Assembly (NCBI GenBank): GCA_003281525.1
Contig: QCBT01000006.1
Coordinates: 1 to 64,000 of the forward strand
DNA from: Prochlorococcus sp. AG-347-J06
Lineage (GTDB): Bacteria; Cyanobacteriota; Cyanobacteriia; PCC-6307; Cyanobiaceae
Direction: 5' to 3'
DNA length: 64,000 nt
The translations under genes and the position numbers were made by a program. Positions 1 to 64,000 of the stretch are shown here, in pieces. Below the pieces are notes generated by a model, which ran no database searches, was not told where the DNA came from, and saw only the letters and a program-made list of their open reading frames with translations. Within the stretch, counting starts at the first letter, position 1, and every line of letters begins with the position of its first letter.

Positions 1-81
1 ATCCCATATGTGATTAAAAATTGTTAATTATTAAAATAATTAATTTTTTTGGAATATCATAAATTTGTTATTCAATTTGAA

Positions 82-324
82 ATGGTAAAAGGTTTTTCTG
101 ATAATGAAGTTAAGAATAATACTCAAAATCCTCAAATAAAAGAAAAAAAAGGTTTATTTGGTTTTCTTAAAGGTAAGAAATTTACTTACACTTTGCCAGG
201 TAAAAAACAAATAAATATTTTTGGATCAATTGTAATAGGCTTAAATATGATTTTAGTATTGCTAGTCATCCTGTATTTAAAGAATCAAGAATTCCATGAT
301 TTTGTATTTAATGTTGGTCGTTAG
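82..324 (+). CDS. small single-pass membrane protein, unknown function
   Basis: An 80-residue protein from the ATG at 82; the same frame is open a little further up to a TTG at 49, but the ATG gives a normal start. The first 45 residues are polar and lysine-rich, with a short Gly/Phe/Lys stretch near residues 24-33. One hydrophobic segment (about 46-67) follows, then a short polar tail. This suggests a cytoplasmic basic N-terminus anchored in a membrane. I recognise no family. It is followed by another small unknown gene on the same strand. Confidence 0.6.
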   Translation: MVKGFSDNEVKNNTQNPQIKEKKGLFGFLKGKKFTYTLPGKKQINIFGSIVIGLNMILVLLVILYLKNQEFHDFVFNVGR

Positions 325-382
325 CTATATTTTTAGATCGAATAATTTTATTAGATGATATATTTAAATTTTAAAATATCTT

Positions 383-640
383 ATGAAAGTAGTTAATTTA
401 GTTTCTCAATTATTTTTTTTGTTAATAACTGTTCTATTTTTGATATTTTTTCTAACAAGTTATGACTCTGCTTTTGAGGCAGACCAAATTTGTCATTCAT
501 ATCTTTCAAGTTACGATAACCCATCTGGAAATTACGGTTGTGACCATGATACTGAGACACATAAGTGGATACTTTACGAGTCCAATGAAAGTAAAGAACC
601 AGCAAAAATTATTAAGAAATTCAGGTACAAGTTTTTATAA
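383..640 (+). CDS. small exported or membrane-anchored protein, unknown function
   Basis: An 85-residue protein with ATG start. Residues 7-27 form a long hydrophobic segment that could be a signal anchor; no clear signal-peptidase site is visible. The remainder is polar and holds two cysteines (in ICHSY and YGCDHD) that could form a disulfide if exported. I recognise no family. Its 3' end overlaps by 6 bases the 3' end of the convergent gene at 635-847, so the two genes run tail to tail. Confidence 0.5.
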   Translation: MKVVNLVSQLFFLLITVLFLIFFLTSYDSAFEADQICHSYLSSYDNPSGNYGCDHDTETHKWILYESNESKEPAKIIKKFRYKFL

Positions 641-847
641 ATCAATTTTCTTATAAAAAAACTTTGCAGATATAATTGAAATAATCGCTGTAACTGTGAA
701 AGTAAGATATTGATATATGCTTCCTTCTAAGTAGATTTTATTTTTATATAGAGGAAAATCGACTAAAGATCCTATAGTGCCCCAAATAATTACCCATACA
801 GATATGTATAAGAATAATTTTATTGGATTAGATTTTTTTGCTTCCAT
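635..847 (-). CDS. small two-pass membrane protein, unknown function
   Basis: A 70-residue protein, ATG start, with two predicted membrane segments (about 10-28 and 46-62) joined by a short loop, and lysine-rich termini that suggest both ends face the cytoplasm. No family recognised. It lies 2 bases downstream of the Hli gene on the same strand, so the two are probably co-transcribed; a role near thylakoid stress proteins is possible but is only inferred from position. Confidence 0.55.
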   Translation of the reverse strand: MEAKKSNPIKLFLYISVWVIIWGTIGSLVDFPLYKNKIYLEGSIYQYLTFTVTAIISIISAKFFYKKIDL

Positions 848-849
848 TT

Positions 850-1095
850 TTAATTAATACCAAAAATTGAAGAAGTTACAGGTCTGCCGCTAAAAACTAA
901 CTCGGTTAATATGAGCATTAAAAATCCGATCATTGCAGCTCTACCATTTACAAGTTCAGCACTGCTATTAAATCCAAAAACATTCTTTACTTCATCTCCC
1001 TGATTGTCTACCCATTTTGAGTATTCATTATCATTAGATGATGTATTAGTAAAATCATCTTTTTGATTTTCAATTGAAGAGCCGTTTTCTTGCAT
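850..1095 (-). CDS. hli: high-light-inducible protein (Hli/Scp), chlorophyll a/b-binding-like
   Basis: An 81-residue protein with a polar, acidic N-terminal half and one transmembrane helix (about 48-68) carrying the Hli signature: Glu47, Asn50, Arg52, Met55, Gly57 and Phe58 in the pattern ELVNGRAAMIGF. In this family these residues bind chlorophyll and form the helix pair interface. Hli proteins sit in the thylakoid membrane and protect photosystems or carry pigment under excess light. The roughly 45-residue N-terminal extension makes it longer than the minimal Hli forms. Multiple hli genes are typical of Prochlorococcus. Confidence 0.9.
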   Translation of the reverse strand: MQENGSSIENQKDDFTNTSSNDNEYSKWVDNQGDEVKNVFGFNSSAELVNGRAAMIGFLMLILTELVFSGRPVTSSIFGIN

Positions 1096-1137
1096 AGAAT
1101 TTTTGATTATTCTAGTAATATTAAAACTAATTTATTA

Positions 1138-2163
1138 CTAAATTAAAGTCGAAATCACAAAAAAAATTAAGACAAAAATTATTATCCATAAAAATTGTAA
1201 TTTCAAAATTAATTGACAAATATATTTAATGTTCTTTCCAGTGCAATTATCTCCATTCGCATTGATTATTGGCTTTTCGCTAATCTCATTTTTATATTTA
1301 CTTTTTCCACCCAATTTTACACCAGAAATATAAGCAAATATAGCTTCTGAAATCCCAGCATTAGGTGAATCATATTTTTTACCATCAAGATAGCTTTTTT
1401 TTATGATTGATCCATACTCATTAATTTTGGGACTTACTAAAGGTAATGTGATTAAAACTAATCTTGAAGGAACAAACGTAAAAATATCTTCGATTTTTGC
1501 ACTGAAAAAACCTAAATATCTAAAATAATCATATTTGTAACCTATCATTGAATCTAGGGTACTTATGGCTTTATAAGAAAAACCAAGTGATAAAGGACCT
1601 GGCAGAAAAATTGAAAATTTCATTAAAAAAATTCCAATAAAAATCCAAAATAATGGCCCAAATATTCCATCAACAGAATTTTCGGTAAGACTCTCTGTAC
1701 TTGATCTCAAAAGATGTTCTAAAGAAGATGAACTTACATCCCTACTTACTATCCTTTGTACCTTCTCTTTGATTATTCTCTTATTTTGGTCACTAATTTC
1801 TTCGTGTTCTATTAGTGCTGCAATTTCTTTCACACTTGAAATAAGTCCCTTAGTCGCTATACAACTTGAAAGTCCAAAAAAAATTAGCAATCCACCAAAA
1901 AAATTATTTCTTGATTGAAAATAACTGAGTTCTATTAATTTACCTAAACCAAAACTCATTCCAATGGTTGATATAGCTACGATTAATCCTCCCCAAAACA
2001 ATATTTTTTTATTTTCCCCAAAATTATTTATAAGGTAATCAGATATTTTTTTTATGTAAGAGCCAATTACTTGAACAGGGTGGATTAAAAATCTTGGATC
2101 GCCGATCAATAAATCAAAACCAATCGATCCAAGGAATATTAAAAATAAATTTATTTCAGCCAA
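1138..2163 (-). CDS. cobD: adenosylcobinamide-phosphate synthase CobD/CbiB
   Basis: A 341-residue integral membrane protein of the CobD/CbiB family, which attaches the aminopropanol (phosphate) arm to adenosylcobyric acid in cobalamin synthesis. Near the start are the family features GDP (in [17 protein letters not shown]) and a His-Pro-Val-Gln motif; several hydrophobic helices follow, and [13 protein letters not shown] in the middle is characteristic. The start is a TTG at 2163, overlapping the end of ilvC by 13 bases on the same strand, which suggests translational coupling. A second cobalamin gene, cobL, lies at 48930-50204. Confidence 0.9.
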
Positions 2164-3140
2164 CTGAACATCGAGCGCAGACCTTTACCAATTTTCTCAA
2201 TTTCATGTTTTGAGTTCTCTTCTCTTAATTTTGTCATTAAGGGTTTGTTTTTATCGCATTCTTCCACAAAATTCTTAGCGAAAGTTCCATCTTGAATATC
2301 TTTTAGAATTTTCTGCATTTCTTTCTTTGTATCACTATTGATAAGTCTTTTACCACTTACATAATCTCCAAATTCTGCAGTATTTGAGATGGAATCTCTC
2401 ATTTGAGATAAGCCTCCCTTCACCATTAAATCAACAATAAGTTTAACTTCATGTAAGCATTCGAAGTAAGCAAGTTCGGGTTGATAACCTGCCTCAACAA
2501 GAGTTTCGAATCCTGATTTAACCAGTTCTGATAATCCTCCACACAAAACCGCTTGTTCGCCAAATAAATCAGTTTCTGTTTCTTCTTTGAAATTTGTTTC
2601 AAGAATCCCAGCTCTCGTTCCGCCAATTCCTTTTGCGTAAGCCATTGCCAATGATCTTGCGCTTCCGGAAGAATCCTGCTCAACTGCAAACAGTGCTGGA
2701 ACTCCTTGACCGTTCTGATATTCCCAACGAACAGTGTGTCCAGGTCCTTTTGGGGCAATCATTACAACATCCACAAAACTAGGAGGTTCGATAAGTCCGA
2801 ATCTTATATTGAAGCCATGAGCAAAACTTAGTATCTTTCCTTCTTTTAAGTTTGGTTCTATTTCTTTTAGGTAAACCTCTTTCTGAAACTCATCGGGGAG
2901 GAGAATCATAATCCAGTCTGCTTTTTCGCAAGCTTCAGAAACGCTAAAGACTTGTAGACCATCACTAATAGCTTTGCTTTCAGACTTGCTTCCTTTATAT
3001 AATCCAACAATTACATCCATACCGCTATCTTTAAGATTTAGGGCATGCGCATGACCTTGTGATCCATATCCAATAATGGCTATTGTTTTATTATTTAAAA
3101 GACTTAGATCTGCATCTGTGTCGTAAAAGAGTTGGGTCAT
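2151..3140 (-). CDS. ilvC: ketol-acid reductoisomerase (NADP+)
   Basis: A 329-residue class I enzyme of valine, leucine and isoleucine synthesis. It rearranges and reduces acetolactate (or acetohydroxybutyrate) using NADPH and Mg2+. The N-terminal Rossmann fold shows GYGSQGHA at residues 24-31; the C-terminal knotted helical domain contains the metal-binding region around [12 protein letters not shown]. The length is normal for the class. It starts at an ATG and is followed, with a 13-base overlap, by cobD. Cytoplasmic. Confidence 0.97.
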
Positions 3141-3249
3141 TAGTTGTAGCTTCTTTGCATTTGATAATTAACATTTTAGACATTAAGGTGGCAATAAACC
3201 AAAAAATTATTAATTTAAAAAATTAAAATTAAATATTAATTTAAAAAGT

Positions 3250-3861
3250 TTAAGACTGATTTGCTTCGCTAGGATGTGTAATTACTCTGTCGATTAATCC
3301 ATAATTTTTTGCTTCTTCCGCACTTAGAAAATAATCTCTATCAGTATCCTTTTCAATTTTCTCAAATGATTGGCCTGTCATGTCTGCCATGGACATGTTT
3401 AACATATCTTTAATTCTTAAAATTTCCTTAGCTTCTATTTCAATATCACTTGCTTGGCGTTGAGATGTCCCTCCTAAGGGTTGATGAATCATTATTCTGC
3501 TGTGGGGCAAAGCAACTCTTTTACCTTTTGTACCAGCGGCTAATAGGAACGCTCCCATAGAGGCTGCTAGTCCTACGCATATGGTTACTACATCACTTTT
3601 TACGTATTTAATAGTGTCATAAATTGCCAAGCCAGCAGTTACTGATCCTCCTGGGCTATTTATATACAGATAGATAGGTTTGGAATTATCATCAGCATCT
3701 AAATAAAGCATTTGTGCAACAAGGCTATTAGCAATACCATCATTCACTTCTTGTCCAAGAAAAAGAATTCTTTCAACACCTAGTCTTGTATATATGTCGA
3801 CCCATCTTTCGTATTGACTTCCTGGAAGTCTGTAAGGCACGCTTGGAGTTCCTATTGGCAT
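3250..3861 (-). CDS. clpP: ATP-dependent Clp protease proteolytic subunit (ClpP3-type)
   Basis: A 203-residue serine protease subunit with a complete catalytic triad: Ser101 in GLAASMG, His126 in MIHQPLGG and Asp176 in DRDYFLS. It lies 24 bases downstream of clpR on the same strand. This ClpR-ClpP pair is known from cyanobacteria, where the two form a mixed ClpP3/R core served by the chaperone ClpC. By that context I call it ClpP3; which numbered paralogue it is cannot be proved from one copy. Cytoplasmic protein quality control. Confidence 0.95.
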
Positions 3862-3885
3862 GATTTTAAAATAGTTTTGTGAGTG

Positions 3886-4548
3886 TTAAATTTTATTTGG
3901 GAGATCTTTTTGACTTGTAAGTATTCTATCGATAACTCCATAATCTAGGGCCTCTTGTGGGTTGAGATAACTCATCCTGTCAGAGTCTTTTGAGAGTTCT
4001 TCGATGGTCTTTCCAGTATTACGAGATAAAATCTCCAGCATTGATTTTTTATTTTTCAAAACTTCCTCAGCTCTTATTTGGATATCGGTTGCTTGACCTC
4101 TTGCTCCGCTTATAGGTTGGTGCAAAACAATAGAAGCATGTGGAAGAGCGGCTCTTTGTCCCTTAGTGCCAGATGAAAGAATAACTGCAGCAGTCCCCAT
4201 TGCTTGTCCGATACATATCGTATGAACTGGAGGCTTAATGTAGCTTATTGTATCGCAGATAGCGAAAGCTTCTGTTTCAAAACCAACTGCGTCACCGGTG
4301 TACCAACTTGTCCCAGTTGAATTGATATAGAAATAAATTGGTTTTTCTGGATCCTCAAACTCTAAATAAAGAAGTTGAGCAATGATTAGCTCAGTAACAT
4401 CCATTCCTAGTTGTCTTTTCGCATCATCATCTGAAAATAATGGTAAACCAAGATAAACAATTCGCTCTTTCAGTAAAAGAGAGGGGAGATCTGGGGGCGG
4501 GGTCCTCATAACGGTGTTTTCGCCGTAATAAGGAGCAGATACAGTCAT
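3886..4548 (-). CDS. clpR: ClpR, catalytically inactive Clp protease subunit
   Basis: A ClpP-like protein of 220 residues from the ATG at 4548 (a GTG three codons upstream is also possible). Aligned by eye to the neighbouring ClpP, the active serine is replaced by Gly118 (GQAMGTA against GLAASMG) and the catalytic aspartate by Met (DRMSYLN against DRDYFLS); only the histidine (LHQPISG) remains. There is also an insertion of about 9-10 residues after the STGTS segment. These are hallmarks of ClpR, which assembles with ClpP3 in a mixed ring. Probably co-transcribed with clpP. Confidence 0.93.
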   Translation of the reverse strand: MTVSAPYYGENTVMRTPPPDLPSLLLKERIVYLGLPLFSDDDAKRQLGMDVTELIIAQLLYLEFEDPEKPIYFYINSTGTSWYTGDAVGFETEAFAICDTISYIKPPVHTICIGQAMGTAAVILSSGTKGQRAALPHASIVLHQPISGARGQATDIQIRAEEVLKNKKSMLEILSRNTGKTIEELSKDSDRMSYLNPQEALDYGVIDRILTSQKDLPNKI

Positions 4549-4588
4549 TTGTATCACAAAATTAAGATTGAACTGATTCTAGCTAGAT

Positions 4589-5698
4589 TTAGCCCTGTGT
4601 CGCTGGTGATTTAAAAGATTTGTTTGACTCAGGATTATTTATTAGTTTTCCAAAGACCATTCTTCCAGTAGGAGTTTGTAATGCTCCTGTGATGACAATA
4701 TCTAATCTGCTTCCAACAAAATTCTTTGCCTCATCAATAACAACCATTGTGCCGTCATCTAAATATCCAATACCTTGCATTTTTTCTTTGCCTTCTCTTA
4801 CGATTTTTATATTAAGTGACTCTCCTGGTTGTACTTCTGGCCTTAAAGCAATAACCAAATCACTCAAATTCATAACTTTTAATTCTTTAACTTCAGCGAT
4901 CTGAGAAAGATTATAATCTGCCGTAATTAAAGTTCCTGTCATATCCTCAGTAATTTTAAGGAGTTTTTCATCTACCCCATTACCTTCATACTTTGTTGGG
5001 TTTATTACAAGTCTTCTCCCATATAAATCTCTTAATTCTTTTAATAACTTGAGACCTCTTCTGCCTTTCGACCTTTTTTCATTACTGCTTGAGTCAGCTA
5101 AAGTTTGTAATTCATCAATTACACTTTGAGCAACAATTAATTGTCCTTCCAATAAGCCGCAACTTAATAGACCATTGATTCTTCCATCAATAATTACGCT
5201 AGTATCTAGAATCTTTGGACTTGCAGCAGGGAGAATTCCTTCATTAACTAGATATGCATCAGTGTTATTTGGATTGAATAATCTCAATAATGTCCTTCCA
5301 TGGGTATCTGCCAACTTATAACCAAGCACACCAAAGAAAATGTTGCTTAATATAGCTGCTAATGGTTTTGCGAAAAAAACCTCTCTAGGGAAGGGAATTA
5401 ATAGAATTGGAGCTAGTAGGAGATTTGCAACAAGTAATCCTAAAATTAATCCGACAGACCTACTTATTAGTAAGTCCGTAGGCATTGTCCTTATTTGATC
5501 AAGAAAAGTCTTTCTAAGTTGAAGGAATACAAAACCGGCTGCTAATCCTACAAAAAAACCAATTATTGCTAAAACAATTCTAAAACCCTCTACATTAGAA
5601 ACCTGTTTGAGTATGTCTACTGGTAATAAATCAACACCAAGCCATCCTGAAGCAGCCCCAGACAATATAAATAAAATTAATACTAAGATATCTGTCAT
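4589..5698 (-). CDS. membrane-anchored PIN/TRAM domain protein (YacL-like)
   Basis: A 369-residue protein. About four hydrophobic segments fill residues 1-130. A PIN domain follows (from KILDTSVIIDGRI, with further acidic residues at VIDELQ and TADYNL that form the usual metal site), and then a C-terminal TRAM domain near residues 290-350 (VREGKEKMQGIGYLDDGTMVVIDEA). PIN domains are metal-dependent nucleases and TRAM domains bind RNA, so a membrane-tethered ribonuclease role is plausible but not shown. Related proteins occur widely in Gram-positive bacteria and cyanobacteria. It is upstream of clpR with a 40-base gap. Confidence 0.88.
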   Translation of the reverse strand: MTDILVLILFILSGAASGWLGVDLLPVDILKQVSNVEGFRIVLAIIGFFVGLAAGFVFLQLRKTFLDQIRTMPTDLLISRSVGLILGLLVANLLLAPILLIPFPREVFFAKPLAAILSNIFFGVLGYKLADTHGRTLLRLFNPNNTDAYLVNEGILPAASPKILDTSVIIDGRINGLLSCGLLEGQLIVAQSVIDELQTLADSSSNEKRSKGRRGLKLLKELRDLYGRRLVINPTKYEGNGVDEKLLKITEDMTGTLITADYNLSQIAEVKELKVMNLSDLVIALRPEVQPGESLNIKIVREGKEKMQGIGYLDDGTMVVIDEAKNFVGSRLDIVITGALQTPTGRMVFGKLINNPESNKSFKSPATQG

Positions 5699-5793
5699 AT
5701 CTATAATCTACTAGGATTTATTAATTGAGTAAATAAGGATTTTATTTTTTTCGATCCTTAATACTTTTTTGGAGCTTAAAATGAACTTATATT

Positions 5794-7017
5794 ATGAATA
5801 AGTTTCCAAGAAGTGCTTATGTGCACATTCCTTTTTGCCACAGAAGGTGTTTTTATTGTGATTTTGCAGTTATTCCACTAGGAAACGAAGTTGAAACTTT
5901 AAAAGGTTATGGAAGCAAAACAGTTCAAGAGTATTTGCAATTTTTATATAAAGAAATATTGTCAATTAAGCATAAATCACCTCTATCGACAATTTATATA
6001 GGAGGTGGTACACCCTCAATTTTAGATCCTGCCCAAATCAAAGAATTAGTTGATCTTTTTAAAGAAAATTATGGAATTGACTATGGTGCTGAAATCACTA
6101 TGGAGGTTGATCCAGCAAGTTTTACTCAAGATGATCTTTTCGGATTCATAAATGCTGGGATAAATAGATTTAGTCTTGGAGTACAAAGTTTTAATAATCA
6201 GATACTTCAAAAGTCGGGAAGGCGTCATTTGAAAGAAGATGCAGAGAAATCTTGTTTATGGTTGAAGAGAGAATATGATTCTGGGTTAATAAAAAGCTGG
6301 AGTTTAGACTTAATTCAAAACTTGCCACTAAGTGGATTTAAAGAATGGCAAGATGACTTAAAAAAAGCAATTACATTTTCACCACCTCATCTATCTATTT
6401 ACGATTTAAATATTGAAAATGGCACTGTTTTTAAAAAATTAATTAATTTAGGCAAATTAAAACTCCCAAGTGATGAAGAAGCTTTTAGGAATAGTGAATC
6501 AACCCATTTAATTTTAAAAAACATAGGGTATTCAAGATATGAAATCTCAAACTATTGCCTTCCGCGACATCAGTCGAGACATAATAGAGTTTATTGGAGT
6601 GGTTTAGGCTGGTGGAGTTTTGGTCAAGGTTCCACTAGTTCACCTTGGGGGGAAAAGTTTACTCGGCCAAGAGTAAGTAAAAAATATAAAGAATGGGTAA
6701 CTAGACAAGACGAATTTAATTTAGATTCATCCCTAACTAATAAGGAGTTTGTTTATAAAGAACTTGATGAGAAAATAATGTTGGGATTAAGACTCAAAGA
6801 GGGTGTAGATATCAAAGAAGTGTTTAAAGAACAAAACTGGGAAAACAAAAAATTTGAAAGCAACTTCAGTAAATTGGTTGAAGAATGGGAAAGATTTCTT
6901 GAAAGTGGACTACTAGTAAAAAAGGGGAATAGATTCTTTTTAAGTGAGCCTAATGGCATGGAACTTAGTAATCAAGTTCTTGTTTCTATGTTTAAGTGGT
7001 GGGATGAGATTAATTAA
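5794..7017 (+). CDS. hemW: HemW-like radical SAM protein (coproporphyrinogen oxidase-like)
   Basis: A 407-residue radical SAM enzyme with the iron-sulfur motif C15-x3-C19-x2-C22 at the very N-terminus, followed by GGGTPS (SAM binding), MEVDPAS and RFSLGVQSFN, all typical of the HemN/HemW family. The length and the C-terminal winged-helix-like HemW region fit HemW, which is now regarded as a heme chaperone, rather than HemN, the oxygen-independent coproporphyrinogen III oxidase. Sequence alone cannot exclude oxidase activity. ATG start. Divergent from the PIN/TRAM gene. Confidence 0.9.
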   Translation: MNKFPRSAYVHIPFCHRRCFYCDFAVIPLGNEVETLKGYGSKTVQEYLQFLYKEILSIKHKSPLSTIYIGGGTPSILDPAQIKELVDLFKENYGIDYGAEITMEVDPASFTQDDLFGFINAGINRFSLGVQSFNNQILQKSGRRHLKEDAEKSCLWLKREYDSGLIKSWSLDLIQNLPLSGFKEWQDDLKKAITFSPPHLSIYDLNIENGTVFKKLINLGKLKLPSDEEAFRNSESTHLILKNIGYSRYEISNYCLPRHQSRHNRVYWSGLGWWSFGQGSTSSPWGEKFTRPRVSKKYKEWVTRQDEFNLDSSLTNKEFVYKELDEKIMLGLRLKEGVDIKEVFKEQNWENKKFESNFSKLVEEWERFLESGLLVKKGNRFFLSEPNGMELSNQVLVSMFKWWDEIN

Positions 7018-7192
7018 GACTAATCACCCACTTTTTGTCATAGCTAAACCCTTGATTATCACAAGCTTTTTCCTATTTATGGATAATAAAATAAATCTTT
7101 TTAAGAACTTCTCTAACAAGAGGTAAAGCAAATCTCTGCTATAAAAATATTTGACAGTCAATCTATAATTTGGTCAATTAGCCACTGTTTTT

Positions 7193-7486
7193 ATGAGAAA
7201 ATTTTTTTTAATACCTTTATTTGCTGTACTTACTTCACCTAGTGCAGTAAACGCACATACGGAAGAATTTATTTCAGACTTTTATCAATATAGTTTCATT
7301 TGGGGAGGAATGTCTGCTGCTTGTCTGGCTAATGGATCTTTTGATATGCCTAAAAATAAAGCATTGAAATTAGAAGACTTAATGATGATAAATAAAGGGG
7401 AAATTAAGGATAAAGGGTGGCTTAAGACAATAGAAGAAGAAAAACAAAAAAGATATGCAGAATATTGCCCAGAACTTTTAAAGTAA
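7193..7486 (+). CDS. small secreted protein, unknown function
   Basis: A 97-residue protein with a clear signal peptide: basic residues 2-3, a hydrophobic core (about 4-18), and a likely Ala-x-Ala type cleavage after AVNA (residue 21). The mature part has two cysteines (SAACLAN and YCPELL) that may be disulfide-bonded, and a lysine-rich helical C-terminus. No family recognised. A TATAAT box lies upstream at 7164-7169. It stands alone between hemW and the convergent panB, so is probably a single-gene transcript. Confidence 0.65.
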   Translation: MRKFFLIPLFAVLTSPSAVNAHTEEFISDFYQYSFIWGGMSAACLANGSFDMPKNKALKLEDLMMINKGEIKDKGWLKTIEEEKQKRYAEYCPELLK

Positions 7487-7636
7487 TTTTTTAATATGAA
7501 ATTTTGAAAATCTCCTTAATTCTTGAGAAAATAATTTTAAAAAGAACGAAACGCTTACTTGATACTACATATCTTTAGAAACTTCAGTAAATCTAGGCTT
7601 TTTGGTAAATTGCTACTTGTGACAAAATGTATGTGG

Positions 7637-8410
7637 TTAGTTAACTCTTTCAGAGTCTACCCATTCTTTTAATTTATCCTTAAATAATTTCTTTCCTTGG
7701 ATAATTGGTTTGCAAAATGGGGGTTGATCATCATTGAGGCCTAACAAATCTGCAGTAACTCTTATTTGCCCATCGCAATAATTACCTGCGCCGATACCTA
7801 TTGTGGGAATTGTTAAAGAATTTTGTATTTCTTTAGCAAGCAAATCAGGAATATGTTCAATAACTATTGAAAAACATCCTAATTCTTCAAGAATTGAAGC
7901 CTCTTTCTTAATTTTTTCTTGGCTTGCTAAGCTTTCTCCTTGTTTTCTTAATCCAATATTTAGATAGCTTTGTGGTGTAAGACCTATATGACCCATAACA
8001 GGGATTCCCATTCTTATTAATCTAGAAATAACTTTTTGTATTTCTGGTTCAGCTCCTTCCACTTTTACAGCTTTTGCATAAGTGCTCTGAATGATTTTCC
8101 CTGCATACTCAACAGCTTTGTCCTCACCACATTGGTAAGTCAGAAAAGGCATATCTGAAACGACTAGAGGTTGTTCCTCAATTTTTTTCTTAAAACCTCT
8201 TGAAACAGCATTAGTATGATAAATTATGTTTTCTAAAGTTATTGGCAATGTCGATTTGTATCCTAAGCAGACCATTGCTAATGAATCTCCTACTAGTACG
8301 AGATCAACATTTGCCTGTTCTGCAATAGATCCTGATATGGAGTCCCAAGCAGTTAGTGCAATGATTTTGCGAGATTTTTTTTTATAATTAACTAGGTCTG
8401 AAGGTAACAT
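7637..8410 (-). CDS. panB: 3-methyl-2-oxobutanoate hydroxymethyltransferase (ketopantoate hydroxymethyltransferase)
   Basis: A 257-residue TIM-barrel enzyme that makes ketopantoate from 2-oxoisovalerate and methylene-tetrahydrofolate in pantothenate/CoA synthesis. Diagnostic segments are LVGDSLAMV (metal-binding Asp), DMPFLTYQ, KVEGAEPEI, GHIGLTPQS and IGIGAGNYCDGQIRV. The length is normal for the family. ATG start. The gene is transcribed away from the divergently placed SRP RNA gene. Cytoplasmic. Confidence 0.96.
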   Translation of the reverse strand: MLPSDLVNYKKKSRKIIALTAWDSISGSIAEQANVDLVLVGDSLAMVCLGYKSTLPITLENIIYHTNAVSRGFKKKIEEQPLVVSDMPFLTYQCGEDKAVEYAGKIIQSTYAKAVKVEGAEPEIQKVISRLIRMGIPVMGHIGLTPQSYLNIGLRKQGESLASQEKIKKEASILEELGCFSIVIEHIPDLLAKEIQNSLTIPTIGIGAGNYCDGQIRVTADLLGLNDDQPPFCKPIIQGKKLFKDKLKEWVDSERVN

Positions 8411-8448
8411 AATAAATTTATGTATCTTTTTTAATCAAGAATTGCTAG

Positions 8449-8454
8449 TATGAT
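8449..8454 (+). promoter_or_regulatory. -10 box of the SRP RNA gene
   Basis: TATGAT, ending 3-4 bases before the first paired base of the SRP RNA. That is slightly close but compatible with a start point near 8458-8461. No good -35 box is seen, which is common in this group. Confidence 0.4.
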
Positions 8455-8457
8455 TTT

Positions 8458-8551
8458 GACTCGGCCTTTCGCGGTTTTAACGCCTAAACCTGGTCAGGAC
8501 CGGAAGGTAGCAGCCACAAGGGATGCTTGAGGCAGGCGAGATAACCGAGTC
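8458..8551 (+). ncRNA. ffs: signal recognition particle RNA (4.5S/SRP RNA, small bacterial type)
   Basis: The ends pair (GACTCGG at 8458-8464 with CCGAGTC at 8545-8551), and the centre contains the conserved Ffh-binding hairpin: GGTCAGGACCGGAAGGTAGC followed by AGCC and GGGATGC. This GGAA tetraloop with flanking asymmetric loops is the signature of bacterial SRP RNA. It partners Ffh, encoded at 35131-36735, in targeting membrane proteins co-translationally. The gene sits between panB and the 3' end of ftsZ. Confidence 0.95.
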
Positions 8552-8566
8552 ACTCTATTTTACCTT

Positions 8567-9682
8567 TTAACCTATATCTTTTTTATTTTGCCTTAATCTC
8601 AAAAACTCAGGAATACTGGCTCCTGATTCTTTATTTTCGGAATAGTTATATAAGGGTTGATTAGATAATCTGTTTTTTATTCTTTGCTGGTTTAATGGTT
8701 GGGTTGTTTCAAATCCTGTAGCAATTACAGTAACTTGTATCTCTCCTTCCATTGCCTCATCGACCACTGCACCAACAATAATATTCGCTTCTTGATCAAC
8801 AACATCATAAATAATTTCAGATGCAGAGGTCATGTCTTCTAAAGTCATGTCTTTGCCTCCAGTAATATTTATAACGCAGCCTTTAGCTCCATCAATTCTT
8901 GCTGCTTCTAATAAAGGACTATTCATTGCTGCCTGTGCAGCCTCTATAGCTCTCGATCTTCCTGAACCTATACCTATTCCTAGAAGTGCGGTGCCAGCCT
9001 CAGTCATAACTGATCTAACGTCTGCAAAATCAACATTAACTAATCCAGGGCAAGTAATTATGTCACTAATGCCTTTGACTCCCATCCTTAGGACATCATC
9101 AGCATTCCTAAATGCTTCTTGAAGAGGAGCTCCTGCTATAACGTCTTTTAATCGGTCATTTGGAATAACTATAAGAGTATCAACGTTTTCAGCTAGTCTT
9201 GCGATCCCCTCCTCTGCTTGACGCATTCTTCTTTTCCCTTCAAAAGAAAATGGCTTGGTTACTATACCTACTGTTAGAGCGCCACTTTGTTTGGCTACTT
9301 CTGCAACAACGGGAGCAGCACCTGTACCAGTTCCTCCACCCATTCCAGCGGCTATAAAAACTAGATCAGATCCCTCTAAAGCTTGTTGAAGCTCTTCTTT
9401 CGATTCTTCGGCAGCTTTTTGCCCAATACTTGGATTCCCACCTGCACCTAAACCTCTAGTGAGGTTTTGTCCAAGTTGAACTCTACTTTCTGCAGAAGAT
9501 TGTAGTAGCGCTTGTGCATCGGTATTGAGGACTCTAAATGAAACACCTTCTAAATCACTATTTATCATTCTATTGACTGCATTACTGCCACCACCACCTA
9601 CACCAATTACCTCTATTTTGGCGTTTTGGCTTGGAAGGATTTCTCTCGATTGATCAAAGTTTGGATTGTTACCGAAGCTCAT
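8567..9682 (-). CDS. ftsZ: cell division protein FtsZ
   Basis: A 371-residue tubulin-like GTPase that forms the division ring. It shows [13 protein letters not shown] (nucleotide contact), the tubulin signature [10 protein letters not shown], and the synergy region near [11 protein letters not shown]. The C-terminal tail after about residue 330 is short and ends in a segment that includes IPEFLRLRQ, which fits the conserved peptide that binds FtsZ partners. ATG start. Upstream lie ftsQ and ddl on the same strand. Ftn2, a known FtsZ-interacting factor in cyanobacteria, is encoded at 32978-35083. Confidence 0.97.
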
Positions 9683-9861
9683 CTCTTAATAGGAATCTTT
9701 TACTAGTATTGGGTGCATTATGAACTTACTGCGCTCATATGTAGGAATTTGTTGAGGAAAATCCTAAAAATATTTATTTATTAAATATTTTGTTTTGAAT
9801 GCAAAACCCATATCAACACTACAATAATTAAAAAAAATTACTCAAAATCATTTTTCAAATA

Positions 9862-10587
9862 TTAGGGTTTGAACACTTTTATTTTTGGTTTATCTGGATT
9901 AGTAAGATCAATATTATCTATTTTTTTTGAAAAGCTATTTTTCTTAAATTCATTTTTAAGATAATTGATTTTTTGAAATTGATTGTTGATTAAATTTGGC
10001 TTAAATCCTAAGAATATTGTTTTTAAATCTTTTTCCTCAACAGTTAGAAACCCATCGGATGAGAAAGTTATTTTAACTATCTCTAATTCATAATTATCTA
10101 TAGCAATAAAAATTTCAGATAATATTTTTTTAAATTTTTCTTTCCACCCAAAAACTTTTATGGTTAGTTTATTCAAATTTTTTTCATCCACATTTTGTTT
10201 ATTTATAAAAATTCCATCTTTATCAATGAAGCCTAATATTTTTTCGTAATTTAATATTCTCTCACCGTAAGCTATTGGAGTTCTTGAATTAATATGAATT
10301 TTCAAACCAAAAGGAAATAGTTCTCTGATTACCGAAACATTCTTGAGTGATAAATTTTGTTTTAACTCTTTTTCTAGCAAATTTGTTTCAATAAAAATTA
10401 ATCGGGTAGGAAAATTTAAAGATGAATTTTTTATCACATCATTCTGCGAAAATAATTCACTACCAGAAATCCTGATGTCCTGAATATAAACTTTTTTGAG
10501 TGTTTTTATGCTTAAAAAGCTTGTTAAAAATAAAAATGAAATTAGAAAAAAAAAGCTTCTATTTTTGATTCCTTTTTTGTTTTTCAC
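9862..10587 (-). CDS. ftsQ: cell division protein FtsQ-like (POTRA domain)
   Basis: A 241-residue bitopic membrane protein with a basic N-terminus, one hydrophobic segment (about 12-27) and a periplasmic POTRA domain (VYIQDIRISGSELFSQNDV onwards), followed by a beta domain with SRTPIAYGE. This architecture and the position just upstream of ftsZ identify it as FtsQ, although the sequence itself is divergent and lysine/asparagine-rich. It starts at a GTG that overlaps the stop of the preceding gene (GTGA at 10584-10587), a coupled arrangement. Confidence 0.85.
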   Translation of the reverse strand: MKNKKGIKNRSFFFLISFLFLTSFLSIKTLKKVYIQDIRISGSELFSQNDVIKNSSLNFPTRLIFIETNLLEKELKQNLSLKNVSVIRELFPFGLKIHINSRTPIAYGERILNYEKILGFIDKDGIFINKQNVDEKNLNKLTIKVFGWKEKFKKILSEIFIAIDNYELEIVKITFSSDGFLTVEEKDLKTIFLGFKPNLINNQFQKINYLKNEFKKNSFSKKIDNIDLTNPDKPKIKVFKP

Positions 10588-10994
10588 AAATCACATCGAG
10601 CTTTTTCCATCAGTTGATCCATCCATTCTCTCGCTTGCTCTGCATCTGAAAATGGTACATCCATCTCTTTCCCGTCCCCTACTAATCTCAACCTGCACTT
10701 ACCTTGAGATTCACTTGTTAGAGGAGCTTCCCCTGAAGTTAGTGCCATTAATTCAACTAATTCTAGTTTCTTGATCGTAAAACAATCTTTTTCTTCAAAT
10801 TTACCAGCTTCAAATGCGCTCCACTTTAACTCCCCATTTTTTAAAGACGCTGCACCTGAACTATCTAACTTGCACAGTTCAGAATCACTAGCCCAACTTC
10901 TAAAAAGATTTTGCCTTCTTCTTTCTAACCATCCAAGTGCAGTTAATAAAATGAAGATTAAAAGTAATGGTAACCAAAGTAGTCCATGCAACAT
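10584..10994 (-). CDS. N-terminally anchored protein in the ddl-ftsQ cluster, unknown function
   Basis: A 136-residue protein with one membrane segment (about 4-21) followed by a soluble domain of roughly 110 residues rich in Glu, Lys and Leu. Cysteines occur in ELCKL, DCFTI, GKCRL and the C-terminal RCDL. No known domain recognised. Its place between ddl and ftsQ, with a 4-base stop/start overlap to ftsQ and 10 bases after ddl, suggests a role in envelope or division biology by association only. I expect cyanobacterial homologues, but cannot search. Confidence 0.7.
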   Translation of the reverse strand: MLHGLLWLPLLLIFILLTALGWLERRRQNLFRSWASDSELCKLDSSGAASLKNGELKWSAFEAGKFEEKDCFTIKKLELVELMALTSGEAPLTSESQGKCRLRLVGDGKEMDVPFSDAEQAREWMDQLMEKARCDL

Positions 10995-11004
10995 TTGATT
11001 TAAA

Positions 11005-12072
11005 TTACAAATCTAAAGATATTTCTACCAGTTTAGCCACAAGTTGTTCAATTTTTAAACCTGAAGCTTCCCAAAGCATTGGAAACATACTGTTTTCTGT
11101 AAAACCAGGAATTGTATTTATTTCATTTAGCAAAATTTTATTTGAAGATTTTTCTAAAAAGAAATCTACTCTTGCAAAACCGAAAATATTTAGTGCTCTA
11201 CAACTTTTAATAGCAATTTCTTTAATTTCTTTTGTGATTTTAGAATCTATTTCGGCTGGGATAATTATTTTATTATTTGAGTGATATTTTGAATCGTAAT
11301 CATACCAATCACTTTCGTAATTTACCTCGCCTATCTCAGAGGTTAAGAGTTTTGAATTTCCAATTATTCCGCATTCAATCTCCCTTACCTCTAAACCTTC
11401 CTCTATTAAGATTCTTGGATCTATTTCCCTAGCCTTTTCTAATGCTAGTAATATTTCCGATTCATTTTTGACTTTGGAGATTCCAAGAGATGAGCCAGAG
11501 TTCGATGGTTTAACAAAAACTGGAAATTTTAATTTTTTTAAAATTTCATTAATTATTTTATTTTTTACTTGCTTATCGTTGAGGTCTTCATTTTGAAAAA
11601 CTAGATAATTAACTTGAGGAAGTTTAAGATTTGAGAAAATTGTTTTCATCAATATTTTATCCATTCCAAGTGCAGAGCCAATAATTCCGCACCCGACTAA
11701 AGGTTTCTTTGTAAATCTAATTAAGCCATGAATTGATCCGTCTTCACCATTAAATCCATGTAGAAGAGGAAACCAAACATCAATATTTTGAAATTCAATT
11801 CCGTCGAGGAAGTTTATTTTTTCTTGATTAAAAATTTCTTGTTTTTTTGTCTTATAGTTTTCAATTTCACCAATTAGGATTTTTTCTGAAATATCACTAT
11901 CAAGCCAAACTCCATATTTGTTTATATAAAAGGCTTTAACTGTAAAGCGTTCTTTATTTATTTGTGCATTAAATGCTTGAAAAACTGTTTTTGCAGAGGA
12001 TATCGATATTTCATGTTCATTGGAATTCCCGCCAAATATTAATCCAATACATTTTTTCTTTCCCCCGATCAT
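11005..12072 (-). CDS. ddl: D-alanine--D-alanine ligase
   Basis: A 355-residue ATP-grasp ligase that joins two D-alanines for peptidoglycan precursors. Visible family features are GLIFGGNSNEHEIS at the N-terminus, HGFNGEDGSIHGL, KPSNSGSSLGISKV (ATP-grasp loop), and ARVDFFLE with LLNEINTIPGFTENSMFP near the end (Mg2+ and substrate sites). The length is normal. It is the first gene of a same-strand run ddl, unknown, ftsQ, ftsZ, and follows miaB by 11 bases. Confidence 0.96.
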   Translation of the reverse strand: MIGGKKKCIGLIFGGNSNEHEISISSAKTVFQAFNAQINKERFTVKAFYINKYGVWLDSDISEKILIGEIENYKTKKQEIFNQEKINFLDGIEFQNIDVWFPLLHGFNGEDGSIHGLIRFTKKPLVGCGIIGSALGMDKILMKTIFSNLKLPQVNYLVFQNEDLNDKQVKNKIINEILKKLKFPVFVKPSNSGSSLGISKVKNESEILLALEKAREIDPRILIEEGLEVREIECGIIGNSKLLTSEIGEVNYESDWYDYDSKYHSNNKIIIPAEIDSKITKEIKEIAIKSCRALNIFGFARVDFFLEKSSNKILLNEINTIPGFTENSMFPMLWEASGLKIEQLVAKLVEISLDL

Positions 12073-12083
12073 TTAAAAAAAAT

Positions 12084-13478
12084 TTATAAAGAAAGTTCTC
12101 CTGTTAAAGAAAAAGGTCTTGCTTCATTTATTCGGACATTTATCTCATCTCCCAACGAAAAATTAAAGTTAATGTTTTTTGGAATCTCTACGAAAGTTAA
12201 TCTATTTGTTCTAGTTCTACCCATTATTTGAGAGGAATTTTTTGGATTTAAACCCTCAATTAAAACACTTACGATATTGTTGATATATCTTTGATTTCTA
12301 CTCCTAGCAGTTTTCTCGACCAAATCATTAATTTCCTGTAATCTAGCTTTTTTTACCTCTTCCGCAAGTTGATTCGTCCAAACTGCAGCAGGCGTATTTG
12401 GCCTTGGAGAGTATGCTGCTGTATTAACCTGATCAAAGCCAATTTCTGATATTAGCTTTAATGTATCTTGATATTGTTGTTCGGTTTCTCCTGGGAAAGC
12501 AACTATCGCGTCAGCTGTGATTGATGCATCTGGCATTAACGACCTTATGTTCTCGATAATATTTTTATACTTTTTAATAGAGTAACCTCTGGACATTTGC
12601 TTTAAAATTTCATCATTTCCACTTTGGAAGGGGATATGGAAATGTTCACAGACTTTATCAAGTTCATAACAAGCTTGAATCAACCTTTTTGAAAAATATC
12701 TTGGATGACTAGTAGCAAATCTTATTCTGCGAATTCCATTAACATCATGAATATAATACAAAAGATCAGTTAGGGTATTCTCTTTTCTCCCCTCTTTTGT
12801 AGTTCCATGAAGGTCTCTACCATAAGCATCAATGTTCTGACCCAACAGAGTAATTTCTTTAAAATTATCATCAGCTAATTTTTGGATCTCACTTTTTATC
12901 GCATTTGGATATCTTGATTGCTCTTTCCCTCTGACAGAGGGAACTACACAATATGAACATCTTTCATTACATCCATAAATGATATTAACCCAGCCACAAA
13001 TAGAGCTTTCTCTTCTGGCACTTGTTATATCTTCAGAAATGAAGGTTTCTTCTGTAGCAGCAACTTGATTTCCTAAATCAACTTTCCCAAGAAGATTCTC
13101 AAGATTATTTACGTGTTGAGGCCCCATAACCAGATCAAGTTCTGGGACTCTTCTTAGTAAGGATTCTCCCTCTTGCTGAGCAAGACAACCTGCAACAATA
13201 AGTTTTAAGCTAGGTGTTTTGTGCTTTCTTTTTGCTTGTCTTCCTAAAAAGCTATAAACTTTTTGCTCTGCATTATCTCTAATAGTGCATGTATTGTACA
13301 AGACCAAATCGGCATTTAATTCATTATCTGCTCTTGTGTATCCCATTTTCTCTAATGTCCCAGCCATTCTCTCAGAATCAGCCTTGTTCATTTGGCATCC
13401 AAATGTGGTTATCCAATAACTGCCAGTAGTTGCGATCTTTTGAGTTTTTTTTTCGTCTGATTTTGTTTTTGTTAGCAC
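12084..13478 (-). CDS. miaB: tRNA-2-methylthio-N6-dimethylallyladenosine synthase MiaB
   Basis: A 464-residue radical SAM methylthiotransferase that modifies A37 of tRNAs reading UNN codons. The N-terminal UPF0004 domain has its three cluster cysteines ([25 protein letters not shown]). The radical SAM motif CNERCSYC follows, and the C-terminal TRAM domain ends the protein ([13 protein letters not shown]). It begins at a GTG (13478). Close spacing suggests co-transcription with ddl. Downstream of tRNA-His on the same strand. Confidence 0.96.
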
Positions 13479-13550
13479 TTTGCTAGGGATTTTTTATGAT
13501 TCTTTAATTCAAAATTACAAGTTAAATAATTTTGCTGCAATATTTACGAG

Positions 13551-13624
13551 GGCGAGCGAGGGGATTCGAACCCCCGAATAGCGGCGCCACAAGCCGCTGC
13601 CTTAACCACTTGGCGACGCCCGCC
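13551..13624 (-). tRNA. tRNA-His (GTG)
   Basis: A full cloverleaf can be folded on the minus strand. The acceptor stem is GCGGGCG with CGCTCGC, preceded by the extra G(-1) opposite discriminator C that is special to histidine tRNA. The anticodon loop is TTGTGGC, giving anticodon GTG; the T-loop is TTCGAAT. The 74-base length includes G(-1). CCA is not encoded. It lies upstream of miaB. Confidence 0.96.
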
Positions 13625-13752
13625 TCACAACTATAAATTTAACAACTCAAGGGGGATTTTTCATAGTTATTTTTATCTTTTAGCGAAATTTGAATTATTT
13701 TCTAATTCCGTAAGGTTTTCTTATGATTTAAAATAAAAGAAAATTTAAAAAT

Positions 13753-14988
13753 TTGAGTAATTCCGGCACAGCTGAGGTTCTTATTCCCAGAAGCCTTTGT
13801 TTAATAGAAGATATAGATAACCTCATTATCGATATAGAGGATTTATGTTCAGTTTCCATTAGTTGGGAGGATGGATTTGTTTCTGAGTTAAAGCCTTTAA
13901 AAAATAAAGTTACAAAACCAAAAAATATTTTATTCCCAAGATTTGTGGAATCGCATTCGCATTTTGATAAATCTTTTACATGGGCAGACTTTCCTAATCT
14001 TGAATCAAACTATGGAGGAGCATTATCAGTAAATCTTGAAGAACATAAAACTAGAACTACAGATAAGGTTCTTGAAAGAGTTGAGAAATCATTAAAACTT
14101 GCCATAAGGAATGGATACCGAGCTATTAGAAGTCATATTGATACTTATAAAAGTCAATCTATTGATATTTGGATTGAACTTTTTAAATTACAAAAAAAAT
14201 TTTCATCTGAGTTGACATTACAATTCGTTGCTTTAGCTCCATTGGAATTCTGGGATACAACTAATGGAGAAGATTTGGCAAAAATATTTTCCTCTAATGG
14301 AGGAATTTTAGGAGGTGTAATTGTTCCTCCTTTCAATAAAAAAGATACAAGAAAATTGCTAGCAAAGATGCTTCTTCTAGCTAGAAAATATAAATTAGAA
14401 ATTGATTTGCATATAGACGAATCGATCATTGAGCCTGGAGCGGGAATAAAAGTTTTATTGGAGACAATCGAAAATTTAAAAATTAATAGTTTTCCAATTA
14501 CTTGTAGTCATTTGAGTAGTCTTATTTCTCTAAGTCATAGAGAGATTTTAAATTTAGGAGAAAAAATGGCTGAGAAAAATATTAAAGTTATTGCTTTACC
14601 TCTAACAAATTTTTGGCTACTCAATCGAAGTAATAAAACTACCTCATTAAAAAGACCAGTTGCTCCAATAAAGCAATTACAAAAATCACACGTAGATGTA
14701 TCTCTAGGTAGTGATAATGTTCAAGATCCCTGGTACCCATTTGGTAATTTTGATCCTTTTTATATGCTGTCTTGCTCGATACCTATGCTTCAACTAAATC
14801 CCTGGGAGAGAATGACTCTATCTTCTATTTTTTTAGCTCCAAGCCGATTATTAAACTTAAAGTGGGATGGTTTAATTAAAAAGGGTTGTCCTGCTGATTT
14901 TGTGATTTTAGATGCACAAAGATGGGCGGATGTTTTTTCGAGTTCCTTAAAGAGAAAAGTTTTTATAAAAGGCGATTTATATTGCTAA
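13753..14988 (+). CDS. cytosine-deaminase-like amidohydrolase
   Basis: A 411-residue metal-dependent hydrolase of the amidohydrolase superfamily. It shows the HxH metal motif in ESHSHFDKSF, a second site HIDE, a third in CSHLSSL, and the catalytic aspartate region LGSDNVQDPWYPFG, which closely matches the LGHDDVFDPWYPLG region of CodA. I therefore place it in the CodA-like group. The true substrate (cytosine, another pyrimidine or a related cyclic amide) cannot be read from sequence. Start is a TTG at 13753. The FAD oxidase gene follows 36 bases downstream on the same strand. Confidence 0.85.
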   Translation: MSNSGTAEVLIPRSLCLIEDIDNLIIDIEDLCSVSISWEDGFVSELKPLKNKVTKPKNILFPRFVESHSHFDKSFTWADFPNLESNYGGALSVNLEEHKTRTTDKVLERVEKSLKLAIRNGYRAIRSHIDTYKSQSIDIWIELFKLQKKFSSELTLQFVALAPLEFWDTTNGEDLAKIFSSNGGILGGVIVPPFNKKDTRKLLAKMLLLARKYKLEIDLHIDESIIEPGAGIKVLLETIENLKINSFPITCSHLSSLISLSHREILNLGEKMAEKNIKVIALPLTNFWLLNRSNKTTSLKRPVAPIKQLQKSHVDVSLGSDNVQDPWYPFGNFDPFYMLSCSIPMLQLNPWERMTLSSIFLAPSRLLNLKWDGLIKKGCPADFVILDAQRWADVFSSSLKRKVFIKGDLYC

Positions 14989-15024
14989 TCGGCTAATTTA
15001 TATAAAACAATAAGAATTTAATTA

Positions 15025-16380
15025 ATGACATCAAATACTCCTAAATTTATAGACAAATTTAGGAAAGTTAAAAACTTAGAGATTATTGAAAGCCAATCTG
15101 ACATAAAAAGACTTTCAAAAGATTTTTATAACTACTCTCCAATCCTTACTGAAAAATTAAACGAATGTATTGCTGATTTGGTGGTAAGACCTAATGATCA
15201 CAAAGCAGTAAAGGAAGTAGCAGAACTTTGTTGGGAATTTTCTATCCCACTTACTTTAAGGGGTTCAGGTACAGGTAATTATGGACAAGCTGTCCCATTG
15301 TTTAAAGGCGTTGTAATGCAGATGAGTCACTTTAATAAGTTAGAAGAATTTGATCCAGATACAGGTTTCGTAAAAGTACAGTCTGGCTGTCTTATGGGAG
15401 ATTTAAATAAAAAATTAGAGAAATATGAGAGGGAATTGAGGTTACTTCCAAGCACTTGGAAAACTGCAACAATTGGAGGTTTTATTGCAGGTGGATCAGG
15501 AGGTATTGGTTCAATTAGGTGGGGATTTCTAAGAGATCCAGGAAATCTTATTGGTTTAGAGGCAGTAACGATGAATGAAAAACCTGAATTATTAAAATTT
15601 GATGCTGAAGAATCCGAACCTTTGAATCATGCTTATGGGACTAATGGAATAATTACTTCTTTAATACTTGCTACTGATATCAAACGTAATTGGTATTCAA
15701 TAGTTATCGACTGTATTGAATTTGAAAAAACAATAGAAATATTAAAAACTCTCACCAGCGCAGCAATTGATCTGAAACTAGGAGCAATTCTTGAAGAAGA
15801 AATTGTAGATCAAATGCCAAAATGGTTTAAAACTAATTCTAGAAGTCACAAGATATTAATTCAATCTACTCTTGGAGGAATAAAAACCATCGAGCTAATT
15901 TGTAAAAAATTCAAAGTTGAATCTAACCTCCTTGGGGAAGAAGAAAAACTCGTTAATGGAATTTCTGAAGTCGTATGGAATCATACAACTCTTCATATGA
16001 GGTCTAAGGATAAAAATTGGACGTATTTACAGATGCTTTTGCCACTTAATGATGAACTTGAATTGATTAATTTTTTGAGAAAAAAATGGGGCAGAAAAGT
16101 TCTTTGGCATTTAGAGGCAGTTTCTCAACAAGGATCACCAAGATTAGCGGCTTTGCCTGTATTAAGGTGGAATGGGATAGATGAATTGAATGAAATAATG
16201 GAAGATTGTAAGAAACTTGGAGCGTTTATTTTTAATCCCCATGTTTTAACTGTCGAAGGCGGAGGCCTAGGAGTGGTTGACGCAGATCAAGTAAAAGCGA
16301 AATTAAAATTTGATCCTAAAGGGCTTTTAAATCCAGGGAAACTGGAAGGTTGGGAAGTAAAGGAACAATTTAATATTTAA
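15025..16380 (+). CDS. FAD-binding oxidase/dehydrogenase (GlcD-like, PCMH type)
   Basis: A 451-residue protein with the PCMH/vanillyl-alcohol-oxidase FAD-binding fold: a first part with PLTLRGSGTGNYGQ, then TATIGGFIAGGSGG and IRWGFLRDPGNL for the FAD pyrophosphate, and a C-terminal GlcD-like cap ending in FDPKGLLNPGKLEG. Relatives oxidise 2-hydroxy acids such as glycolate or D-lactate, but the substrate here is not determinable. It may share a transcript with the amidohydrolase before it. Its 3' end overlaps that of folC by 4 bases, tail to tail. Confidence 0.87.
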   Translation: MTSNTPKFIDKFRKVKNLEIIESQSDIKRLSKDFYNYSPILTEKLNECIADLVVRPNDHKAVKEVAELCWEFSIPLTLRGSGTGNYGQAVPLFKGVVMQMSHFNKLEEFDPDTGFVKVQSGCLMGDLNKKLEKYERELRLLPSTWKTATIGGFIAGGSGGIGSIRWGFLRDPGNLIGLEAVTMNEKPELLKFDAEESEPLNHAYGTNGIITSLILATDIKRNWYSIVIDCIEFEKTIEILKTLTSAAIDLKLGAILEEEIVDQMPKWFKTNSRSHKILIQSTLGGIKTIELICKKFKVESNLLGEEEKLVNGISEVVWNHTTLHMRSKDKNWTYLQMLLPLNDELELINFLRKKWGRKVLWHLEAVSQQGSPRLAALPVLRWNGIDELNEIMEDCKKLGAFIFNPHVLTVEGGGLGVVDADQVKAKLKFDPKGLLNPGKLEGWEVKEQFNI

Positions 16381-17606
16381 TATTTCTGATTATTTGAAAA
16401 TTTAATAAATTCAGCAACTAAAAAAATAGAACCTGTTAGAACAGGATGATTAGGCGGCCATTTTTCTAGGGAAAATAAATACTCAATGGCAAGTTCAAAT
16501 GTTTTAAATTCAATTGTTTTTTGAATGTCAATTTCCTTAATCTGAGAGATATCTTTTAATTGCCAACTAGGTTGGTTTGGTACTGGCACAAGTAATAAGT
16601 GATCATTTTTCTTTAGAAGTGTTTTTAATATTGCGTAAATATCTTTTTGTCTTTGGACACCTAAAATCCAATAAATTCCTTTATCCTGTTTCTCCCAATT
16701 GCTTCGCTCATCAGAGAGTGCTTTTGCAGCAGGATAATTATGCGCACAATCTACAAGAATTTCTTTGTTCAGATAATTTATTATTTCTAGCCTTCCATTC
16801 CAAGATGTCTTTTTAAGACCTTCAGATATTTGTTTTTCTTTAATATCAAATCCCATATTATTTAGCGCTTCAATTGCTCCAACAGCTACTGAAGCATTAT
16901 GCTTTTGAAAAATTCCTTTTAATCCAAGCTCAAAGCTGTTTGAAATTGAATCTTTCCATATAATTTCTGCTCCAACCTCTTTAACTTTTTTGGTTATTAA
17001 TTTTTCAACTTGACTATTTTGTTTGCATGAGATGACAATTGAGTTTTTTTCAATAACGGCTAATTTCTCTTCGGCAATTTTTTCAATCGTATCTCCAAGA
17101 AATTCTTTATGGTCTATGCCAATATTCCCAATAGCAATTATTGGTCTAGATTTGTGAGCTGTTGTCGCGTCTAATCGCCCACCTAAGCCAGCTTCAAGAA
17201 TGAGCAATTCAACTTTTTTATTGTCAAAAAAATTCAGTGCACAGCAAATGATTTTTTCAAAAGGAGTTAATTCAAATGTTGAAAAATTTTTTTCTATTAA
17301 TCTATAGATTTTTTCAAAATCAGTTTTGTTAATATTTTTTTTATTAACTCTAATCCTCTCGCATACGTCCAAAAGGTGAGGAGATGTCGTTACACCAAAA
17401 TTTCTTTTAGCTTCAAAAAGTATACTTTCTAAATATGCCGCGATTGATCCTTTCCCATTGGTTCCAATAATTTGTATCGCAGGGATATTCTCGCAAGGAT
17501 TACCAAGTTCTTGAAGTGCTTTTTTAATTCTTGATAAACCTAACTTGATATTATCCCTTTCATATTTGGGTGATAATTCAAAAAATTTTAAATTTGCATT
17601 TTTCAA
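16377..17606 (-). CDS. folC: folylpolyglutamate synthase / dihydrofolate synthase (Mur ligase family)
   Basis: A 409-residue ATP-dependent ligase that adds glutamates to folates (and may join dihydropteroate to glutamate). The P-loop IIGTNGKGSIAAYLE lies near residues 46-60; GLGGRLDATTA, GNIGIDHKEFLG and LVDCAHNYPAAKAL are further FolC/Mur-ligase signatures. The length is normal. ATG start, 11 bases downstream of argD on the same strand, so it is likely to be in one transcript with tRNA-Leu and argD. Confidence 0.93.
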   Translation of the reverse strand: MKNANLKFFELSPKYERDNIKLGLSRIKKALQELGNPCENIPAIQIIGTNGKGSIAAYLESILFEAKRNFGVTTSPHLLDVCERIRVNKKNINKTDFEKIYRLIEKNFSTFELTPFEKIICCALNFFDNKKVELLILEAGLGGRLDATTAHKSRPIIAIGNIGIDHKEFLGDTIEKIAEEKLAVIEKNSIVISCKQNSQVEKLITKKVKEVGAEIIWKDSISNSFELGLKGIFQKHNASVAVGAIEALNNMGFDIKEKQISEGLKKTSWNGRLEIINYLNKEILVDCAHNYPAAKALSDERSNWEKQDKGIYWILGVQRQKDIYAILKTLLKKNDHLLLVPVPNQPSWQLKDISQIKEIDIQKTIEFKTFELAIEYLFSLEKWPPNHPVLTGSIFLVAEFIKFSNNQKY

Positions 17607-17617
17607 AATTTAAATTG

Positions 17618-18793
17618 CTATAACTCTTCAAAAATTGAATTTAGCTTATCCAAAAGAATATTTATTTCTCTTCGCGAAATAACTAAAGGTGGGACAATCC
17701 TTACAACGTTCCCTCCTGCAGGAACTACCAGTAATCCTTTATCAAAAGCTTTTAATGTAATTTTTTTTGCATCAGCATAATCATCATTAATCACAAGACC
17801 TTGAATTAAACCTAAACCTCTTTTTCCGGTAATAATATTTGGAAATTTTTTTGACAATTCTTCAAATCCAGCACTTAATTGTTCCCCTCTTAGATAAACA
17901 TTATTGATAAGATTTCTTCTATTGATTTCTTCTAATACTGTTAGGGCAGCTTTACAGGCGAAAGGGTTACCCCCAAAAGTGCTTGCATGATCTCCTGGAG
18001 AAAAAATGTTAGCTTTTTCTTTTACTAATAATGCTCCAATTGCATGGCCTCCTCCCAATCCTTTAGCGAGGGTGAATCCATCAGGTTCAATTTCTAAATT
18101 CTCATAACCCCACATTTTCCCAGTTCGACCTACGCCACTTTGGACCTCATCTAACATTAGAAGAGAATTATATTTATCACATATATCTCTCAGGCTTTTA
18201 AAAAATATTTTACTTCCAGGAATTACGCCGCCTTCTCCTTGTATTGGTTCAACTAAAACGCCGGAAATTTTTTGATCATTATTTTCACACTCTTCAAATA
18301 ATTTTTTAACCGAATCAAAATTGTTAAATTTAAAAAATTTGAACCCTTTAATCATTGGTTCGAAACCTTTTCGATATTTGGGCTGTCCAGTAGCACTCAA
18401 GGCTGCTAGTGTCCTTCCATGAAAGCTGGATTCAGCTGCGAGAATAATTGATTCTTTGCCTTCATTTGTTGTATTACCATATTTTTTAATTAATTTAATT
18501 GCTGATTCATTTGCTTCTGCACCACTGTTGCAGAAAAAGACGCTTTTAGCACAACTCATATTCGTTAAGGTTCTGCTCAATTGTTCTTGTTCTTCAATAT
18601 TGTAGAGATTGGAGATGTGCTGAATCTTTTTTAGTTGAGTCGATAACCTTCTTCTTAAAACTCTGTCGCTATGTCCAAGACTACAAGTTGCTATACCAGC
18701 GACTGCATCAAGATACTTTTTACCTGTTTTGTCCCATAGCCAACAACCTTTTCCTTTTTTGAAAGATATGTCGAATCGACTATAGGTATTCAT
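17618..18793 (-). CDS. argD: acetylornithine aminotransferase
   Basis: A 391-residue class III PLP aminotransferase of arginine synthesis. It shows GCWLWDKTGKKYLDAVAGIA at the N-terminus, NSGAEANESAIKL, SFHGRTLAALSATG, LMLDEVQSGVGRTG and the PLP lysine in TLAKGLGGG. The start is the ATG at 18793: homologous N-termini begin here. The same frame is open further upstream, but that runs through the tRNA-Leu gene and is not coding. Only 5 bases separate the end of the tRNA from this ATG, so no normal ribosome binding site exists between them. Confidence 0.95.
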   Translation of the reverse strand: MNTYSRFDISFKKGKGCWLWDKTGKKYLDAVAGIATCSLGHSDRVLRRRLSTQLKKIQHISNLYNIEEQEQLSRTLTNMSCAKSVFFCNSGAEANESAIKLIKKYGNTTNEGKESIILAAESSFHGRTLAALSATGQPKYRKGFEPMIKGFKFFKFNNFDSVKKLFEECENNDQKISGVLVEPIQGEGGVIPGSKIFFKSLRDICDKYNSLLMLDEVQSGVGRTGKMWGYENLEIEPDGFTLAKGLGGGHAIGALLVKEKANIFSPGDHASTFGGNPFACKAALTVLEEINRRNLINNVYLRGEQLSAGFEELSKKFPNIITGKRGLGLIQGLVINDDYADAKKITLKAFDKGLLVVPAGGNVVRIVPPLVISRREINILLDKLNSIFEEL

Positions 18794-18798
18794 CAAAG

Positions 18799-18880
18799 TG
18801 GGAGCGGTCGGACTTGAACCGACATACCCGAAGGTGCCGCATTTTGAGTGCGGTGCGTCTACCAATTCCACCACGCTCCC
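18799..18880 (-). tRNA. tRNA-Leu (CAA)
   Basis: An 82-base class II tRNA on the minus strand: acceptor stem GGGAGCG with CGCTCCC and discriminator A, D-arm GGTGGAATTGGTAGACGC, anticodon stem CCGCA/TGCGG around loop CTCAAAA (anticodon CAA), a long variable arm typical of leucine, and T-loop TTCAAGT. CCA is not encoded. The argD start codon follows 5 bases after the discriminator base, so the tRNA and argD are probably on one primary transcript. Confidence 0.96.
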
Positions 18881-18907
18881 AAGGCTTTTGCAAAAATGAA
18901 CTTTTTT

Positions 18908-18913
18908 ATTATA
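18908..18913 (-). promoter_or_regulatory. candidate -10 box for tRNA-Leu and argD
   Basis: A perfect TATAAT on the minus strand, 27 bases upstream of the mature 5' end of tRNA-Leu. This would place the transcript start near 18900 with a short 5' leader for RNase P. No convincing -35 box is seen. Confidence 0.4.
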
Positions 18914-19122
18914 ACAAAAATCAATTTATTGACTATTGTTTGGGTCAAGGAGCAGTGATCAAGATAACGTTTTTTAATAGTTAATCTTTTCGATAAAAAC
19001 ATAGATTTATATTTATTGCATTTGCTGACAAGAAATAAGATAAAAAAGAAAATTTAAGCATTTATGACACATTTTTGTGATTAAATACGAGTAAAAGTCT
19101 TTTTTTGAAAGGAGATAGCTTC

Positions 19123-19167
19123 ATGATTAGTAATATTGTGTTATATTGGATAAAAAAACATGTCTAA
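19123..19167 (+). CDS. 14-residue leader-like micro-ORF with strong ribosome binding site
   Basis: The ATG at 19123 opens MISNIVLYWIKKHV then TAA. It is preceded by AAAGGAG (19108-19114), a near-perfect Shine-Dalgarno sequence 8 bases away, which stands out because most genes here lack one. The frame overlaps the start of the next micro-ORF by 8 bases. It could be a short hydrophobic peptide or a leader that lets ribosomes enter the next frame. Translation is inferred, not shown. Confidence 0.35.
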   Translation: MISNIVLYWIKKHV

Positions 19168-19267
19168 AATCCAAGCTAAAAAATTATCCCTTAGATTTGC
19201 CCCTTACCTTTTTATTGCAGTTACTATACTGACAACATTCGGATCTAATAGTGGAACTTGGGCATGA
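19160..19267 (+). CDS. 35-residue putative membrane micropeptide
   Basis: The ATG at 19160 gives a 35-residue peptide: a basic N-terminus (MSKIQAKKLSLR), one hydrophobic segment (about 13-28) and a short Ser/Gly-rich tail. The start lies inside the preceding 14-codon frame and the stop overlaps the next start as ATGA (19264-19267). This chain of overlaps is the pattern of translationally coupled genes. The N-in, single-pass topology resembles small subunits of photosynthetic or transport complexes, but I recognise no family. Confidence 0.45.
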   Translation: MSKIQAKKLSLRFAPYLFIAVTILTTFGSNSGTWA

Positions 19268-19374
19268 ATGAATTCAAATTTAATGGCTTAAATAAAATTT
19301 GGTCTAACCGTTTTCTAGTTTTGTTTATATTATTTTTAGGTTGTATTTCACTAATAAATATTGCTTACGTTTGA
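19264..19374 (+). CDS. 36-residue putative membrane micropeptide
   Basis: The ATG at 19264 overlaps the stop codon of the previous micro-ORF (ATGA). The 36-residue product has a polar N-terminal half with basic residues (MNEFKFNGLNKIWSNR) and a C-terminal hydrophobic segment (about 17-35). The gene ends 38 bases before the convergent end of murA. It looks like a partner of the 35-residue peptide; no homologue is known to me. Confidence 0.45.
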   Translation: MNEFKFNGLNKIWSNRFLVLFILFLGCISLINIAYV

Positions 19375-19411
19375 ATCAACACTCTTAATTTTAAAATTTT
19401 TTTGGAAAAGA

Positions 19412-20782
19412 CTAAGCTGCTTCAAGCTTTGGAATTTTCTCAGATTTAGGACTAATTTTATATCCATTCTCCTCGAAAGTACTCTTACTGATCTCTCTAA
19501 TTATTTTTACACCTAAATTTTTTAGTTTTAATTCAAAATTTTCATAACCTCTATCTAAATGTTCTAATCCATAGATCTTACTACAACCTTTTGCGATGAT
19601 TCCTGCAATTATTAATGCAGCTGATGACCTTAAATCTGAGCCAACTAGATTCATCCCATTAATTGTTTTAACACCTTTAATGTGAGCTACATTTTTGTTT
19701 AGTTTTATACGGGCGCCCATTTCATTAAGTAAATAAATGTGATTCATTCTGTTTTCGAAAATTGTTTCAGTTATCTTTGATTCACCATTTGCGATTGTCA
19801 TTAGAGCTGTAAATGGTGCCTGCAAATCAGTAGGAAAGCCTGGAAAAGGAGCTGTTTCAATATCTACTCCTTTAATCGCTTTACTCTTGATAGAAATCGA
19901 ATTACCTTTAATCGTAATTTTACTGCCACTCTCTTGAAGCTTATTAGTAACAGCTTCAAGGTGATGAGGGATTACTGGAGAAATTGTTATTGAAGAGGAA
20001 GTTGCAGCAGCAGCTATTAGAAAAGTTCCAGCTTCTATTCGGTCTGGAATTACTTTATGGGTACATCCGCCAAGCTTATTAACACCATCAATGATAATTG
20101 TTTCTTTACCGGAGTCATAAATTTTTGCCCCCATTTTATTAAGCATTTGGCATAAATCTTGAACTTCAGGCTCTCTAGCAGCATTTTCAATAGTAGTTCT
20201 TCCTTTAGCTAAAGATGCTGCCATTATTAAAGTTTCAGTCGCACCTACACTTGGACACTTTAATTTAATATGAGTGCCATGAAGTCTATTTTTGTTTCCT
20301 CTTATTATTGCCTTGACAATTCCTTCTTCAATAACTATGTCTGCTCCTAATGCGATTAGTCCATTAATGTGCTCATCTATTGGCCTTGAGCCAATATTGC
20401 ATCCACCTGGTAAAGGTACTTGAGCTTCTCCAAATTTAGTTAATAGTGCACCTATACAAAAGAAACTAGCTCTTAATCCTTTAACAAGTTCATATGGAAG
20501 TTCCTTAATCGCAATAGTTGTTGGATCTATTTCTAGTTTGTTTTTTTTATGAACTAAATTCACTCCTAAATTTTTTAGGATATTCCCCATTTTTTCAATA
20601 TCAGTCAGAAAAGGTACATTTTCAAGAATTATTTTTTCATTAGTTAGCAATGATGAGGCTAATAAAACTAAGGCGGAATTCTTCGCGCCACTTATCTCAA
20701 CTATTCCATTTAACTTGCCTTGGCCAATAATCTTTAAATTTTGCGATTTAAGATATGACTTCGTTTTGCTTCCGCAAATCAT
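19412..20782 (-). CDS. murA: UDP-N-acetylglucosamine 1-carboxyvinyltransferase
   Basis: A 456-residue enzyme for the first committed step of peptidoglycan synthesis: transfer of enolpyruvate from PEP to UDP-GlcNAc. It shows the N-terminal GKLNGIVEISGAKNSALVLL, the catalytic loop LPGGCNIGSRPIDEH with the cysteine attacked by fosfomycin, KCPSVGATETLIMAA, and FPTDLQAPF. The final 30 residues or so extend past the usual end of the family. ATG start. Cytoplasmic. Confidence 0.96.
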   Translation of the reverse strand: MICGSKTKSYLKSQNLKIIGQGKLNGIVEISGAKNSALVLLASSLLTNEKIILENVPFLTDIEKMGNILKNLGVNLVHKKNKLEIDPTTIAIKELPYELVKGLRASFFCIGALLTKFGEAQVPLPGGCNIGSRPIDEHINGLIALGADIVIEEGIVKAIIRGNKNRLHGTHIKLKCPSVGATETLIMAASLAKGRTTIENAAREPEVQDLCQMLNKMGAKIYDSGKETIIIDGVNKLGGCTHKVIPDRIEAGTFLIAAAATSSSITISPVIPHHLEAVTNKLQESGSKITIKGNSISIKSKAIKGVDIETAPFPGFPTDLQAPFTALMTIANGESKITETIFENRMNHIYLLNEMGARIKLNKNVAHIKGVKTINGMNLVGSDLRSSAALIIAGIIAKGCSKIYGLEHLDRGYENFELKLKNLGVKIIREISKSTFEENGYKISPKSEKIPKLEAA

Positions 20783-20994
20783 TAAGACTTAATTTATTAG
20801 ATTCATCATGACAAACTAATAATATTAAGTCCACCCTATGTAACGTCACGAATATTAATTAAAAGTGAAATTGTATTTTTTTTGATATTTTGGGAAATAA
20901 AAATTTAATAAATAATTGATCAAAATATATATTTAATTAAAATATAGTTGATAACGATTTTTTCAAATTACTCATAGAAAATACTTTTTTAAAA

Positions 20995-21813
20995 ATAACT
21001 AGTAAAAACAATAATCTAGTTAAAAGATTTAGATCATTTAAAAGAGGATCATCTCCAAAAGATCAAGACTTTTTTTGCATAGAGGGTACACATCTCATTG
21101 AAGAATTGCTGAAGTCTGGGAAAAATCCCTCTAAGATTTTAGTTACCGAAAAATGGCTAATAAAAAATCAATATCTAAGCAAAAAATTTCATCAGTCATT
21201 AATAAATATTGTCTCAGAGCAAGTCTTAGCATCTGCGATTTCAACAATTAATCCAGATGGGATAGCAGCTTTAGTAGAGATTTCAGCAATACCCAGTTAT
21301 CAATTTAATATAAAAGATGATTTTGTTCTTGTTCTCGACAGGATTCAAGATCCTGGGAATATGGGCAATCTTTTTAGAACTGCTTTAGCTGCAGGTGTTG
21401 ATGCAATTTTTTTAGCTGGTGGTGCTCACCCATTAGGCCAAAAGGTATTAAGGGCATCCTCTGGTGCAGTTTTTCATCTGCCATTTTTAAGATTCGATGG
21501 AACTAAAGAAGAAATATTAAATTCTTTACTTAAGTCTTTGTCTGAATTATCAAATGTAGGATTTAAGATTTTCTCTACTAGTAGCAATAATAGTTCAAAA
21601 AAACCTTCAAAACCTTACTGGGAAGTGGATTGGTCTAGACGTACCGCATTAATTTTGGGTAATGAAGGTCAAGGTATTCATAAAAAAATTCAAGAAGCTT
21701 TTAATGAAACAATTACAATTCCGCATAGTGAGCTTGTAGAATCATTGAATGTGGCTTGTGTTGCAGTTCCATTATTACTAGAACGAAAAAGAGTCGCATA
21801 CACCTCTAAATAA
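20995..21813 (+). CDS. TrmH/SpoU-family RNA 2'-O-ribose methyltransferase, start codon unclear
   Basis: The SPOUT domain is clear: LVLDRIQDPGNMGNLFRTA, LILGNEGQGI and IPHSELVESLNVACVAV are the three SpoU motifs. The first in-frame ATG/GTG/TTG is a TTG at 21106, but conserved family sequence (ITSKNNNLVKRFRSFK and FFCIEGTHLIEE) lies upstream of it in the same open frame, which begins after a TAA at 20938. The coordinate given uses the ATA at 20995 as the minimal N-terminus; ATA at 20974 is another option. Relatives methylate 23S rRNA or tRNA. The lpd gene follows 11 bases later. Confidence 0.75.
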   Translation: MTSKNNNLVKRFRSFKRGSSPKDQDFFCIEGTHLIEELLKSGKNPSKILVTEKWLIKNQYLSKKFHQSLINIVSEQVLASAISTINPDGIAALVEISAIPSYQFNIKDDFVLVLDRIQDPGNMGNLFRTALAAGVDAIFLAGGAHPLGQKVLRASSGAVFHLPFLRFDGTKEEILNSLLKSLSELSNVGFKIFSTSSNNSSKKPSKPYWEVDWSRRTALILGNEGQGIHKKIQEAFNETITIPHSELVESLNVACVAVPLLLERKRVAYTSK

Positions 21814-21824
21814 ATAAATAAAAA

Positions 21825-23264
21825 GTGACTGATTCAAGTTTTGATTTTGATTTAATCGTTATAGGAGCAGGATATGGAGGTTTTGATGCCGCTAAACATG
21901 CTGCTGGTAAGGGACTGAAAGTCGCAATAGTAGAATCTTCTGATATGGGAGGCACTTGTGTTAACAAGGGTTGTGTTCCATCCAAAGCTCTTTTAGCTGC
22001 AAGTGGAAAAGTTAGAGAAATAGCTGATTATGAACATTTAGCTAAATTTGGTATACATGCTTCACCAGTACGGTTCGAGAGATCAAAAATTGCAGATCAT
22101 GCAAATAATTTAGTTTTAAATGTTAGAGAAAATTTAACAAAAACTCTTAAAAGGAGTGGAGTTGAAATTATTTTGGGCATTGGAAGAATTGAAGGAAATC
22201 AAAAAGTAGGCATAAGAGATAAAAACGGAATTGATAAAATTTTTACATGTAAGAATATTGTTATAGCAACAGGCTCTTCTCCTTTTGTGCCCCGTGGAAT
22301 AACTTTGGATAATAGGACCGTATTTACTAGTGATGATGCGGTTAAACTTGAGTGGCTTCCAAGATGGATAGCAATTATTGGAAGCGGATATATAGGACTA
22401 GAATTTGCTGATGTTTATACCGCGCTTGGTTGTGAAGTTACCATGATCGAGGCTTTGGAGAATATTATGCCAACATTTGATCCAGACATAACTAAAATTG
22501 CTAAGAAGAACCTTATTCAAGCTAGAGATATAGAAACAAAATCAAATGTCTTTGCGACAAAAATATTACCTGGATGCCCTGTAAAAATAGAACTGACGGA
22601 TGCAAAATCTAAGGAAGTTGTAGAAACTTTAGAAGTTGACGCAGTACTAGTTGCAACTGGCAGAAGTCCTAATAGTAATAACTTAAATCTTGAGTCGGTT
22701 GGTATCGAAACAGTAAAAGGTTTCATTCCTGTAGATGATCAAATGAGAGTTAAGAATGGTGATGAAATAATACCTAATATTTGGGCTGTTGGAGATGTAA
22801 CGGGCAAACTAATGCTTGCCCATACAGCTGCAGCGCAGGGTACTATTGCTGTTGATAATATTTGCGGTGGTAATGTCGAAATTAACTATAAAAGTATCCC
22901 TGCAGCAACTTTTACTCACCCAGAGATAAGTTCAGTTGGTCTCTCTGAAGTTGAAGCTAAAGAGATATCTGCAAAAGAAAATTTTACTTTGGGAGTTGTG
23001 AAAAGTTTCTTTAAAGCTAATTCAAAAGCATTAGCTGAATTGGAGAGTGATGGTTTGCTAAAGTTGATTTTCAATAAAGATAATGGGAAAGTATTAGGTG
23101 CTCATATTTTTGGGTTACATGCAGCTGATTTAATTCAAGAAATTTCGAACGCTATTTCAAGGAACCAAGATGTAATTGAATTATCTAAAGAAGTTCATAC
23201 TCATCCTACTCTTAGTGAAGTAGTTGAGGTTGCATATAAACAAGCGGCTTCTCAAATAAAATAA
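21825..23264 (+). CDS. lpd: dihydrolipoamide dehydrogenase (E3)
   Basis: A 479-residue FAD disulfide oxidoreductase that reoxidises dihydrolipoamide in 2-oxo-acid dehydrogenase or glycine cleavage complexes. It has the FAD motif GAGYGGFDAA, redox cysteines in GGTCVNKGCVPSK, the NAD motif GSGYIGLEFAD, and the C-terminal active base in HTHPTLSEV. It starts at a GTG. It lies between the rRNA methyltransferase and trpC on the same strand with short gaps. The E1 alpha gene pdhA is at 31791-32864. Confidence 0.96.
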   Translation: MTDSSFDFDLIVIGAGYGGFDAAKHAAGKGLKVAIVESSDMGGTCVNKGCVPSKALLAASGKVREIADYEHLAKFGIHASPVRFERSKIADHANNLVLNVRENLTKTLKRSGVEIILGIGRIEGNQKVGIRDKNGIDKIFTCKNIVIATGSSPFVPRGITLDNRTVFTSDDAVKLEWLPRWIAIIGSGYIGLEFADVYTALGCEVTMIEALENIMPTFDPDITKIAKKNLIQARDIETKSNVFATKILPGCPVKIELTDAKSKEVVETLEVDAVLVATGRSPNSNNLNLESVGIETVKGFIPVDDQMRVKNGDEIIPNIWAVGDVTGKLMLAHTAAAQGTIAVDNICGGNVEINYKSIPAATFTHPEISSVGLSEVEAKEISAKENFTLGVVKSFFKANSKALAELESDGLLKLIFNKDNGKVLGAHIFGLHAADLIQEISNAISRNQDVIELSKEVHTHPTLSEVVEVAYKQAASQIK

Positions 23265-23276
23265 TATCTAAAATTA

Positions 23277-24164
23277 ATGGAGATAAGACGCAGGCCACCA
23301 AATCCAACAGTAAGGGTAGAAAATTTAGAATATGCCGTACCTCATAGAGAAGCACAAGCAAAAAATATTCTGGAAGAAATTGTATGGCATAAGGATATTG
23401 AAATTAAGAATTTTAAGAAAATAGTCTCTTTAGAAGATCTCATCAAAAAGATTGAAAAACTTCCTACTCCAAAAGATTTTTATAAAAATATTTTGGAGTC
23501 AAAAATAAAACCAGGAGTTATTGCTGAAATAAAAAAAGCTAGTCCGAGTAAAGGAGTTATTAGAAAAAATTTTAACCCTGAAAACATTGCAATTTGTTAT
23601 GAAGGATTAGGTGCATCATGTATCTCAGTACTTACCGATAAAAGGTTTTTTCAAGGTAGTTATGAAATACTCGAAAATGTAAGGGGATCAACTAATCTCC
23701 CTCTACTCTGCAAAGATTTTATTATTTCTGCTTATCAGATTTATAAAGCAAGGGTATCTGGTGCCGATGCAATATTATTAATCGCTGCGATTTTAAGTGA
23801 TGACGATTTAATTTATTTAAAGAAAATAGCTGATAATTTAAAGATGAGTGTTCTTGTTGAAGTCCATAACTCTAATGAATTAGAAAGGATTTTAAAGTTA
23901 AAATCTTTTAATTTGATTGGAATAAATAATAGGGACTTAAAGACTTTTAAAACGGATTTAAAAACATCAATTGAATTAATGCATACATATGCAGATATAT
24001 TTTTAAAACAAAATATTATTCCTATAAGTGAATCTGGAATTAATTGTGCCGAAGATTTAGAATCGCTTAGATCTATTGGAATCAAGGGAGTATTAATTGG
24101 TGAAACTTTTATGAGAGAAACTGATATTGAACAATCGTTCAAGAAATTGTTTAATTCAATTTAA
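23277..24164 (+). CDS. trpC: indole-3-glycerol phosphate synthase
   Basis: A 295-residue TIM-barrel enzyme of tryptophan synthesis. It shows [15 protein letters not shown] (catalytic lysine), [42 protein letters not shown] and ISESGI. About 40 residues precede the core domain and begin with a Arg/Pro-rich stretch ([16 protein letters not shown]), a cyanobacterial style N-terminus. ATG start, 12 bases after lpd, so probably co-transcribed with it. Confidence 0.95.
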
Positions 24165-24219
24165 TATTGACTCCAAATCGTGCTATAAATTTGAATAAAC
24201 AGAGTTGTACTGAATATAT

Positions 24220-24888
24220 ATGCAGGCTGTAATTTTAACAGGTATAGTTGCAGGATTTGTGCATGTAGTTAGTGGCGCTGATCATCTAATTGCAATGGTG
24301 CCAGCAGCGATTAATAATCCCCAAAAAGCTCTTAAAAATAGTTTCTCTTGGGGCTTAGGACACTCTTCAGGAGTAATCTTGTTAGCTTTTCTAGCGATTT
24401 TTATTAAGGATATTACGCCATTAAACAAATTTTCTAATATTGCGGAATTCCTAGTGGGAATTTCTCTTCTAATTGTTGGAGTATTTTCTATAAAAAATTC
24501 TTTTAAATTAAGTATCCACTCGCATTCCCATAAGCATGAGAATGGAATTGCCCATCGTCACTTTCACTTTCATGCTAAGGAACAAAAATATAATAAGCAC
24601 TCACATGCTTTGACTGGTTTAGGCTTGCTACACGGTATAGCTGGAGGTTCACATTTTCTTGCAGTTCTTCCTGCTTTAGCTCTACCTTTGACAAGCGCTT
24701 GCTTATATTTGATTTCATATTTGATTGGTTCACTAATAAGTATGAATCTTTTTACTTGTTTAATATCTTTTACCACCTTTAAAGCAAGTCAAAAATTTAT
24801 TAAAAGATTAATAGCTATAGCAGGAGGGCTTTCCTTTTCTTTGGGATTATTTTGGATTCAAAGAAGTGCTTCTGTTTTTTTGAATTAA
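24220..24888 (+). CDS. NicO/HupE-UreH-like nickel/cobalt membrane transporter
   Basis: A 222-residue membrane protein with about six hydrophobic segments in two halves, each with a motif of the NicO/UreH type: VSGADHLIAMVP and SWGLGHSSG in the first, GLLHGIAGGSHFLAVLPAL in the second. A His-rich cytoplasmic or periplasmic loop (HSHSHKHENGIAHRHFHFH) lies between residues about 97 and 130 and would bind metal. It is next to sodX and sodN on the opposite strand, so nickel uptake for Ni-SOD is the best inference. Its 3' end overlaps sodX by 42 bases. Confidence 0.85.
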   Translation: MQAVILTGIVAGFVHVVSGADHLIAMVPAAINNPQKALKNSFSWGLGHSSGVILLAFLAIFIKDITPLNKFSNIAEFLVGISLLIVGVFSIKNSFKLSIHSHSHKHENGIAHRHFHFHAKEQKYNKHSHALTGLGLLHGIAGGSHFLAVLPALALPLTSACLYLISYLIGSLISMNLFTCLISFTTFKASQKFIKRLIAIAGGLSFSLGLFWIQRSASVFLN

Positions 24889-25248
24889 AAAATTTTTTAA
24901 TTTAGGAAAAATTAATTTAGAGGTGACAATCCCAATTATTTTTTCTTTATTGATTAATCCAAATTTATTACTATCTTCGCTAAATTCAATATTGTCGCCA
25001 ATAACATAAATATTATTTTGATTTACTGAATTTATCCTTTTTATTAGGATTTTATTTTTAAGTGGATGATTAAAAATAACTATTTGTCGATTTTTAAGTA
25101 TTGATTTATTCTTTTTATATTTTTTAAAAAATACAATATCTCCTTCTTTTAGGTAAGGCAACATCGATTCACCACTAATGATTGCAGTTTTTCTTAAACC
25201 TAAAAAAAATAAAATAAAATCAAAAAAACTTTTGAAAATAATTCTGAT
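24847..25248 (-). CDS. sodX: SodX, nickel superoxide dismutase maturation protease (S26 signal peptidase family)
   Basis: The S26 protease signature is present: catalytic serine in ISGESMLPYLKEGD, catalytic lysine in LIKRINSV, and GDNIEFSEDS. The first ATG (25164) lies one codon after the catalytic Ser, so a start there would destroy the enzyme. The frame is open upstream to a TAG at 25252-25254 and encodes a plausible N-terminal membrane helix (FKSFFDFILFFLG). No ATG, GTG or TTG occurs in that stretch. I place the start at the ATC of TAATC, overlapping the sodN stop by one base; ATT at 25242 or 25239 are alternatives. This would give 133 residues. Confidence 0.75.
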   Translation of the reverse strand: MRIIFKSFFDFILFFLGLRKTAIISGESMLPYLKEGDIVFFKKYKKNKSILKNRQIVIFNHPLKNKILIKRINSVNQNNIYVIGDNIEFSEDSNKFGLINKEKIIGIVTSKLIFPKLKNFLIQKNRSTSLNPK

Positions 25249-25721
25249 TAACTAGCTTTTACAAAAGCGTCTGATCTTCCTTTTGAAGCCCAGAAAATAC
25301 TATGAATCTTTTCTACATAACTCATGAGTTCTTCAGCTTGAGCTAAGTCAATATTAACTTTGCATGCACTGCATAACTTGGCCGCCTTCCAAATGGTTTC
25401 ATGTAAGTCTGGATAAGTTTCTAAGTGAACTGGTTTAAAGTAATCTGTCCATAAAATTAGAATTTCTTTTTTTGTTTCTTTTGCTTGCTCTTCTTTAACT
25501 GCAACATATCTAGAGAATGTATTACTGTATGCAGCCCACTCTGCTGAATCAGTGCTAGAAGGAGCTTCTAATGCAATAAGTTTTTTTGTCATTGATAAAA
25601 CTGCTTCAGCGGCAACTCTCGTAGATGCTGGGTCGTAAACACCACAAGGACCGTCACAGTGAGCATGTACTGTCGTTGGGGATTTTTTATTTAGAAAAGA
25701 ATTGATGAATTTACTTAACAT
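25248..25721 (-). CDS. sodN: nickel superoxide dismutase
   Basis: A precursor of 157 residues from the ATG at 25721; an upstream in-frame ATG would add 14 residues but is less likely. The leader (MLSKFINSFLNKKSPTTVHA) is removed so that His21 becomes the N-terminus of the nickel hook HCDGPCGVYD, in which His21, Cys22 and Cys26 ligate nickel. The rest is the four-helix Ni-SOD domain. It removes superoxide without iron. Processing is attributed to SodX, encoded directly downstream. Confidence 0.95.
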   Translation of the reverse strand: MLSKFINSFLNKKSPTTVHAHCDGPCGVYDPASTRVAAEAVLSMTKKLIALEAPSSTDSAEWAAYSNTFSRYVAVKEEQAKETKKEILILWTDYFKPVHLETYPDLHETIWKAAKLCSACKVNIDLAQAEELMSYVEKIHSIFWASKGRSDAFVKAS

Positions 25722-25799
25722 TTCAAATATTTGAAGTTGTATATATACTACTTGGAGATTCACTAAATTGAAAAGTCTTAGATATTTTTCTTACTTAAT

Positions 25800-26372
25800 T
25801 TAATTGACTTTTAATAATTCAACTTCAAATATTAAAGTCGCATTGGCAGGGATTACATTTCCTGCTCCTCTTGATCCGTATCCAAGTTCCGGAGGTATTG
25901 TTAATTTTCTTTTCCCTCCAACCTTCATACCTGCGACACCCTCGTCCCAACCTTTTATTACTCTTCCAGCACCCAAGGGAAAGGTGAATGGAGCTCTACC
26001 GATACTAGTGTCGAATTGGGTTCCGTCTTCTAGAGTTCCTGTGTAATTTACGGTAACTGTTTGCCCAGCGCTAGCTTCATCACCTTCCCCATTTACAATA
26101 TCGGAAATAATTAGACCACTTTCAGTAGTCCTTGAATTGCTGTCTGATGGTGTTTCTTCTGCCATGGCGAAAAGTATAGGATTTGGATCTGATGGGTCTA
26201 GTTCAAATAAATTATTATTTGAGACATTTGATGATTTAGCAACAGGTGTTTTTTGTACTGACTGAGTTTCTGATTCGACAGCATTAACAACTTGTGGTGA
26301 ATTAAATTGACTGAACAGAGTTAATGAAACACAAAAAACAAAAACTGCAAAACTAATAAAGACTTCTTTCAC
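25800..26372 (-). CDS. FKBP-type peptidyl-prolyl cis-trans isomerase, exported
   Basis: The C-terminal 110 residues or so are an FKBP domain: [58 protein letters not shown] and [11 protein letters not shown] hydrophobic segment near the N-terminus acts as signal peptide or anchor, followed by a Ser/Asn-rich linker. I prefer the GTG at 26372 because it gives a normal signal peptide ([13 protein letters not shown]); a TTG at 26420 would add 16 residues. It probably assists folding in the periplasm or thylakoid lumen. Confidence 0.9.
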
Positions 26373-26458
26373 TAAAATTTTGAAAGTTACTAAAACTAAG
26401 TCTACAGAATGAAGGTACAATAAATGAGTGATTATAAATTTAAATTCGTAATTTTAGA

Positions 26459-27946
26459 TTGTTAATACCGACTCACGTTAAAAGTCTAAGACAATATTTT
26501 TACCCTTGTTTAGGTGGAATTTTAGGAGGAATTTCTGTTTCAACTCACTTTTGGCTGGTTTTTATGCCAATATCCTTATTTATTTTGTGGAAAGGAAGTG
26601 AGAGGAAAATAGCAAATTTTTGGTGGGGTTTTTTCTTCGTTTTGATAAGTCATTCATGGTTATTTGATCTTCATCCATTGACATGGCTTGGGTTTTCATG
26701 GCTTGCAAGTTTAATAATCGCCCTTTCAATATTATTATTTTGCGCTTTTTTGGGTGGGATATTAGTTTATTTATGGGGATTGTTAGTTGAAATTATTCTC
26801 TGGAAAGAGGATATTTTTAAAATGAAAATATTGCCTTTAACAGTAAAAGTATTTTTTTTATCTTTGACTTGGGGGATTGGTGAATTGATACTTTCTCAAA
26901 CGCCTTTTTTTTGGATAGGTTTAGGAGAGAGTATTATCCCAGGTGATATTTATCTTGCTGGTTTGGCAAGATGGATTGGCGCAAGTGGTTTATGTGTTTT
27001 ACAAATATTGATTGGATTTTGGATTTTTTTTAGTCAAGGTAGATGGGAAAGAAAACTTCATTTTAAAAAAATATTTCTTTTAGGACTTTTGGTTATTATT
27101 TTCTTGCATTTATTTGGAGGTTTAATAACTCCAATAAAAATAAATTACGAATATCCAGTAGCTATTTGGCAAACTAATATACCAACAAGAGAAAAGTTAA
27201 AAATAAATGATGAATTTATTAAAGAAAAACTATCTATCGCTCAACAATATGCTTTATCAAACAAAGCAAAACTTCTTGTTGCACCTGAAGGAACTCTATC
27301 TAATAATTTTTATTTATCTAAAGGTATTAAGGTTAATACCTTGGCAGGAGGTTTCAGAAATTCAAATAATGAGTTAAGAAGTTCTTTACTCGGATTTCAA
27401 ATTGGAGATGAATCTTTTACTTCATTTATAGATAAAAATAGACTTGTTCCAATAGGTGAAAAAATACCTAGATTTCTAAATAGTTTTTCAAGAGGATTAT
27501 CTGCAGTAGGAGGAATTCAACCAGGCTCTGATTCAAGATTGTTTGATCCTAGATTTACACCCCCACTAGCAGTAGCTATATGTTATGAAATTAGTGATGG
27601 ACTAAAAATAAGAAAGGCTATTAATAGCGGTGCAAAACTAATAATAACTGCAGCAAATTTAGACCCATATCCAGCTAAGCTTTATAATCAATTCTTATCT
27701 TTGGCTAGATTAAGAAGTATTGAAAATAAGAAAAATAACTTACTAGTATCAAATACCGGCCCTTCGGGTTTAGTTCAAGATGATGGAAAAATAATTCAAC
27801 TTCTAGATTTAAAAGTGGAGCAAAATAAAATAGTGTTCCCTAATTTTTCATCCGAAAAGACCTTCTACACAAAATTTGGAGATAAACCTATTTTGTGTTT
27901 GTTTTTATTTTTTATGGGATTAAATATCTTTTGGAAAATTAATTAA
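26459..27946 (+). CDS. lnt: apolipoprotein N-acyltransferase
   Basis: A 495-residue membrane enzyme that adds the third acyl chain to lipoproteins. Several hydrophobic helices fill roughly residues 10-230, and a nitrilase-like domain follows with the catalytic triad visible as Glu in [10 protein letters not shown], Lys in VPIGEKIP and Cys in [11 protein letters not shown] final helix is at the C-terminus. TTG start at 26459, divergent from the FKBP gene. Its end overlaps the end of mnmA by 8 bases. Confidence 0.92.
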
Positions 27947-29096
27947 TTAATCCACCACCTAATAAAATTTCTCCTTTATAAAAAACTGCAGCTTGTCCGG
28001 GAGTTACCGAACTTTGACTTTCTTCAAAAATTAATTTAAATGTTGTAGTTGTATTATGTAAATTTTTCAAAGGTATTAATGTTCCTTTTATTGGATGACT
28101 TCTATATCTGATTTGTGCTTCTACTTCTATCTCTTGCTTAGGTTCTTCGATTGAAACCCAGTTAACCTTATTAATTATTGCTTCTCTATTAAATAGATCA
28201 CTTTTATCTGCTACATAAACTATGTTTTTTACCCTGTCTAAACTTTTTACATATAATGGATCCGGCCAAGAAATTCCCAACCCTTTTCTTTGACCTACCG
28301 TAAAGTGCTGAATTCCATTGTGAGTTCCTAGGACTTTCCCATTTACATGCACAATTTCTCCTTCTTTGGGTTCGATGTGTTTGTCGATAAATATCTGCAT
28401 TGATCCATAATGCTCTACTAAACATAAATCTTGACTTTCTGGTTTTTGAGCAGTTCTAAGGCCTAATCTTAAGGCTTCCCTTCTTGTTTCTTCTTTTTTC
28501 ATTTCACCAAGTGGAAATATTAATCTGCTTAGTACTTCTTGAGAAAGAGAAAAAAGAAAATAACTTTGGTCTTTGTTTTTGTCAGCACCTCTGAGAAGAA
28601 GGAAGTCCTTAAATACAAAGCTTTTGCAATCAAGTTTTTTAGCATAAGATGATTTTTTTATCCTTGCGTAATGTCCGGTCGCAATATGAGTAAAGTCTTT
28701 TTTGCTAATTGCATAATTAAGCATCTCTTCAAACTTCACATTCTTGTTGCACATCGAACATGGAAGTGGAGTGAATCCTTTTTCATAGCTTTCAGTAGTT
28801 TTTTGAATTACCTCTCTTTCGAAAATTTCTCTTGAGTCTATTATTTTATGATTAATTCCCAAATCTTCACAAAGGCCAGCAGCATCTACTAATCCTTCAG
28901 AACAACAGGAGCCTTGTCCTTTCATTAGCCAAAGAGTAAGTCCCTCAACATTCCAGCCGCTTTCTACAAGAAGAGCAGCTGAAAGGGAACTATCTACGCC
29001 ACCAGAAAGACCTACAATAATATTTTTCTTCCTTTGGGTTTTATTATTAGAAGAAAAAAAGTTCTCTAATTTTTTATCCTTTTGAGTCTTTAACAT
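27939..29096 (-). CDS. mnmA: tRNA-specific 2-thiouridylase MnmA
   Basis: A 385-residue enzyme that thiolates U34 of Lys, Glu and Gln tRNAs. It has the PP-loop [17 protein letters not shown], nucleophile cysteine in [13 protein letters not shown], the second cysteine in [10 protein letters not shown], and [12 protein letters not shown] with the C-terminal beta domains ending [13 protein letters not shown]. An N-terminal extension of about 25 charged residues precedes the PP-loop. ATG start; divergent from nnrE/nnrD, convergent with lnt. Confidence 0.95.
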
Positions 29097-29141
29097 GGAA
29101 GTTTAAATTTTGAACAGAACTTCAATCGCTTTGTACTAATT

Positions 29142-30707
29142 ATGAACGAAATTGAATGGCCAACAATTGACTCTAAACATTTAATTGTTGATTCAAAGCA
29201 AATGTTGATATTAGAGAAAGAAATGTTTTCTGATGGAATGCCTCAAGAAGCATTGATGGAAAAAGCTGGTATTCAAATTAGTAGATGGCTCTTGAAAAGG
29301 AAACCTCTTCTAAAGTATGGAATAACTGTTTTTATGGGTCCTGGGCATAATGGTGGAGATGGTGCAGTAATAGCTAGAGAGCTTTTTTTGAAAGGTTTTT
29401 TTGTAAAGGTATGGTGTCCATTCCCGATAAAAAAAACATTAACAAATAACCACCTTAATTATCTTACATCTATTGGTGTTACAAAATTAGTAGATCCCCC
29501 TGATGCAAATGGTAAAGAACTTTGGATTGATGCGGTTTTTGGTAATAATCAAACAAGAAAAGTTGATAATAAATTAATTAAACTTTTTAATCAAAAGTTT
29601 CATAACAAATATGGCAAGGTAATAAGTATTGATATTCCAACAGGATTATGTCCTGATAAAGGAGAGCCTTTTTTAAATAACGCAGTAAAGGCAGACTATA
29701 CATTGGCAATTGGTCTTAATAAGATTGGGTTGACGCAAGATTCTGCATTACCTTTTATTGGCGAATTGCACCACATAGATGTTGGAGTACCTATTAGTAA
29801 ACTGTCCTTAATTGATAAAAAGATTTTTAAGGTTACGTACAAAGATGTAAAAAATATTGATTTACCTTCTTTACCAAAAAATTCGAACAAATATAAAAGA
29901 GGTAGAACATTATTAATAGCTGGAAGTGAAAAATATCCTGGTGCTGCATACTTAGCATTAAAAGGAGCGATATCAAGTGGAGCAGGCTATATCTCGGCTG
30001 TCCTGCCTGAGTTAGTTGCTGAATCTATTTGGCAAGTTGCTCCAGAAATAGTTTTAAAGAATACTATGCAATCTAATCAAAATGGGAATTCAGCTTTATT
30101 TAGTGCATTAAAGAATATTGATTTAAGTTCGTTTGATTCAGTAGCTGTCGGCCCAGGAATAGGAATTGATAATGATGATTGGCAAAAATCAAAAGACTAT
30201 CTTATGGATTATGGAGGGTTATTGATCTTGGATGCAGATGCACTTAATAGAATTTCAGAATCTAAGTTAGGGTCAAATTTCTTTTTAAAGAGAAAATTTA
30301 AAACATGGATTACACCACATGGTAAAGAATTTCGAAGGTTATTCCCTCATATCAATTCTCATAACAATTTAGGGCTAGCTTTTGATGCAGCAAAAGAATT
30401 TAACATTAGTATTTTATTTAAGGGAGCTAACAGCATAGTTGCTGATAGTAAAAAAGTTTGGCAACTTTTCGGAACCGATTCACAGACAGCTCGAGCTGGT
30501 TTAGGTGATCTTTTATGTGGTTTTGTCGCTGGCAGTTCTGCGATTGATTTAACCTTTTCTAAAAATATAACAACAGATTTTTTTGCTAAATACGTACTTT
30601 TGCATTCATTTGCTGCATCAAAGTGCAAAAAAGGGTCAAATGCTTCTGCTATTGGTGACGAATTGTCAAAATTAATGAGAAATATAAAAATGAGACAAAT
30701 ATCTTGA
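29142..30707 (+). CDS. nnrDE: bifunctional NAD(P)H-hydrate epimerase / ADP- or ATP-dependent dehydratase
   Basis: A 521-residue two-domain repair protein. The N-terminal YjeF_N epimerase domain has MGPGHNGGDGAVIARE and SIDIPTGLCPDKGEP. The C-terminal ribokinase-like dehydratase domain has LIAGSEKYPGAAYLALKGA, VAVGPGIGID, LDADALN and ARAGLGDLLCGFVAG. Together they restore hydrated NADH and NADPH. Fusion of the two activities is common in bacteria. ATG start. Cytoplasmic. Confidence 0.94.
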   Translation: MNEIEWPTIDSKHLIVDSKQMLILEKEMFSDGMPQEALMEKAGIQISRWLLKRKPLLKYGITVFMGPGHNGGDGAVIARELFLKGFFVKVWCPFPIKKTLTNNHLNYLTSIGVTKLVDPPDANGKELWIDAVFGNNQTRKVDNKLIKLFNQKFHNKYGKVISIDIPTGLCPDKGEPFLNNAVKADYTLAIGLNKIGLTQDSALPFIGELHHIDVGVPISKLSLIDKKIFKVTYKDVKNIDLPSLPKNSNKYKRGRTLLIAGSEKYPGAAYLALKGAISSGAGYISAVLPELVAESIWQVAPEIVLKNTMQSNQNGNSALFSALKNIDLSSFDSVAVGPGIGIDNDDWQKSKDYLMDYGGLLILDADALNRISESKLGSNFFLKRKFKTWITPHGKEFRRLFPHINSHNNLGLAFDAAKEFNISILFKGANSIVADSKKVWQLFGTDSQTARAGLGDLLCGFVAGSSAIDLTFSKNITTDFFAKYVLLHSFAASKCKKGSNASAIGDELSKLMRNIKMRQIS

Positions 30708-30847
30708 AAGAAACAATTTAAGAGAGTTATTTATAGTTTTAAACACATAAGTGTACAAATATAACTTGAAATCTGAAGCGCGCATTAAATATTTGGCTAT
30801 TTCTTTAAAAGTGTAGGAGAGTTTTATTACCTAAATTAGGTCAAAGT

Positions 30848-31789
30848 ATGGTTTCATCATTAGCAACACATGCAGAACAACCCAAAAGGAGAAGTAATGA
30901 TCCAATTAGTTGGTACTTGCAGAATATCGGGAGAGTTCCTTTATTAACACCTGCCGAAGAGATTGAATTGGGTAACCAAGTCCAAAAGATGATGATTCTT
31001 ACAGAAGATGGACAATTAAATGAAAAAACTAATGAATTTACAATTCAGCAAAAAAGAACTATAAAAATTGGTCGAAGAGCTAAAGAAAGAATGATGAAAG
31101 CCAATTTAAGATTAGTTGTTAGTGTGGCAAAAAAATATCAAGGTAAAGGATTGGAACTTCTTGATTTAGTACAGGAAGGTTCTCTAGGGTTAGAGAGGGC
31201 TGTTGAAAAATTTGACCCTACAAGAGGATATAAGTTTTCTACTTATGCCTTTTGGTGGATTAGACAGAGTATGACAAGAGCAATTGCCTGTCAATCAAGA
31301 ACAATCCGTTTACCTGTTCACTTAAGTGAAAGGTTAGCTTCTATTAGAAAAGTTAGTAGAGATTTGGCTCATAAGCTTGGTGCAATGCCAAGCAGAATTG
31401 AAATTGCAGAGGCAATGGAAATTGATGTTGAAGAATTGGATTCTGTTTTAAGACAAGCTTTATCGACAAGTAGTTTAGATGCTCCAGTAAATGGTGATGA
31501 TGGCAGGAGTTTTTTAGGTGATTTAATTGCAGATAGTAATAATGAAGAGCCTTTAGATCAAGTTGAACAAAAAATGCATCAAGAGCAACTTGGTAAATGG
31601 TTAAGTCATTTAAGCGAGCAAGAACAACATGTTCTCAAACTAAGGTTTGGACTTGATGCAAATGAGAGACATACGCTTGCAGAAATTGGAAGATTATTAG
31701 AAGTTTCAAGAGAAAGAGTAAGACAAGTTGAACTTAAGGCACTAAGAAAATTAAGGAATTTAACCAGAAAATTGCCTAGCGGTATTTAA
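30848..31789 (+). CDS. group 2 RNA polymerase sigma-70 factor
   Basis: A 313-residue sigma-70 family protein. Region 1.2 is DPISWYLQNIGRVPLLTPAEEIEL; region 2 includes NLRLVVSVAKKYQGKGLELLDL and the -10-reading DPTRGYKFSTYAFWWIRQSM; region 3 follows; region 4.2 has the helix-turn-helix TLAEIGRLLEVSRERVRQVE. It lacks the long N-terminal region 1.1, so it is a group 2 (non-essential, primary-like) factor of the cyanobacterial kind; which paralogue cannot be told. ATG start. It ends 1 base before the convergent pdhA. Confidence 0.93.
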   Translation: MVSSLATHAEQPKRRSNDPISWYLQNIGRVPLLTPAEEIELGNQVQKMMILTEDGQLNEKTNEFTIQQKRTIKIGRRAKERMMKANLRLVVSVAKKYQGKGLELLDLVQEGSLGLERAVEKFDPTRGYKFSTYAFWWIRQSMTRAIACQSRTIRLPVHLSERLASIRKVSRDLAHKLGAMPSRIEIAEAMEIDVEELDSVLRQALSTSSLDAPVNGDDGRSFLGDLIADSNNEEPLDQVEQKMHQEQLGKWLSHLSEQEQHVLKLRFGLDANERHTLAEIGRLLEVSRERVRQVELKALRKLRNLTRKLPSGI

Positions 31790-31790
31790 T

Positions 31791-32864
31791 CTAATCTTCT
31801 GCCCAAATATATTTGGTTAATTCTTCTGAAGGAGGTTCAGGAGCTTCAATTGCATTTTTAACTGACTCAGATATCTCAGCATCAATTTTCTTTTCAATAA
31901 TTTTTAATTCTTCTTCCGTAGCAAATTTACCGTCAATAATTTCTTGAGCTAATTTCTTAATAGGATCTCTTTTTCCCCAAAACTCCTTCTCTTTTTCAGA
32001 CCTTAATTCATCTGGATCTGCAAGAGAATGCCCTCTATATCTATAAGTTAAACATTCTAAAAGTGTGGGACCTTCTCCTGCCCTAGCTCGCTCAATTGCT
32101 CTTTGTGCTGCCCCTCTTACTGCTAATACATCCATTCCATCAACTTCCTCGCCGTGCATGCCAAAAGCAGACGCTTTTCTCCAGATTTCAGGATTACTAG
32201 TAGCTCTATCATGAGCCATACCAATAGCCCATTTATTATTCTCAACTACAAAAATTATGGGTAATTTCCATAACTGGGCCATATTTAAACATTCAAAAAA
32301 CTGCCCATTATTGCAAGTCCCATCCCCAAAAAATGCTGCAGTTACAGCATCACTATTACTATTTCCAGCAACTTCCTTTTTGTATTTACTTGAAAAGGCT
32401 GCCCCTAAGGCAACTGGAATTCCCTCTCCAATAAATGCATATCCTCCGAGTAGGTGATGCTCTCTTGAAAATAAGTGCATGGATCCACCTCGGCCTTTGC
32501 TACAACCAGTGGATTTGCCAAAAAGTTCACTCATTACTTCAAATGAGGGAACACCCGCACTTAGTGCATGAACATGATCGCGATAGGTACTACAAAACCA
32601 ATCATGTTTCTTTTTCATTGCGCCAATTACTCCCGTGCTTATAGCCTCTTGACCGTTATATAAATGAACGAAACCAAACATTTTTCCCCTGTAATACATT
32701 TCTGCACACTTATCTTCAAACCTACGACCAAGCGTCATGTCTTCATAAAGGAATAATCCTGTTTCTCTATCTAATTCGGCTTTTTTTATGTCTTGAAGAT
32801 TTGAGATTCTCTCTACGTGTGTTTCCAAGAAAAATACCTTAACGAAGTTTTGATTTGTTAACAT
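31791..32864 (-). CDS. pdhA: pyruvate dehydrogenase E1 component, alpha subunit
   Basis: A 357-residue thiamine diphosphate enzyme subunit. It shows [43 protein letters not shown] and the TPP/Mg motif [19 protein letters not shown], then the phosphorylation-loop-like [16 protein letters not shown]. It works with E1 beta and E2, not in this window, and with an E3 such as Lpd. The start used is the ATG at 32864; the family core begins near [12 protein letters not shown], so a slightly later start cannot be excluded. Confidence 0.94.
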
Positions 32865-32977
32865 TCTAAGCCGTGATGGGCGATTTTCATGATTTTTTTT
32901 AATAACTCTGTAAGACCTTGTGAAAAAAATTTTTAACTTGATAAAATTTGTCTAAGAATTTTTAATAGGATATTTGT

Positions 32978-35083
32978 TTGGAACTTCCTTTAGATCATTT
33001 TCGTTTAATTGGCGTAAGCCCCTCTGCAACTTCTGAGGAAATATTAAGGGCGTTTCAATTGCGGTTAGATAAAACACCTGATGAAGGTTTTACTTATGAA
33101 GTTTTAACCCAAAGATCTGAGCTGCTTCGCCTCACTGCCGATCTACTTACAGATCCAGAAAGCAGAAGAGAGTACGAAAATTTGTTATTAAATGGAAATT
33201 CTGGATTGGATTTTTCCTCAAATAGAGAAGTTGCAGGATTAATACTTCTTTGGGAATCAGGTTCACCAAAAGAAGCTTTTAAAATTACGAGAAAAGCATT
33301 GCAACCACCACAAACTCCAGCTTTAGGAAGTAGTAGAGAAGCTGATTTAACATTATTGGCGGCTTTAACAGCTAGAGATTCTGCAATTCAAGAACAACAG
33401 CTTAGATCCTATTCGAACGCGGCAGACTTTTTACATGAAGGTATACAACTTCTACAAAGAATGGGAAAGCTTGGAGAAAAAAGAAAAGAACTTGAAGAAG
33501 ATTTGGTTGCTTTGCTTCCTTACAGAATCCTAGATCTACTTAGTAGAGATCTAAATGATCAAGAGTCTCATAAAAAAGGTTTAAGTATGTTGGAAAATTT
33601 AATAATCAAAAGAGGTGGTTTGGAAGGTAAAAATAAATCTGAATATAAAGATTATTTAAATCAGCAAGAGTTTGAAGTTTTTTTTAAACAAATTAAGCCA
33701 TTTTTAACAGTGCAAGAACAGATTGATTTGTTTCTTGAATTACAAAAAAGAGGATCATTAGAAGCAGGTTTTTTAGCGTTTCTATCCTTAACAGCTATTG
33801 GTTTCTCTAGAAGAAAGCCAGAAAAATTATTTGAAGCGAGGAGAATTTTAAAGAAACTAAATTTTTCAGGTCTTGATTCAATGCCTCTAGTTGGTTGTTT
33901 AGATTTGCTTTTAGCTGATATTAACCAAGCCTCTGCAAGGTTTTCAAGTAGTTCTGATGAAAATTTACGAGATTGGCTTAATAATTATCCTGGAAATAAG
34001 TTAGAAGCGATATGTATTTTCTGTAAAAATTGGTTAGAGAATGATGTCTTAGTTGGGTATAGAGACATTGACTCAAAAGAGGTGGACTTAGATTCTTGGT
34101 TTGAAGATAGGGAAATTCAAGAATTTATTGAAAAATTAGAAAAGAAATCAAATAAAATTGCAATTAGATCAAATCTTCAAAACCAACAAACTGAGAAGGA
34201 ATCCTCCACAATAACGACTGAAGATTTTGATAATATATTGGGGAATATTGATGAAAGGAGATTACCTTGGCCTGGTGGCATAAAACAAGGCTATGAAAAG
34301 GTTGAGACCAAAGAAATAGAATTCAATGAGGAATACTTTAAGAAAAAACCAATTGAGTTTTATAATTTTTTAATTGAAAAAATTGCTGAATTAAAGTTTA
34401 GTTTTGGGGAATTCTTAAAGGATAAAGAGATAATTAATCGGTCGCCGTATTTAATTTATATCTATGCGTTTTTGATCTTATTTGCATTTGGTATTGGTAT
34501 TGGATTTTTAAGAAATAATTTTAAAAAATCAATCCAGGATGAATCTATTGTTGAAAAACCTTTAATTGCAAAAGATAAAAATCAAAAGATTAGTGAGATA
34601 GATATTATTCAAGAAATAAAAAAAAATCCTTCAAGTAAATTGAATTCTATTTCTGAGAAATCTACTTCAATTATTTCCTATGAATTCAAAGAACTTAATA
34701 CTGCTTCACCTTCTTTGGAAGATATTAGGAATTTAATTAATGGATGGCTTCTTAATAAAAGTAATTACTTAGCGGGAAAGGGTGAAATTAATCTTTCTAA
34801 GATTGTTAGTAAAGGTCTAATTGATCGAACAATTGAAGAAAGACAGAACGATATCAAGAAAGGAATTTATAAGGAGATTAATTCCCAAATACTTAAAATT
34901 GATTTGGAATCGCAAACTTCATCTCGGATAGTTGTTTTAGTAGAGTTGAATTATCTTGAGAGGTTAGTAAAGAATTCTGGAGAATTTATTAATGAAACAT
35001 CTTTAAATCCCCTTAAAGTTAAATATATTTTGGGTTTTTCAAATAAATCGTGGAAATTGGTTGATTTCGTGAGTGGCTTGTAA
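32978..35083 (+). CDS. ftn2: cell division protein Ftn2 (ZipN/ARC6 homologue)
   Basis: A 701-residue protein with a J-like N-terminal domain (LDHFRLIGVSPSATSEEILRA, DLLTDPESRREYENLL), a long helical region, one membrane helix at about 488-510 (YLIYIYAFLILFAFGIGIGF) and a C-terminal domain of the ARC6/IMS type ending near KYILGFSNKSWKLVDFVSGL. This matches cyanobacterial Ftn2, which tethers FtsZ to the membrane, and chloroplast ARC6. TTG start at 32978. It is 47 bases upstream of ffh on the same strand. Confidence 0.92.
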   Translation: MELPLDHFRLIGVSPSATSEEILRAFQLRLDKTPDEGFTYEVLTQRSELLRLTADLLTDPESRREYENLLLNGNSGLDFSSNREVAGLILLWESGSPKEAFKITRKALQPPQTPALGSSREADLTLLAALTARDSAIQEQQLRSYSNAADFLHEGIQLLQRMGKLGEKRKELEEDLVALLPYRILDLLSRDLNDQESHKKGLSMLENLIIKRGGLEGKNKSEYKDYLNQQEFEVFFKQIKPFLTVQEQIDLFLELQKRGSLEAGFLAFLSLTAIGFSRRKPEKLFEARRILKKLNFSGLDSMPLVGCLDLLLADINQASARFSSSSDENLRDWLNNYPGNKLEAICIFCKNWLENDVLVGYRDIDSKEVDLDSWFEDREIQEFIEKLEKKSNKIAIRSNLQNQQTEKESSTITTEDFDNILGNIDERRLPWPGGIKQGYEKVETKEIEFNEEYFKKKPIEFYNFLIEKIAELKFSFGEFLKDKEIINRSPYLIYIYAFLILFAFGIGIGFLRNNFKKSIQDESIVEKPLIAKDKNQKISEIDIIQEIKKNPSSKLNSISEKSTSIISYEFKELNTASPSLEDIRNLINGWLLNKSNYLAGKGEINLSKIVSKGLIDRTIEERQNDIKKGIYKEINSQILKIDLESQTSSRIVVLVELNYLERLVKNSGEFINETSLNPLKVKYILGFSNKSWKLVDFVSGL

Positions 35084-35130
35084 TTACAAACTTCAAGATC
35101 ATCTATAATAATTAAAAATACTTTTTAATA

Positions 35131-36735
35131 ATGTTTGATGAACTCTCGTCACGCTTTGAAGACGCAGTAAAGGGTTTAAGAGGCGAAGCAAAAATTAGTG
35201 AAAATAATATAAACGATGCCTTGAAGGAGGTAAAAAGAGCACTCCTTGATGCAGATGTTAGTTTGTCTGTTGTAAAAGAATTCATATCAGATGTCAAAGA
35301 TAAAGCTATTGGAGAAGAAGTAGTTAGGGGTGTAAACCCTGGTCAAAAATTTATTGAAGTTGTAAATAAAGAATTGATTAACATTATGGGGAATGAAAAT
35401 TCTCCATTAAACGAAAATGAAAATAGTCCTACAGTCATTTTGATGGCTGGACTTCAGGGAGCGGGTAAAACAACTGCAACAGGAAAATTAGGACTTTATT
35501 TAAAGGAAAAAGATAAAAAAGTTCTTTTGGTGGCTGCAGATATTTATCGACCAGCAGCTGTAGAGCAGCTTAAAACATTGGGAAGTCAATATGAATTGGA
35601 AGTTTTTTCAGCTAAAGAAAAAAATAGCAAACCAGAAGAAATAGCAAAGGAAGCATTGAATTTTGCTAGTGAAAATGATTTTAATTCGATAATTATTGAT
35701 ACCGCAGGAAGACTTCAAATTGATGATTCCATGATGAGTGAAATGGTTCGAATAAAAGAAGTTTCTAATCCTGATGAGGTTTTGCTTGTTGTTGATTCAA
35801 TGATTGGGCAAGAAGCTGCAGACTTAACAAAATCATTTCATGAAAAAGTAGGAATCACAGGGGCGATATTAACTAAGTTGGATGGTGACTCAAGAGGTGG
35901 AGCTGCTTTATCGATAAGAAAAATAAGTGGTAAACCAATCAAATTTATAGGTGTAGGTGAAAAGATAGAGGCATTGCAACCATTTCATCCAGAGAGAATG
36001 GCCAGCAGAATTTTAGGCATGGGCGATGTATTGACACTTGTTGAAAAAGCACAAAAAGAAGTTGAACTTGCTGATGCAGAAGCGATGCAAAAGAAACTTC
36101 AAGAAGCGACTTTTGATTTTAATGATTTTGTAAAGCAAATGAGATTAATTAAAAGAATGGGTTCACTTGGTGGCTTGATTAAATTGATTCCTGGAATGAA
36201 TAAAATAGATGATGGGATGATAAAAGATGGAGAAGATCAACTTAAGAAAATAGAATCTATGATCTCGTCAATGACTCTTGAGGAGAAACAAAAACCCGAA
36301 GTTCTTGCCGCTCACCCCTCAAGAAGACAAAGAATCGCTCAAGGTAGCGGTTATGAAGCAAAAGATGTAGATAAAGTTTTAGCCGATTTTCAAAGAATGA
36401 GAGGTTTTATGAAACAAATGTCTAACGGAGGAATGCCAGGAATGGGAGGAATGCCAGGAATGGGAGGAATGCCAGGAATGGGAGGAATGCCAGGAATGGG
36501 AGGAATGCCAGGAATGGGAGGAATGCCAGGAATGGGAGGAATGCCAGGAATGGGAGGAATGCCAGGAATGGGAGGAATGCCAGGAATGGGAGGAATGCGA
36601 GGAATGGGAGGAATGCCAGGAATGGGAGGAATGCCAGGAATGGGAGGAATGCCAGGAATGGGAGGTATGAGTGGTAATAAGCCAATGAAAAAACAAAAAA
36701 ATAATAAAAAGAAAAAAGGTTTTGCAGATTTATAG
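35131..36735 (+). CDS. ffh: signal recognition particle protein Ffh (SRP54), with expanded C-terminal repeat
   Basis: A 534-residue GTPase that with the SRP RNA (8458-8551) targets nascent membrane proteins. It has the N domain, then G domain motifs GLQGAGKTTATGKL, DTAGRLQ, TKLDGDSRGGAA and GVGEKIEAL, then the M domain with FVKQMRLIKRMGSLGGLIKLIPG and HPSRRQRIAQGSG. The methionine/glycine tail common in Ffh is here enlarged to a tandem hexapeptide array (residues 435-512), followed by a basic Lys/Asn tail. ATG start; rpsP follows. Confidence 0.97.
   Translation: MFDELSSRFEDAVKGLRGEAKISENNINDALKEVKRALLDADVSLSVVKEFISDVKDKAIGEEVVRGVNPGQKFIEVVNKELINIMGNENSPLNENENSPTVILMAGLQGAGKTTATGKLGLYLKEKDKKVLLVAADIYRPAAVEQLKTLGSQYELEVFSAKEKNSKPEEIAKEALNFASENDFNSIIIDTAGRLQIDDSMMSEMVRIKEVSNPDEVLLVVDSMIGQEAADLTKSFHEKVGITGAILTKLDGDSRGGAALSIRKISGKPIKFIGVGEKIEALQPFHPERMASRILGMGDVLTLVEKAQKEVELADAEAMQKKLQEATFDFNDFVKQMRLIKRMGSLGGLIKLIPGMNKIDDGMIKDGEDQLKKIESMISSMTLEEKQKPEVLAAHPSRRQRIAQGSGYEAKDVDKVLADFQRMRGFMKQMSNGGMPGMGGMPGMGGMPGMGGMPGMGGMPGMGGMPGMGGMPGMGGMPGMGGMPGMGGMRGMGGMPGMGGMPGMGGMPGMGGMSGNKPMKKQKNNKKKKGFADL
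36433..36666 (+). repeat. 18-bp tandem repeat within ffh (13 units)
   Basis: Thirteen head-to-tail copies of ATGCCAGGAATGGGAGGA encode Met-Pro-Gly-Met-Gly-Gly; the tenth differs by one base (ATGCGA, giving Met-Arg). A degenerate unit (ATGAGTGG) follows. The copies are otherwise identical at the DNA level, including third codon positions, which indicates recent expansion by slippage or unequal recombination rather than selection on protein alone. Unit length is a multiple of 3, so copy changes keep the frame. Confidence 0.97.
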
Positions 36736-36789
36736 TTTCTATATTTTTACCTTTAAATGATATTATTATTTAAAACGCACTAATTTAAG

Positions 36790-37155
36790 ATGATTAAATT
36801 GCGCCTTAAGCGCTTTGGAAAGAAAAAAGAGGCAAGTTTCAGAATTGTTGCATGCAATAGTACTTCCAGAAGAGATGGTAGACCCCTGCAAGAACTAGGT
36901 TTTTATAATCCAAGAACTAAGGAAACCAGGCTTGACACAGAAGCTTTAAGAACAAGACTTACTCAGGGTGCTCAGCCAACTGATGTTGTAAGAACTTTAC
37001 TAGAAAAGGGAGGTCTATTAGAAAAAACAGAAAGACCCTCTATCGCAATTGGTAAAGCAAAGTTAGAGAAGGAAAAAATAGCTAAGTCTAAAACTAAAGA
37101 CGAAGAAAATGATAGTAGTAAAATTGAAAGCGAGGGTAATGGAGCTGAAAGCTAG
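36790..37155 (+). CDS. rpsP: 30S ribosomal protein S16
   Basis: A 121-residue protein. The first 80 residues or so are standard S16 ([56 protein letters not shown]), binding 16S rRNA in early 30S assembly. The rest is a Lys/Glu/Ser-rich C-terminal extension that is probably disordered. ATG start, 54 bases after ffh, a gene order (ffh-rpsP) seen in many bacteria. Confidence 0.96.
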
Positions 37156-37191
37156 TGGGTTGATAAATTTTTATTCTTATTCAATAACTAG

Positions 37192-38148
37192 ATGAAGGAA
37201 GTTTCCAAAACTGGTCACTTCAAAATAGATTTGCCAAGCTCTGATGCCGCTACAGCATTATCTGGACCTGGTAATTCTTTCTTAAAAAAATTTGAGTCTC
37301 TTACAGGAGTTTCTTTAACTATAAGAGGTTTACAACTTGAAATGAATGGTGTCATATCTAAAATTGAGAGAGCCTCAGCATTAGTAGAACTAACAAGACC
37401 AATTTGGGAACAAGGGTTAGAAGTCCCAGAGGTAGATCTTAAAGCGGCTTTAAGTTCTTTAAATATGGGCGAATCGTCTTCACATGCTGAACTAGGAAAA
37501 AAAATCCTTGCGCGTTCCAAAGAAGGAAGATATTTAAGACCAAGAACTATAAGGCAAAAAGAATATGTTGAATCAATTGAAAACTTTGATCTTACCTTTG
37601 CGATTGGTCCAGCTGGAACTGGTAAGACATTTTTAGCAACTGTTTGCGCGGCACGACTATTGAACGAGAAAAAAATTGAAAAAATTGTTTTAACCAGACC
37701 AGCTGTAGAAGCTGGTGAAAGTTTGGGATTCCTACCTGGTGATTTGCAACAAAAAGTAGATCCATATTTAAGACCCCTATTTGATTCTTTACATAGTATT
37801 TTCGGGATTGACAGAACAAATTCGCTAATTGATAAGGGTATTATTGAAGTTGCTCCTTTGGCATTTATGAGAGGCAGAACCTTAGACAACTCCTTAGTTA
37901 TCCTAGATGAAGCACAAAATACTACTTGCTCCCAAATGAGAATGTTTTTGACCAGATTAGGAGAGAGATCAAAAATGGTTGTAAATGGAGATATTACACA
38001 AATTGATTTAAAAAAAGATCAGGAAAGCGGCCTCATCGAAGCATCGAGAATTTTCTCTGAAACTCAAGGTATAAAATTTTGTTATCTAACTGTTGAAGAT
38101 GTAGTTCGTCATCCTTTAGTTCAGAAAATTATTGAGGCTTATCAATAA
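37192..38148 (+). CDS. PhoH family ATPase
   Basis: A 318-residue PhoH-like protein: a small N-terminal domain (LTIRGLQLEMNG) and a P-loop ATPase domain with Walker A AIGPAGTGKTFLATV, Walker B NSLVILDEAQNTTCSQMRMFLTR, and MVVNGDITQIDL. The family couples ATP hydrolysis to RNA-related functions (helicase/nuclease partners, ribosome maturation); the exact role in cyanobacteria is not settled. ATG start, 36 bases after rpsP on the same strand. A 224-codon open frame antisense to it is a shadow. Confidence 0.93.
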   Translation: MKEVSKTGHFKIDLPSSDAATALSGPGNSFLKKFESLTGVSLTIRGLQLEMNGVISKIERASALVELTRPIWEQGLEVPEVDLKAALSSLNMGESSSHAELGKKILARSKEGRYLRPRTIRQKEYVESIENFDLTFAIGPAGTGKTFLATVCAARLLNEKKIEKIVLTRPAVEAGESLGFLPGDLQQKVDPYLRPLFDSLHSIFGIDRTNSLIDKGIIEVAPLAFMRGRTLDNSLVILDEAQNTTCSQMRMFLTRLGERSKMVVNGDITQIDLKKDQESGLIEASRIFSETQGIKFCYLTVEDVVRHPLVQKIIEAYQ

Positions 38149-38221
38149 ATTTATAACTCTGGTGATCCGTACCCTGAAATTTTAAAAATCGAGTAGAATA
38201 AGACCATATTTAAAAAAGAAA

Positions 38222-38959
38222 ATGCCAGCAAGTAGTAATTTCAATCAAGCTATTCGTGAAGCACAAACTAGTTCAATTGTTGGACCTAATGTTGTTCAAA
38301 AAGCTTTACCTTACGTAGGTGGAGGTATGGTTCTAACTTCTTTAGGCGTTTTAGCCGGTGTCTCACTCATAGCAACAAATCCTGGACTTTTCCAGCCTCT
38401 TTCTATAGTTGCATTAATTGCAGAATTGATTTTGTTTTTTATAGCCACAAGTGCTGCAAATAATGCAAATAATGCGAAGGCTTTGCCTTTATTAACCGGT
38501 TTTAGCTTGTTAACTGGGTTCACCTTAAGTGGAATAGTTGCTTTAGCAATAGGAACAATTGGTATTGGTTCTGTTGGAACAGCTGCCTTAGCTACAGGTA
38601 TAACTTTTGTTATTGCCTCTTATACTGGCCAAAGAATGAGTGATAGTGTTGGTCAAGCACTTAGTGGGGTAGTTGGTCTTGGGTTGATAGGACTGCTCAT
38701 AGCAATGTTTGTCCAATTAATTGGAGGATTCTTTGCTCCAGGTGTTTTTGGAGGTTCAGGGCTCGAATTAATAATTGCAGGATTTGGAACTGTCTTATTC
38801 GTTGCAATGTCATTTGTGGATTTCTATACAATGCCAAGAAGATATAACGATGAGCAATACCTTGCAGGTGCTCTAGGTATGTATCTAACTTATATAAATC
38901 TTTTTGTTTTTATATTGAGATTAATGATTGCACTTCAAGGTGGTGGAAGAAGAGATTAA
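38222..38959 (+). CDS. Bax inhibitor-1/YccA-like membrane protein
   Basis: A 245-residue protein with about seven hydrophobic helices, from ALPYVGGGMVLTSLGVLAGVSL to YLTYINLFVFILRLMIAL. The LTGFTLSGI segment and the C-terminal FVDFYTMPRR...YLTYINLF fit the Bax1-I family, whose members form pH-sensitive leak channels for calcium in other organisms. Function in cyanobacteria is unknown. ATG start. It is followed by a strong terminator (38981-39009). Confidence 0.8.
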   Translation: MPASSNFNQAIREAQTSSIVGPNVVQKALPYVGGGMVLTSLGVLAGVSLIATNPGLFQPLSIVALIAELILFFIATSAANNANNAKALPLLTGFSLLTGFTLSGIVALAIGTIGIGSVGTAALATGITFVIASYTGQRMSDSVGQALSGVVGLGLIGLLIAMFVQLIGGFFAPGVFGGSGLELIIAGFGTVLFVAMSFVDFYTMPRRYNDEQYLAGALGMYLTYINLFVFILRLMIALQGGGRRD

Positions 38960-38980
38960 AATTATTTAATTGTCTTATTT

Positions 38981-39009
38981 AAAGCGTAGATTTACTTCTA
39001 CGCTTTTTT
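38981..39009 (+). terminator. rho-independent terminator of the Bax-inhibitor-like gene
   Basis: A perfect 10-bp stem, AAAGCGTAGA (38981-38990) with TCTACGCTTT (38997-39006), a 6-base loop and a run of six T (39004-39009). It is the clearest terminator in the window. On the opposite strand no T-run follows, so it acts for the plus strand. The stop codon of the convergent gene overlaps the T-run. Confidence 0.85.
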
Positions 39010-39535
39010 ATTGAACAATATCAAGAATTTGTTTTTTTATAAATTCTTTTTGCTCTGAGTCATATTTTACTGAATTATCAAAACTATTTCCCATATTGTT
39101 CAAGTCTCTAAGAACTTTATTGACAGACTTTGTAACTGACCTAGTTTCTAGCAGTCTCAAAATAGCCTTACATCTATCTGAAATGTTTTCCGATGTTATC
39201 TCATATTCATGATTATTATCTCTTCGATGAATAATAATTTGAGCGGAACTCATTATTAAATTTTTTACTACTATGTCTGTTACAGCATCACCACCTTCAT
39301 TCAGTTTGTAAATTAGTGAAAAAGGCAGTTTATCTAACAAAAAACAATCTTTATCTGATAAAGCGTATGCAAAAAATCCTCTGAGTCCATTTCTTGTTTT
39401 AGTTAGCTCTGCGATTCTATCTGCTAAAACCTCTTCGCTGAGTAGATCTTCACCCCACTCTTTGCACCATTGTGCCGATATGTTTATTGCTTGCATGAAC
39501 GAAGCTTCTTTTAAATCTATGGTTTTTTTTTCCAT
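39008..39535 (-). CDS. conserved-looking soluble protein, unknown function
   Basis: A 175-residue, charged, mostly helical protein without signal peptide or membrane segment. Segments such as WCKEWGEDLLSEEVLADRIAEL and NGLRGFFAYALSDKDCFLLDKLPF look globular and well-ordered, and the composition is normal for the genome, so it is very likely a real gene. I do not recognise a family. It is divergent from era with 38 bases between starts, so the two may share a promoter region. Confidence 0.75.
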   Translation of the reverse strand: MEKKTIDLKEASFMQAINISAQWCKEWGEDLLSEEVLADRIAELTKTRNGLRGFFAYALSDKDCFLLDKLPFSLIYKLNEGGDAVTDIVVKNLIMSSAQIIIHRRDNNHEYEITSENISDRCKAILRLLETRSVTKSVNKVLRDLNNMGNSFDNSVKYDSEQKEFIKKQILDIVQ

Positions 39536-39573
39536 TTTTGATCAGAATTTTATTATTGATGCATTAAAAGTCT

Positions 39574-40485
39574 TTGACCAATTATAGATCTGGGTTTGTA
39601 ACTTTACTAGGAAGGCCAAATGTGGGTAAATCTACTTTAATAAATAAATTGATTGGAGAAAAAATAACAATTACTTCTCCAATAGCGCAAACTACAAGAA
39701 ATAAATTAAAAGGAATACTTACTACAAACGATGGGCAAATAATTTTTGTCGATACGCCTGGCGTGCATAAACCTCATCATCGACTTGGAGAGGTATTAGT
39801 AAAAAACGCAAAATCTGCAATTAATGGAGTTGATATGGTAATTTTTGTAGTTGATTCAAGTGAAAAACCTGGTAGAGGTGATGAATATATTTTGAACTTT
39901 CTACTCAAAAATAAAACTAAGTTTATTGTTGCGTTAAATAAGTGGGATTTGGTTAATAAAGAATTTGAAAATTTACGATTAGATCAATATAGAAGATTTT
40001 TTGGAATTAATAGAAACTTTCAAGTTGTAAGTGCTTCTCAAGGAGAAGGATGCTCTAAACTTGTCGATATGGCTCTTAATTTTCTTCCTGAGGGACCAAA
40101 ACTTTATGGCGAAGAGACGATTTGCGACCAACCATTAGATAACTTATTATCTGATTTAGTAAGAGAACAGGTATTAAAAAATACAAGAGAAGAAGTACCT
40201 CATAGTGTCGCAGTAAAGATAGAAAAGAGAGAGGAAATGAAAAGAAAAAATGGCAAAGTTTTCACAGCTATTTTGGCTACTATTATTGTTGAAAGATCAA
40301 CTCAAAAAGGCATTCTTATTGGAAAGAAAGGTTCAATGTTAAAAATGATTGGTCATTCAGCAAGATTAAATATGTCAAAATTAATTGATGGTCCAGTTCA
40401 CCTAGAGTTGTTTGTGAAAGTTGTTCCAAATTGGAGAAAAAAAGAATCAAGGTTAATTGAGTTTGGTTATGAGGAAGATTTCTAG
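39574..40485 (+). CDS. era: GTPase Era
   Basis: A 303-residue GTPase required for 16S rRNA maturation and 30S assembly. G1 is LLGRPNVGKSTLINKL, G3 VDTPGVHKPHH, G4 ALNKWDLV; the C-terminal KH domain has VERSTQKGILIGKKGSMLKMIG. Start is a TTG at 39574. The stop is immediately followed by the ATG of trmD-ispF with no spacer (TAGATG), suggesting coupling. Confidence 0.96.
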   Translation: MTNYRSGFVTLLGRPNVGKSTLINKLIGEKITITSPIAQTTRNKLKGILTTNDGQIIFVDTPGVHKPHHRLGEVLVKNAKSAINGVDMVIFVVDSSEKPGRGDEYILNFLLKNKTKFIVALNKWDLVNKEFENLRLDQYRRFFGINRNFQVVSASQGEGCSKLVDMALNFLPEGPKLYGEETICDQPLDNLLSDLVREQVLKNTREEVPHSVAVKIEKREEMKRKNGKVFTAILATIIVERSTQKGILIGKKGSMLKMIGHSARLNMSKLIDGPVHLELFVKVVPNWRKKESRLIEFGYEEDF

Positions 40486-41706
40486 ATGAGTGGTTTTAAT
40501 TTTGATGTAATTACATTGTTCCCTAAAGCTTTTGAATTAATAAATAATTTAGGGGTCATAACAAAAGCTCTAGATAGGAATTTGATCGATGTAAATTTAC
40601 ATGATTTAAGAGGATATGGAGAAGGTTCTTACAGACAAGTAGACGATAAGCCTTACGGAGGAGGAGCAGGTATGGTATTAAAACCTGAACCTATTTATAA
40701 GGCATATGAATCAATTAGAAAATTACCTAAAAGTAAAACTTTGCTGATGACCCCACAGGGTAAAGTCTTAAAGCAAAAGGATCTTGCGAGATGGTCTACT
40801 TTGGATCAAATGATAATTATTTGTGGTCAATATGAAGGTTTTGATGAAAGGATTAGATGTTTAGCTGATGAAGAGATATCGATAGGCGATTATGTACTAT
40901 CTGGAGGTGAAATACCTGCTATATCAATAATTAACGGTTTGACTAGATTATTGCCAGGAACTCTTGGTGATCCAGACTCCTTAGTCGATGAGAGTCATAA
41001 TTCTTCTTTATTAGAATATCCTCAATACACTAGGCCGTTAACTTTTAGAGATATGAAAGTGCCAGATATTCTAGTGAGCGGCAATCATGAAGAGATTAAA
41101 TCTTGGAGAACAAGAAAAAGTTTTGAAAGAACATTGGAGAGAAGAAGTGACTTAATTTCAAAAGAAAACTACAAAAAATCCACACAAAGTAAGAGAATAA
41201 TAAAAGAAAATAATCAATTCATGAAATTTAGAATAGGTAATGGATACGATATTCACAGACTAGTAGAGGATAGAGATTTAATTATTGGAGGTGTAAAATT
41301 GCATCATCCTGAAAATTTAGGATTGGATGGTCATAGTGATGCTGATGTTTTAAGTCACTCAATAATGGATGCATTATTGGGAGCACTTTCGCTGGGCGAT
41401 ATAGGAAAGTATTTCCCCCCATCTGATGAAAAATGGAAAAATGCTGATAGCTTGTTTTTGTTATCAAAAGTAATTGATTTAATAAGACAAGATGGTTGGG
41501 AAATAAATAATGTTGATAGTGTTCTTGTTGCTGAAAGACCAAAAATCATGCCACATATAAAAGTAATGAAAAAAAACATTTCTGAAATCTTAAATATTGA
41601 TGAAAATTTAATTGGTATTAAAGCAACCACGAATGAAAAATTGGGTCCAGAAGGGAGAGAAGAGGGTATAAGTTGCCACTCGGTGGTTCTACTTGAGAAA
41701 AAATGA
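40486..41706 (+). CDS. trmD-ispF: fusion of tRNA (guanine-N1)-methyltransferase TrmD and IspF (MECDP synthase)
   Basis: One uninterrupted 406-codon frame. Residues 1-235 are TrmD, which methylates G37 of tRNAs ([42 protein letters not shown]). A short Lys/Ser/Asn linker follows, then from Met246 (ATG at 41221) a complete IspF domain of the non-mevalonate isoprenoid pathway ([49 protein letters not shown]). Each part has the normal length of the free enzyme. The IspF part might also be made separately from its own ATG. The next gene overlaps the stop by 4 bases. Confidence 0.9.
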
Positions 41707-42149
41707 GATTTAATTTAAATTTGAAAAAAAAAATTCAAAGATTTTGTTTATTATTAGTTTGCTTAGTATTTTTAATTTTTCAATCTGATATTCCTAATTT
41801 AAAAGCTCTTTCAATGGATAATTATCAAGGTGAAATGGTTATAGAAGAATTAAGACTTAAAGTCCCTGCCGTTTCAAAAGCTGCATGGTTAAATGCTGAA
41901 AAAGAAATCTGGGATCCATGGTTATCTTCTCAAGAGGGTTTTTTGGGAAGACAATTATTGTGGGATAAAGAAAAAGAAGAAGCATTAATATTGGTTACTT
42001 GGGAAAGCAAAAAATTATGGAAAAACATACCAATGTCAGAAGTAAATGCCGTTCAAGAAAAATTTGAAGATAATGTTAAAACTGCCTTAAATGTAGACAA
42101 TAATCCTTTTGAATTGATTTATGAGGGAGAATTAGATAAACAAAGATGA
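41703..42149 (+). CDS. exported TIGR03792-like protein (ABM-like fold)
   Basis: A 148-residue protein with a basic N-terminus and hydrophobic signal segment (about 13-28), then a domain of about 110 residues including [23 protein letters not shown] and [16 protein letters not shown] recall this pattern from a small cyanobacterial family (TIGR03792) related to antibiotic-biosynthesis monooxygenase folds; no function is established. It overlaps the previous stop and the next start by 4 bases each (ATGA), so it is coupled to trmD-ispF and larB. Confidence 0.7.
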
Positions 42150-42802
42150 ATTTTGATATCAAGTTCGATTTCCAAAGAAGAGATAGGATTGGACTCATTG
42201 AGGCTATTTGGGGGCAAGATAAGAGTATCGACCAATTAGAGAGATTATCTGAAAATGTATTAAGTAAAAATGAAATTGTTTTCATTACTAGGATTAATAG
42301 TGAAAAGGCTAATTATCTTTTAAATTTGTATGATGATGCACGATTCTATGAAGAAGCAAATTGCCTAACAATTGGGAAAAATTTGAATAAAATATATACT
42401 AATAAAAAAGTTGCAATAATTTCAGGCGGCTCAAGCGATTTGGCTGTAACACTTGAAGCACAATTAGCGCTTGAAATTTATGGAGTGAAATGTCAATCTT
42501 TTATAGATGTTGGAGTAGCTGGACTTCATCGATTGATGAGTCAGTTAGAAGAAATTAATAAATATGATGTATTAATAGTATGTGCTGGAATGGAAGGAGC
42601 TTTGGCCACGGTTGTGGGTGGATTGTTGGCACAGCCTATAATTGCAGTACCTGTCTCAGTAGGATACGGCGTTAGCAAGGATGGAGAAACTGCTTTAAAT
42701 AGTATGTTGTCAAGCTGTTCTCCAGGTATTGCAGTTATGAATATAGATAATGGTTACGGAGCAGCAATGGCGGCTCTCAGAATTATTAAAAGTATTTCCT
42801 AA
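42146..42802 (+). CDS. larB: LarB, pyridinium-3,5-biscarboxylic acid mononucleotide synthase
   Basis: A 218-residue protein whose C-terminal half resembles PurE (AIISGGSSDLAVTLEAQLALE, VGVAGLHRLM, VCAGMEGALATVVGGL, PVSVGYGVSKDGETAL). These are LarB signatures. In bacteria with lactate racemase, LarB carboxylates nicotinate adenine dinucleotide as the first step to the nickel-pincer cofactor. No larA, larC or larE is in this window, so its role here is open. Coupled by ATGA to the preceding gene. Confidence 0.88.
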   Translation: MNFDIKFDFQRRDRIGLIEAIWGQDKSIDQLERLSENVLSKNEIVFITRINSEKANYLLNLYDDARFYEEANCLTIGKNLNKIYTNKKVAIISGGSSDLAVTLEAQLALEIYGVKCQSFIDVGVAGLHRLMSQLEEINKYDVLIVCAGMEGALATVVGGLLAQPIIAVPVSVGYGVSKDGETALNSMLSSCSPGIAVMNIDNGYGAAMAALRIIKSIS

Positions 42803-42806
42803 ATAA

Positions 42807-42938
42807 TTACTTTTTTTCTATTTCTAATAGGTTTTCTATCCATAAATTAAGTTGTTTTGATAGCATTCCTTCCTCTCTCATTTTAATTGCTTTTATTACG
42901 ACTTCTGTATTTACCCACTCTGGAAATCTTTTCGGCAT
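42807..42938 (-). CDS. 43-residue small protein, unknown function
   Basis: An ATG at 42938 opens a 43-residue frame beginning MPKRFPEWVNTEVVIKAI and ending in a helical LNLWIENLLEIEKK. It is charged, amphipathic and free of low-complexity sequence, and it fills the gap after larB, tail to tail with it. A conserved small protein is likely, but I cannot search for homologues. Confidence 0.5.
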   Translation of the reverse strand: MPKRFPEWVNTEVVIKAIKMREEGMLSKQLNLWIENLLEIEKK

Positions 42939-43005
42939 TTATTTTTATATTCGGTAATTTTAATTTGGTACAAATTCTTATAAAAACAAGATCTAAGTAA
43001 CAAAT

Positions 43006-43173
43006 TTAATCTTTTATGTTTGATTTTGTACCTAATCTGGAAAGCTCAGATGAAGTATGTTCACTTTCTACATTTTTTAATCTTTCAATTAGCTCTGAGA
43101 GATCTTTATGTGCTAACTCACCATTTTGTTCCCATTTAAGGGTCCTTGAGTTACTATCAAGTTTTTCTTTCAT
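43006..43173 (-). CDS. 55-residue small soluble protein, unknown function
   Basis: ATG at 43173, 55 residues, highly charged (MKEKLDSNSRTLKWEQNG..., DLSELIERLKNVESEHTSSELSRL), probably helical with coiled-coil character in the middle. Codon use looks like real coding sequence rather than random AT-rich DNA. Lies upstream of the 43-residue ORF on the same strand. No family recognised. Confidence 0.5.
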   Translation of the reverse strand: MKEKLDSNSRTLKWEQNGELAHKDLSELIERLKNVESEHTSSELSRLGTKSNIKD

Positions 43174-43284
43174 TGTAATATTTAGGTATTAAAAATATAA
43201 AACGAAAAAAGGAAATTTTTAGTTATTGTTTCAAGCCTAAACTTAAAAAATTATGAAGATTTTTAATACATAAAGAATTTTTTT

Positions 43285-43494
43285 TTAACCACCACCAACT
43301 ATTGAAACGATTTCTAAATTATCACCATCTTTAAGCTTCACTTTTTCCCATTTCATTGAATTTATAATTAAATTATTTAACTCCACTACAATTGTGTTTG
43401 GTTTATATCCCATATGGTTAAGAGCTGTAGATAGTAGAGCATTTTCTTGATCAAGTTCTATTTTTTTTTCTTCTCCATTTACCTTAATTTTCAT
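43285..43494 (-). CDS. thiS: sulfur carrier protein ThiS
   Basis: A 69-residue ubiquitin-like protein ending in Gly-Gly (IVSIVGGG), the C-terminus that is adenylated and thiocarboxylated to carry sulfur to the thiazole of thiamine. The beta-grasp pattern MKIKVNGEEKKIEL...GDNLEIVSIVGGG fits. Its start lies inside the end of thiE (11-base overlap), so the two are translated together. Confidence 0.93.
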   Translation of the reverse strand: MKIKVNGEEKKIELDQENALLSTALNHMGYKPNTIVVELNNLIINSMKWEKVKLKDGDNLEIVSIVGGG

Positions 43495-44539
43495 GAGACA
43501 ATTCTTTTAGAATCATAATAGCGTCTTCTTTAGGATCTTCAGAATTCATTAATTGCGAAACTAGGGCAACTTTTTTAAACCCACTTCTTTTTAAATATGA
43601 AATATTATTTGACTTGATTCCTCCAATAGCAAACCAAGGAATATTTAAATCTTTTGTTAATGTTTTGATATTTTCAATACCTAAAGGTTTTTTATTCTTT
43701 TTTGTCGTAGTTTCAAATACTGGCCCTATTCCTATGTAATCACAACCGTCCTTAAGAGCATTTGAAATATCAGTTCCATTATTTGCACTTATACCGATAA
43801 TTTTTGAATATCCTAATATTTTTCTTGCGGTTTTTAAGTTTAAATCATCTTGTCCTAGATGAATTCCATCCGCGTTAGATGCTAGAGCTATATCAAGCCT
43901 ATCGTTAACGATAAACAAAGAATTATATCTATTACATAGATTTTTAATCTGAATTGCTTTTTGAAGATGATCTTGATCAGTTCCCGTTTTAAATCTATAT
44001 TGAATAATTTTTACTCCCGCTATTAAAATCTCTTCTATTATTTCTAATAGATTGTCCTTTTGATCTGTGATTACATATAAGTCATTTTCTTTTAGTATTT
44101 TCTCCGACTTCTTCCACTTGCTATAACTTAATAAGTCAATTTCAATAGTATAAATTTCATATCTAATTTCCGAAGCGATTTTTGAAAGCTCATGATTCTG
44201 CAGCCTTGAGAATTCTTCTATGACTCGCAATGCTTCTTGAACTCGTGCTGAATTAGAACTTATAATTTGCTCAGATGTTTTTCTGTTCATTTGTTCTTGA
44301 TGAGTCAATCCTTTACATTTGTCCTCAATGTAATTTCTAGATTGTTTATAAACTTCTAAATGATTTTTTCCTAAGATTTGTCTAAAATTTTTAATCTTTT
44401 CAACATATTTTTCTTTGCCTAGAGCAAATCTAGCCCAATCCTCTAATACTCTCAGTCCTTCTCTAGCTCTATCTAGATTAGCGTCAATAATTTGATAAAT
44501 TCTTAAATCTTCACCGTAATTAGTATTGGTATTTAGCAT
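43484..44539 (-). CDS. thiE: thiamine-phosphate synthase with N-terminal extension domain
   Basis: A 351-residue protein. The C-terminal 200 residues are ThiE (LYVITDQKD, IIQYRFKTGTDQDHLQKA, FIVNDRLDIALASNADGIHLGQDDL, YIGIGPVFETTTKK, FAIGGI), which joins the pyrimidine and thiazole halves of thiamine. The first 140 residues or so (RIYQIIDANLDRAREGLRVLEDWARFALG...) form a helical domain fused to ThiE in cyanobacteria, of unclear role. No TPP riboswitch is visible upstream. Cluster order is ribF, thiE, thiS. Confidence 0.94.
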   Translation of the reverse strand: MLNTNTNYGEDLRIYQIIDANLDRAREGLRVLEDWARFALGKEKYVEKIKNFRQILGKNHLEVYKQSRNYIEDKCKGLTHQEQMNRKTSEQIISSNSARVQEALRVIEEFSRLQNHELSKIASEIRYEIYTIEIDLLSYSKWKKSEKILKENDLYVITDQKDNLLEIIEEILIAGVKIIQYRFKTGTDQDHLQKAIQIKNLCNRYNSLFIVNDRLDIALASNADGIHLGQDDLNLKTARKILGYSKIIGISANNGTDISNALKDGCDYIGIGPVFETTTKKNKKPLGIENIKTLTKDLNIPWFAIGGIKSNNISYLKRSGFKKVALVSQLMNSEDPKEDAIMILKELSHEN

Positions 44540-44546
44540 TTGTAAT

Positions 44547-45470
44547 TTATTTTTTGTAGTTTTTAAAAATCTTTAAAGCATTATCTCTATCTTGTTTAAT
44601 TTGATTAGAAAGTTGATCTAAATTTTTGAACTTAATTTGAGATCTAAGTTTTTCAACTGGTTCTACAGATAGATTGAAACCATATAGATCGATATCTTTA
44701 TTTATTAAATGAACTTCAACTGCAGATGGCAATAAAGGATTTATTGTTGGTTGAGAGCCAAGATTCATAACAGATTCAATTTTTTGGTTGGAATTTTCAA
44801 TGGTTGTCCAAGATGCATAAACTCCTTCTCCAGGTAAAAATTTCCTGCCATCTATTTCAAGATTTGCGGTAGGCCATCCTATACTTTTTCCAATTCCTTT
44901 ACCTTTAACAACCTTTCCATTAAAACTATAAGGTCTTTTAAGAATTTTGAAAGCATTTTTCAGATCACTTTTCTCTAGTAGATCTCTTATTCTGCTGCTA
45001 CTGATTCTACCTTCCTTGTCTTCTAAAATTGGTATAATTTTTAGTTTAATATCCGTATCCTTAATCATATTTTTTATTGTATTTATGTCTCCACTTCTTC
45101 TGAAACCAAATTTAAAATTAGCACCTACAGAGATGTTTTTTGCTTGTAATTGATTTATCAAAATATCACTTACGAATCTTTCTGCACTTAATTTGGATAG
45201 TCCTATATCAAAAGGAATCAGAACTAATTGTTCAATCCCCAGATCTTCAAGAATAGATAGTTTTTCATAAGGCAGATCAAGTCTAAGACGCGCCTCTTTG
45301 TAAAGAACTTCTCGAGGATGAGGCCAGAAGCTTGCAATTGTTGGGGCATATTGACTTTCTTCAACAACACTTTTTATTAATTGTCTGTGGCCAGCATGAA
45401 GGCCATCAAAACTGCCAATGGCTATTGAGGTAGGACTCTTAACTTCAGATGGCGATATTAAAGAGATCAA
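44547..45470 (-). CDS. ribF: bifunctional riboflavin kinase / FAD synthetase
   Basis: A 307-residue enzyme making FMN and FAD. The N-terminal nucleotidyltransferase shows IAIGSFDGLHAGHRQLI and ISSSRIRDLLEKSDL; the C-terminal flavokinase shows GKVVKGKGIGKSIGWPTANLE and GVYASWTTI. Length is normal. ATG start, followed after 7 bases by thiE. RibD of the same pathway is at 51030-52124. Confidence 0.95.
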   Translation of the reverse strand: MISLISPSEVKSPTSIAIGSFDGLHAGHRQLIKSVVEESQYAPTIASFWPHPREVLYKEARLRLDLPYEKLSILEDLGIEQLVLIPFDIGLSKLSAERFVSDILINQLQAKNISVGANFKFGFRRSGDINTIKNMIKDTDIKLKIIPILEDKEGRISSSRIRDLLEKSDLKNAFKILKRPYSFNGKVVKGKGIGKSIGWPTANLEIDGRKFLPGEGVYASWTTIENSNQKIESVMNLGSQPTINPLLPSAVEVHLINKDIDLYGFNLSVEPVEKLRSQIKFKNLDQLSNQIKQDRDNALKIFKNYKK

Positions 45471-45538
45471 AAGATTACGTGCAATTTTATGATTTTAGTG
45501 GCAAATTTGGATTGATTACATTTTATTCAATCGAATGA

Positions 45539-46072
45539 ATGTCTGATAAAATTGATTTTCAGTCCCTTTCATTTGGAATGCGGCGCATTGGATGGATACG
45601 CTTTTGGGTTCAGTCCATTTTAGGTGTTGTTGTTGCCGCTGTTTTGCTTTTTTCAAATGTTGTAAATAACAGCGAAGGACAGCTTGGCTTAGCTCCTGGT
45701 TTATCACTTACAACAATATCCCTGATTTTACTACTTTTTAGTCTTTGGCAAGGTTGGTTAATAGTTAGAACAGGAAGAGCAATCGCAAGCAACGCAAGAC
45801 CCTCAAGAGGACAAACCGGTAAATTGATAAAACGAGGACTAATTGTTGATTTATTTGGAATTTTGTTTGGATTAATTGGATATCAAGCTCTTATGGGCGC
45901 CTTATTTATACAAGCATCATCTCAAACAACTGGACAATTGATAACAGCGACATCTGATATCCCAATTACTGGTCTTGAAATATTATCAGTTCTAAGTAAC
46001 ACCCAAGTTATTGCTGCTCATTTTTTTGGACTTTGTTTTTCTTTATGGCTTTTAAGAAGGATTTACAAATGA
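45539..46072 (+). CDS. DUF3611-like membrane protein
   Basis: A 177-residue protein with about four hydrophobic segments. The N-terminal [20 protein letters not shown] and later [24 protein letters not shown] match what I recall of DUF3611, a membrane family shared by cyanobacteria and plastids with no assigned function. ATG start. Its 3' end overlaps the 3' end of surE by 21 bases. Confidence 0.75.
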
Positions 46073-46861
46073 ATTATTAATTTTAGGTAAGTTGTCTAAA
46101 TTACCTCTCCAAAATAAATCTGGTTCTACAGGTGTAAGGGATATTTTATTTTCTTGTATTTGTGATACGTCACTGGGCCAGTTTTTGGGACCATAACCTT
46201 TTGATTTAAGATCTAAAACAACCTCACCTGCTAACCAATAATAATCGTCACCCCTTGGGTCTTCCCTTTTGGAAAATTGATTTTTATATTTTCTTACAGA
46301 TAATCTTGTCCAGGATAATTCTTTTATTTTGTTTTTTTCGCAGGGAGGGATATTCAGATTCAATAAAAGTGAGGCTGGCCAACTATCGTTAATTGCTTGT
46401 TCGGCAATATTCATTGCGATTTCTCCAGCAAATTCAAAATTTTTCCATTTAAAATTTGCGACACTTATTGCCATGGAGGGAACATTTTCTAAAGTGCCTT
46501 CCATCGCTGCAGCTACTGTGCCTGAACAAAAAATATCCGTCCCTAAATTCGGTCCGTGATTTATTCCAGACAGTACCAAATCAGGTTTATGATCCAAGAG
46601 TTCAGATAGTGCTAATTTGACACAATCAGCAGGTGTGCCAGAACATCCCCAAGCTTCAATTCCTTCTCCAAATAATTCGTTAGCTTTTTCCACTCTTAAT
46701 GGGGATTGTAAAGTAAGACCATGACCAGTAGCTGATCTTTCTTGATCAGGACATACTACTTTTACCTTATGTCCTCTTTTTTGGGCTGATTTTGCTAACG
46801 CTCTGATCCCTGCTGCGAAAACTCCATCATCATTGCTAATTAATATATTTAACGGTTTCAT
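46052..46861 (-). CDS. surE: 5'/3'-nucleotidase SurE
   Basis: A 269-residue metal-dependent phosphatase: N-terminal [17 protein letters not shown] (Asp-Asp metal site), [23 protein letters not shown] and [27 protein letters not shown] are the SurE signatures. It acts on nucleoside monophosphates in the cytoplasm. ATG start; divergent from pheS, convergent with the DUF3611-like gene. Confidence 0.95.
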
Positions 46862-46929
46862 TAATCAATACATTTTATTTATGGACGATATTTAAGTAAG
46901 ATAAAGTAATACTTATTTTTACTATATCA

Positions 46930-47937
46930 GTGAGTCAAATTGAATCATTAAGTCAAATTGAGGAAAAACTAAATAATCTTTCTCTAAAAGCAAAAAATAA
47001 TATAGATAACTCTAATACAAACGAAGAACTGGATCAATTAAGAGTTTCCTTGTTAGGGAAAAAAGGTGATTTGTCAATTATCTTAAAAACAATGGGTCAA
47101 TTATCTGCTACTGATAGACCAATTATTGGCCAGAAGGCAAATTTAATAAAGATAAATTTGCAAGAACTAATAACTGAAAGAAAAAATAAACTAAATAGTG
47201 AAGCCTTAGATAAAAAGATTAAAACAGAAAAAATTGATGTAACTATCCCTTCAATTGGAACCCCACCTGGAAACAAACATCCTTTGATTTCAACTCAAGA
47301 TGAAATAATTGATATTTTTTGTGGTTTAGGATACACAGTTGAAAGTGGCCCTGAAATAGAAACTGATTTTTATAATTTTGAGTCTCTCAATATACCCAAA
47401 AATCATCCCGCAAGAGATATGCAGGATACTTTCTACTTAGATGAGAATCGTCTTTTAAGGACTCATACTTCTCCTGTTCAGATAAGATACTTAGAGAAAA
47501 ATCCTCCTCCAGCAAGAATTATTGCTCCCGGGAGAGTATATAGGAGAGATGCAGTAGATGCTACTCATTCCCCTGTATTTAATCAGGTTGAGGTTTTATG
47601 TATCGATCAAGACATTAATTTTAGTCATTTAAGAGGAACAGTTCTTACATTCTTAAAGACCTTTTTTGGAGATATTCCTGTAAGATTTAGAGCTAGTTAT
47701 TTCCCATTTACTGAACCTTCAGCAGAAGTAGACGTCCAGTGGAAAGGTAAATGGCTAGAAGTAATGGGCTGCGGAATGGTAGATCCAACGGTCTTAGAAA
47801 AATTAGGAATAGATTCTGAAAAATGGACTGGTTTTGCAGCAGGATTAGGAGTCGAGAGATTTTGTATGGTGAGACATCAGATTGACGACATCAGAAAATT
47901 TTATACAAATGATATTAGATTCTTAGAACAGTTCTAA
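46930..47937 (+). CDS. pheS: phenylalanine--tRNA ligase, alpha subunit
   Basis: A 335-residue class II synthetase subunit. It has an N-terminal coiled coil, then [38 protein letters not shown], motif 2 with [26 protein letters not shown], and motif 3 near [19 protein letters not shown] start at 46930. pheT is not adjacent, which is normal in cyanobacteria. Confidence 0.96.
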
Positions 47938-48007
47938 TAGTATTTAATTCTTAAATTATGATTGTCCAACAAATTAGTTTAAGATGGACCTAGTTTTAAT
48001 TTTTTGA

Positions 48008-48916
48008 TTGGTACGTAAAGCAGGGCTTATCGTTAATGATGGAAAGGAACTAGCTGTTCAAACTGCAACTTCTGTTCAAAAAAAATTGGAAAAATCTAAT
48101 TTTGAAGTTGTAAGAGTTAGTAGCTCTGGAGGGATGGTTGGTTTCGCAAATCCAGATCAACATGTTCGTCCTTTGGGATATACGAATTGTGTCCCGGAGG
48201 GGTTTGATTCATTAATGGAATTTGCAATTGTTCTTGGCGGAGATGGGACTGTGCTTTCCGCTGCAAGGCAAACGGCACCCGCTAAAATTCCAATTCTTAC
48301 AATAAATACTGGTCATTTAGGATTTCTTGCCGAAGCTTATTTATCTAACCTAGATGAGGCTATAGATAAAATAATTGCTGGAAATTGGGATATTGAAGAA
48401 AGAACTTGCTTTATCATTAGTGTAATGAGAAATGATCAGAGGAGATGGGAGTCTCTTTGTCTTAATGAGATGGCTCTTCATAGAGAACCTCTGACAAGTA
48501 TGTGTCATTTTGAGATTTCCATAGGGCGACATGCTCCTGTGGATATATCAGCTGATGGAGTAATTTTGTCCACTCCAACCGGTTCTACTGCATATTCGTT
48601 GAGTGCTGGAGGGCCAGTAATTACACCTGATTGCCCTGTCGTACAATTAACTCCAATTGCTCCACATTCATTGGCATCTAGGGCATTGGTTTTTAATGAT
48701 TCAGAGCCAGTTACTGTTTTTCCTGCAACTCCTGAAAGGTTGGTAATGGTTGTTGACGGAAACGCTGGTTGTTATGTTTGGCCTGAAGATAGAGTTTTAA
48801 TAAGAAAAAGTAAACACTCAGTAAAGTTTATTAGGCTTGAAGATCATGAATTTTTCCAAGTTTTAAGAAATAAACTAGGTTGGGGTTTGCCTCATGTGGC
48901 TAAACCTAACAAATAA
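48008..48916 (+). CDS. nadK: NAD kinase
   Basis: A 302-residue kinase that makes NADP+ from NAD+. It shows the GGDGT motif in [50 protein letters not shown] and [19 protein letters not shown] start at 48008. Cyanobacteria usually have two NAD kinases; which one this is cannot be decided. Its end is 13 bases from the convergent cobL. Confidence 0.95.
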
Positions 48917-48929
48917 CAATTGTTTGAAT

Positions 48930-50204
48930 TTATTTTTTTCCTTTTAATAGAAAAACAGGATTATTTGGTTCTAATCTTATTCCCTCAGCGATACTCAAGC
49001 TCTTATAGGTTTGCATTAAACTTAAATTTGTTTTGAAATTTTTATCTTCTAATTCCTCTTTTAATTCTTTAATAGAATGAATGTCAATTATTGGGATAAC
49101 GATAATATCTCCAATATTCATACCTTTAGCTAGTTTTTTAATAATTTGAATTTTAGTCTTTTTATCACATCCTCCAATTATTAATCTATTAGGTTTTTCA
49201 AAAGAACTTAAATTTCTCGTATTCAAGGTATTATTTATGTCTTCTTCAAAAATAAATTTTGGTCTAACGCTAAGCCTCTTTGAGTTTTCTAGTATTAATG
49301 ACTTTGATCCAATCCTTTTATCGAAACAAAACAAATTTAAATCAGGCCTTAATTTTAATGCCTCTAAACCAATTGACCCGCAACCTGCTCCTATATCCCA
49401 AATGACCCCATTTTTAGGGAGCTCTAGATCAGCCAAGATTTGAACGCGAACCTCCCTTTTAGTAAATAAATTTGGTCTGTCGTCAAAAGTTTTAAAAATA
49501 TGGTCACTTATTCCGAAAAGAGGGAGATTATCATTTGGGTAATTTTTCTTTGTTTTTGAAAGAACAACAATGTTCAAACTTGATATATCAGAGGGTAATG
49601 ATTCTTTAAGATTTAATTTTCTTATATTTTCCTTGTCGAAGCCTATTTCTTCACAGAGCCAAAAATCATAGAAATCAATCAGATTTAATTCTAATAAATT
49701 TTTTTTGATTAATTCTAAACTTTTGTTGTGTGAATCTGTAATAATCGCCAAATTTGAAGGCCTTGGTTTAAGAGCCTCAACTAACCTAGTAGAATCTCTT
49801 CCATGAATACTTACATTAACAGTATCTTGCCATGGGATCTTTAACTTGTTAAATGCTATTTGAATACAAGTATTTGAAGGGTAAAAACTTAATTCATCTT
49901 TTGAAAAATTTTCTAGAAGTATTCTCCCTATTCCAAACCAGAGAGGATCTCCTCTTGAAATTAAAATCACATCACTTTTTTGAAATTTAAGCCAGTTAAT
50001 CAGTTCGTTATTACTTTTGCTTTCAAAAAATGATTTCTTTTTTTCAAAATTATTTTGACTCCATGATTTAATTTCTTCAAAATATGAATTAGGAACTGCA
50101 ATAGAAACTGTCTCTGTAAATAGATTTTGTAATTTGAGGGGTAAATCTTCAAATTTATAAGAATTAATTCCTATTACATGAATTTTTCTTTTTTTTTCAG
50201 TCAT
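48930..50204 (-). CDS. cobL: precorrin-6Y C5,15-methyltransferase (decarboxylating), CobL/CbiE-CbiT fusion
   Basis: A 424-residue two-domain enzyme of cobalamin synthesis. The N-terminal CbiE part has VILISRGDPLWFGIGRILLE and LAIITDSHNKS; the C-terminal CbiT methyltransferase part has FTKREVRVQILADLELPKNG and VIWDIGAGCGSIGLEAL (SAM site). It methylates C5 and C15 and removes the acetate side chain. ATG start. Works in the same pathway as cobD (1138-2163). Confidence 0.93.
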   Translation of the reverse strand: MTEKKRKIHVIGINSYKFEDLPLKLQNLFTETVSIAVPNSYFEEIKSWSQNNFEKKKSFFESKSNNELINWLKFQKSDVILISRGDPLWFGIGRILLENFSKDELSFYPSNTCIQIAFNKLKIPWQDTVNVSIHGRDSTRLVEALKPRPSNLAIITDSHNKSLELIKKNLLELNLIDFYDFWLCEEIGFDKENIRKLNLKESLPSDISSLNIVVLSKTKKNYPNDNLPLFGISDHIFKTFDDRPNLFTKREVRVQILADLELPKNGVIWDIGAGCGSIGLEALKLRPDLNLFCFDKRIGSKSLILENSKRLSVRPKFIFEEDINNTLNTRNLSSFEKPNRLIIGGCDKKTKIQIIKKLAKGMNIGDIIVIPIIDIHSIKELKEELEDKNFKTNLSLMQTYKSLSIAEGIRLEPNNPVFLLKGKK

Positions 50205-50257
50205 GAATATTTAATTAAAAGAAACTCATCTATTTGAATGTTTTATGAAATTATCTT

Positions 50258-50539
50258 ATGATTGTTCGAGCTTTCATAATAAATCAATTGTCTGAAAGGA
50301 GAAAGAGATTGCATGATTTATTGTTAACTCTAATTAATAAAGATAGTCAGTTTGAGTGTATTGAAGAAGATTCTAGCGATTTAACATCTAGCTATTCTGA
50401 AAAAGACACTTTGAATTTATCTCGAGTTATAGAAAAAAATCGTAAAATAATCAAAAGATATCAAGCTATTGTAAGAACAGCTGTAACTCTTGATGCCCTG
50501 ATGGATTCTGAAAATGAAGAAAATTACAAAATCAAATAA
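50258..50539 (+). CDS. small helical protein, unknown function
   Basis: A 93-residue, charged, helical protein (MIVRAFIINQLSERRKRLHDLLLTL..., RVIEKNRKIIKRYQAIVRTAV) without membrane segment. No family recognised. It is likely real, since its last 26 bases overlap the start of the DUF3122-like gene in a coupled arrangement and it stands divergently to cobL with its own upstream region. Confidence 0.6.
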   Translation: MIVRAFIINQLSERRKRLHDLLLTLINKDSQFECIEEDSSDLTSSYSEKDTLNLSRVIEKNRKIIKRYQAIVRTAVTLDALMDSENEENYKIK

Positions 50540-51014
50540 AAATATTTTTTTTAAAGGAATATTACCTTTACTTTTACTAGTATCCTTAAGTTTTAACCCA
50601 TTAAAAGTATTTGCGGAAGTTGCAGAAACAGAAATAAACGGGGAATTAATAAATGCTAGTAGTGAGTTTTTAAGGGATTTGGACTTTGAAACTTGGCAAT
50701 TAGTGGCTTATAAATCACCTCTTTTTGAAGATAAGTTGATCTTGAGGGTAATAGGTTATCCAGGAAACCTTAGGATTGATCATCCCACTGAATTAAGGGT
50801 TGAATCAGGGAGAAAACAGTGGCTTTTAGATGATAAAACATTACTTAATGTGGAATTGGCAAATGATGGGAGACAAGCTGCCGCTGAATTTGATCTTAAT
50901 GAACTTATACAAAATATTGATAAAAATAGACCCTTAAGATTATCTTTACCAGGTGTTTTTTCAGAGTTGCCTGTACCTCCTTTTCTGGTTAAAGAATGGA
51001 GAACACTCAGTTGA
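50514..51014 (+). CDS. DUF3122-like exported protein
   Basis: A 166-residue protein with a signal peptide (basic KKITKSNK, hydrophobic core about 13-28, probable cleavage after KVFA). The mature domain (LDFETWQLVAYKSP..., LRIDHPTELRVE, and the C-terminal LPVPPFLVKEW) fits DUF3122, a cyanobacterial secreted family of unknown function. ATG start within the end of the previous gene; ribD begins 15 bases downstream. Confidence 0.75.
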   Translation: MKKITKSNKNIFFKGILPLLLLVSLSFNPLKVFAEVAETEINGELINASSEFLRDLDFETWQLVAYKSPLFEDKLILRVIGYPGNLRIDHPTELRVESGRKQWLLDDKTLLNVELANDGRQAAAEFDLNELIQNIDKNRPLRLSLPGVFSELPVPPFLVKEWRTLS

Positions 51015-51029
51015 TTATTAATAGATGAG

Positions 51030-52124
51030 ATGTTTGAAAAAAATGTTAGCCATGTAAAATGGATGAAAAGGGCGATTTTTTTGGCTTCTTTGGGCAAAAA
51101 TACAACGAGTCCTAACCCTCGGGTGGGGGCAGTGATAATTGATAAGAATGGAAAGCTTATTTCAGAAGGATTTCATTACAGAGCTGGCATGCCTCATGCA
51201 GAGGCAATGGCTTTTAATAATTTAAAAAAGGATGCTAAAGGTGGGTCAATTTATGTAAATCTTGAACCTTGCTGTCACCAGGGTAGAACACCTCCATGTG
51301 TAGATAAGATAATATCTTCAGGTATAAAAAAGGCTTATATATCTATTAAAGACCCTGATACAAGAGTTGCGGGTAAAGGTATAAAGCTGCTAAAAGAAGC
51401 TGGAATACAAGTTCACTTAGGATTATGTAAAAAGCAATCCTTAGATTTAAATAAGGCTTTTATTTATAGGAATATTACTAAAAAGCCATTTGGTGTTCTT
51501 AAATGGGCAATGAGTATTGATGGAAGAATAGCTTTAAGAAATGGAAAAAGTAAATGGATTACTAATGAAGAGTCAAGGGCATTAGTACACTCTTTTAGAG
51601 CGGAATTTGATGCAATAATCATTGGTGGAAACACATTAAGAAGAGATAATCCCCTTTTGACTACTAGAGGTTTAAAAAATCCTGAGCCTTTGCGAGTTGT
51701 TTTTACAAAAAGTTTAGACCTGCCAACAAAATCTAATCTTTGGGATTGTAATAAGGCAAAAACAATTGTTATTTATGATTCTTCAACGGCAAATGAAAGC
51801 TACCTCACTAGGATTCCAAAGTCTGTTGAAGTTGAAAAGGTATCATCAGATAATCCAGAGTTAATTTCAAAAATACTTGCTAAAAGGGGATGTAATAAAG
51901 TTTTGTGGGAATGTGGCCCTAAATTGGCTACTGCCGCTATTAAATCAAATTGTATTCAAGAAATTACAACTTTTATTGCTCCAAAAATTTTAGGGGGAAA
52001 AAATAGTATGAATCCCCTTGGTGATTTTGAGTTTGTAGAAATGCATGAAATTATTAAATTAAGCCAATCTCAGCTTAGTTTGATTGGTGATGATATATGC
52101 GTTAAGAGTGCATTAAAAAATTAA
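51030..52124 (+). CDS. ribD: bifunctional riboflavin deaminase-reductase RibD
   Basis: A 364-residue enzyme for two steps of riboflavin synthesis. The N-terminal zinc deaminase has NPRVGAVIID, HAEAMAF and LEPCCHQGRTPPCVDKI (His and two Cys ligands). The C-terminal reductase has KWAMSIDGRIAL, IIGGNTLRRDNPLLTTR and VLWECGPKLATAAI. ATG start. Product flows to RibF (44547-45470). Confidence 0.95.
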   Translation: MFEKNVSHVKWMKRAIFLASLGKNTTSPNPRVGAVIIDKNGKLISEGFHYRAGMPHAEAMAFNNLKKDAKGGSIYVNLEPCCHQGRTPPCVDKIISSGIKKAYISIKDPDTRVAGKGIKLLKEAGIQVHLGLCKKQSLDLNKAFIYRNITKKPFGVLKWAMSIDGRIALRNGKSKWITNEESRALVHSFRAEFDAIIIGGNTLRRDNPLLTTRGLKNPEPLRVVFTKSLDLPTKSNLWDCNKAKTIVIYDSSTANESYLTRIPKSVEVEKVSSDNPELISKILAKRGCNKVLWECGPKLATAAIKSNCIQEITTFIAPKILGGKNSMNPLGDFEFVEMHEIIKLSQSQLSLIGDDICVKSALKN

Positions 52125-52152
52125 TTTTTAAGTATTTTATATGAGTTAAAGT

Positions 52153-52162
52153 ACCGTACGGT
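52153..52162. promoter_or_regulatory. 10-bp perfect palindrome upstream of ftsH
   Basis: ACCGTACGGT reads the same on both strands and is GC-rich for this AT-rich intergenic region, 75 bases before the ftsH start. It could be an operator; there is no second copy nearby and no known site it matches. Confidence 0.25.
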
Positions 52163-52236
52163 TCTTACCCAAAAAAAACAATACAGATACGGAAACTGTT
52201 GGTTTAGTTTATAATGAAATCAAATTTGCCACAATT

Positions 52237-54099
52237 ATGCCAATAAGACAAGACGATAATCAACCTAATAGAAGATTTGGAATTGTAAATATCATTTTGA
52301 TAGGTGTTGGAGCACTACTTTTATTTAGCAGCCTTTTCCCTAATCAAAATATGCAAATCCCTAGAGTTCCTTACTCTCTATTCATAGATCAGGTGAATGA
52401 CGGTGAAGTTAAGCGTGCTTATATCACTCAAGAACAAATTAGATATGAATTGAATGGAGCTGAAGAGGGAGCTCCCTCAGTTTTAGCGACTACACCAATT
52501 TTTGATATGGATCTGCCTCAAAGATTAGAAAGTAAAGGGGTGGAATTTGCTGCTGCTCCTCCAAAGAAACCTAATTTCTTTTCAACTATACTAAGCTGGG
52601 TTGTTCCTCCTTTGATTTTTATCCTTGTCTTACAATTTTTCGCTCGAAGAAGTATGGGAGGCGGAGGTGCCCAAGGGGCTCTAAGTTTTACTAAAAGTAA
52701 AGCTAAAGTTTATGTGCCAGATGACGAATCAAAAGTAACATTCGCAGATGTAGCAGGAGTTGATGAAGCTAAGGACGAATTAACAGAAATAGTTGACTTT
52801 TTAAAAAAACCAGAAAGATATACTGATATTGGAGCCCGAATACCTAAAGGAGTACTTCTTGTAGGACCTCCAGGGACAGGAAAAACTCTTCTTTCAAAGG
52901 CTGTTGCTGGTGAAGCAGAAGTCCCTTTCTTCATTATTTCAGGTTCTGAATTTGTTGAACTGTTTGTGGGTGCAGGTGCAGCAAGAGTAAGAGATTTATT
53001 TGAACAAGCAAAGAAAAAAGCACCTTGTATAATTTTTATTGACGAACTAGATGCAATAGGTAAAAGTCGTTCAGGATCAATGGGAGTTGTTGGAGGTAAT
53101 GATGAGAGAGAACAAACTCTAAATCAACTTCTTACCGAAATGGATGGATTTACCTCAGCAGATAAGCCAGTTATAGTTCTTGCTGCTACAAACCAGCCAG
53201 AGGTGCTTGACGCGGCACTTCTAAGACCAGGAAGGTTTGATAGGCAAGTTCTAGTTGATAGACCAGATTTATCCGGCAGAAAAACTATATTAGAGATTTA
53301 TACAAAAAAAGTTAAACTTGCTGATTCAATAGACTTGGATGCCATTGCTCAAGCTACTAGTGGATTTGCAGGAGCTGATTTAGCTAACATGGTAAATGAA
53401 GCTGCTTTACTTGCAGCCAGAGCCAAAAGAAAAAGTGTAGAACAAAAGGATTTAAGTGAAGCGATAGAGAGAGTTGTCGCTGGTTTGGAAAAGAAAAGTC
53501 GTGTATTGCAAGATGACGAAAAGAAAGTTGTTGCATACCACGAAGTCGGTCATGCAATTGTTGGTCATCTTATGCCTGGAGGTTCAAAAGTTGCAAAAAT
53601 TTCTATTGTACCAAGAGGTATGAGTGCACTTGGTTATACTCTTCAATTGCCAACTGAAGAAAGATTTTTGAATTCTAAAGAAGAACTAAAAGGGCAAATA
53701 GCTACACTCCTTGGAGGAAGATCTGCTGAAGAGGTTGTCTTTGGAAAGATTACTACAGGAGCTTCAAATGATTTACAAAGAGCAACTGATATAGCAGAAC
53801 AAATGGTTGGTACTTTTGGTATGAGTGAAATTCTTGGCCCTCTTGCCTACGATAAGCAAGGTGGAGGTCAGTTTTTAGGTAATGGAAATAATCCCAGAAG
53901 ATCTGTTAGTGATGCTACTGCGCAAGCAATTGACAAAGAGGTTAGAGATCTAGTTGATGATGCTCATGAAACTGCACTGAATATCTTGAGGAATAATCTT
54001 CCTCTTCTTGAATCGATTTCTCAAAAAATACTCCAAGAAGAAGTTATAGAAGGTGACGATCTCAAAACTCTTCTGGCAGAATGTACAATGCCTACATAG
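52237..54099 (+). CDS. ftsH: ATP-dependent zinc metalloprotease FtsH
   Basis: A 620-residue membrane AAA+ protease. Two membrane helices (about 15-33 and 118-136) flank a lumenal or periplasmic domain; Walker A is GPPGTGKT at 210-217, Walker [15 protein letters not shown] region [20 protein letters not shown], and the zinc site HEVGH near 435-439. In cyanobacteria FtsH enzymes degrade damaged photosystem II subunits; which paralogue this is cannot be told. ATG start. Confidence 0.96.
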
Positions 54100-54126
54100 T
54101 AGAATTAAGGTTTTACTTAGAATTTT

Positions 54127-55050
54127 ATGATTAAACCCAACAAGCTTGTAAAAAAAGACTTTCTTTCAAGCTTGGACATTTCAATCGAAGAATTTAATCA
54201 TATAGTCGAACTCGCAACAAATTTAAAAAATAAAGACTTAAATATTGAGTGTAAAAACAAAGTATTGGGATTAATATTTGACAAGTCTTCAACTCGTACA
54301 AGAGTTAGTTTCCAAGTAGCAATGTCAAGACTAGGGGGTACTACAATTGATCTTAATCCTACTACTTCACAAATTGGTAGAGGTGAGCCAATAAAAGATA
54401 CAGCAAGAGTTCTTAGTAGGTATTGCGATGTTATTGCTATAAGAACTTTTAATCACTCAGATTTAGAAGAATACGCAAAATGGTCTACTAAACCTGTTAT
54501 TAATGCACTTACAGATTTAGAGCATCCATGTCAAGCACTAGCTGATTTTTTAACAATTAAGGAGGAATTTGGCGATTTTAAAAATGTAGTCTTGACATTT
54601 ATAGGAGATGGAAATAACGTTGCTAATTCTCTAATTTTATGTGGGGCGTTATTAGGTGTTGAAGTAAGGATTGCATGCCCTAGAGGTTATGAGCCTAACT
54701 CAATTTTTATCGAGAGAGCACGCAAAATTTATAAAAATGATAATTTACTAAAAATCATGCATGATCCTAATAGTGCTGTAAAAGGTGCCAATGTTTTATA
54801 TACCGACGTCTGGTCTTCCATGGGTGAAGAAAGTAAAAAAGAAGAAAAAGAAAAAGATTTCAATGGTTTTACTATCGACAATGATTTGGTTAATAAAGCT
54901 AATGAAGATGCAATTATTCTTCATTGCCTTCCTGCTTATAGAAATAAAGAGATAATTGATGCTGTAATCGAAAGTGATAAAAGTAGAATTTTTGAACAGG
55001 CTGAAAATAGATTGCATGCGCAACAAGCACTTTTAGCTTGCATGCTTTAA
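54127..55050 (+). CDS. argF: ornithine carbamoyltransferase
   Basis: A 307-residue enzyme forming citrulline in arginine synthesis. Carbamoyl-phosphate binding is seen in FDKSSTRTRVSF and LEHPCQALADFL; the ornithine/Zn-like loop HCLPAYRNKEI is near the C-terminus; FIGDGNNVANSL is also typical. A lysine/glutamate-rich insert (EESKKEEKEKDF) is in the loop before the end. ATG start, 27 bases after ftsH. argD of the same pathway is at 17618-18793. Confidence 0.96.
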   Translation: MIKPNKLVKKDFLSSLDISIEEFNHIVELATNLKNKDLNIECKNKVLGLIFDKSSTRTRVSFQVAMSRLGGTTIDLNPTTSQIGRGEPIKDTARVLSRYCDVIAIRTFNHSDLEEYAKWSTKPVINALTDLEHPCQALADFLTIKEEFGDFKNVVLTFIGDGNNVANSLILCGALLGVEVRIACPRGYEPNSIFIERARKIYKNDNLLKIMHDPNSAVKGANVLYTDVWSSMGEESKKEEKEKDFNGFTIDNDLVNKANEDAIILHCLPAYRNKEIIDAVIESDKSRIFEQAENRLHAQQALLACML

Positions 55051-55083
55051 TTTTCCTACTTGCAATTTTCTTGGAATATAGGT

Positions 55084-55107
55084 ACAAATGTATTAGAGTA
55101 CATTTGT
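55084..55107. promoter_or_regulatory. 9-bp inverted repeat upstream of lexA, candidate LexA operator
   Basis: ACAAATGTA (55084-55092) and TACATTTGT (55099-55107) are a perfect inverted repeat with a 6-base spacer, ending 7 bases before the lexA start codon. GGTACAAATGTATT (55081-55094) and AGTACATTTGTTTT (55097-55110) each match the cyanobacterial LexA box (RGTACNNNDGTWCB, as I recall it) except at one position. Autoregulation of lexA through this site is the likely reading. Confidence 0.55.
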
Positions 55108-55114
55108 TTTATTT

Positions 55115-55732
55115 TTGAATCATCCCGAAAACCATAATCTATCAGATGCCCAGAACGAGCTTTATGAGTGGATTAAAAGTTATATTAGAGATTTTAATCA
55201 TAGTCCCTCAATAAGACAGATGATGCAGGCAATGGGTTTAAGATCTCCCGCGCCAATCCAAAGTAGACTTAAGCACTTACAGCAAAAAGGTTTCATTAGC
55301 TGGCAAGAAGGTAAGGCTAGAACTCTGCAAATTGTTGATGAAGTTCTGGGCGGTGTTCCAATTATGGGTTCAGTAGCAGCAGGAGGTCTTATAGAAACTT
55401 ATTCTGATGTAAATGAAAATCTGGATTTTTCTGAAATTTTAAAAAAGAAAAATATTTTTGCTCTTACAGTTAATGGAGATTCAATGATAGATGCATGTAT
55501 AGCCGATGGTGATATGGTTCTAATGGAGAAGATTACTGACTCATACTCATTAAGAAATGGAACTATAGTAAGTGCAATGGTCCCAGGATTAGGAACAACT
55601 TTAAAGTATTTCTCTAAAAAAAATGGAAAAATTTTTCTTGAGGCAGCAAATCCATTATATGAACCAATAGAGTTAAATTTGGATGAAGTTATTATCCAAG
55701 GAAAACTCTTAGCGGTTTGGAGACGAGTTTGA
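55115..55732 (+). CDS. lexA: LexA repressor
   Basis: A 205-residue repressor/protease. The N-terminal winged helix (NELYEWIKSYIRDF..SPSIRQMMQAMGL) binds DNA. The S24 domain has the self-cleavage bond Ala89-Gly90 (SVAAGGLI), Ser123 in NGDSMID and Lys164 in GTTLKYF, so it should be cleavable, unlike the LexA of some cyanobacteria. It controls the DNA damage response. TTG start at 55115. The inverted repeat directly upstream suggests autoregulation. Confidence 0.93.
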   Translation: MNHPENHNLSDAQNELYEWIKSYIRDFNHSPSIRQMMQAMGLRSPAPIQSRLKHLQQKGFISWQEGKARTLQIVDEVLGGVPIMGSVAAGGLIETYSDVNENLDFSEILKKKNIFALTVNGDSMIDACIADGDMVLMEKITDSYSLRNGTIVSAMVPGLGTTLKYFSKKNGKIFLEAANPLYEPIELNLDEVIIQGKLLAVWRRV

Positions 55733-55830
55733 TTAAGAATTTTTATGGATGAGTAGTTATAACAGTTATGTTATTACAAAACGCAGTTTTAAAACCTGGG
55801 TATACACTAAAATTGAGTAGAGTCTAATGA

Positions 55831-55862
55831 GATTTGAGCTCCAGCCCCCTGCATGCCATGCA
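55831..55862 (-). pseudogene. partial, degraded copy of tRNA-Ala
   Basis: CCCCCTGCATGCCATGCA (55845-55862) repeats exactly 55986-56003 inside tRNA-Ala(GGC), and the flank GATTTGA (55831-55837) matches 55971-55977, so about 32 bases align with a few changes and one indel. It covers the anticodon arm to the T-arm on the same strand as the tRNA, 140 bases downstream of it. The acceptor end is not preserved. It looks like the remnant of an attachment-site duplication. Confidence 0.75.
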
Positions 55863-55879
55863 ACGAGCAAATAACCTAC

Positions 55880-55905
55880 AAAAAAAGTGCGACTAATTCC
55901 GCACT
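55880..55905 (-). terminator. rho-independent terminator downstream of tRNA-Ala
   Basis: On the minus strand AGTGCG (55905-55900) pairs with CGCACT (55891-55886) around an 8-base loop, followed by a run of T (55885-55881 plus neighbours). It lies 53 bases past the 3' end of tRNA-Ala and separates it from the partial tRNA copy. Confidence 0.6.
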
Positions 55906-55958
55906 AGATTATGCACTAATTGTATTAAATTATGATCCTCAAATCCCTGAAAACCTTA

Positions 55959-56031
55959 TGGAGCCAAGCGGATTTGAACCGCTGACCCCCTGCATGCCAT
56001 GCAGGTGCTCTACCAGCTGAGCTATGGCCCC
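55959..56031 (-). tRNA. tRNA-Ala (GGC)
   Basis: A 73-base cloverleaf on the minus strand: acceptor GGGGCCA with TGGCTCC and discriminator A, D-arm GCTCAGCTGGTAGAGC, anticodon stem CCTGC/GCAGG with loop ATGGCAT (anticodon GGC), T-loop TTCAAAT. CCA is not encoded. It marks the border between the conserved lexA side and the sulfotransferase-rich region. Confidence 0.96.
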
Positions 56032-56113
56032 AAATCTTAAAAGGTCTTTAATTCCTATAATACTTTATAGAGATTCATTAATTTAATCTTCACCCTAGAG
56101 TATGCCTCTAGAT

Positions 56114-57580
56114 TTACAAGTTTTGTTTAGAGTGATTTATCTCGGTAGTAAATTCTTTGATGAAATATTCAATTCTTTTTTTTGGTAGAATTGAATGCTT
56201 TTCAAGATCGTATTTTGAAAGATTGTTAACGTCATGATTTATCAAATTTAAAAAAGCTTTCTTTGCACTCTTAATATTCAAATCAATTTCATTTATGAAT
56301 TGGTCCTTCCTCCATACTTCTTCATCTCCGTAATGACTTGTAGTGAACAATTCACTAATTTGGACAGTTTTCTTTGAGAAATACAAGCAATTTAAATATA
56401 AAACTATCGCTACTGGAGGCAGTCCGATTTGAACATATCCGAAGGACATGTTCTTAAGCCAGTGAGTGGGAAACAAAAATAAATCGCTTCCCGGATGCCA
56501 TATAATCTTCTCATCAACAATATCGCGCCTATTGAAAATAAAACAGTCAGGAGCTTTTCGCTTATTTCTTGAAGCGCTTTTAGCCATTTTGTTTCCGCTG
56601 CGATAATAAAAATTTAATTGCTGGAAAACCAGTTCAAAAAAATAATTTGGGATACATATGTCTGCGTTTGCATAAATACAAAAGGAAGTATTCGATTTCA
56701 GTTGCTCTGTAAATAAATCTCCACAATAATCTGGATCTAGAATATCTTTAAGATATGGTTTTTTAAGTTTTAATGAATCTTTGCCAAGAAGCCTTACAGA
56801 AAAATGTGAGTGTTGCCTGGTCAACAAATTTCTGAAATATCGAAAATCTTTTTCGCTTACAGAAACTACAACCTTTATTTTTCGATTAATCGATACGTTA
56901 ATTGCCTTCCTTAAACTCTCAACAACCCTCATTTGGTCCTGGCAAATATTTTTAGAGCCAGAATGCCTATATAGATTTATATTGTAAATAAGTGAGATAT
57001 TGCTATATTCATCATTATTGAAAGCATCATTTATTAAGAATTTTTTGTTTCTGTCAATTATCTCAGGATGTAGTCTGGAACTTACATTAAAGAAGTCATA
57101 CATTAAGTCAAAGTATTTATCTCCAATTAAGATCATTGTTTCGTAGTTCCATATAAAAAATTTAAGGCCTGAATTACCTATAAATTCAAATAAAATTTTT
57201 ACTTCATCTTGATCAATGGCAAGTGATTCAGGTTTCTCATATCCGAATCTTGCTAATTTTCGAGAGGAAGATATGTTGGTATCTCTAGTTGTGAAAATTA
57301 CATTTAACTGACAAGAGTATTTTTGGATTAACTTTATTTCATCTATTATTACTTGTGAATGATTTTTTGGTCTATTAAAAGGACAAGATCTGTGGTAGAT
57401 AAGCAAGTTATTTTTTGATATAAACTGACTTCCATTCCATTTTTCTGGGATCCCATAAATTGAACCTAGTGTCTTGGCGATGAATTTGCTCCCACTTGAT
57501 TCGGGCCCAACAATAATCCAAGCAACGTTAATTTTATTCTGCGTAAGCAGTTCTATTAATCTGATAGTATCGGATTCCAT
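56114..57580 (-). CDS. two-domain protein: sulfotransferase-like N-terminus, possible glycosyltransferase-like C-terminus
   Basis: A 488-residue soluble protein. Residues 25-32 (GPESSGSKF) form a P-loop like the 5'-phosphosulfate site of PAPS sulfotransferases; FTTRDTNISSSR (97-107) resembles the 3'-phosphate site; WNYETMILIGDKYFDLMYDFF fits the later helix of that fold. From about residue 200 a second domain begins; YANADICIP (303-311) resembles the metal-binding acidic motif of GT-A enzymes, and HPGSDLFLFP (362-371) follows. The second assignment is weak. It could add a sugar and a sulfate to the same glycan. ATG start; divergent from the next sulfotransferase gene by 47 bases. Confidence 0.6.
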   Translation of the reverse strand: MESDTIRLIELLTQNKINVAWIIVGPESSGSKFIAKTLGSIYGIPEKWNGSQFISKNNLLIYHRSCPFNRPKNHSQVIIDEIKLIQKYSCQLNVIFTTRDTNISSSRKLARFGYEKPESLAIDQDEVKILFEFIGNSGLKFFIWNYETMILIGDKYFDLMYDFFNVSSRLHPEIIDRNKKFLINDAFNNDEYSNISLIYNINLYRHSGSKNICQDQMRVVESLRKAINVSINRKIKVVVSVSEKDFRYFRNLLTRQHSHFSVRLLGKDSLKLKKPYLKDILDPDYCGDLFTEQLKSNTSFCIYANADICIPNYFFELVFQQLNFYYRSGNKMAKSASRNKRKAPDCFIFNRRDIVDEKIIWHPGSDLFLFPTHWLKNMSFGYVQIGLPPVAIVLYLNCLYFSKKTVQISELFTTSHYGDEEVWRKDQFINEIDLNIKSAKKAFLNLINHDVNNLSKYDLEKHSILPKKRIEYFIKEFTTEINHSKQNL

Positions 57581-57627
57581 ATTTTTTCAATTCATGATAT
57601 GGTTGATAATTTTATATATTTTAAGAT

Positions 57628-58449
57628 TTGAAATTAATAATTTGTTTTGGTCATGCTCGTTCTGGAACCACATGGGCATTTAACGTTACGAGTCAATTAA
57701 TAGATGCAACAACATATTCCTATCATAAGTGTTTTGTAAATAAAAAAGGAAAAGGATTAGAAAGCGCAAAAAAAGATATAAAAAATAAAGATTTTTTAAT
57801 CATTAAAATTCATAATATCAAAATTTTGCAATTAATTATTGATAATTTGTCATACAGATCTAAAAGTTGTTTTTTTATACTTTCACTTCGCGATCCATTA
57901 CAGACTATTTTGTCTGAGATGCGAATTATAAATATGAATCAAGAAAATTTCAAACCAACGCAAGAACAAGTTCAATCGAAGCTCCAAGAATACAACTCAT
58001 ACTTTCAAAAAATTAAAACAGAAATTATTCCTTTTTTTAATCCTTTAATTATTGATGAGCAACTCATTGATAATCACTTTTCTTCTTCAGTAGTGCAGCT
58101 AATTAATAAATATGTTTTTAATTCTGAAATACCCTCTTATTTGTCTTCTGAGATTTCGCAAAAATTTTCTAAACAAAGTATTAAAAATTTTTTAAAAGAT
58201 ACTTTTGGATATAGTAAAAAGAGCTTTGAACAATATGACCCAGTTTCTCATTTTCATGTAGGGCATATTAAAGATGATGATTATCTTTTTAAGGAAGATG
58301 AGTTGAATAGTAAAGAGTTATTAAGCTGTCTCAGGATGTCACAAAAAAACTTAATTTTAGATTCATGTTTTGCAAAAATTAATGAGTCTAATTTTAGTGA
58401 GAACCAGATTTTAAATTTGCTAGATAAGGTAAATATATTTATTGAATAG
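57628..58449 (+). CDS. sulfotransferase-like protein
   Basis: A 273-residue soluble protein with a PAPS-type P-loop at residues 8-16 (GHARSGTTW) and a 3'-phosphate motif in FILSLRDPLQTILSEMR. The middle is helical and Gln/Lys-rich. The acceptor is unknown. TTG start at 57628, placing the P-loop 7 residues in, as is normal. Part of the sulfotransferase group beside tRNA-Ala. Confidence 0.75.
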   Translation: MKLIICFGHARSGTTWAFNVTSQLIDATTYSYHKCFVNKKGKGLESAKKDIKNKDFLIIKIHNIKILQLIIDNLSYRSKSCFFILSLRDPLQTILSEMRIINMNQENFKPTQEQVQSKLQEYNSYFQKIKTEIIPFFNPLIIDEQLIDNHFSSSVVQLINKYVFNSEIPSYLSSEISQKFSKQSIKNFLKDTFGYSKKSFEQYDPVSHFHVGHIKDDDYLFKEDELNSKELLSCLRMSQKNLILDSCFAKINESNFSENQILNLLDKVNIFIE

Positions 58450-58474
58450 ATTACTTACTGCTTAAATACAAACT

Positions 58475-58630
58475 TTATTGAAAAATACTGACTAGCTTCT
58501 GCAAAATATTTAATTGGTTAAAGATATATGCAAACTTATTTGCAGTTATCAAATAATATTTCTTATTGTTGATGAGTTTAAAAAATCTACTTGCACTTTC
58601 GGAAGGTTTTAAATCAGTAATTGTAAAAAT
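58475..58630 (-). pseudogene. possible coding remnant (51 codons, no start)
   Basis: Between two stops the minus strand reads 51 codons beginning IFTITDLKPSESASRFFKL and ending LQKLVSIFQ. There is no ATG, GTG or TTG at its beginning, but the composition is protein-like. It sits after the 3' end of the 58656-59306 gene in a different frame. It may be the tail of a decayed island gene, or chance. Confidence 0.25.
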
Positions 58631-58655
58631 CTAAAACAAATAATTTTTTCTTTAG

Positions 58656-59306
58656 TTAATAAGTGAAATTATTTATGATTTCTAAGTCTTTAACATGATG
58701 CGATTTGTAGACATAATTTTGAAGGTTTTTTGAAGAAAGTATTTTCTTTATTTCCTTTTTAAATGGAGATTGATTTACTTTAGGGACTTGGAATTTATTT
58801 TTTTTATGCATAAATATTTGATTGATTTCTTTATCAAATTTCTTGAAGTCAAGTGTTATTAGGTTTTTTGGAGGGATGTAGTATCTTTCTGAGGTTGTCA
58901 AAAACTGCCAACTTGCAAGGGAAAAATCAACAAGTGACAAAAAGTCATCCTCTGAGAAAAAAATCTCATCCATTAAAATCATTGCTTGAGAAATTGGGTC
59001 TATTTTTATCCATCTGTGCGGCGCAAAATATAACGAAACTAGCCTAAGAAATGGATCCCTAAGGAACGCGTACACTTTTAAATCGGAAAAATTGCTCTGG
59101 ATTTGAATGTAATCCAGCATTCTCTGATGCTTAGTCTTTGTGTATTTGCCCTGAATGCCGAATCTATTAATGCCATCTTGATAATTTCTGCAAACTATTG
59201 ATTCATCAGTTAGACCTGCTTCAATAATTAATTTCTGAACCAAGTTTCCTCCAGTTCTTGGGATGTGAATAAAAATATTGAGAGAATTATCTTTGTAGAA
59301 AATCAA
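58656..59306 (-). CDS. sulfotransferase family 2-like protein
   Basis: A 216-residue protein with P-loop FIHIPRTGGNLVQ (12-24) and 3'-phosphate motif AFLRDPFLRLVSLYF, the pattern of the sulfotransferase family that includes carbohydrate sulfotransferases such as heparan sulfate 2-O enzymes. Size is normal for the bacterial members. ATG start at 59306. The acceptor is probably a surface glycan by context. Confidence 0.8.
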   Translation of the reverse strand: MIFYKDNSLNIFIHIPRTGGNLVQKLIIEAGLTDESIVCRNYQDGINRFGIQGKYTKTKHQRMLDYIQIQSNFSDLKVYAFLRDPFLRLVSLYFAPHRWIKIDPISQAMILMDEIFFSEDDFLSLVDFSLASWQFLTTSERYYIPPKNLITLDFKKFDKEINQIFMHKKNKFQVPKVNQSPFKKEIKKILSSKNLQNYVYKSHHVKDLEIINNFTY

Positions 59307-59479
59307 GAGAAAGATGTATTTATAATTTAATTATATTTTTCATTAAGAATATCTTTACACCATAGTTACAAGTTTTCTTGGTTAAGCTGAGAAATTTGAA
59401 AAAATATGAATATATTACTTGGCTAATTTTAGTAAAAAACTTGTTGGTAAACTTTGCAGAAAAAGTTTAGGGTATTAAT

Positions 59480-59560
59480 TTAGACCTTTAACCAGTCTGA
59501 AGTTTTTTTGATGTTTTTTCCAAGTCTCCTCTCTAATTTTCTAATCGTATATGAATCGAT
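59480..59560 (-). pseudogene. C-terminal remnant of a sulfotransferase-like gene
   Basis: On the minus strand 26 codons between stops read IDSYTIRKLERRLGKNIKK then TSDWLKV and stop. The pattern (aliphatic..LE..LG......W) is the usual last helix of bacterial sulfotransferases and some glycan enzymes. No start or upstream domain is left. I take it as debris from a deleted gene. Confidence 0.35.
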
Positions 59561-59606
59561 TTATATTTCCTATACAAATTTTATCAATTACTATAAAAAT
59601 TATTAC

Positions 59607-60071
59607 CTAAATTATTTTTGATACTTTTTTAATTAACTTTCTATCAAAACGTACTGATATCATCTCTAACAAATTATTCAGAAATTTATTTGTGAAATTT
59701 TCTGAGAAATATCTAATTAATTTATTTTTGCTTTCAAATTTTAATGTTATTTGCCTATTAATTCTATAAAAATTCTTTTCATGAAAAATATTTACAATTA
59801 GACTTAATTTTAATGTTTTGAAAATGTTAGGTAAATTTTCTATACTTATTTTTTCTAATTTTATGAATACATTATTATCTTCAAAATTTATTAAGAAAAA
59901 CAACTTTGGATTAATTGAATAGTTTAAAACCTTATATTCATCACTTTGGTACATATATAAATTAGATTCGTTTATTTGTTGGAATCCAATATTCTGAAGA
60001 CTAATTTTTTTAAAAACTGAAAGTGAATTCTTAATTAATTTGAATTCTTTCTCTGAATCAATTTGAATCAT
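59607..60071 (-). CDS. unknown protein, possibly DUF1997/SRPBCC-like
   Basis: A 154-residue protein, very rich in Asn, Lys, Ile and Phe. Alternating beta-like segments (YKVLNYSINPKLFFLINFED, IFKTLKLSLIVNIF, YRINRQITLKFES) end in a long C-terminal helix (FLNNLLEMISVRFDRKLIKKV). That layout recalls the START-like DUF1997 proteins of cyanobacteria, but the match is by eye and weak. ATG start. Lies just downstream of cysQ on the same strand. Confidence 0.5.
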   Translation of the reverse strand: MIQIDSEKEFKLIKNSLSVFKKISLQNIGFQQINESNLYMYQSDEYKVLNYSINPKLFFLINFEDNNVFIKLEKISIENLPNIFKTLKLSLIVNIFHEKNFYRINRQITLKFESKNKLIRYFSENFTNKFLNNLLEMISVRFDRKLIKKVSKII

Positions 60072-60153
60072 TAGGGTATTTTTTTAGGTTATTGCAAATA
60101 ATAAATAATTAGTTTTTTTTTAAATTTGATTATTTAAATATGGTTCTTATTTT

Positions 60154-60954
60154 CTATATATCAACTTTATTTTCGATTCCACTAGCGATAAAGAATGGGT
60201 TGAGTATATTTTCTTTGCCATAAATAATATCTTTACCATTTAACTGCAAAACCTTCCCACCAGCACCTTCCAAAATAGCATGGGCTGCAGCAGTATCCCA
60301 TTCAGATGTTGGGGCAAGTCTTGGATAAATATCAGCGAGACCCTCTGCAATCTTAATGAATTTAAGACTAGAACCAGCTTGTACTAGCTCAATTTTACCT
60401 TTTATATCGTTAATAAATTCTTTTGTTTCTTTGTTAAGATGACTTTTACTAGCGACAACTCTACAGATTCCGGAAACTTTTTTATATTTAACTTCTGAAA
60501 TTGTTTTATTTTTATTAATAAGTCTGGAACCAAAATTTTTCCCTCCATAATAAATTAATCCTTTAACTGGAACACTAACAAATCCAAGCGTTGAAACATT
60601 TTTTTCCACTAGTGCCAAGTTGCAAGTAAATTCATCATTTTTTTTAATAAATTCTTTTGTACCATCAAGTGGATCAATTAACCAGAAAACTTTATTTGAC
60701 TTAGGGATATTTAATGAGTTTTTATCTTCCTCGCTAACAATAGGTATTTCTGGGAAAAGCTTTTTCAAACCATCTGTTAAGACTTTATTAGCAGCTAAAT
60801 CCGCTTTAGTTACAGGTGTATTATCGTCTTTTATATCTACTTTGCTGTCTGATTTTTCATAAACTTCCATTATGGATTTATTAGCATTACTCATTAAATT
60901 TAGTAGACCTTCTGTTAATTGATTATTTCTCAAAATTTTATTTGCTTTGTTCAT
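60154..60954 (-). CDS. cysQ: 3'(2'),5'-bisphosphate nucleotidase CysQ
   Basis: A 266-residue Mg-dependent phosphatase of the inositol-monophosphatase fold: DNTPVTKADLAAN, VSEEDKN, WLIDPLDGTKEFIKKNDEFT and PTSEWDTAAAHAILEGAGG carry the metal ligands. CysQ hydrolyses PAP, the by-product of PAPS sulfotransferases, to AMP. The ATG at 60954 gives the normal N-terminus; a GTG at 60999 would add 15 residues. Its place among sulfotransferase genes makes functional sense. Confidence 0.92.
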   Translation of the reverse strand: MNKANKILRNNQLTEGLLNLMSNANKSIMEVYEKSDSKVDIKDDNTPVTKADLAANKVLTDGLKKLFPEIPIVSEEDKNSLNIPKSNKVFWLIDPLDGTKEFIKKNDEFTCNLALVEKNVSTLGFVSVPVKGLIYYGGKNFGSRLINKNKTISEVKYKKVSGICRVVASKSHLNKETKEFINDIKGKIELVQAGSSLKFIKIAEGLADIYPRLAPTSEWDTAAAHAILEGAGGKVLQLNGKDIIYGKENILNPFFIASGIENKVDI

Positions 60955-61154
60955 TAGAAACGTGATTTTAAATTGACTAACTATACCATTTAAAAACACG
61001 TGCTTTACAAATTAGATTTAAAAGGATTTATTAAGGTGAATAATTTCTTAATATTAAGTTATTCAAGATTTATCTAATAATTTAAATTCAAGTTTTTTCT
61101 TCAATCAATTATATATAACTCAAAAAAAAAGATTTGAAGTAATCTTATAGAAAT

Positions 61155-61265
61155 ATGAAAGTTGCCCTAATTCAACTTATCTCCGAAGATGTATTTAAAT
61201 CATGTGAACTTTTCTTATTATTGAGCGTTCTCATATATTTAATTTCAATGTTAAGAGGTATATAA
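61155..61265 (+). CDS. 36-residue micro-ORF coupled to a sulfotransferase gene
   Basis: ATG at 61155 gives MKVALIQLISEDVFKSCELF plus a hydrophobic tail, and its TAA overlaps the ATG of the next gene by one base (TAATG). The N-terminus resembles the opening of cobalamin-binding radical SAM proteins, so it may be a truncated remnant, or a short upstream ORF that couples translation. Function unknown. Confidence 0.35.
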   Translation: MKVALIQLISEDVFKSCELFLLLSVLIYLISMLRGI

Positions 61266-62068
61266 TGATTTACAAAATTTTAAACAATATGGACAACGAT
61301 ATTAATCTAGAATGTGAAAGATTAAATAACTATAAGATAATTGCAAGAGATGGAAGTCAATATTCAAGGATCTACCATTCTCATATCAGAAAATGTGCTG
61401 GAACTGCTTTCAATCATAAATTTATTGGAAACTCTTGCAACCAAGAAATAAAAATTATCAAAAAAATATATGAAGATGCTGCAAAGAATGGTGGTAGGTC
61501 CTTTCATAATGGTAAGGTTTTTGTGGGTTGGAATAAAAATCTTATAGAGTCTGGTAATTACTTTTATGCGTGGTCACACATTCCCATGCATAATTTAAAA
61601 TTGCCCAAAAATACTTTCATACTTACAACATTTAGGGACCCTATTGAAAGGGTGATCTCTCATTATAAAATGATCTATGGATACTATATTTCGAATATTG
61701 ATCACCCCTGCATGAGAACAGAAGGTAAATGGCTCGGAAGAGATAAAACCATCATTGAATTTGCAAAAAACATGCCAAAAGAGCATTTATTTGCTCAATT
61801 ATTTCACTACTCAAGCTCATACTCTGTAGATGAAGCGATTGAGAGAATAAAAACCATTAATTTTGTTGCAAATGCGGAAAATTTAAATTCATTAGGGTAT
61901 CAAACTTTGATGGGTATCCTTCCTTCTATTAGTTTGCCCTCAGGAAAAATAAGAGAAGGTTCAAAAAAAATTTATGTTAAATCTTCAGAGAGGGATTCCC
62001 TCAGAGAATTACTTATAGGAGAATATTCATTTCTTGAATTGCTTAATAAGCAAATCATGGTCTTATAG
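61265..62068 (+). CDS. sulfotransferase family 2-like protein
   Basis: A 267-residue protein. After about 37 residues comes the P-loop YHSHIRKCAGTAFNHKF (compare HIPKCGGTS in carbohydrate sulfotransferases; here Pro is replaced by Arg), and the 3'-phosphate motif TTFRDPIERVISHYK follows. Cysteine residues occur around the P-loop. ATG at 61265 overlaps the stop of the 36-codon ORF before it. Probably sulfates an extracellular glycan or small molecule; the acceptor is unknown. Confidence 0.8.
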   Translation: MIYKILNNMDNDINLECERLNNYKIIARDGSQYSRIYHSHIRKCAGTAFNHKFIGNSCNQEIKIIKKIYEDAAKNGGRSFHNGKVFVGWNKNLIESGNYFYAWSHIPMHNLKLPKNTFILTTFRDPIERVISHYKMIYGYYISNIDHPCMRTEGKWLGRDKTIIEFAKNMPKEHLFAQLFHYSSSYSVDEAIERIKTINFVANAENLNSLGYQTLMGILPSISLPSGKIREGSKKIYVKSSERDSLRELLIGEYSFLELLNKQIMVL

Positions 62069-62250
62069 TCCCATACTTCATTTTTGTAGTTATTTTAATG
62101 TAGATTTAATCTAGTTATCGATTTCAAATAAGGACATATCAACTATCATGGATGTTAGTGGGATTTGAGAATGATAAAGGCTAGATAAGAAAAACATTTA
62201 TTATCTTAGAATCGAGATCCTAAAGAAAAATTATTGATTTTTCTACAATA

Positions 62251-63300
62251 TTAAAAACCATTAGGGTTTAGCATTTTCCAGTTCCACCCATCACGACACA
62301 TTTGTTCTATAGATCTATTTGGAAACCAACTTAGAATTCTTTTTGCTCTAAGATTATTTGCCACAAGTTTACATACATCTCCTTTTCTTCTATTAGAAAA
62401 TATAAATGGGACTTTTACATTATTGATAAGTTCAAAAGTTTTTATTAAATCCAGAACACTGTGACCGTGGCCAGTTCCAATATTTAAATTAATTAATTGA
62501 CTATTATTTGATATTAGGTAATCTAAAGCTTTTATATGTCCATCTGCTAAATCCATTATGTGTATATAGTCTCTTATACATGTTCCATCATGAGTAGGCC
62601 AATCATTACCAAAAACTTTTAAATGCTTTTGTTCATAAGCTGCATTAATGATTAATGGGAAAATATTATTTGGTTTTTGCAGTGGATTTTCTCCAATTAA
62701 GCTGGATGGGTGTGCTCCTATTGGATTGAAATAACGAAGTATAGCTATACGCCATTCATCTTTTTTTGTATTAAAAAGGTCATTTAATAAATTTTCAACA
62801 GCACATTTCGTTGACCCATATGGATTAATTGGTTGTATTTTTGAAGATTCTTTAATTAATGAATCAGATGTATTTCCATAAACTGTTGCGCTGCTACTGA
62901 AAACGATCGTTGTACAATTATTCTCTAGCATTGTTTTAATTAAATTAAATGATCCGAATACATTATTCTCCCAATATTTAAGAGGATTAAGAACGGATTC
63001 TGATACAGATTTAAGTCCTGCGAAATGGATAACTCCATTGATAGGTTTATTTTCCTTTTTCGATTTTTTAAAAACAGAATCTATAAACTCTTTATCTATT
63101 AGGTCTCCCTTGAAGAATTTTAATTTATCTTTGATGTTAATTTTCTTTTTTAAAAAAATCTCTTTAATTTGATAAAGGGATTTTATATTGCTATGGCTTA
63201 ATGAATCTATAACGCAAATTTCATACCCACTTTCTAAAAGACAAACACATGTATGAGAACCTATAAAACCTGCCCCACCCGTTACAAGTATTCTTTTCAT
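62251..63300 (-). CDS. galE: UDP-glucose 4-epimerase
   Basis: A 349-residue short-chain-dehydrogenase-type enzyme that interconverts UDP-glucose and UDP-galactose. It shows the NAD motif VTGGAGFIGSHTCV, HFAGLKSVSESV, the Ser/Tyr/Lys triad in FSSSATVYG and NPYGSTKCAVE, RYFNPIGAHPSS, and the C-terminal NLGTGHGHSVLDLI with RRKGDV. Complete and of normal length. ATG start. Divergent from the UDP-glucose dehydrogenase gene. Confidence 0.95.
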   Translation of the reverse strand: MKRILVTGGAGFIGSHTCVCLLESGYEICVIDSLSHSNIKSLYQIKEIFLKKKINIKDKLKFFKGDLIDKEFIDSVFKKSKKENKPINGVIHFAGLKSVSESVLNPLKYWENNVFGSFNLIKTMLENNCTTIVFSSSATVYGNTSDSLIKESSKIQPINPYGSTKCAVENLLNDLFNTKKDEWRIAILRYFNPIGAHPSSLIGENPLQKPNNIFPLIINAAYEQKHLKVFGNDWPTHDGTCIRDYIHIMDLADGHIKALDYLISNNSQLINLNIGTGHGHSVLDLIKTFELINNVKVPFIFSNRRKGDVCKLVANNLRAKRILSWFPNRSIEQMCRDGWNWKMLNPNGF

Positions 63301-63780
63301 TTTAAAATATTATGAGGTGTGAAATTATTTTATATCACCTCTTATTTTAATTTCTCTTTTTTTAGCTAATAATAAAGTGACTCTTAAAAAAAATTATTTA
63401 AATGCCTCAAGAAATTCTCTAAGGGTAATAAAATTAAATAAAGAATTTTATAAGATATAAATAAGATAAATCTAAAAAATTTCAGTAACCTTAACTATAA
63501 CGATATCGTATTAGACTTCAATAATAAAACCTAAAGTAAATTTAAAAAACGGCTTAAATTTTTAACGATGTGAAGATTTAGTATTTTTAGTCTTAATTAG
63601 AATCCATTTAAATTTTTTTAATACTTAGAAATTTTATTTTTTCTTATAAAAATAGGGAAAATTGTTTCCAAGATAAGTACCTTAAATAATTTTAAAAATC
63701 ATCCAGAGGATTATGAAATTTAAAAAATACATATATAGATGTAATTAAGTGATAAGATTTACTATATTTATTTAGATAAA
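63301..63780. other. 480-base divergent intergenic region between galE and ugd
   Basis: Very AT-rich with stops in all frames. GAGGTG (63314-63319) and CACCTC (63336-63341) form a 6-bp inverted repeat just upstream of galE that could be an operator or a hairpin in its leader. I see no RNA gene, no coding remnant and no convincing promoter. Confidence 0.4.
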
Positions 63781-64000
63781 TTGATAAAAAAAGTTTGTTG
63801 TATCGGTGCGGGATATGTTGGGGGCCCAACTATGTCCGTTTTTGCCGATAAATGCAATGATATTTCTTTTAATGTTGTTGATGTTAATCCGGATAGAATT
63901 GCAGCTTGGAATAACAAGGATTTATCAAAGCTCCCTATTTTTGAACCTGGTCTAGATGAAATTGTAAAAAGATGTCGTGGAAAGAATTTGCATTTTTCTA
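63781..64000 (+). CDS. ugd: UDP-glucose 6-dehydrogenase, 5' part (cut by window end)
   Basis: The frame from the TTG at 63781 runs open to the window end (73 codons). It reads [20 protein letters not shown], the NAD-binding start of UDP-glucose dehydrogenases, then [13 protein letters not shown] and [17 protein letters not shown]. The PTMSVFA and FEPGLDEIV pattern is closer to the eukaryote-like branch of the family. It would oxidise UDP-glucose to UDP-glucuronate, a donor for acidic glycans. Incomplete only because of the window boundary. Confidence 0.88.

Follow-up and report, generated by a model that had tools for sequence, protein, structure and literature searches.

Conserved overlapping genes A and B encode a pair of predicted membrane micro-proteins in high-light Prochlorococcus

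Results

Gene content of the locus

The window analysed here is the whole 64,000-nucleotide stretch from Prochlorococcus sp. AG-347-J06 (positions 1 to 64,000 of contig QCBT01000006.1), and its host is a high-light Prochlorococcus (g1 group). A tRNA-Leu(CAA) gene (18798-18880, minus strand; ARAGORN and Rfam) and a murA-type gene (19412-20782, minus strand) enclose an interval in which the plus strand carries three short frames and nothing else. Gene A (19160-19267) encodes a 35-residue protein, MSKIQAKKLSLRFAPYLFIAVTILTTFGSNSGTWA, with a basic N-terminus and one hydrophobic helix, and gene B (19264-19374) encodes a 36-residue protein, MNEFKFNGLNKIWSNRFLVLFILFLGCISLINIAYV, also with one hydrophobic helix; the stop codon of A and the start codon of B overlap in ATGA (19264-19267). 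The third frame, of 14 codons (19123-19167, plus strand), follows the sequence AAAGGAG (19108-19114, plus strand) and overlaps A by 8 bases, so that all three frames lie as a preliminary description of the sequence had placed them. The tRNA-Leu gene, which is divergent from the pair, was matched in 120 of 124 loci, and the convergent murA was found downstream on the opposite strand in 125 of 126; in most of them some 38 bases separate its end from B. No terminator was seen between B and murA, Rfam matched no known RNA family at the A/B locus, and the neighbours of the pair give no hint of function. Elsewhere in the window, Rfam placed the bacterial small SRP RNA (RF00169) at 8458-8554 on the plus strand.

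Conservation and selection on A and B

Of 49 g1 genomes, 39 carry gene A, and these 39 also carry B; in an even draw of genomes over the family, both were present in 34 of 35 g1 genomes. The pair is missing from 11 g1 genomes, none of which has a true murA match; in the five of them in which argD was checked, its ortholog is missing (three genomes) or lies near a contig end (two genomes). For these reasons a true absence of the pair in some g1 genomes was rejected and the missing copies are most likely assembly gaps; the pair occurs in every high-light Prochlorococcus genome whose assembly includes the locus. Two g1 assemblies (G023:C111:226-1398 and G040:C100:3-755) are broken close to argD, beside the tRNA-Leu/A-B/murA segment, which is a recurrent assembly gap.

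At the level of loci, the counts given below refer to 126 distinct A/B loci. When relatives were searched for both peptides in the same order, the distance from the start of A to the start of B was 104 bases in 126 of 126 loci, a constancy far beyond chance, and B is 36 residues long in 124 of them. The stop/start overlap is ATGA in 124 loci. In the remaining two, TGA has become TAA (ATAA) and the usual ATG of B is destroyed; both carry ACATGG just upstream, which provides an in-frame ATG for B 6 bases earlier. Every locus thus preserves an initiation codon where B begins, in line with the conserved overlap expected of a coupled operon.

The pooled pN/pS ratios were 0.214 for A and 0.232 for B, compared with 0.215 for murA from the same loci, and in the other two frames of A and B the ratio was 0.93-3.6, i.e. 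it is low only in the proper frames. Both genes are constrained like a housekeeping gene. Synonymous change in A and B is no slower than in murA (pS 0.34-0.39 vs 0.285), and there is therefore no sign of an overlapping RNA constraint. The frames are also conserved with respect to indels, as one possible frameshift in B (L005) and one 2-residue truncation (L064) were the only exceptions among the 126 loci. The L005 case (genome G036) is the insertion of one base into a run of T, which alters the C-terminus of B (38 residues), and either a sequencing error or a real frameshift is possible. From these patterns of conservation A and B are almost certainly expressed and co-selected genes. The two-component micro-membrane-protein system suggested in the preliminary description has thus held up, with a conserved pair, purifying selection at the codon level and a retained overlap.

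Features of the A and B proteins

Protein A consists of a lysine-rich start followed by a hydrophobic stretch (19-residue hydrophobicity maximum 1.6) that is short for a membrane span, and B is more hydrophobic (maximum 2.6). The AlphaFold2 models contain a single helix in each protein, at residues 3-29 in A (mean pLDDT 78) and 3-35 in B (mean pLDDT 82). Invariant residues include P15, F18, T25, F27 and W34 in A, and G8-L9-N10, W13-S14, R16-F17, C27, S29-L30, N32 and A34 in B. No family similar to A or B was detected in Pfam, NCBIfam or PHROGs, and the PDB search returned a single insignificant match, PsaJ (E = 1.6). The two proteins are not detectably related to each other and were rejected as paralogues. 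Phage origin or carriage was likewise rejected, as B has no match in phage records or viral contigs.

A promoter-like block in place of a leader peptide

The preliminary description had read the 14-codon frame as a leader serving translational coupling and preceded by an unusually strong ribosome binding site, a Shine-Dalgarno sequence rare in this genome. Neither part of that reading was retained. The ATG of the frame is present in 70 of 126 loci and lost in 56, its length varies between 7 and 55 codons, and only 65 of 126 loci have GGAG ahead of it, so a leader peptide with a Shine-Dalgarno sequence was rejected and the frame is judged spurious. A rare Shine-Dalgarno was rejected as well: AAAGGAG occurs 19 times in the window vs 15.7 +/- 3.9 in shuffled sequences, which is chance frequency, and the copy at 19108-19114 is most likely unused. 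Of the proposed chain of three translated frames, A and B therefore stand on conservation and pN/pS, and the 14-codon frame does not.

What is conserved in this DNA, whatever the frame, is a block that the 14-codon frame overlies. CTTCA precedes A in 126 of 126 loci, and the block CTTCA[T/C]...AGTAATATT[G/A]TGTTATATT is nearly invariant across all of them, with TGTTATATT, the part tested as an extended -10, conserved at a short distance before A. In the window (19120-19147, plus strand) it comprises a -35-like TTCATG, a 16-base spacer and an extended -10 element TG-T-TATATT (19139-19147); the -35-like element is TTCACA in the HLI-like (MED4-like) group. The block ends 12 bases before the ATG of A in the window, 11-16 bases in most loci and 20-23 bases in the HLI-like group. 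The exact 19-base block occurs only at the A/B locus, both in this genome and in G015, and copies with 3 mismatches are few elsewhere, their number in this genome being the same as in the reversed control. The window's copy has a weak -35, and a simple promoter scan left the block out for that reason. We consider it highly probable, on the strength of this conservation, that the block is the promoter of A and B.

From the position of the -10 element, transcription would start near 19154, leaving a 5' leader of about 6 bases (19154-19159, plus strand) with no Shine-Dalgarno sequence for A. Because the promoter-like block ends only about 12 bases before A, A appears to be read from a nearly leaderless mRNA. 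If the promoter is used, the 14-codon frame begins ahead of the first transcribed base, and the mRNA does not contain its start codon.

Further upstream, an imperfect dyad TGAYACA-N4-TG(T) (19065-19082, plus strand) is found 51-53 bases before CTTCA and the -35 region, about 80 bases ahead of the presumed transcription start. It was present at this position in 117 of the 125 loci with enough upstream DNA, and its G, C, A and TG columns are invariant among those 117; one divergent lineage (L029) carries the perfect dyad TGATACATTTTTGTATCA. Elsewhere in the window the motif occurs at chance level only. We regard the dyad as a candidate operator.

Distribution and origin of the pair

All 80 named loci matching B are from Prochlorococcus or Synechococcaceae single cells. 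Outside g1, the even draw over the family gave only weak partial matches, and neither low-light Prochlorococcus nor the other genera of the family have the pair. In one g83 and one g38 genome, murA, tRNA-Leu and then argD lie on one strand in the same direction, and the gap between murA and the tRNA gene is only 35-39 bases; in g1 it is about 530 bases and contains the operon. It looks as if the operon was either gained in g1 or lost elsewhere, gain being the simpler course. The g38 genome G088 also has a second murA-like gene (L193, G088:C1:1407540-1408820), 54% identical to the murA of the window and located off the tRNA-Leu site.

A 26-residue g83 peptide, MKLVPYIFMAVAIFSEVSTIATTPII, resembles the core of A (A-profile match E ~3e-4 per genome). 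When the peptide itself was used as the query, the best matches outside g83 were A loci of g1 with E = 0.015 and 0.039, and the similarity is no more than suggestive. The peptide occurs in about 25 g83 genomes, including L099 (G134:C1:418776-418853) and L100-L103, mostly at 100% identity, and the coding differences between L099 and L100 are synonymous only. It is probably a second unannotated micro-protein and possibly related to A.

Discussion

The preferred explanation of the locus, which we put forward tentatively and largely by analogy, is a clade-specific dicistronic micro-operon encoding a small accessory subunit pair of a larger membrane complex. RNA polymerase would start at the extended -10 promoter just before A and produce an mRNA almost without leader or Shine-Dalgarno sequence, on which A would be initiated at or near the 5' end. 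Ribosomes stopping at the UGA of A may restart at the overlapping AUG of B, and the conserved overlap makes it probable that B is produced by such termination-reinitiation; A and B would thereby be made together in a fixed ratio. Judged by hydropathy and charge, each protein would enter the membrane as one helix and keep its charged N-terminus on the cytoplasmic side, and the heteromeric A/B pair would then bind and stabilise the larger complex.

Many small photosynthetic and respiratory subunits bind and stabilise larger membrane complexes in cyanobacteria. The small single-span subunits of the photosystems, cytochrome b6f and NDH-1 (Psb, Psa, Pet, Ndh) resemble A and B in size (30-45 aa), in having one helix and no catalytic residues, and in being cyanobacterial proteins conserved at a fixed locus. 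A and B differ from them in having no sequence match to them in Pfam, NCBIfam or the PDB (PsaJ being the best), and in being confined to a single clade of genus rank, while the classic subunits occur widely. With no related family in Pfam, NCBIfam or PHROGs and a lone insignificant PDB match, the assignment of the pair as subunits of a larger complex rests on analogy, and we estimate its chances at slightly below even. Gene pairs coupled by ATGA share with A/B a strongly conserved four-base stop/start overlap; the present pair is unlike other such pairs in that both partners are micro-proteins and in that its first gene appears to lack a Shine-Dalgarno sequence and nearly all of a leader. Taken as a whole, A and B are best described as two lineage-specific small membrane proteins whose synthesis is probably coupled.

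In strain MED4, 113 small ORFs were detected by microarray, 14 of them previously undetected (PMC2518516). The peptide-coding Yfr6 and Yfr9 transcripts and the 113 new small ORFs are similar to A and B as conserved small ORFs with short independent Prochlorococcus transcripts that annotation had missed. The MED4 copy of A/B, near 1,252,488-1,252,754, is not covered by any of the newly identified ncRNAs for which Table 1 of the paper gives coordinates, and A and B could be among the small ORFs in its supplementary tables. A literature search, supplementary tables excluded, gave no direct mention of the locus.

The main rival holds that A and B, rather than being structural subunits, are regulators conserved together, which might for instance inhibit or chaperone a single transporter or protease. 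Micro-proteins with one membrane span commonly bind such proteins and adjust their activity, and the fixed upstream dyad suggests regulated expression; there is, however, no target candidate, and a constitutive component would explain the occurrence of the pair across the clade just as well. Sequence does not separate regulators of a single membrane protein from subunits of a complex, and we treat the regulator reading as a serious, if doubtful, possibility. Much less probable is a hydrophobic toxin-like pair in the style of type I toxins, kept in check by antisense transcripts that read through from murA. The small size and hydrophobicity of the peptides and the close, convergent murA with no terminator seen in between would suit such a system, and two peptide-coding ncRNA pairs of MED4 were suggested to be toxin-antitoxin systems in PMC2518516. 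The pair nevertheless sits at a single fixed site without decay in g1, its two genes are strictly co-conserved with pN/pS equal to that of murA, no known RNA family lies at the locus, and the synonymous sites bear no sign of an overlapping RNA constraint; antisense read-through from murA may still occur.

Two readings of the overlaps themselves are extremely unlikely. Programmed -1 frameshifting where A ends might join A and B into one protein, as the frame of B is -1 relative to that of A and the offset is constant; yet B keeps its own start codon in all loci, in two of them by moving to the upstream ATG, no obvious canonical slippery heptamer was seen by eye in TTGGGCATGA, and ATGA is a standard reinitiation signal. 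Equally improbable is a three-part system in which ribosomes would load at a strong Shine-Dalgarno sequence, translate a leader of 14 residues and pass by coupling to A and then B. The frame, AAAGGAG and the 8-base overlap are all present in the window and the ATG recurs in more than half of the loci, but its loss in the others, the variable length, the inconstant GGAG and the ordinary frequency of AAAGGAG count against it, and the DNA fits an extended -10 promoter.

Returning to the accessory-subunit reading, a bolder form of it, rather unlikely in its entirety, would have the micro-operon arise in the high-light ancestor, de novo or from an A-like low-light micro-protein, and encode, on a nearly leaderless dicistronic mRNA, an obligate subunit pair of a core membrane complex; as a part of the cell, the pair would define the clade and have no counterpart elsewhere.

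The high-light Prochlorococcus genome is among the most streamlined of any phototroph, and this clade still retains an insertion of about 500 bases between two housekeeping genes for the sake of A and B, proteins that gene length cut-offs have concealed. The compact promoter-A-B layout offers a clean case for studies of leaderless initiation and translational coupling. As a clade-wide and clade-specific pair under constraint at the level of murA, A and B are a clear candidate for a part in the high-light lifestyle.
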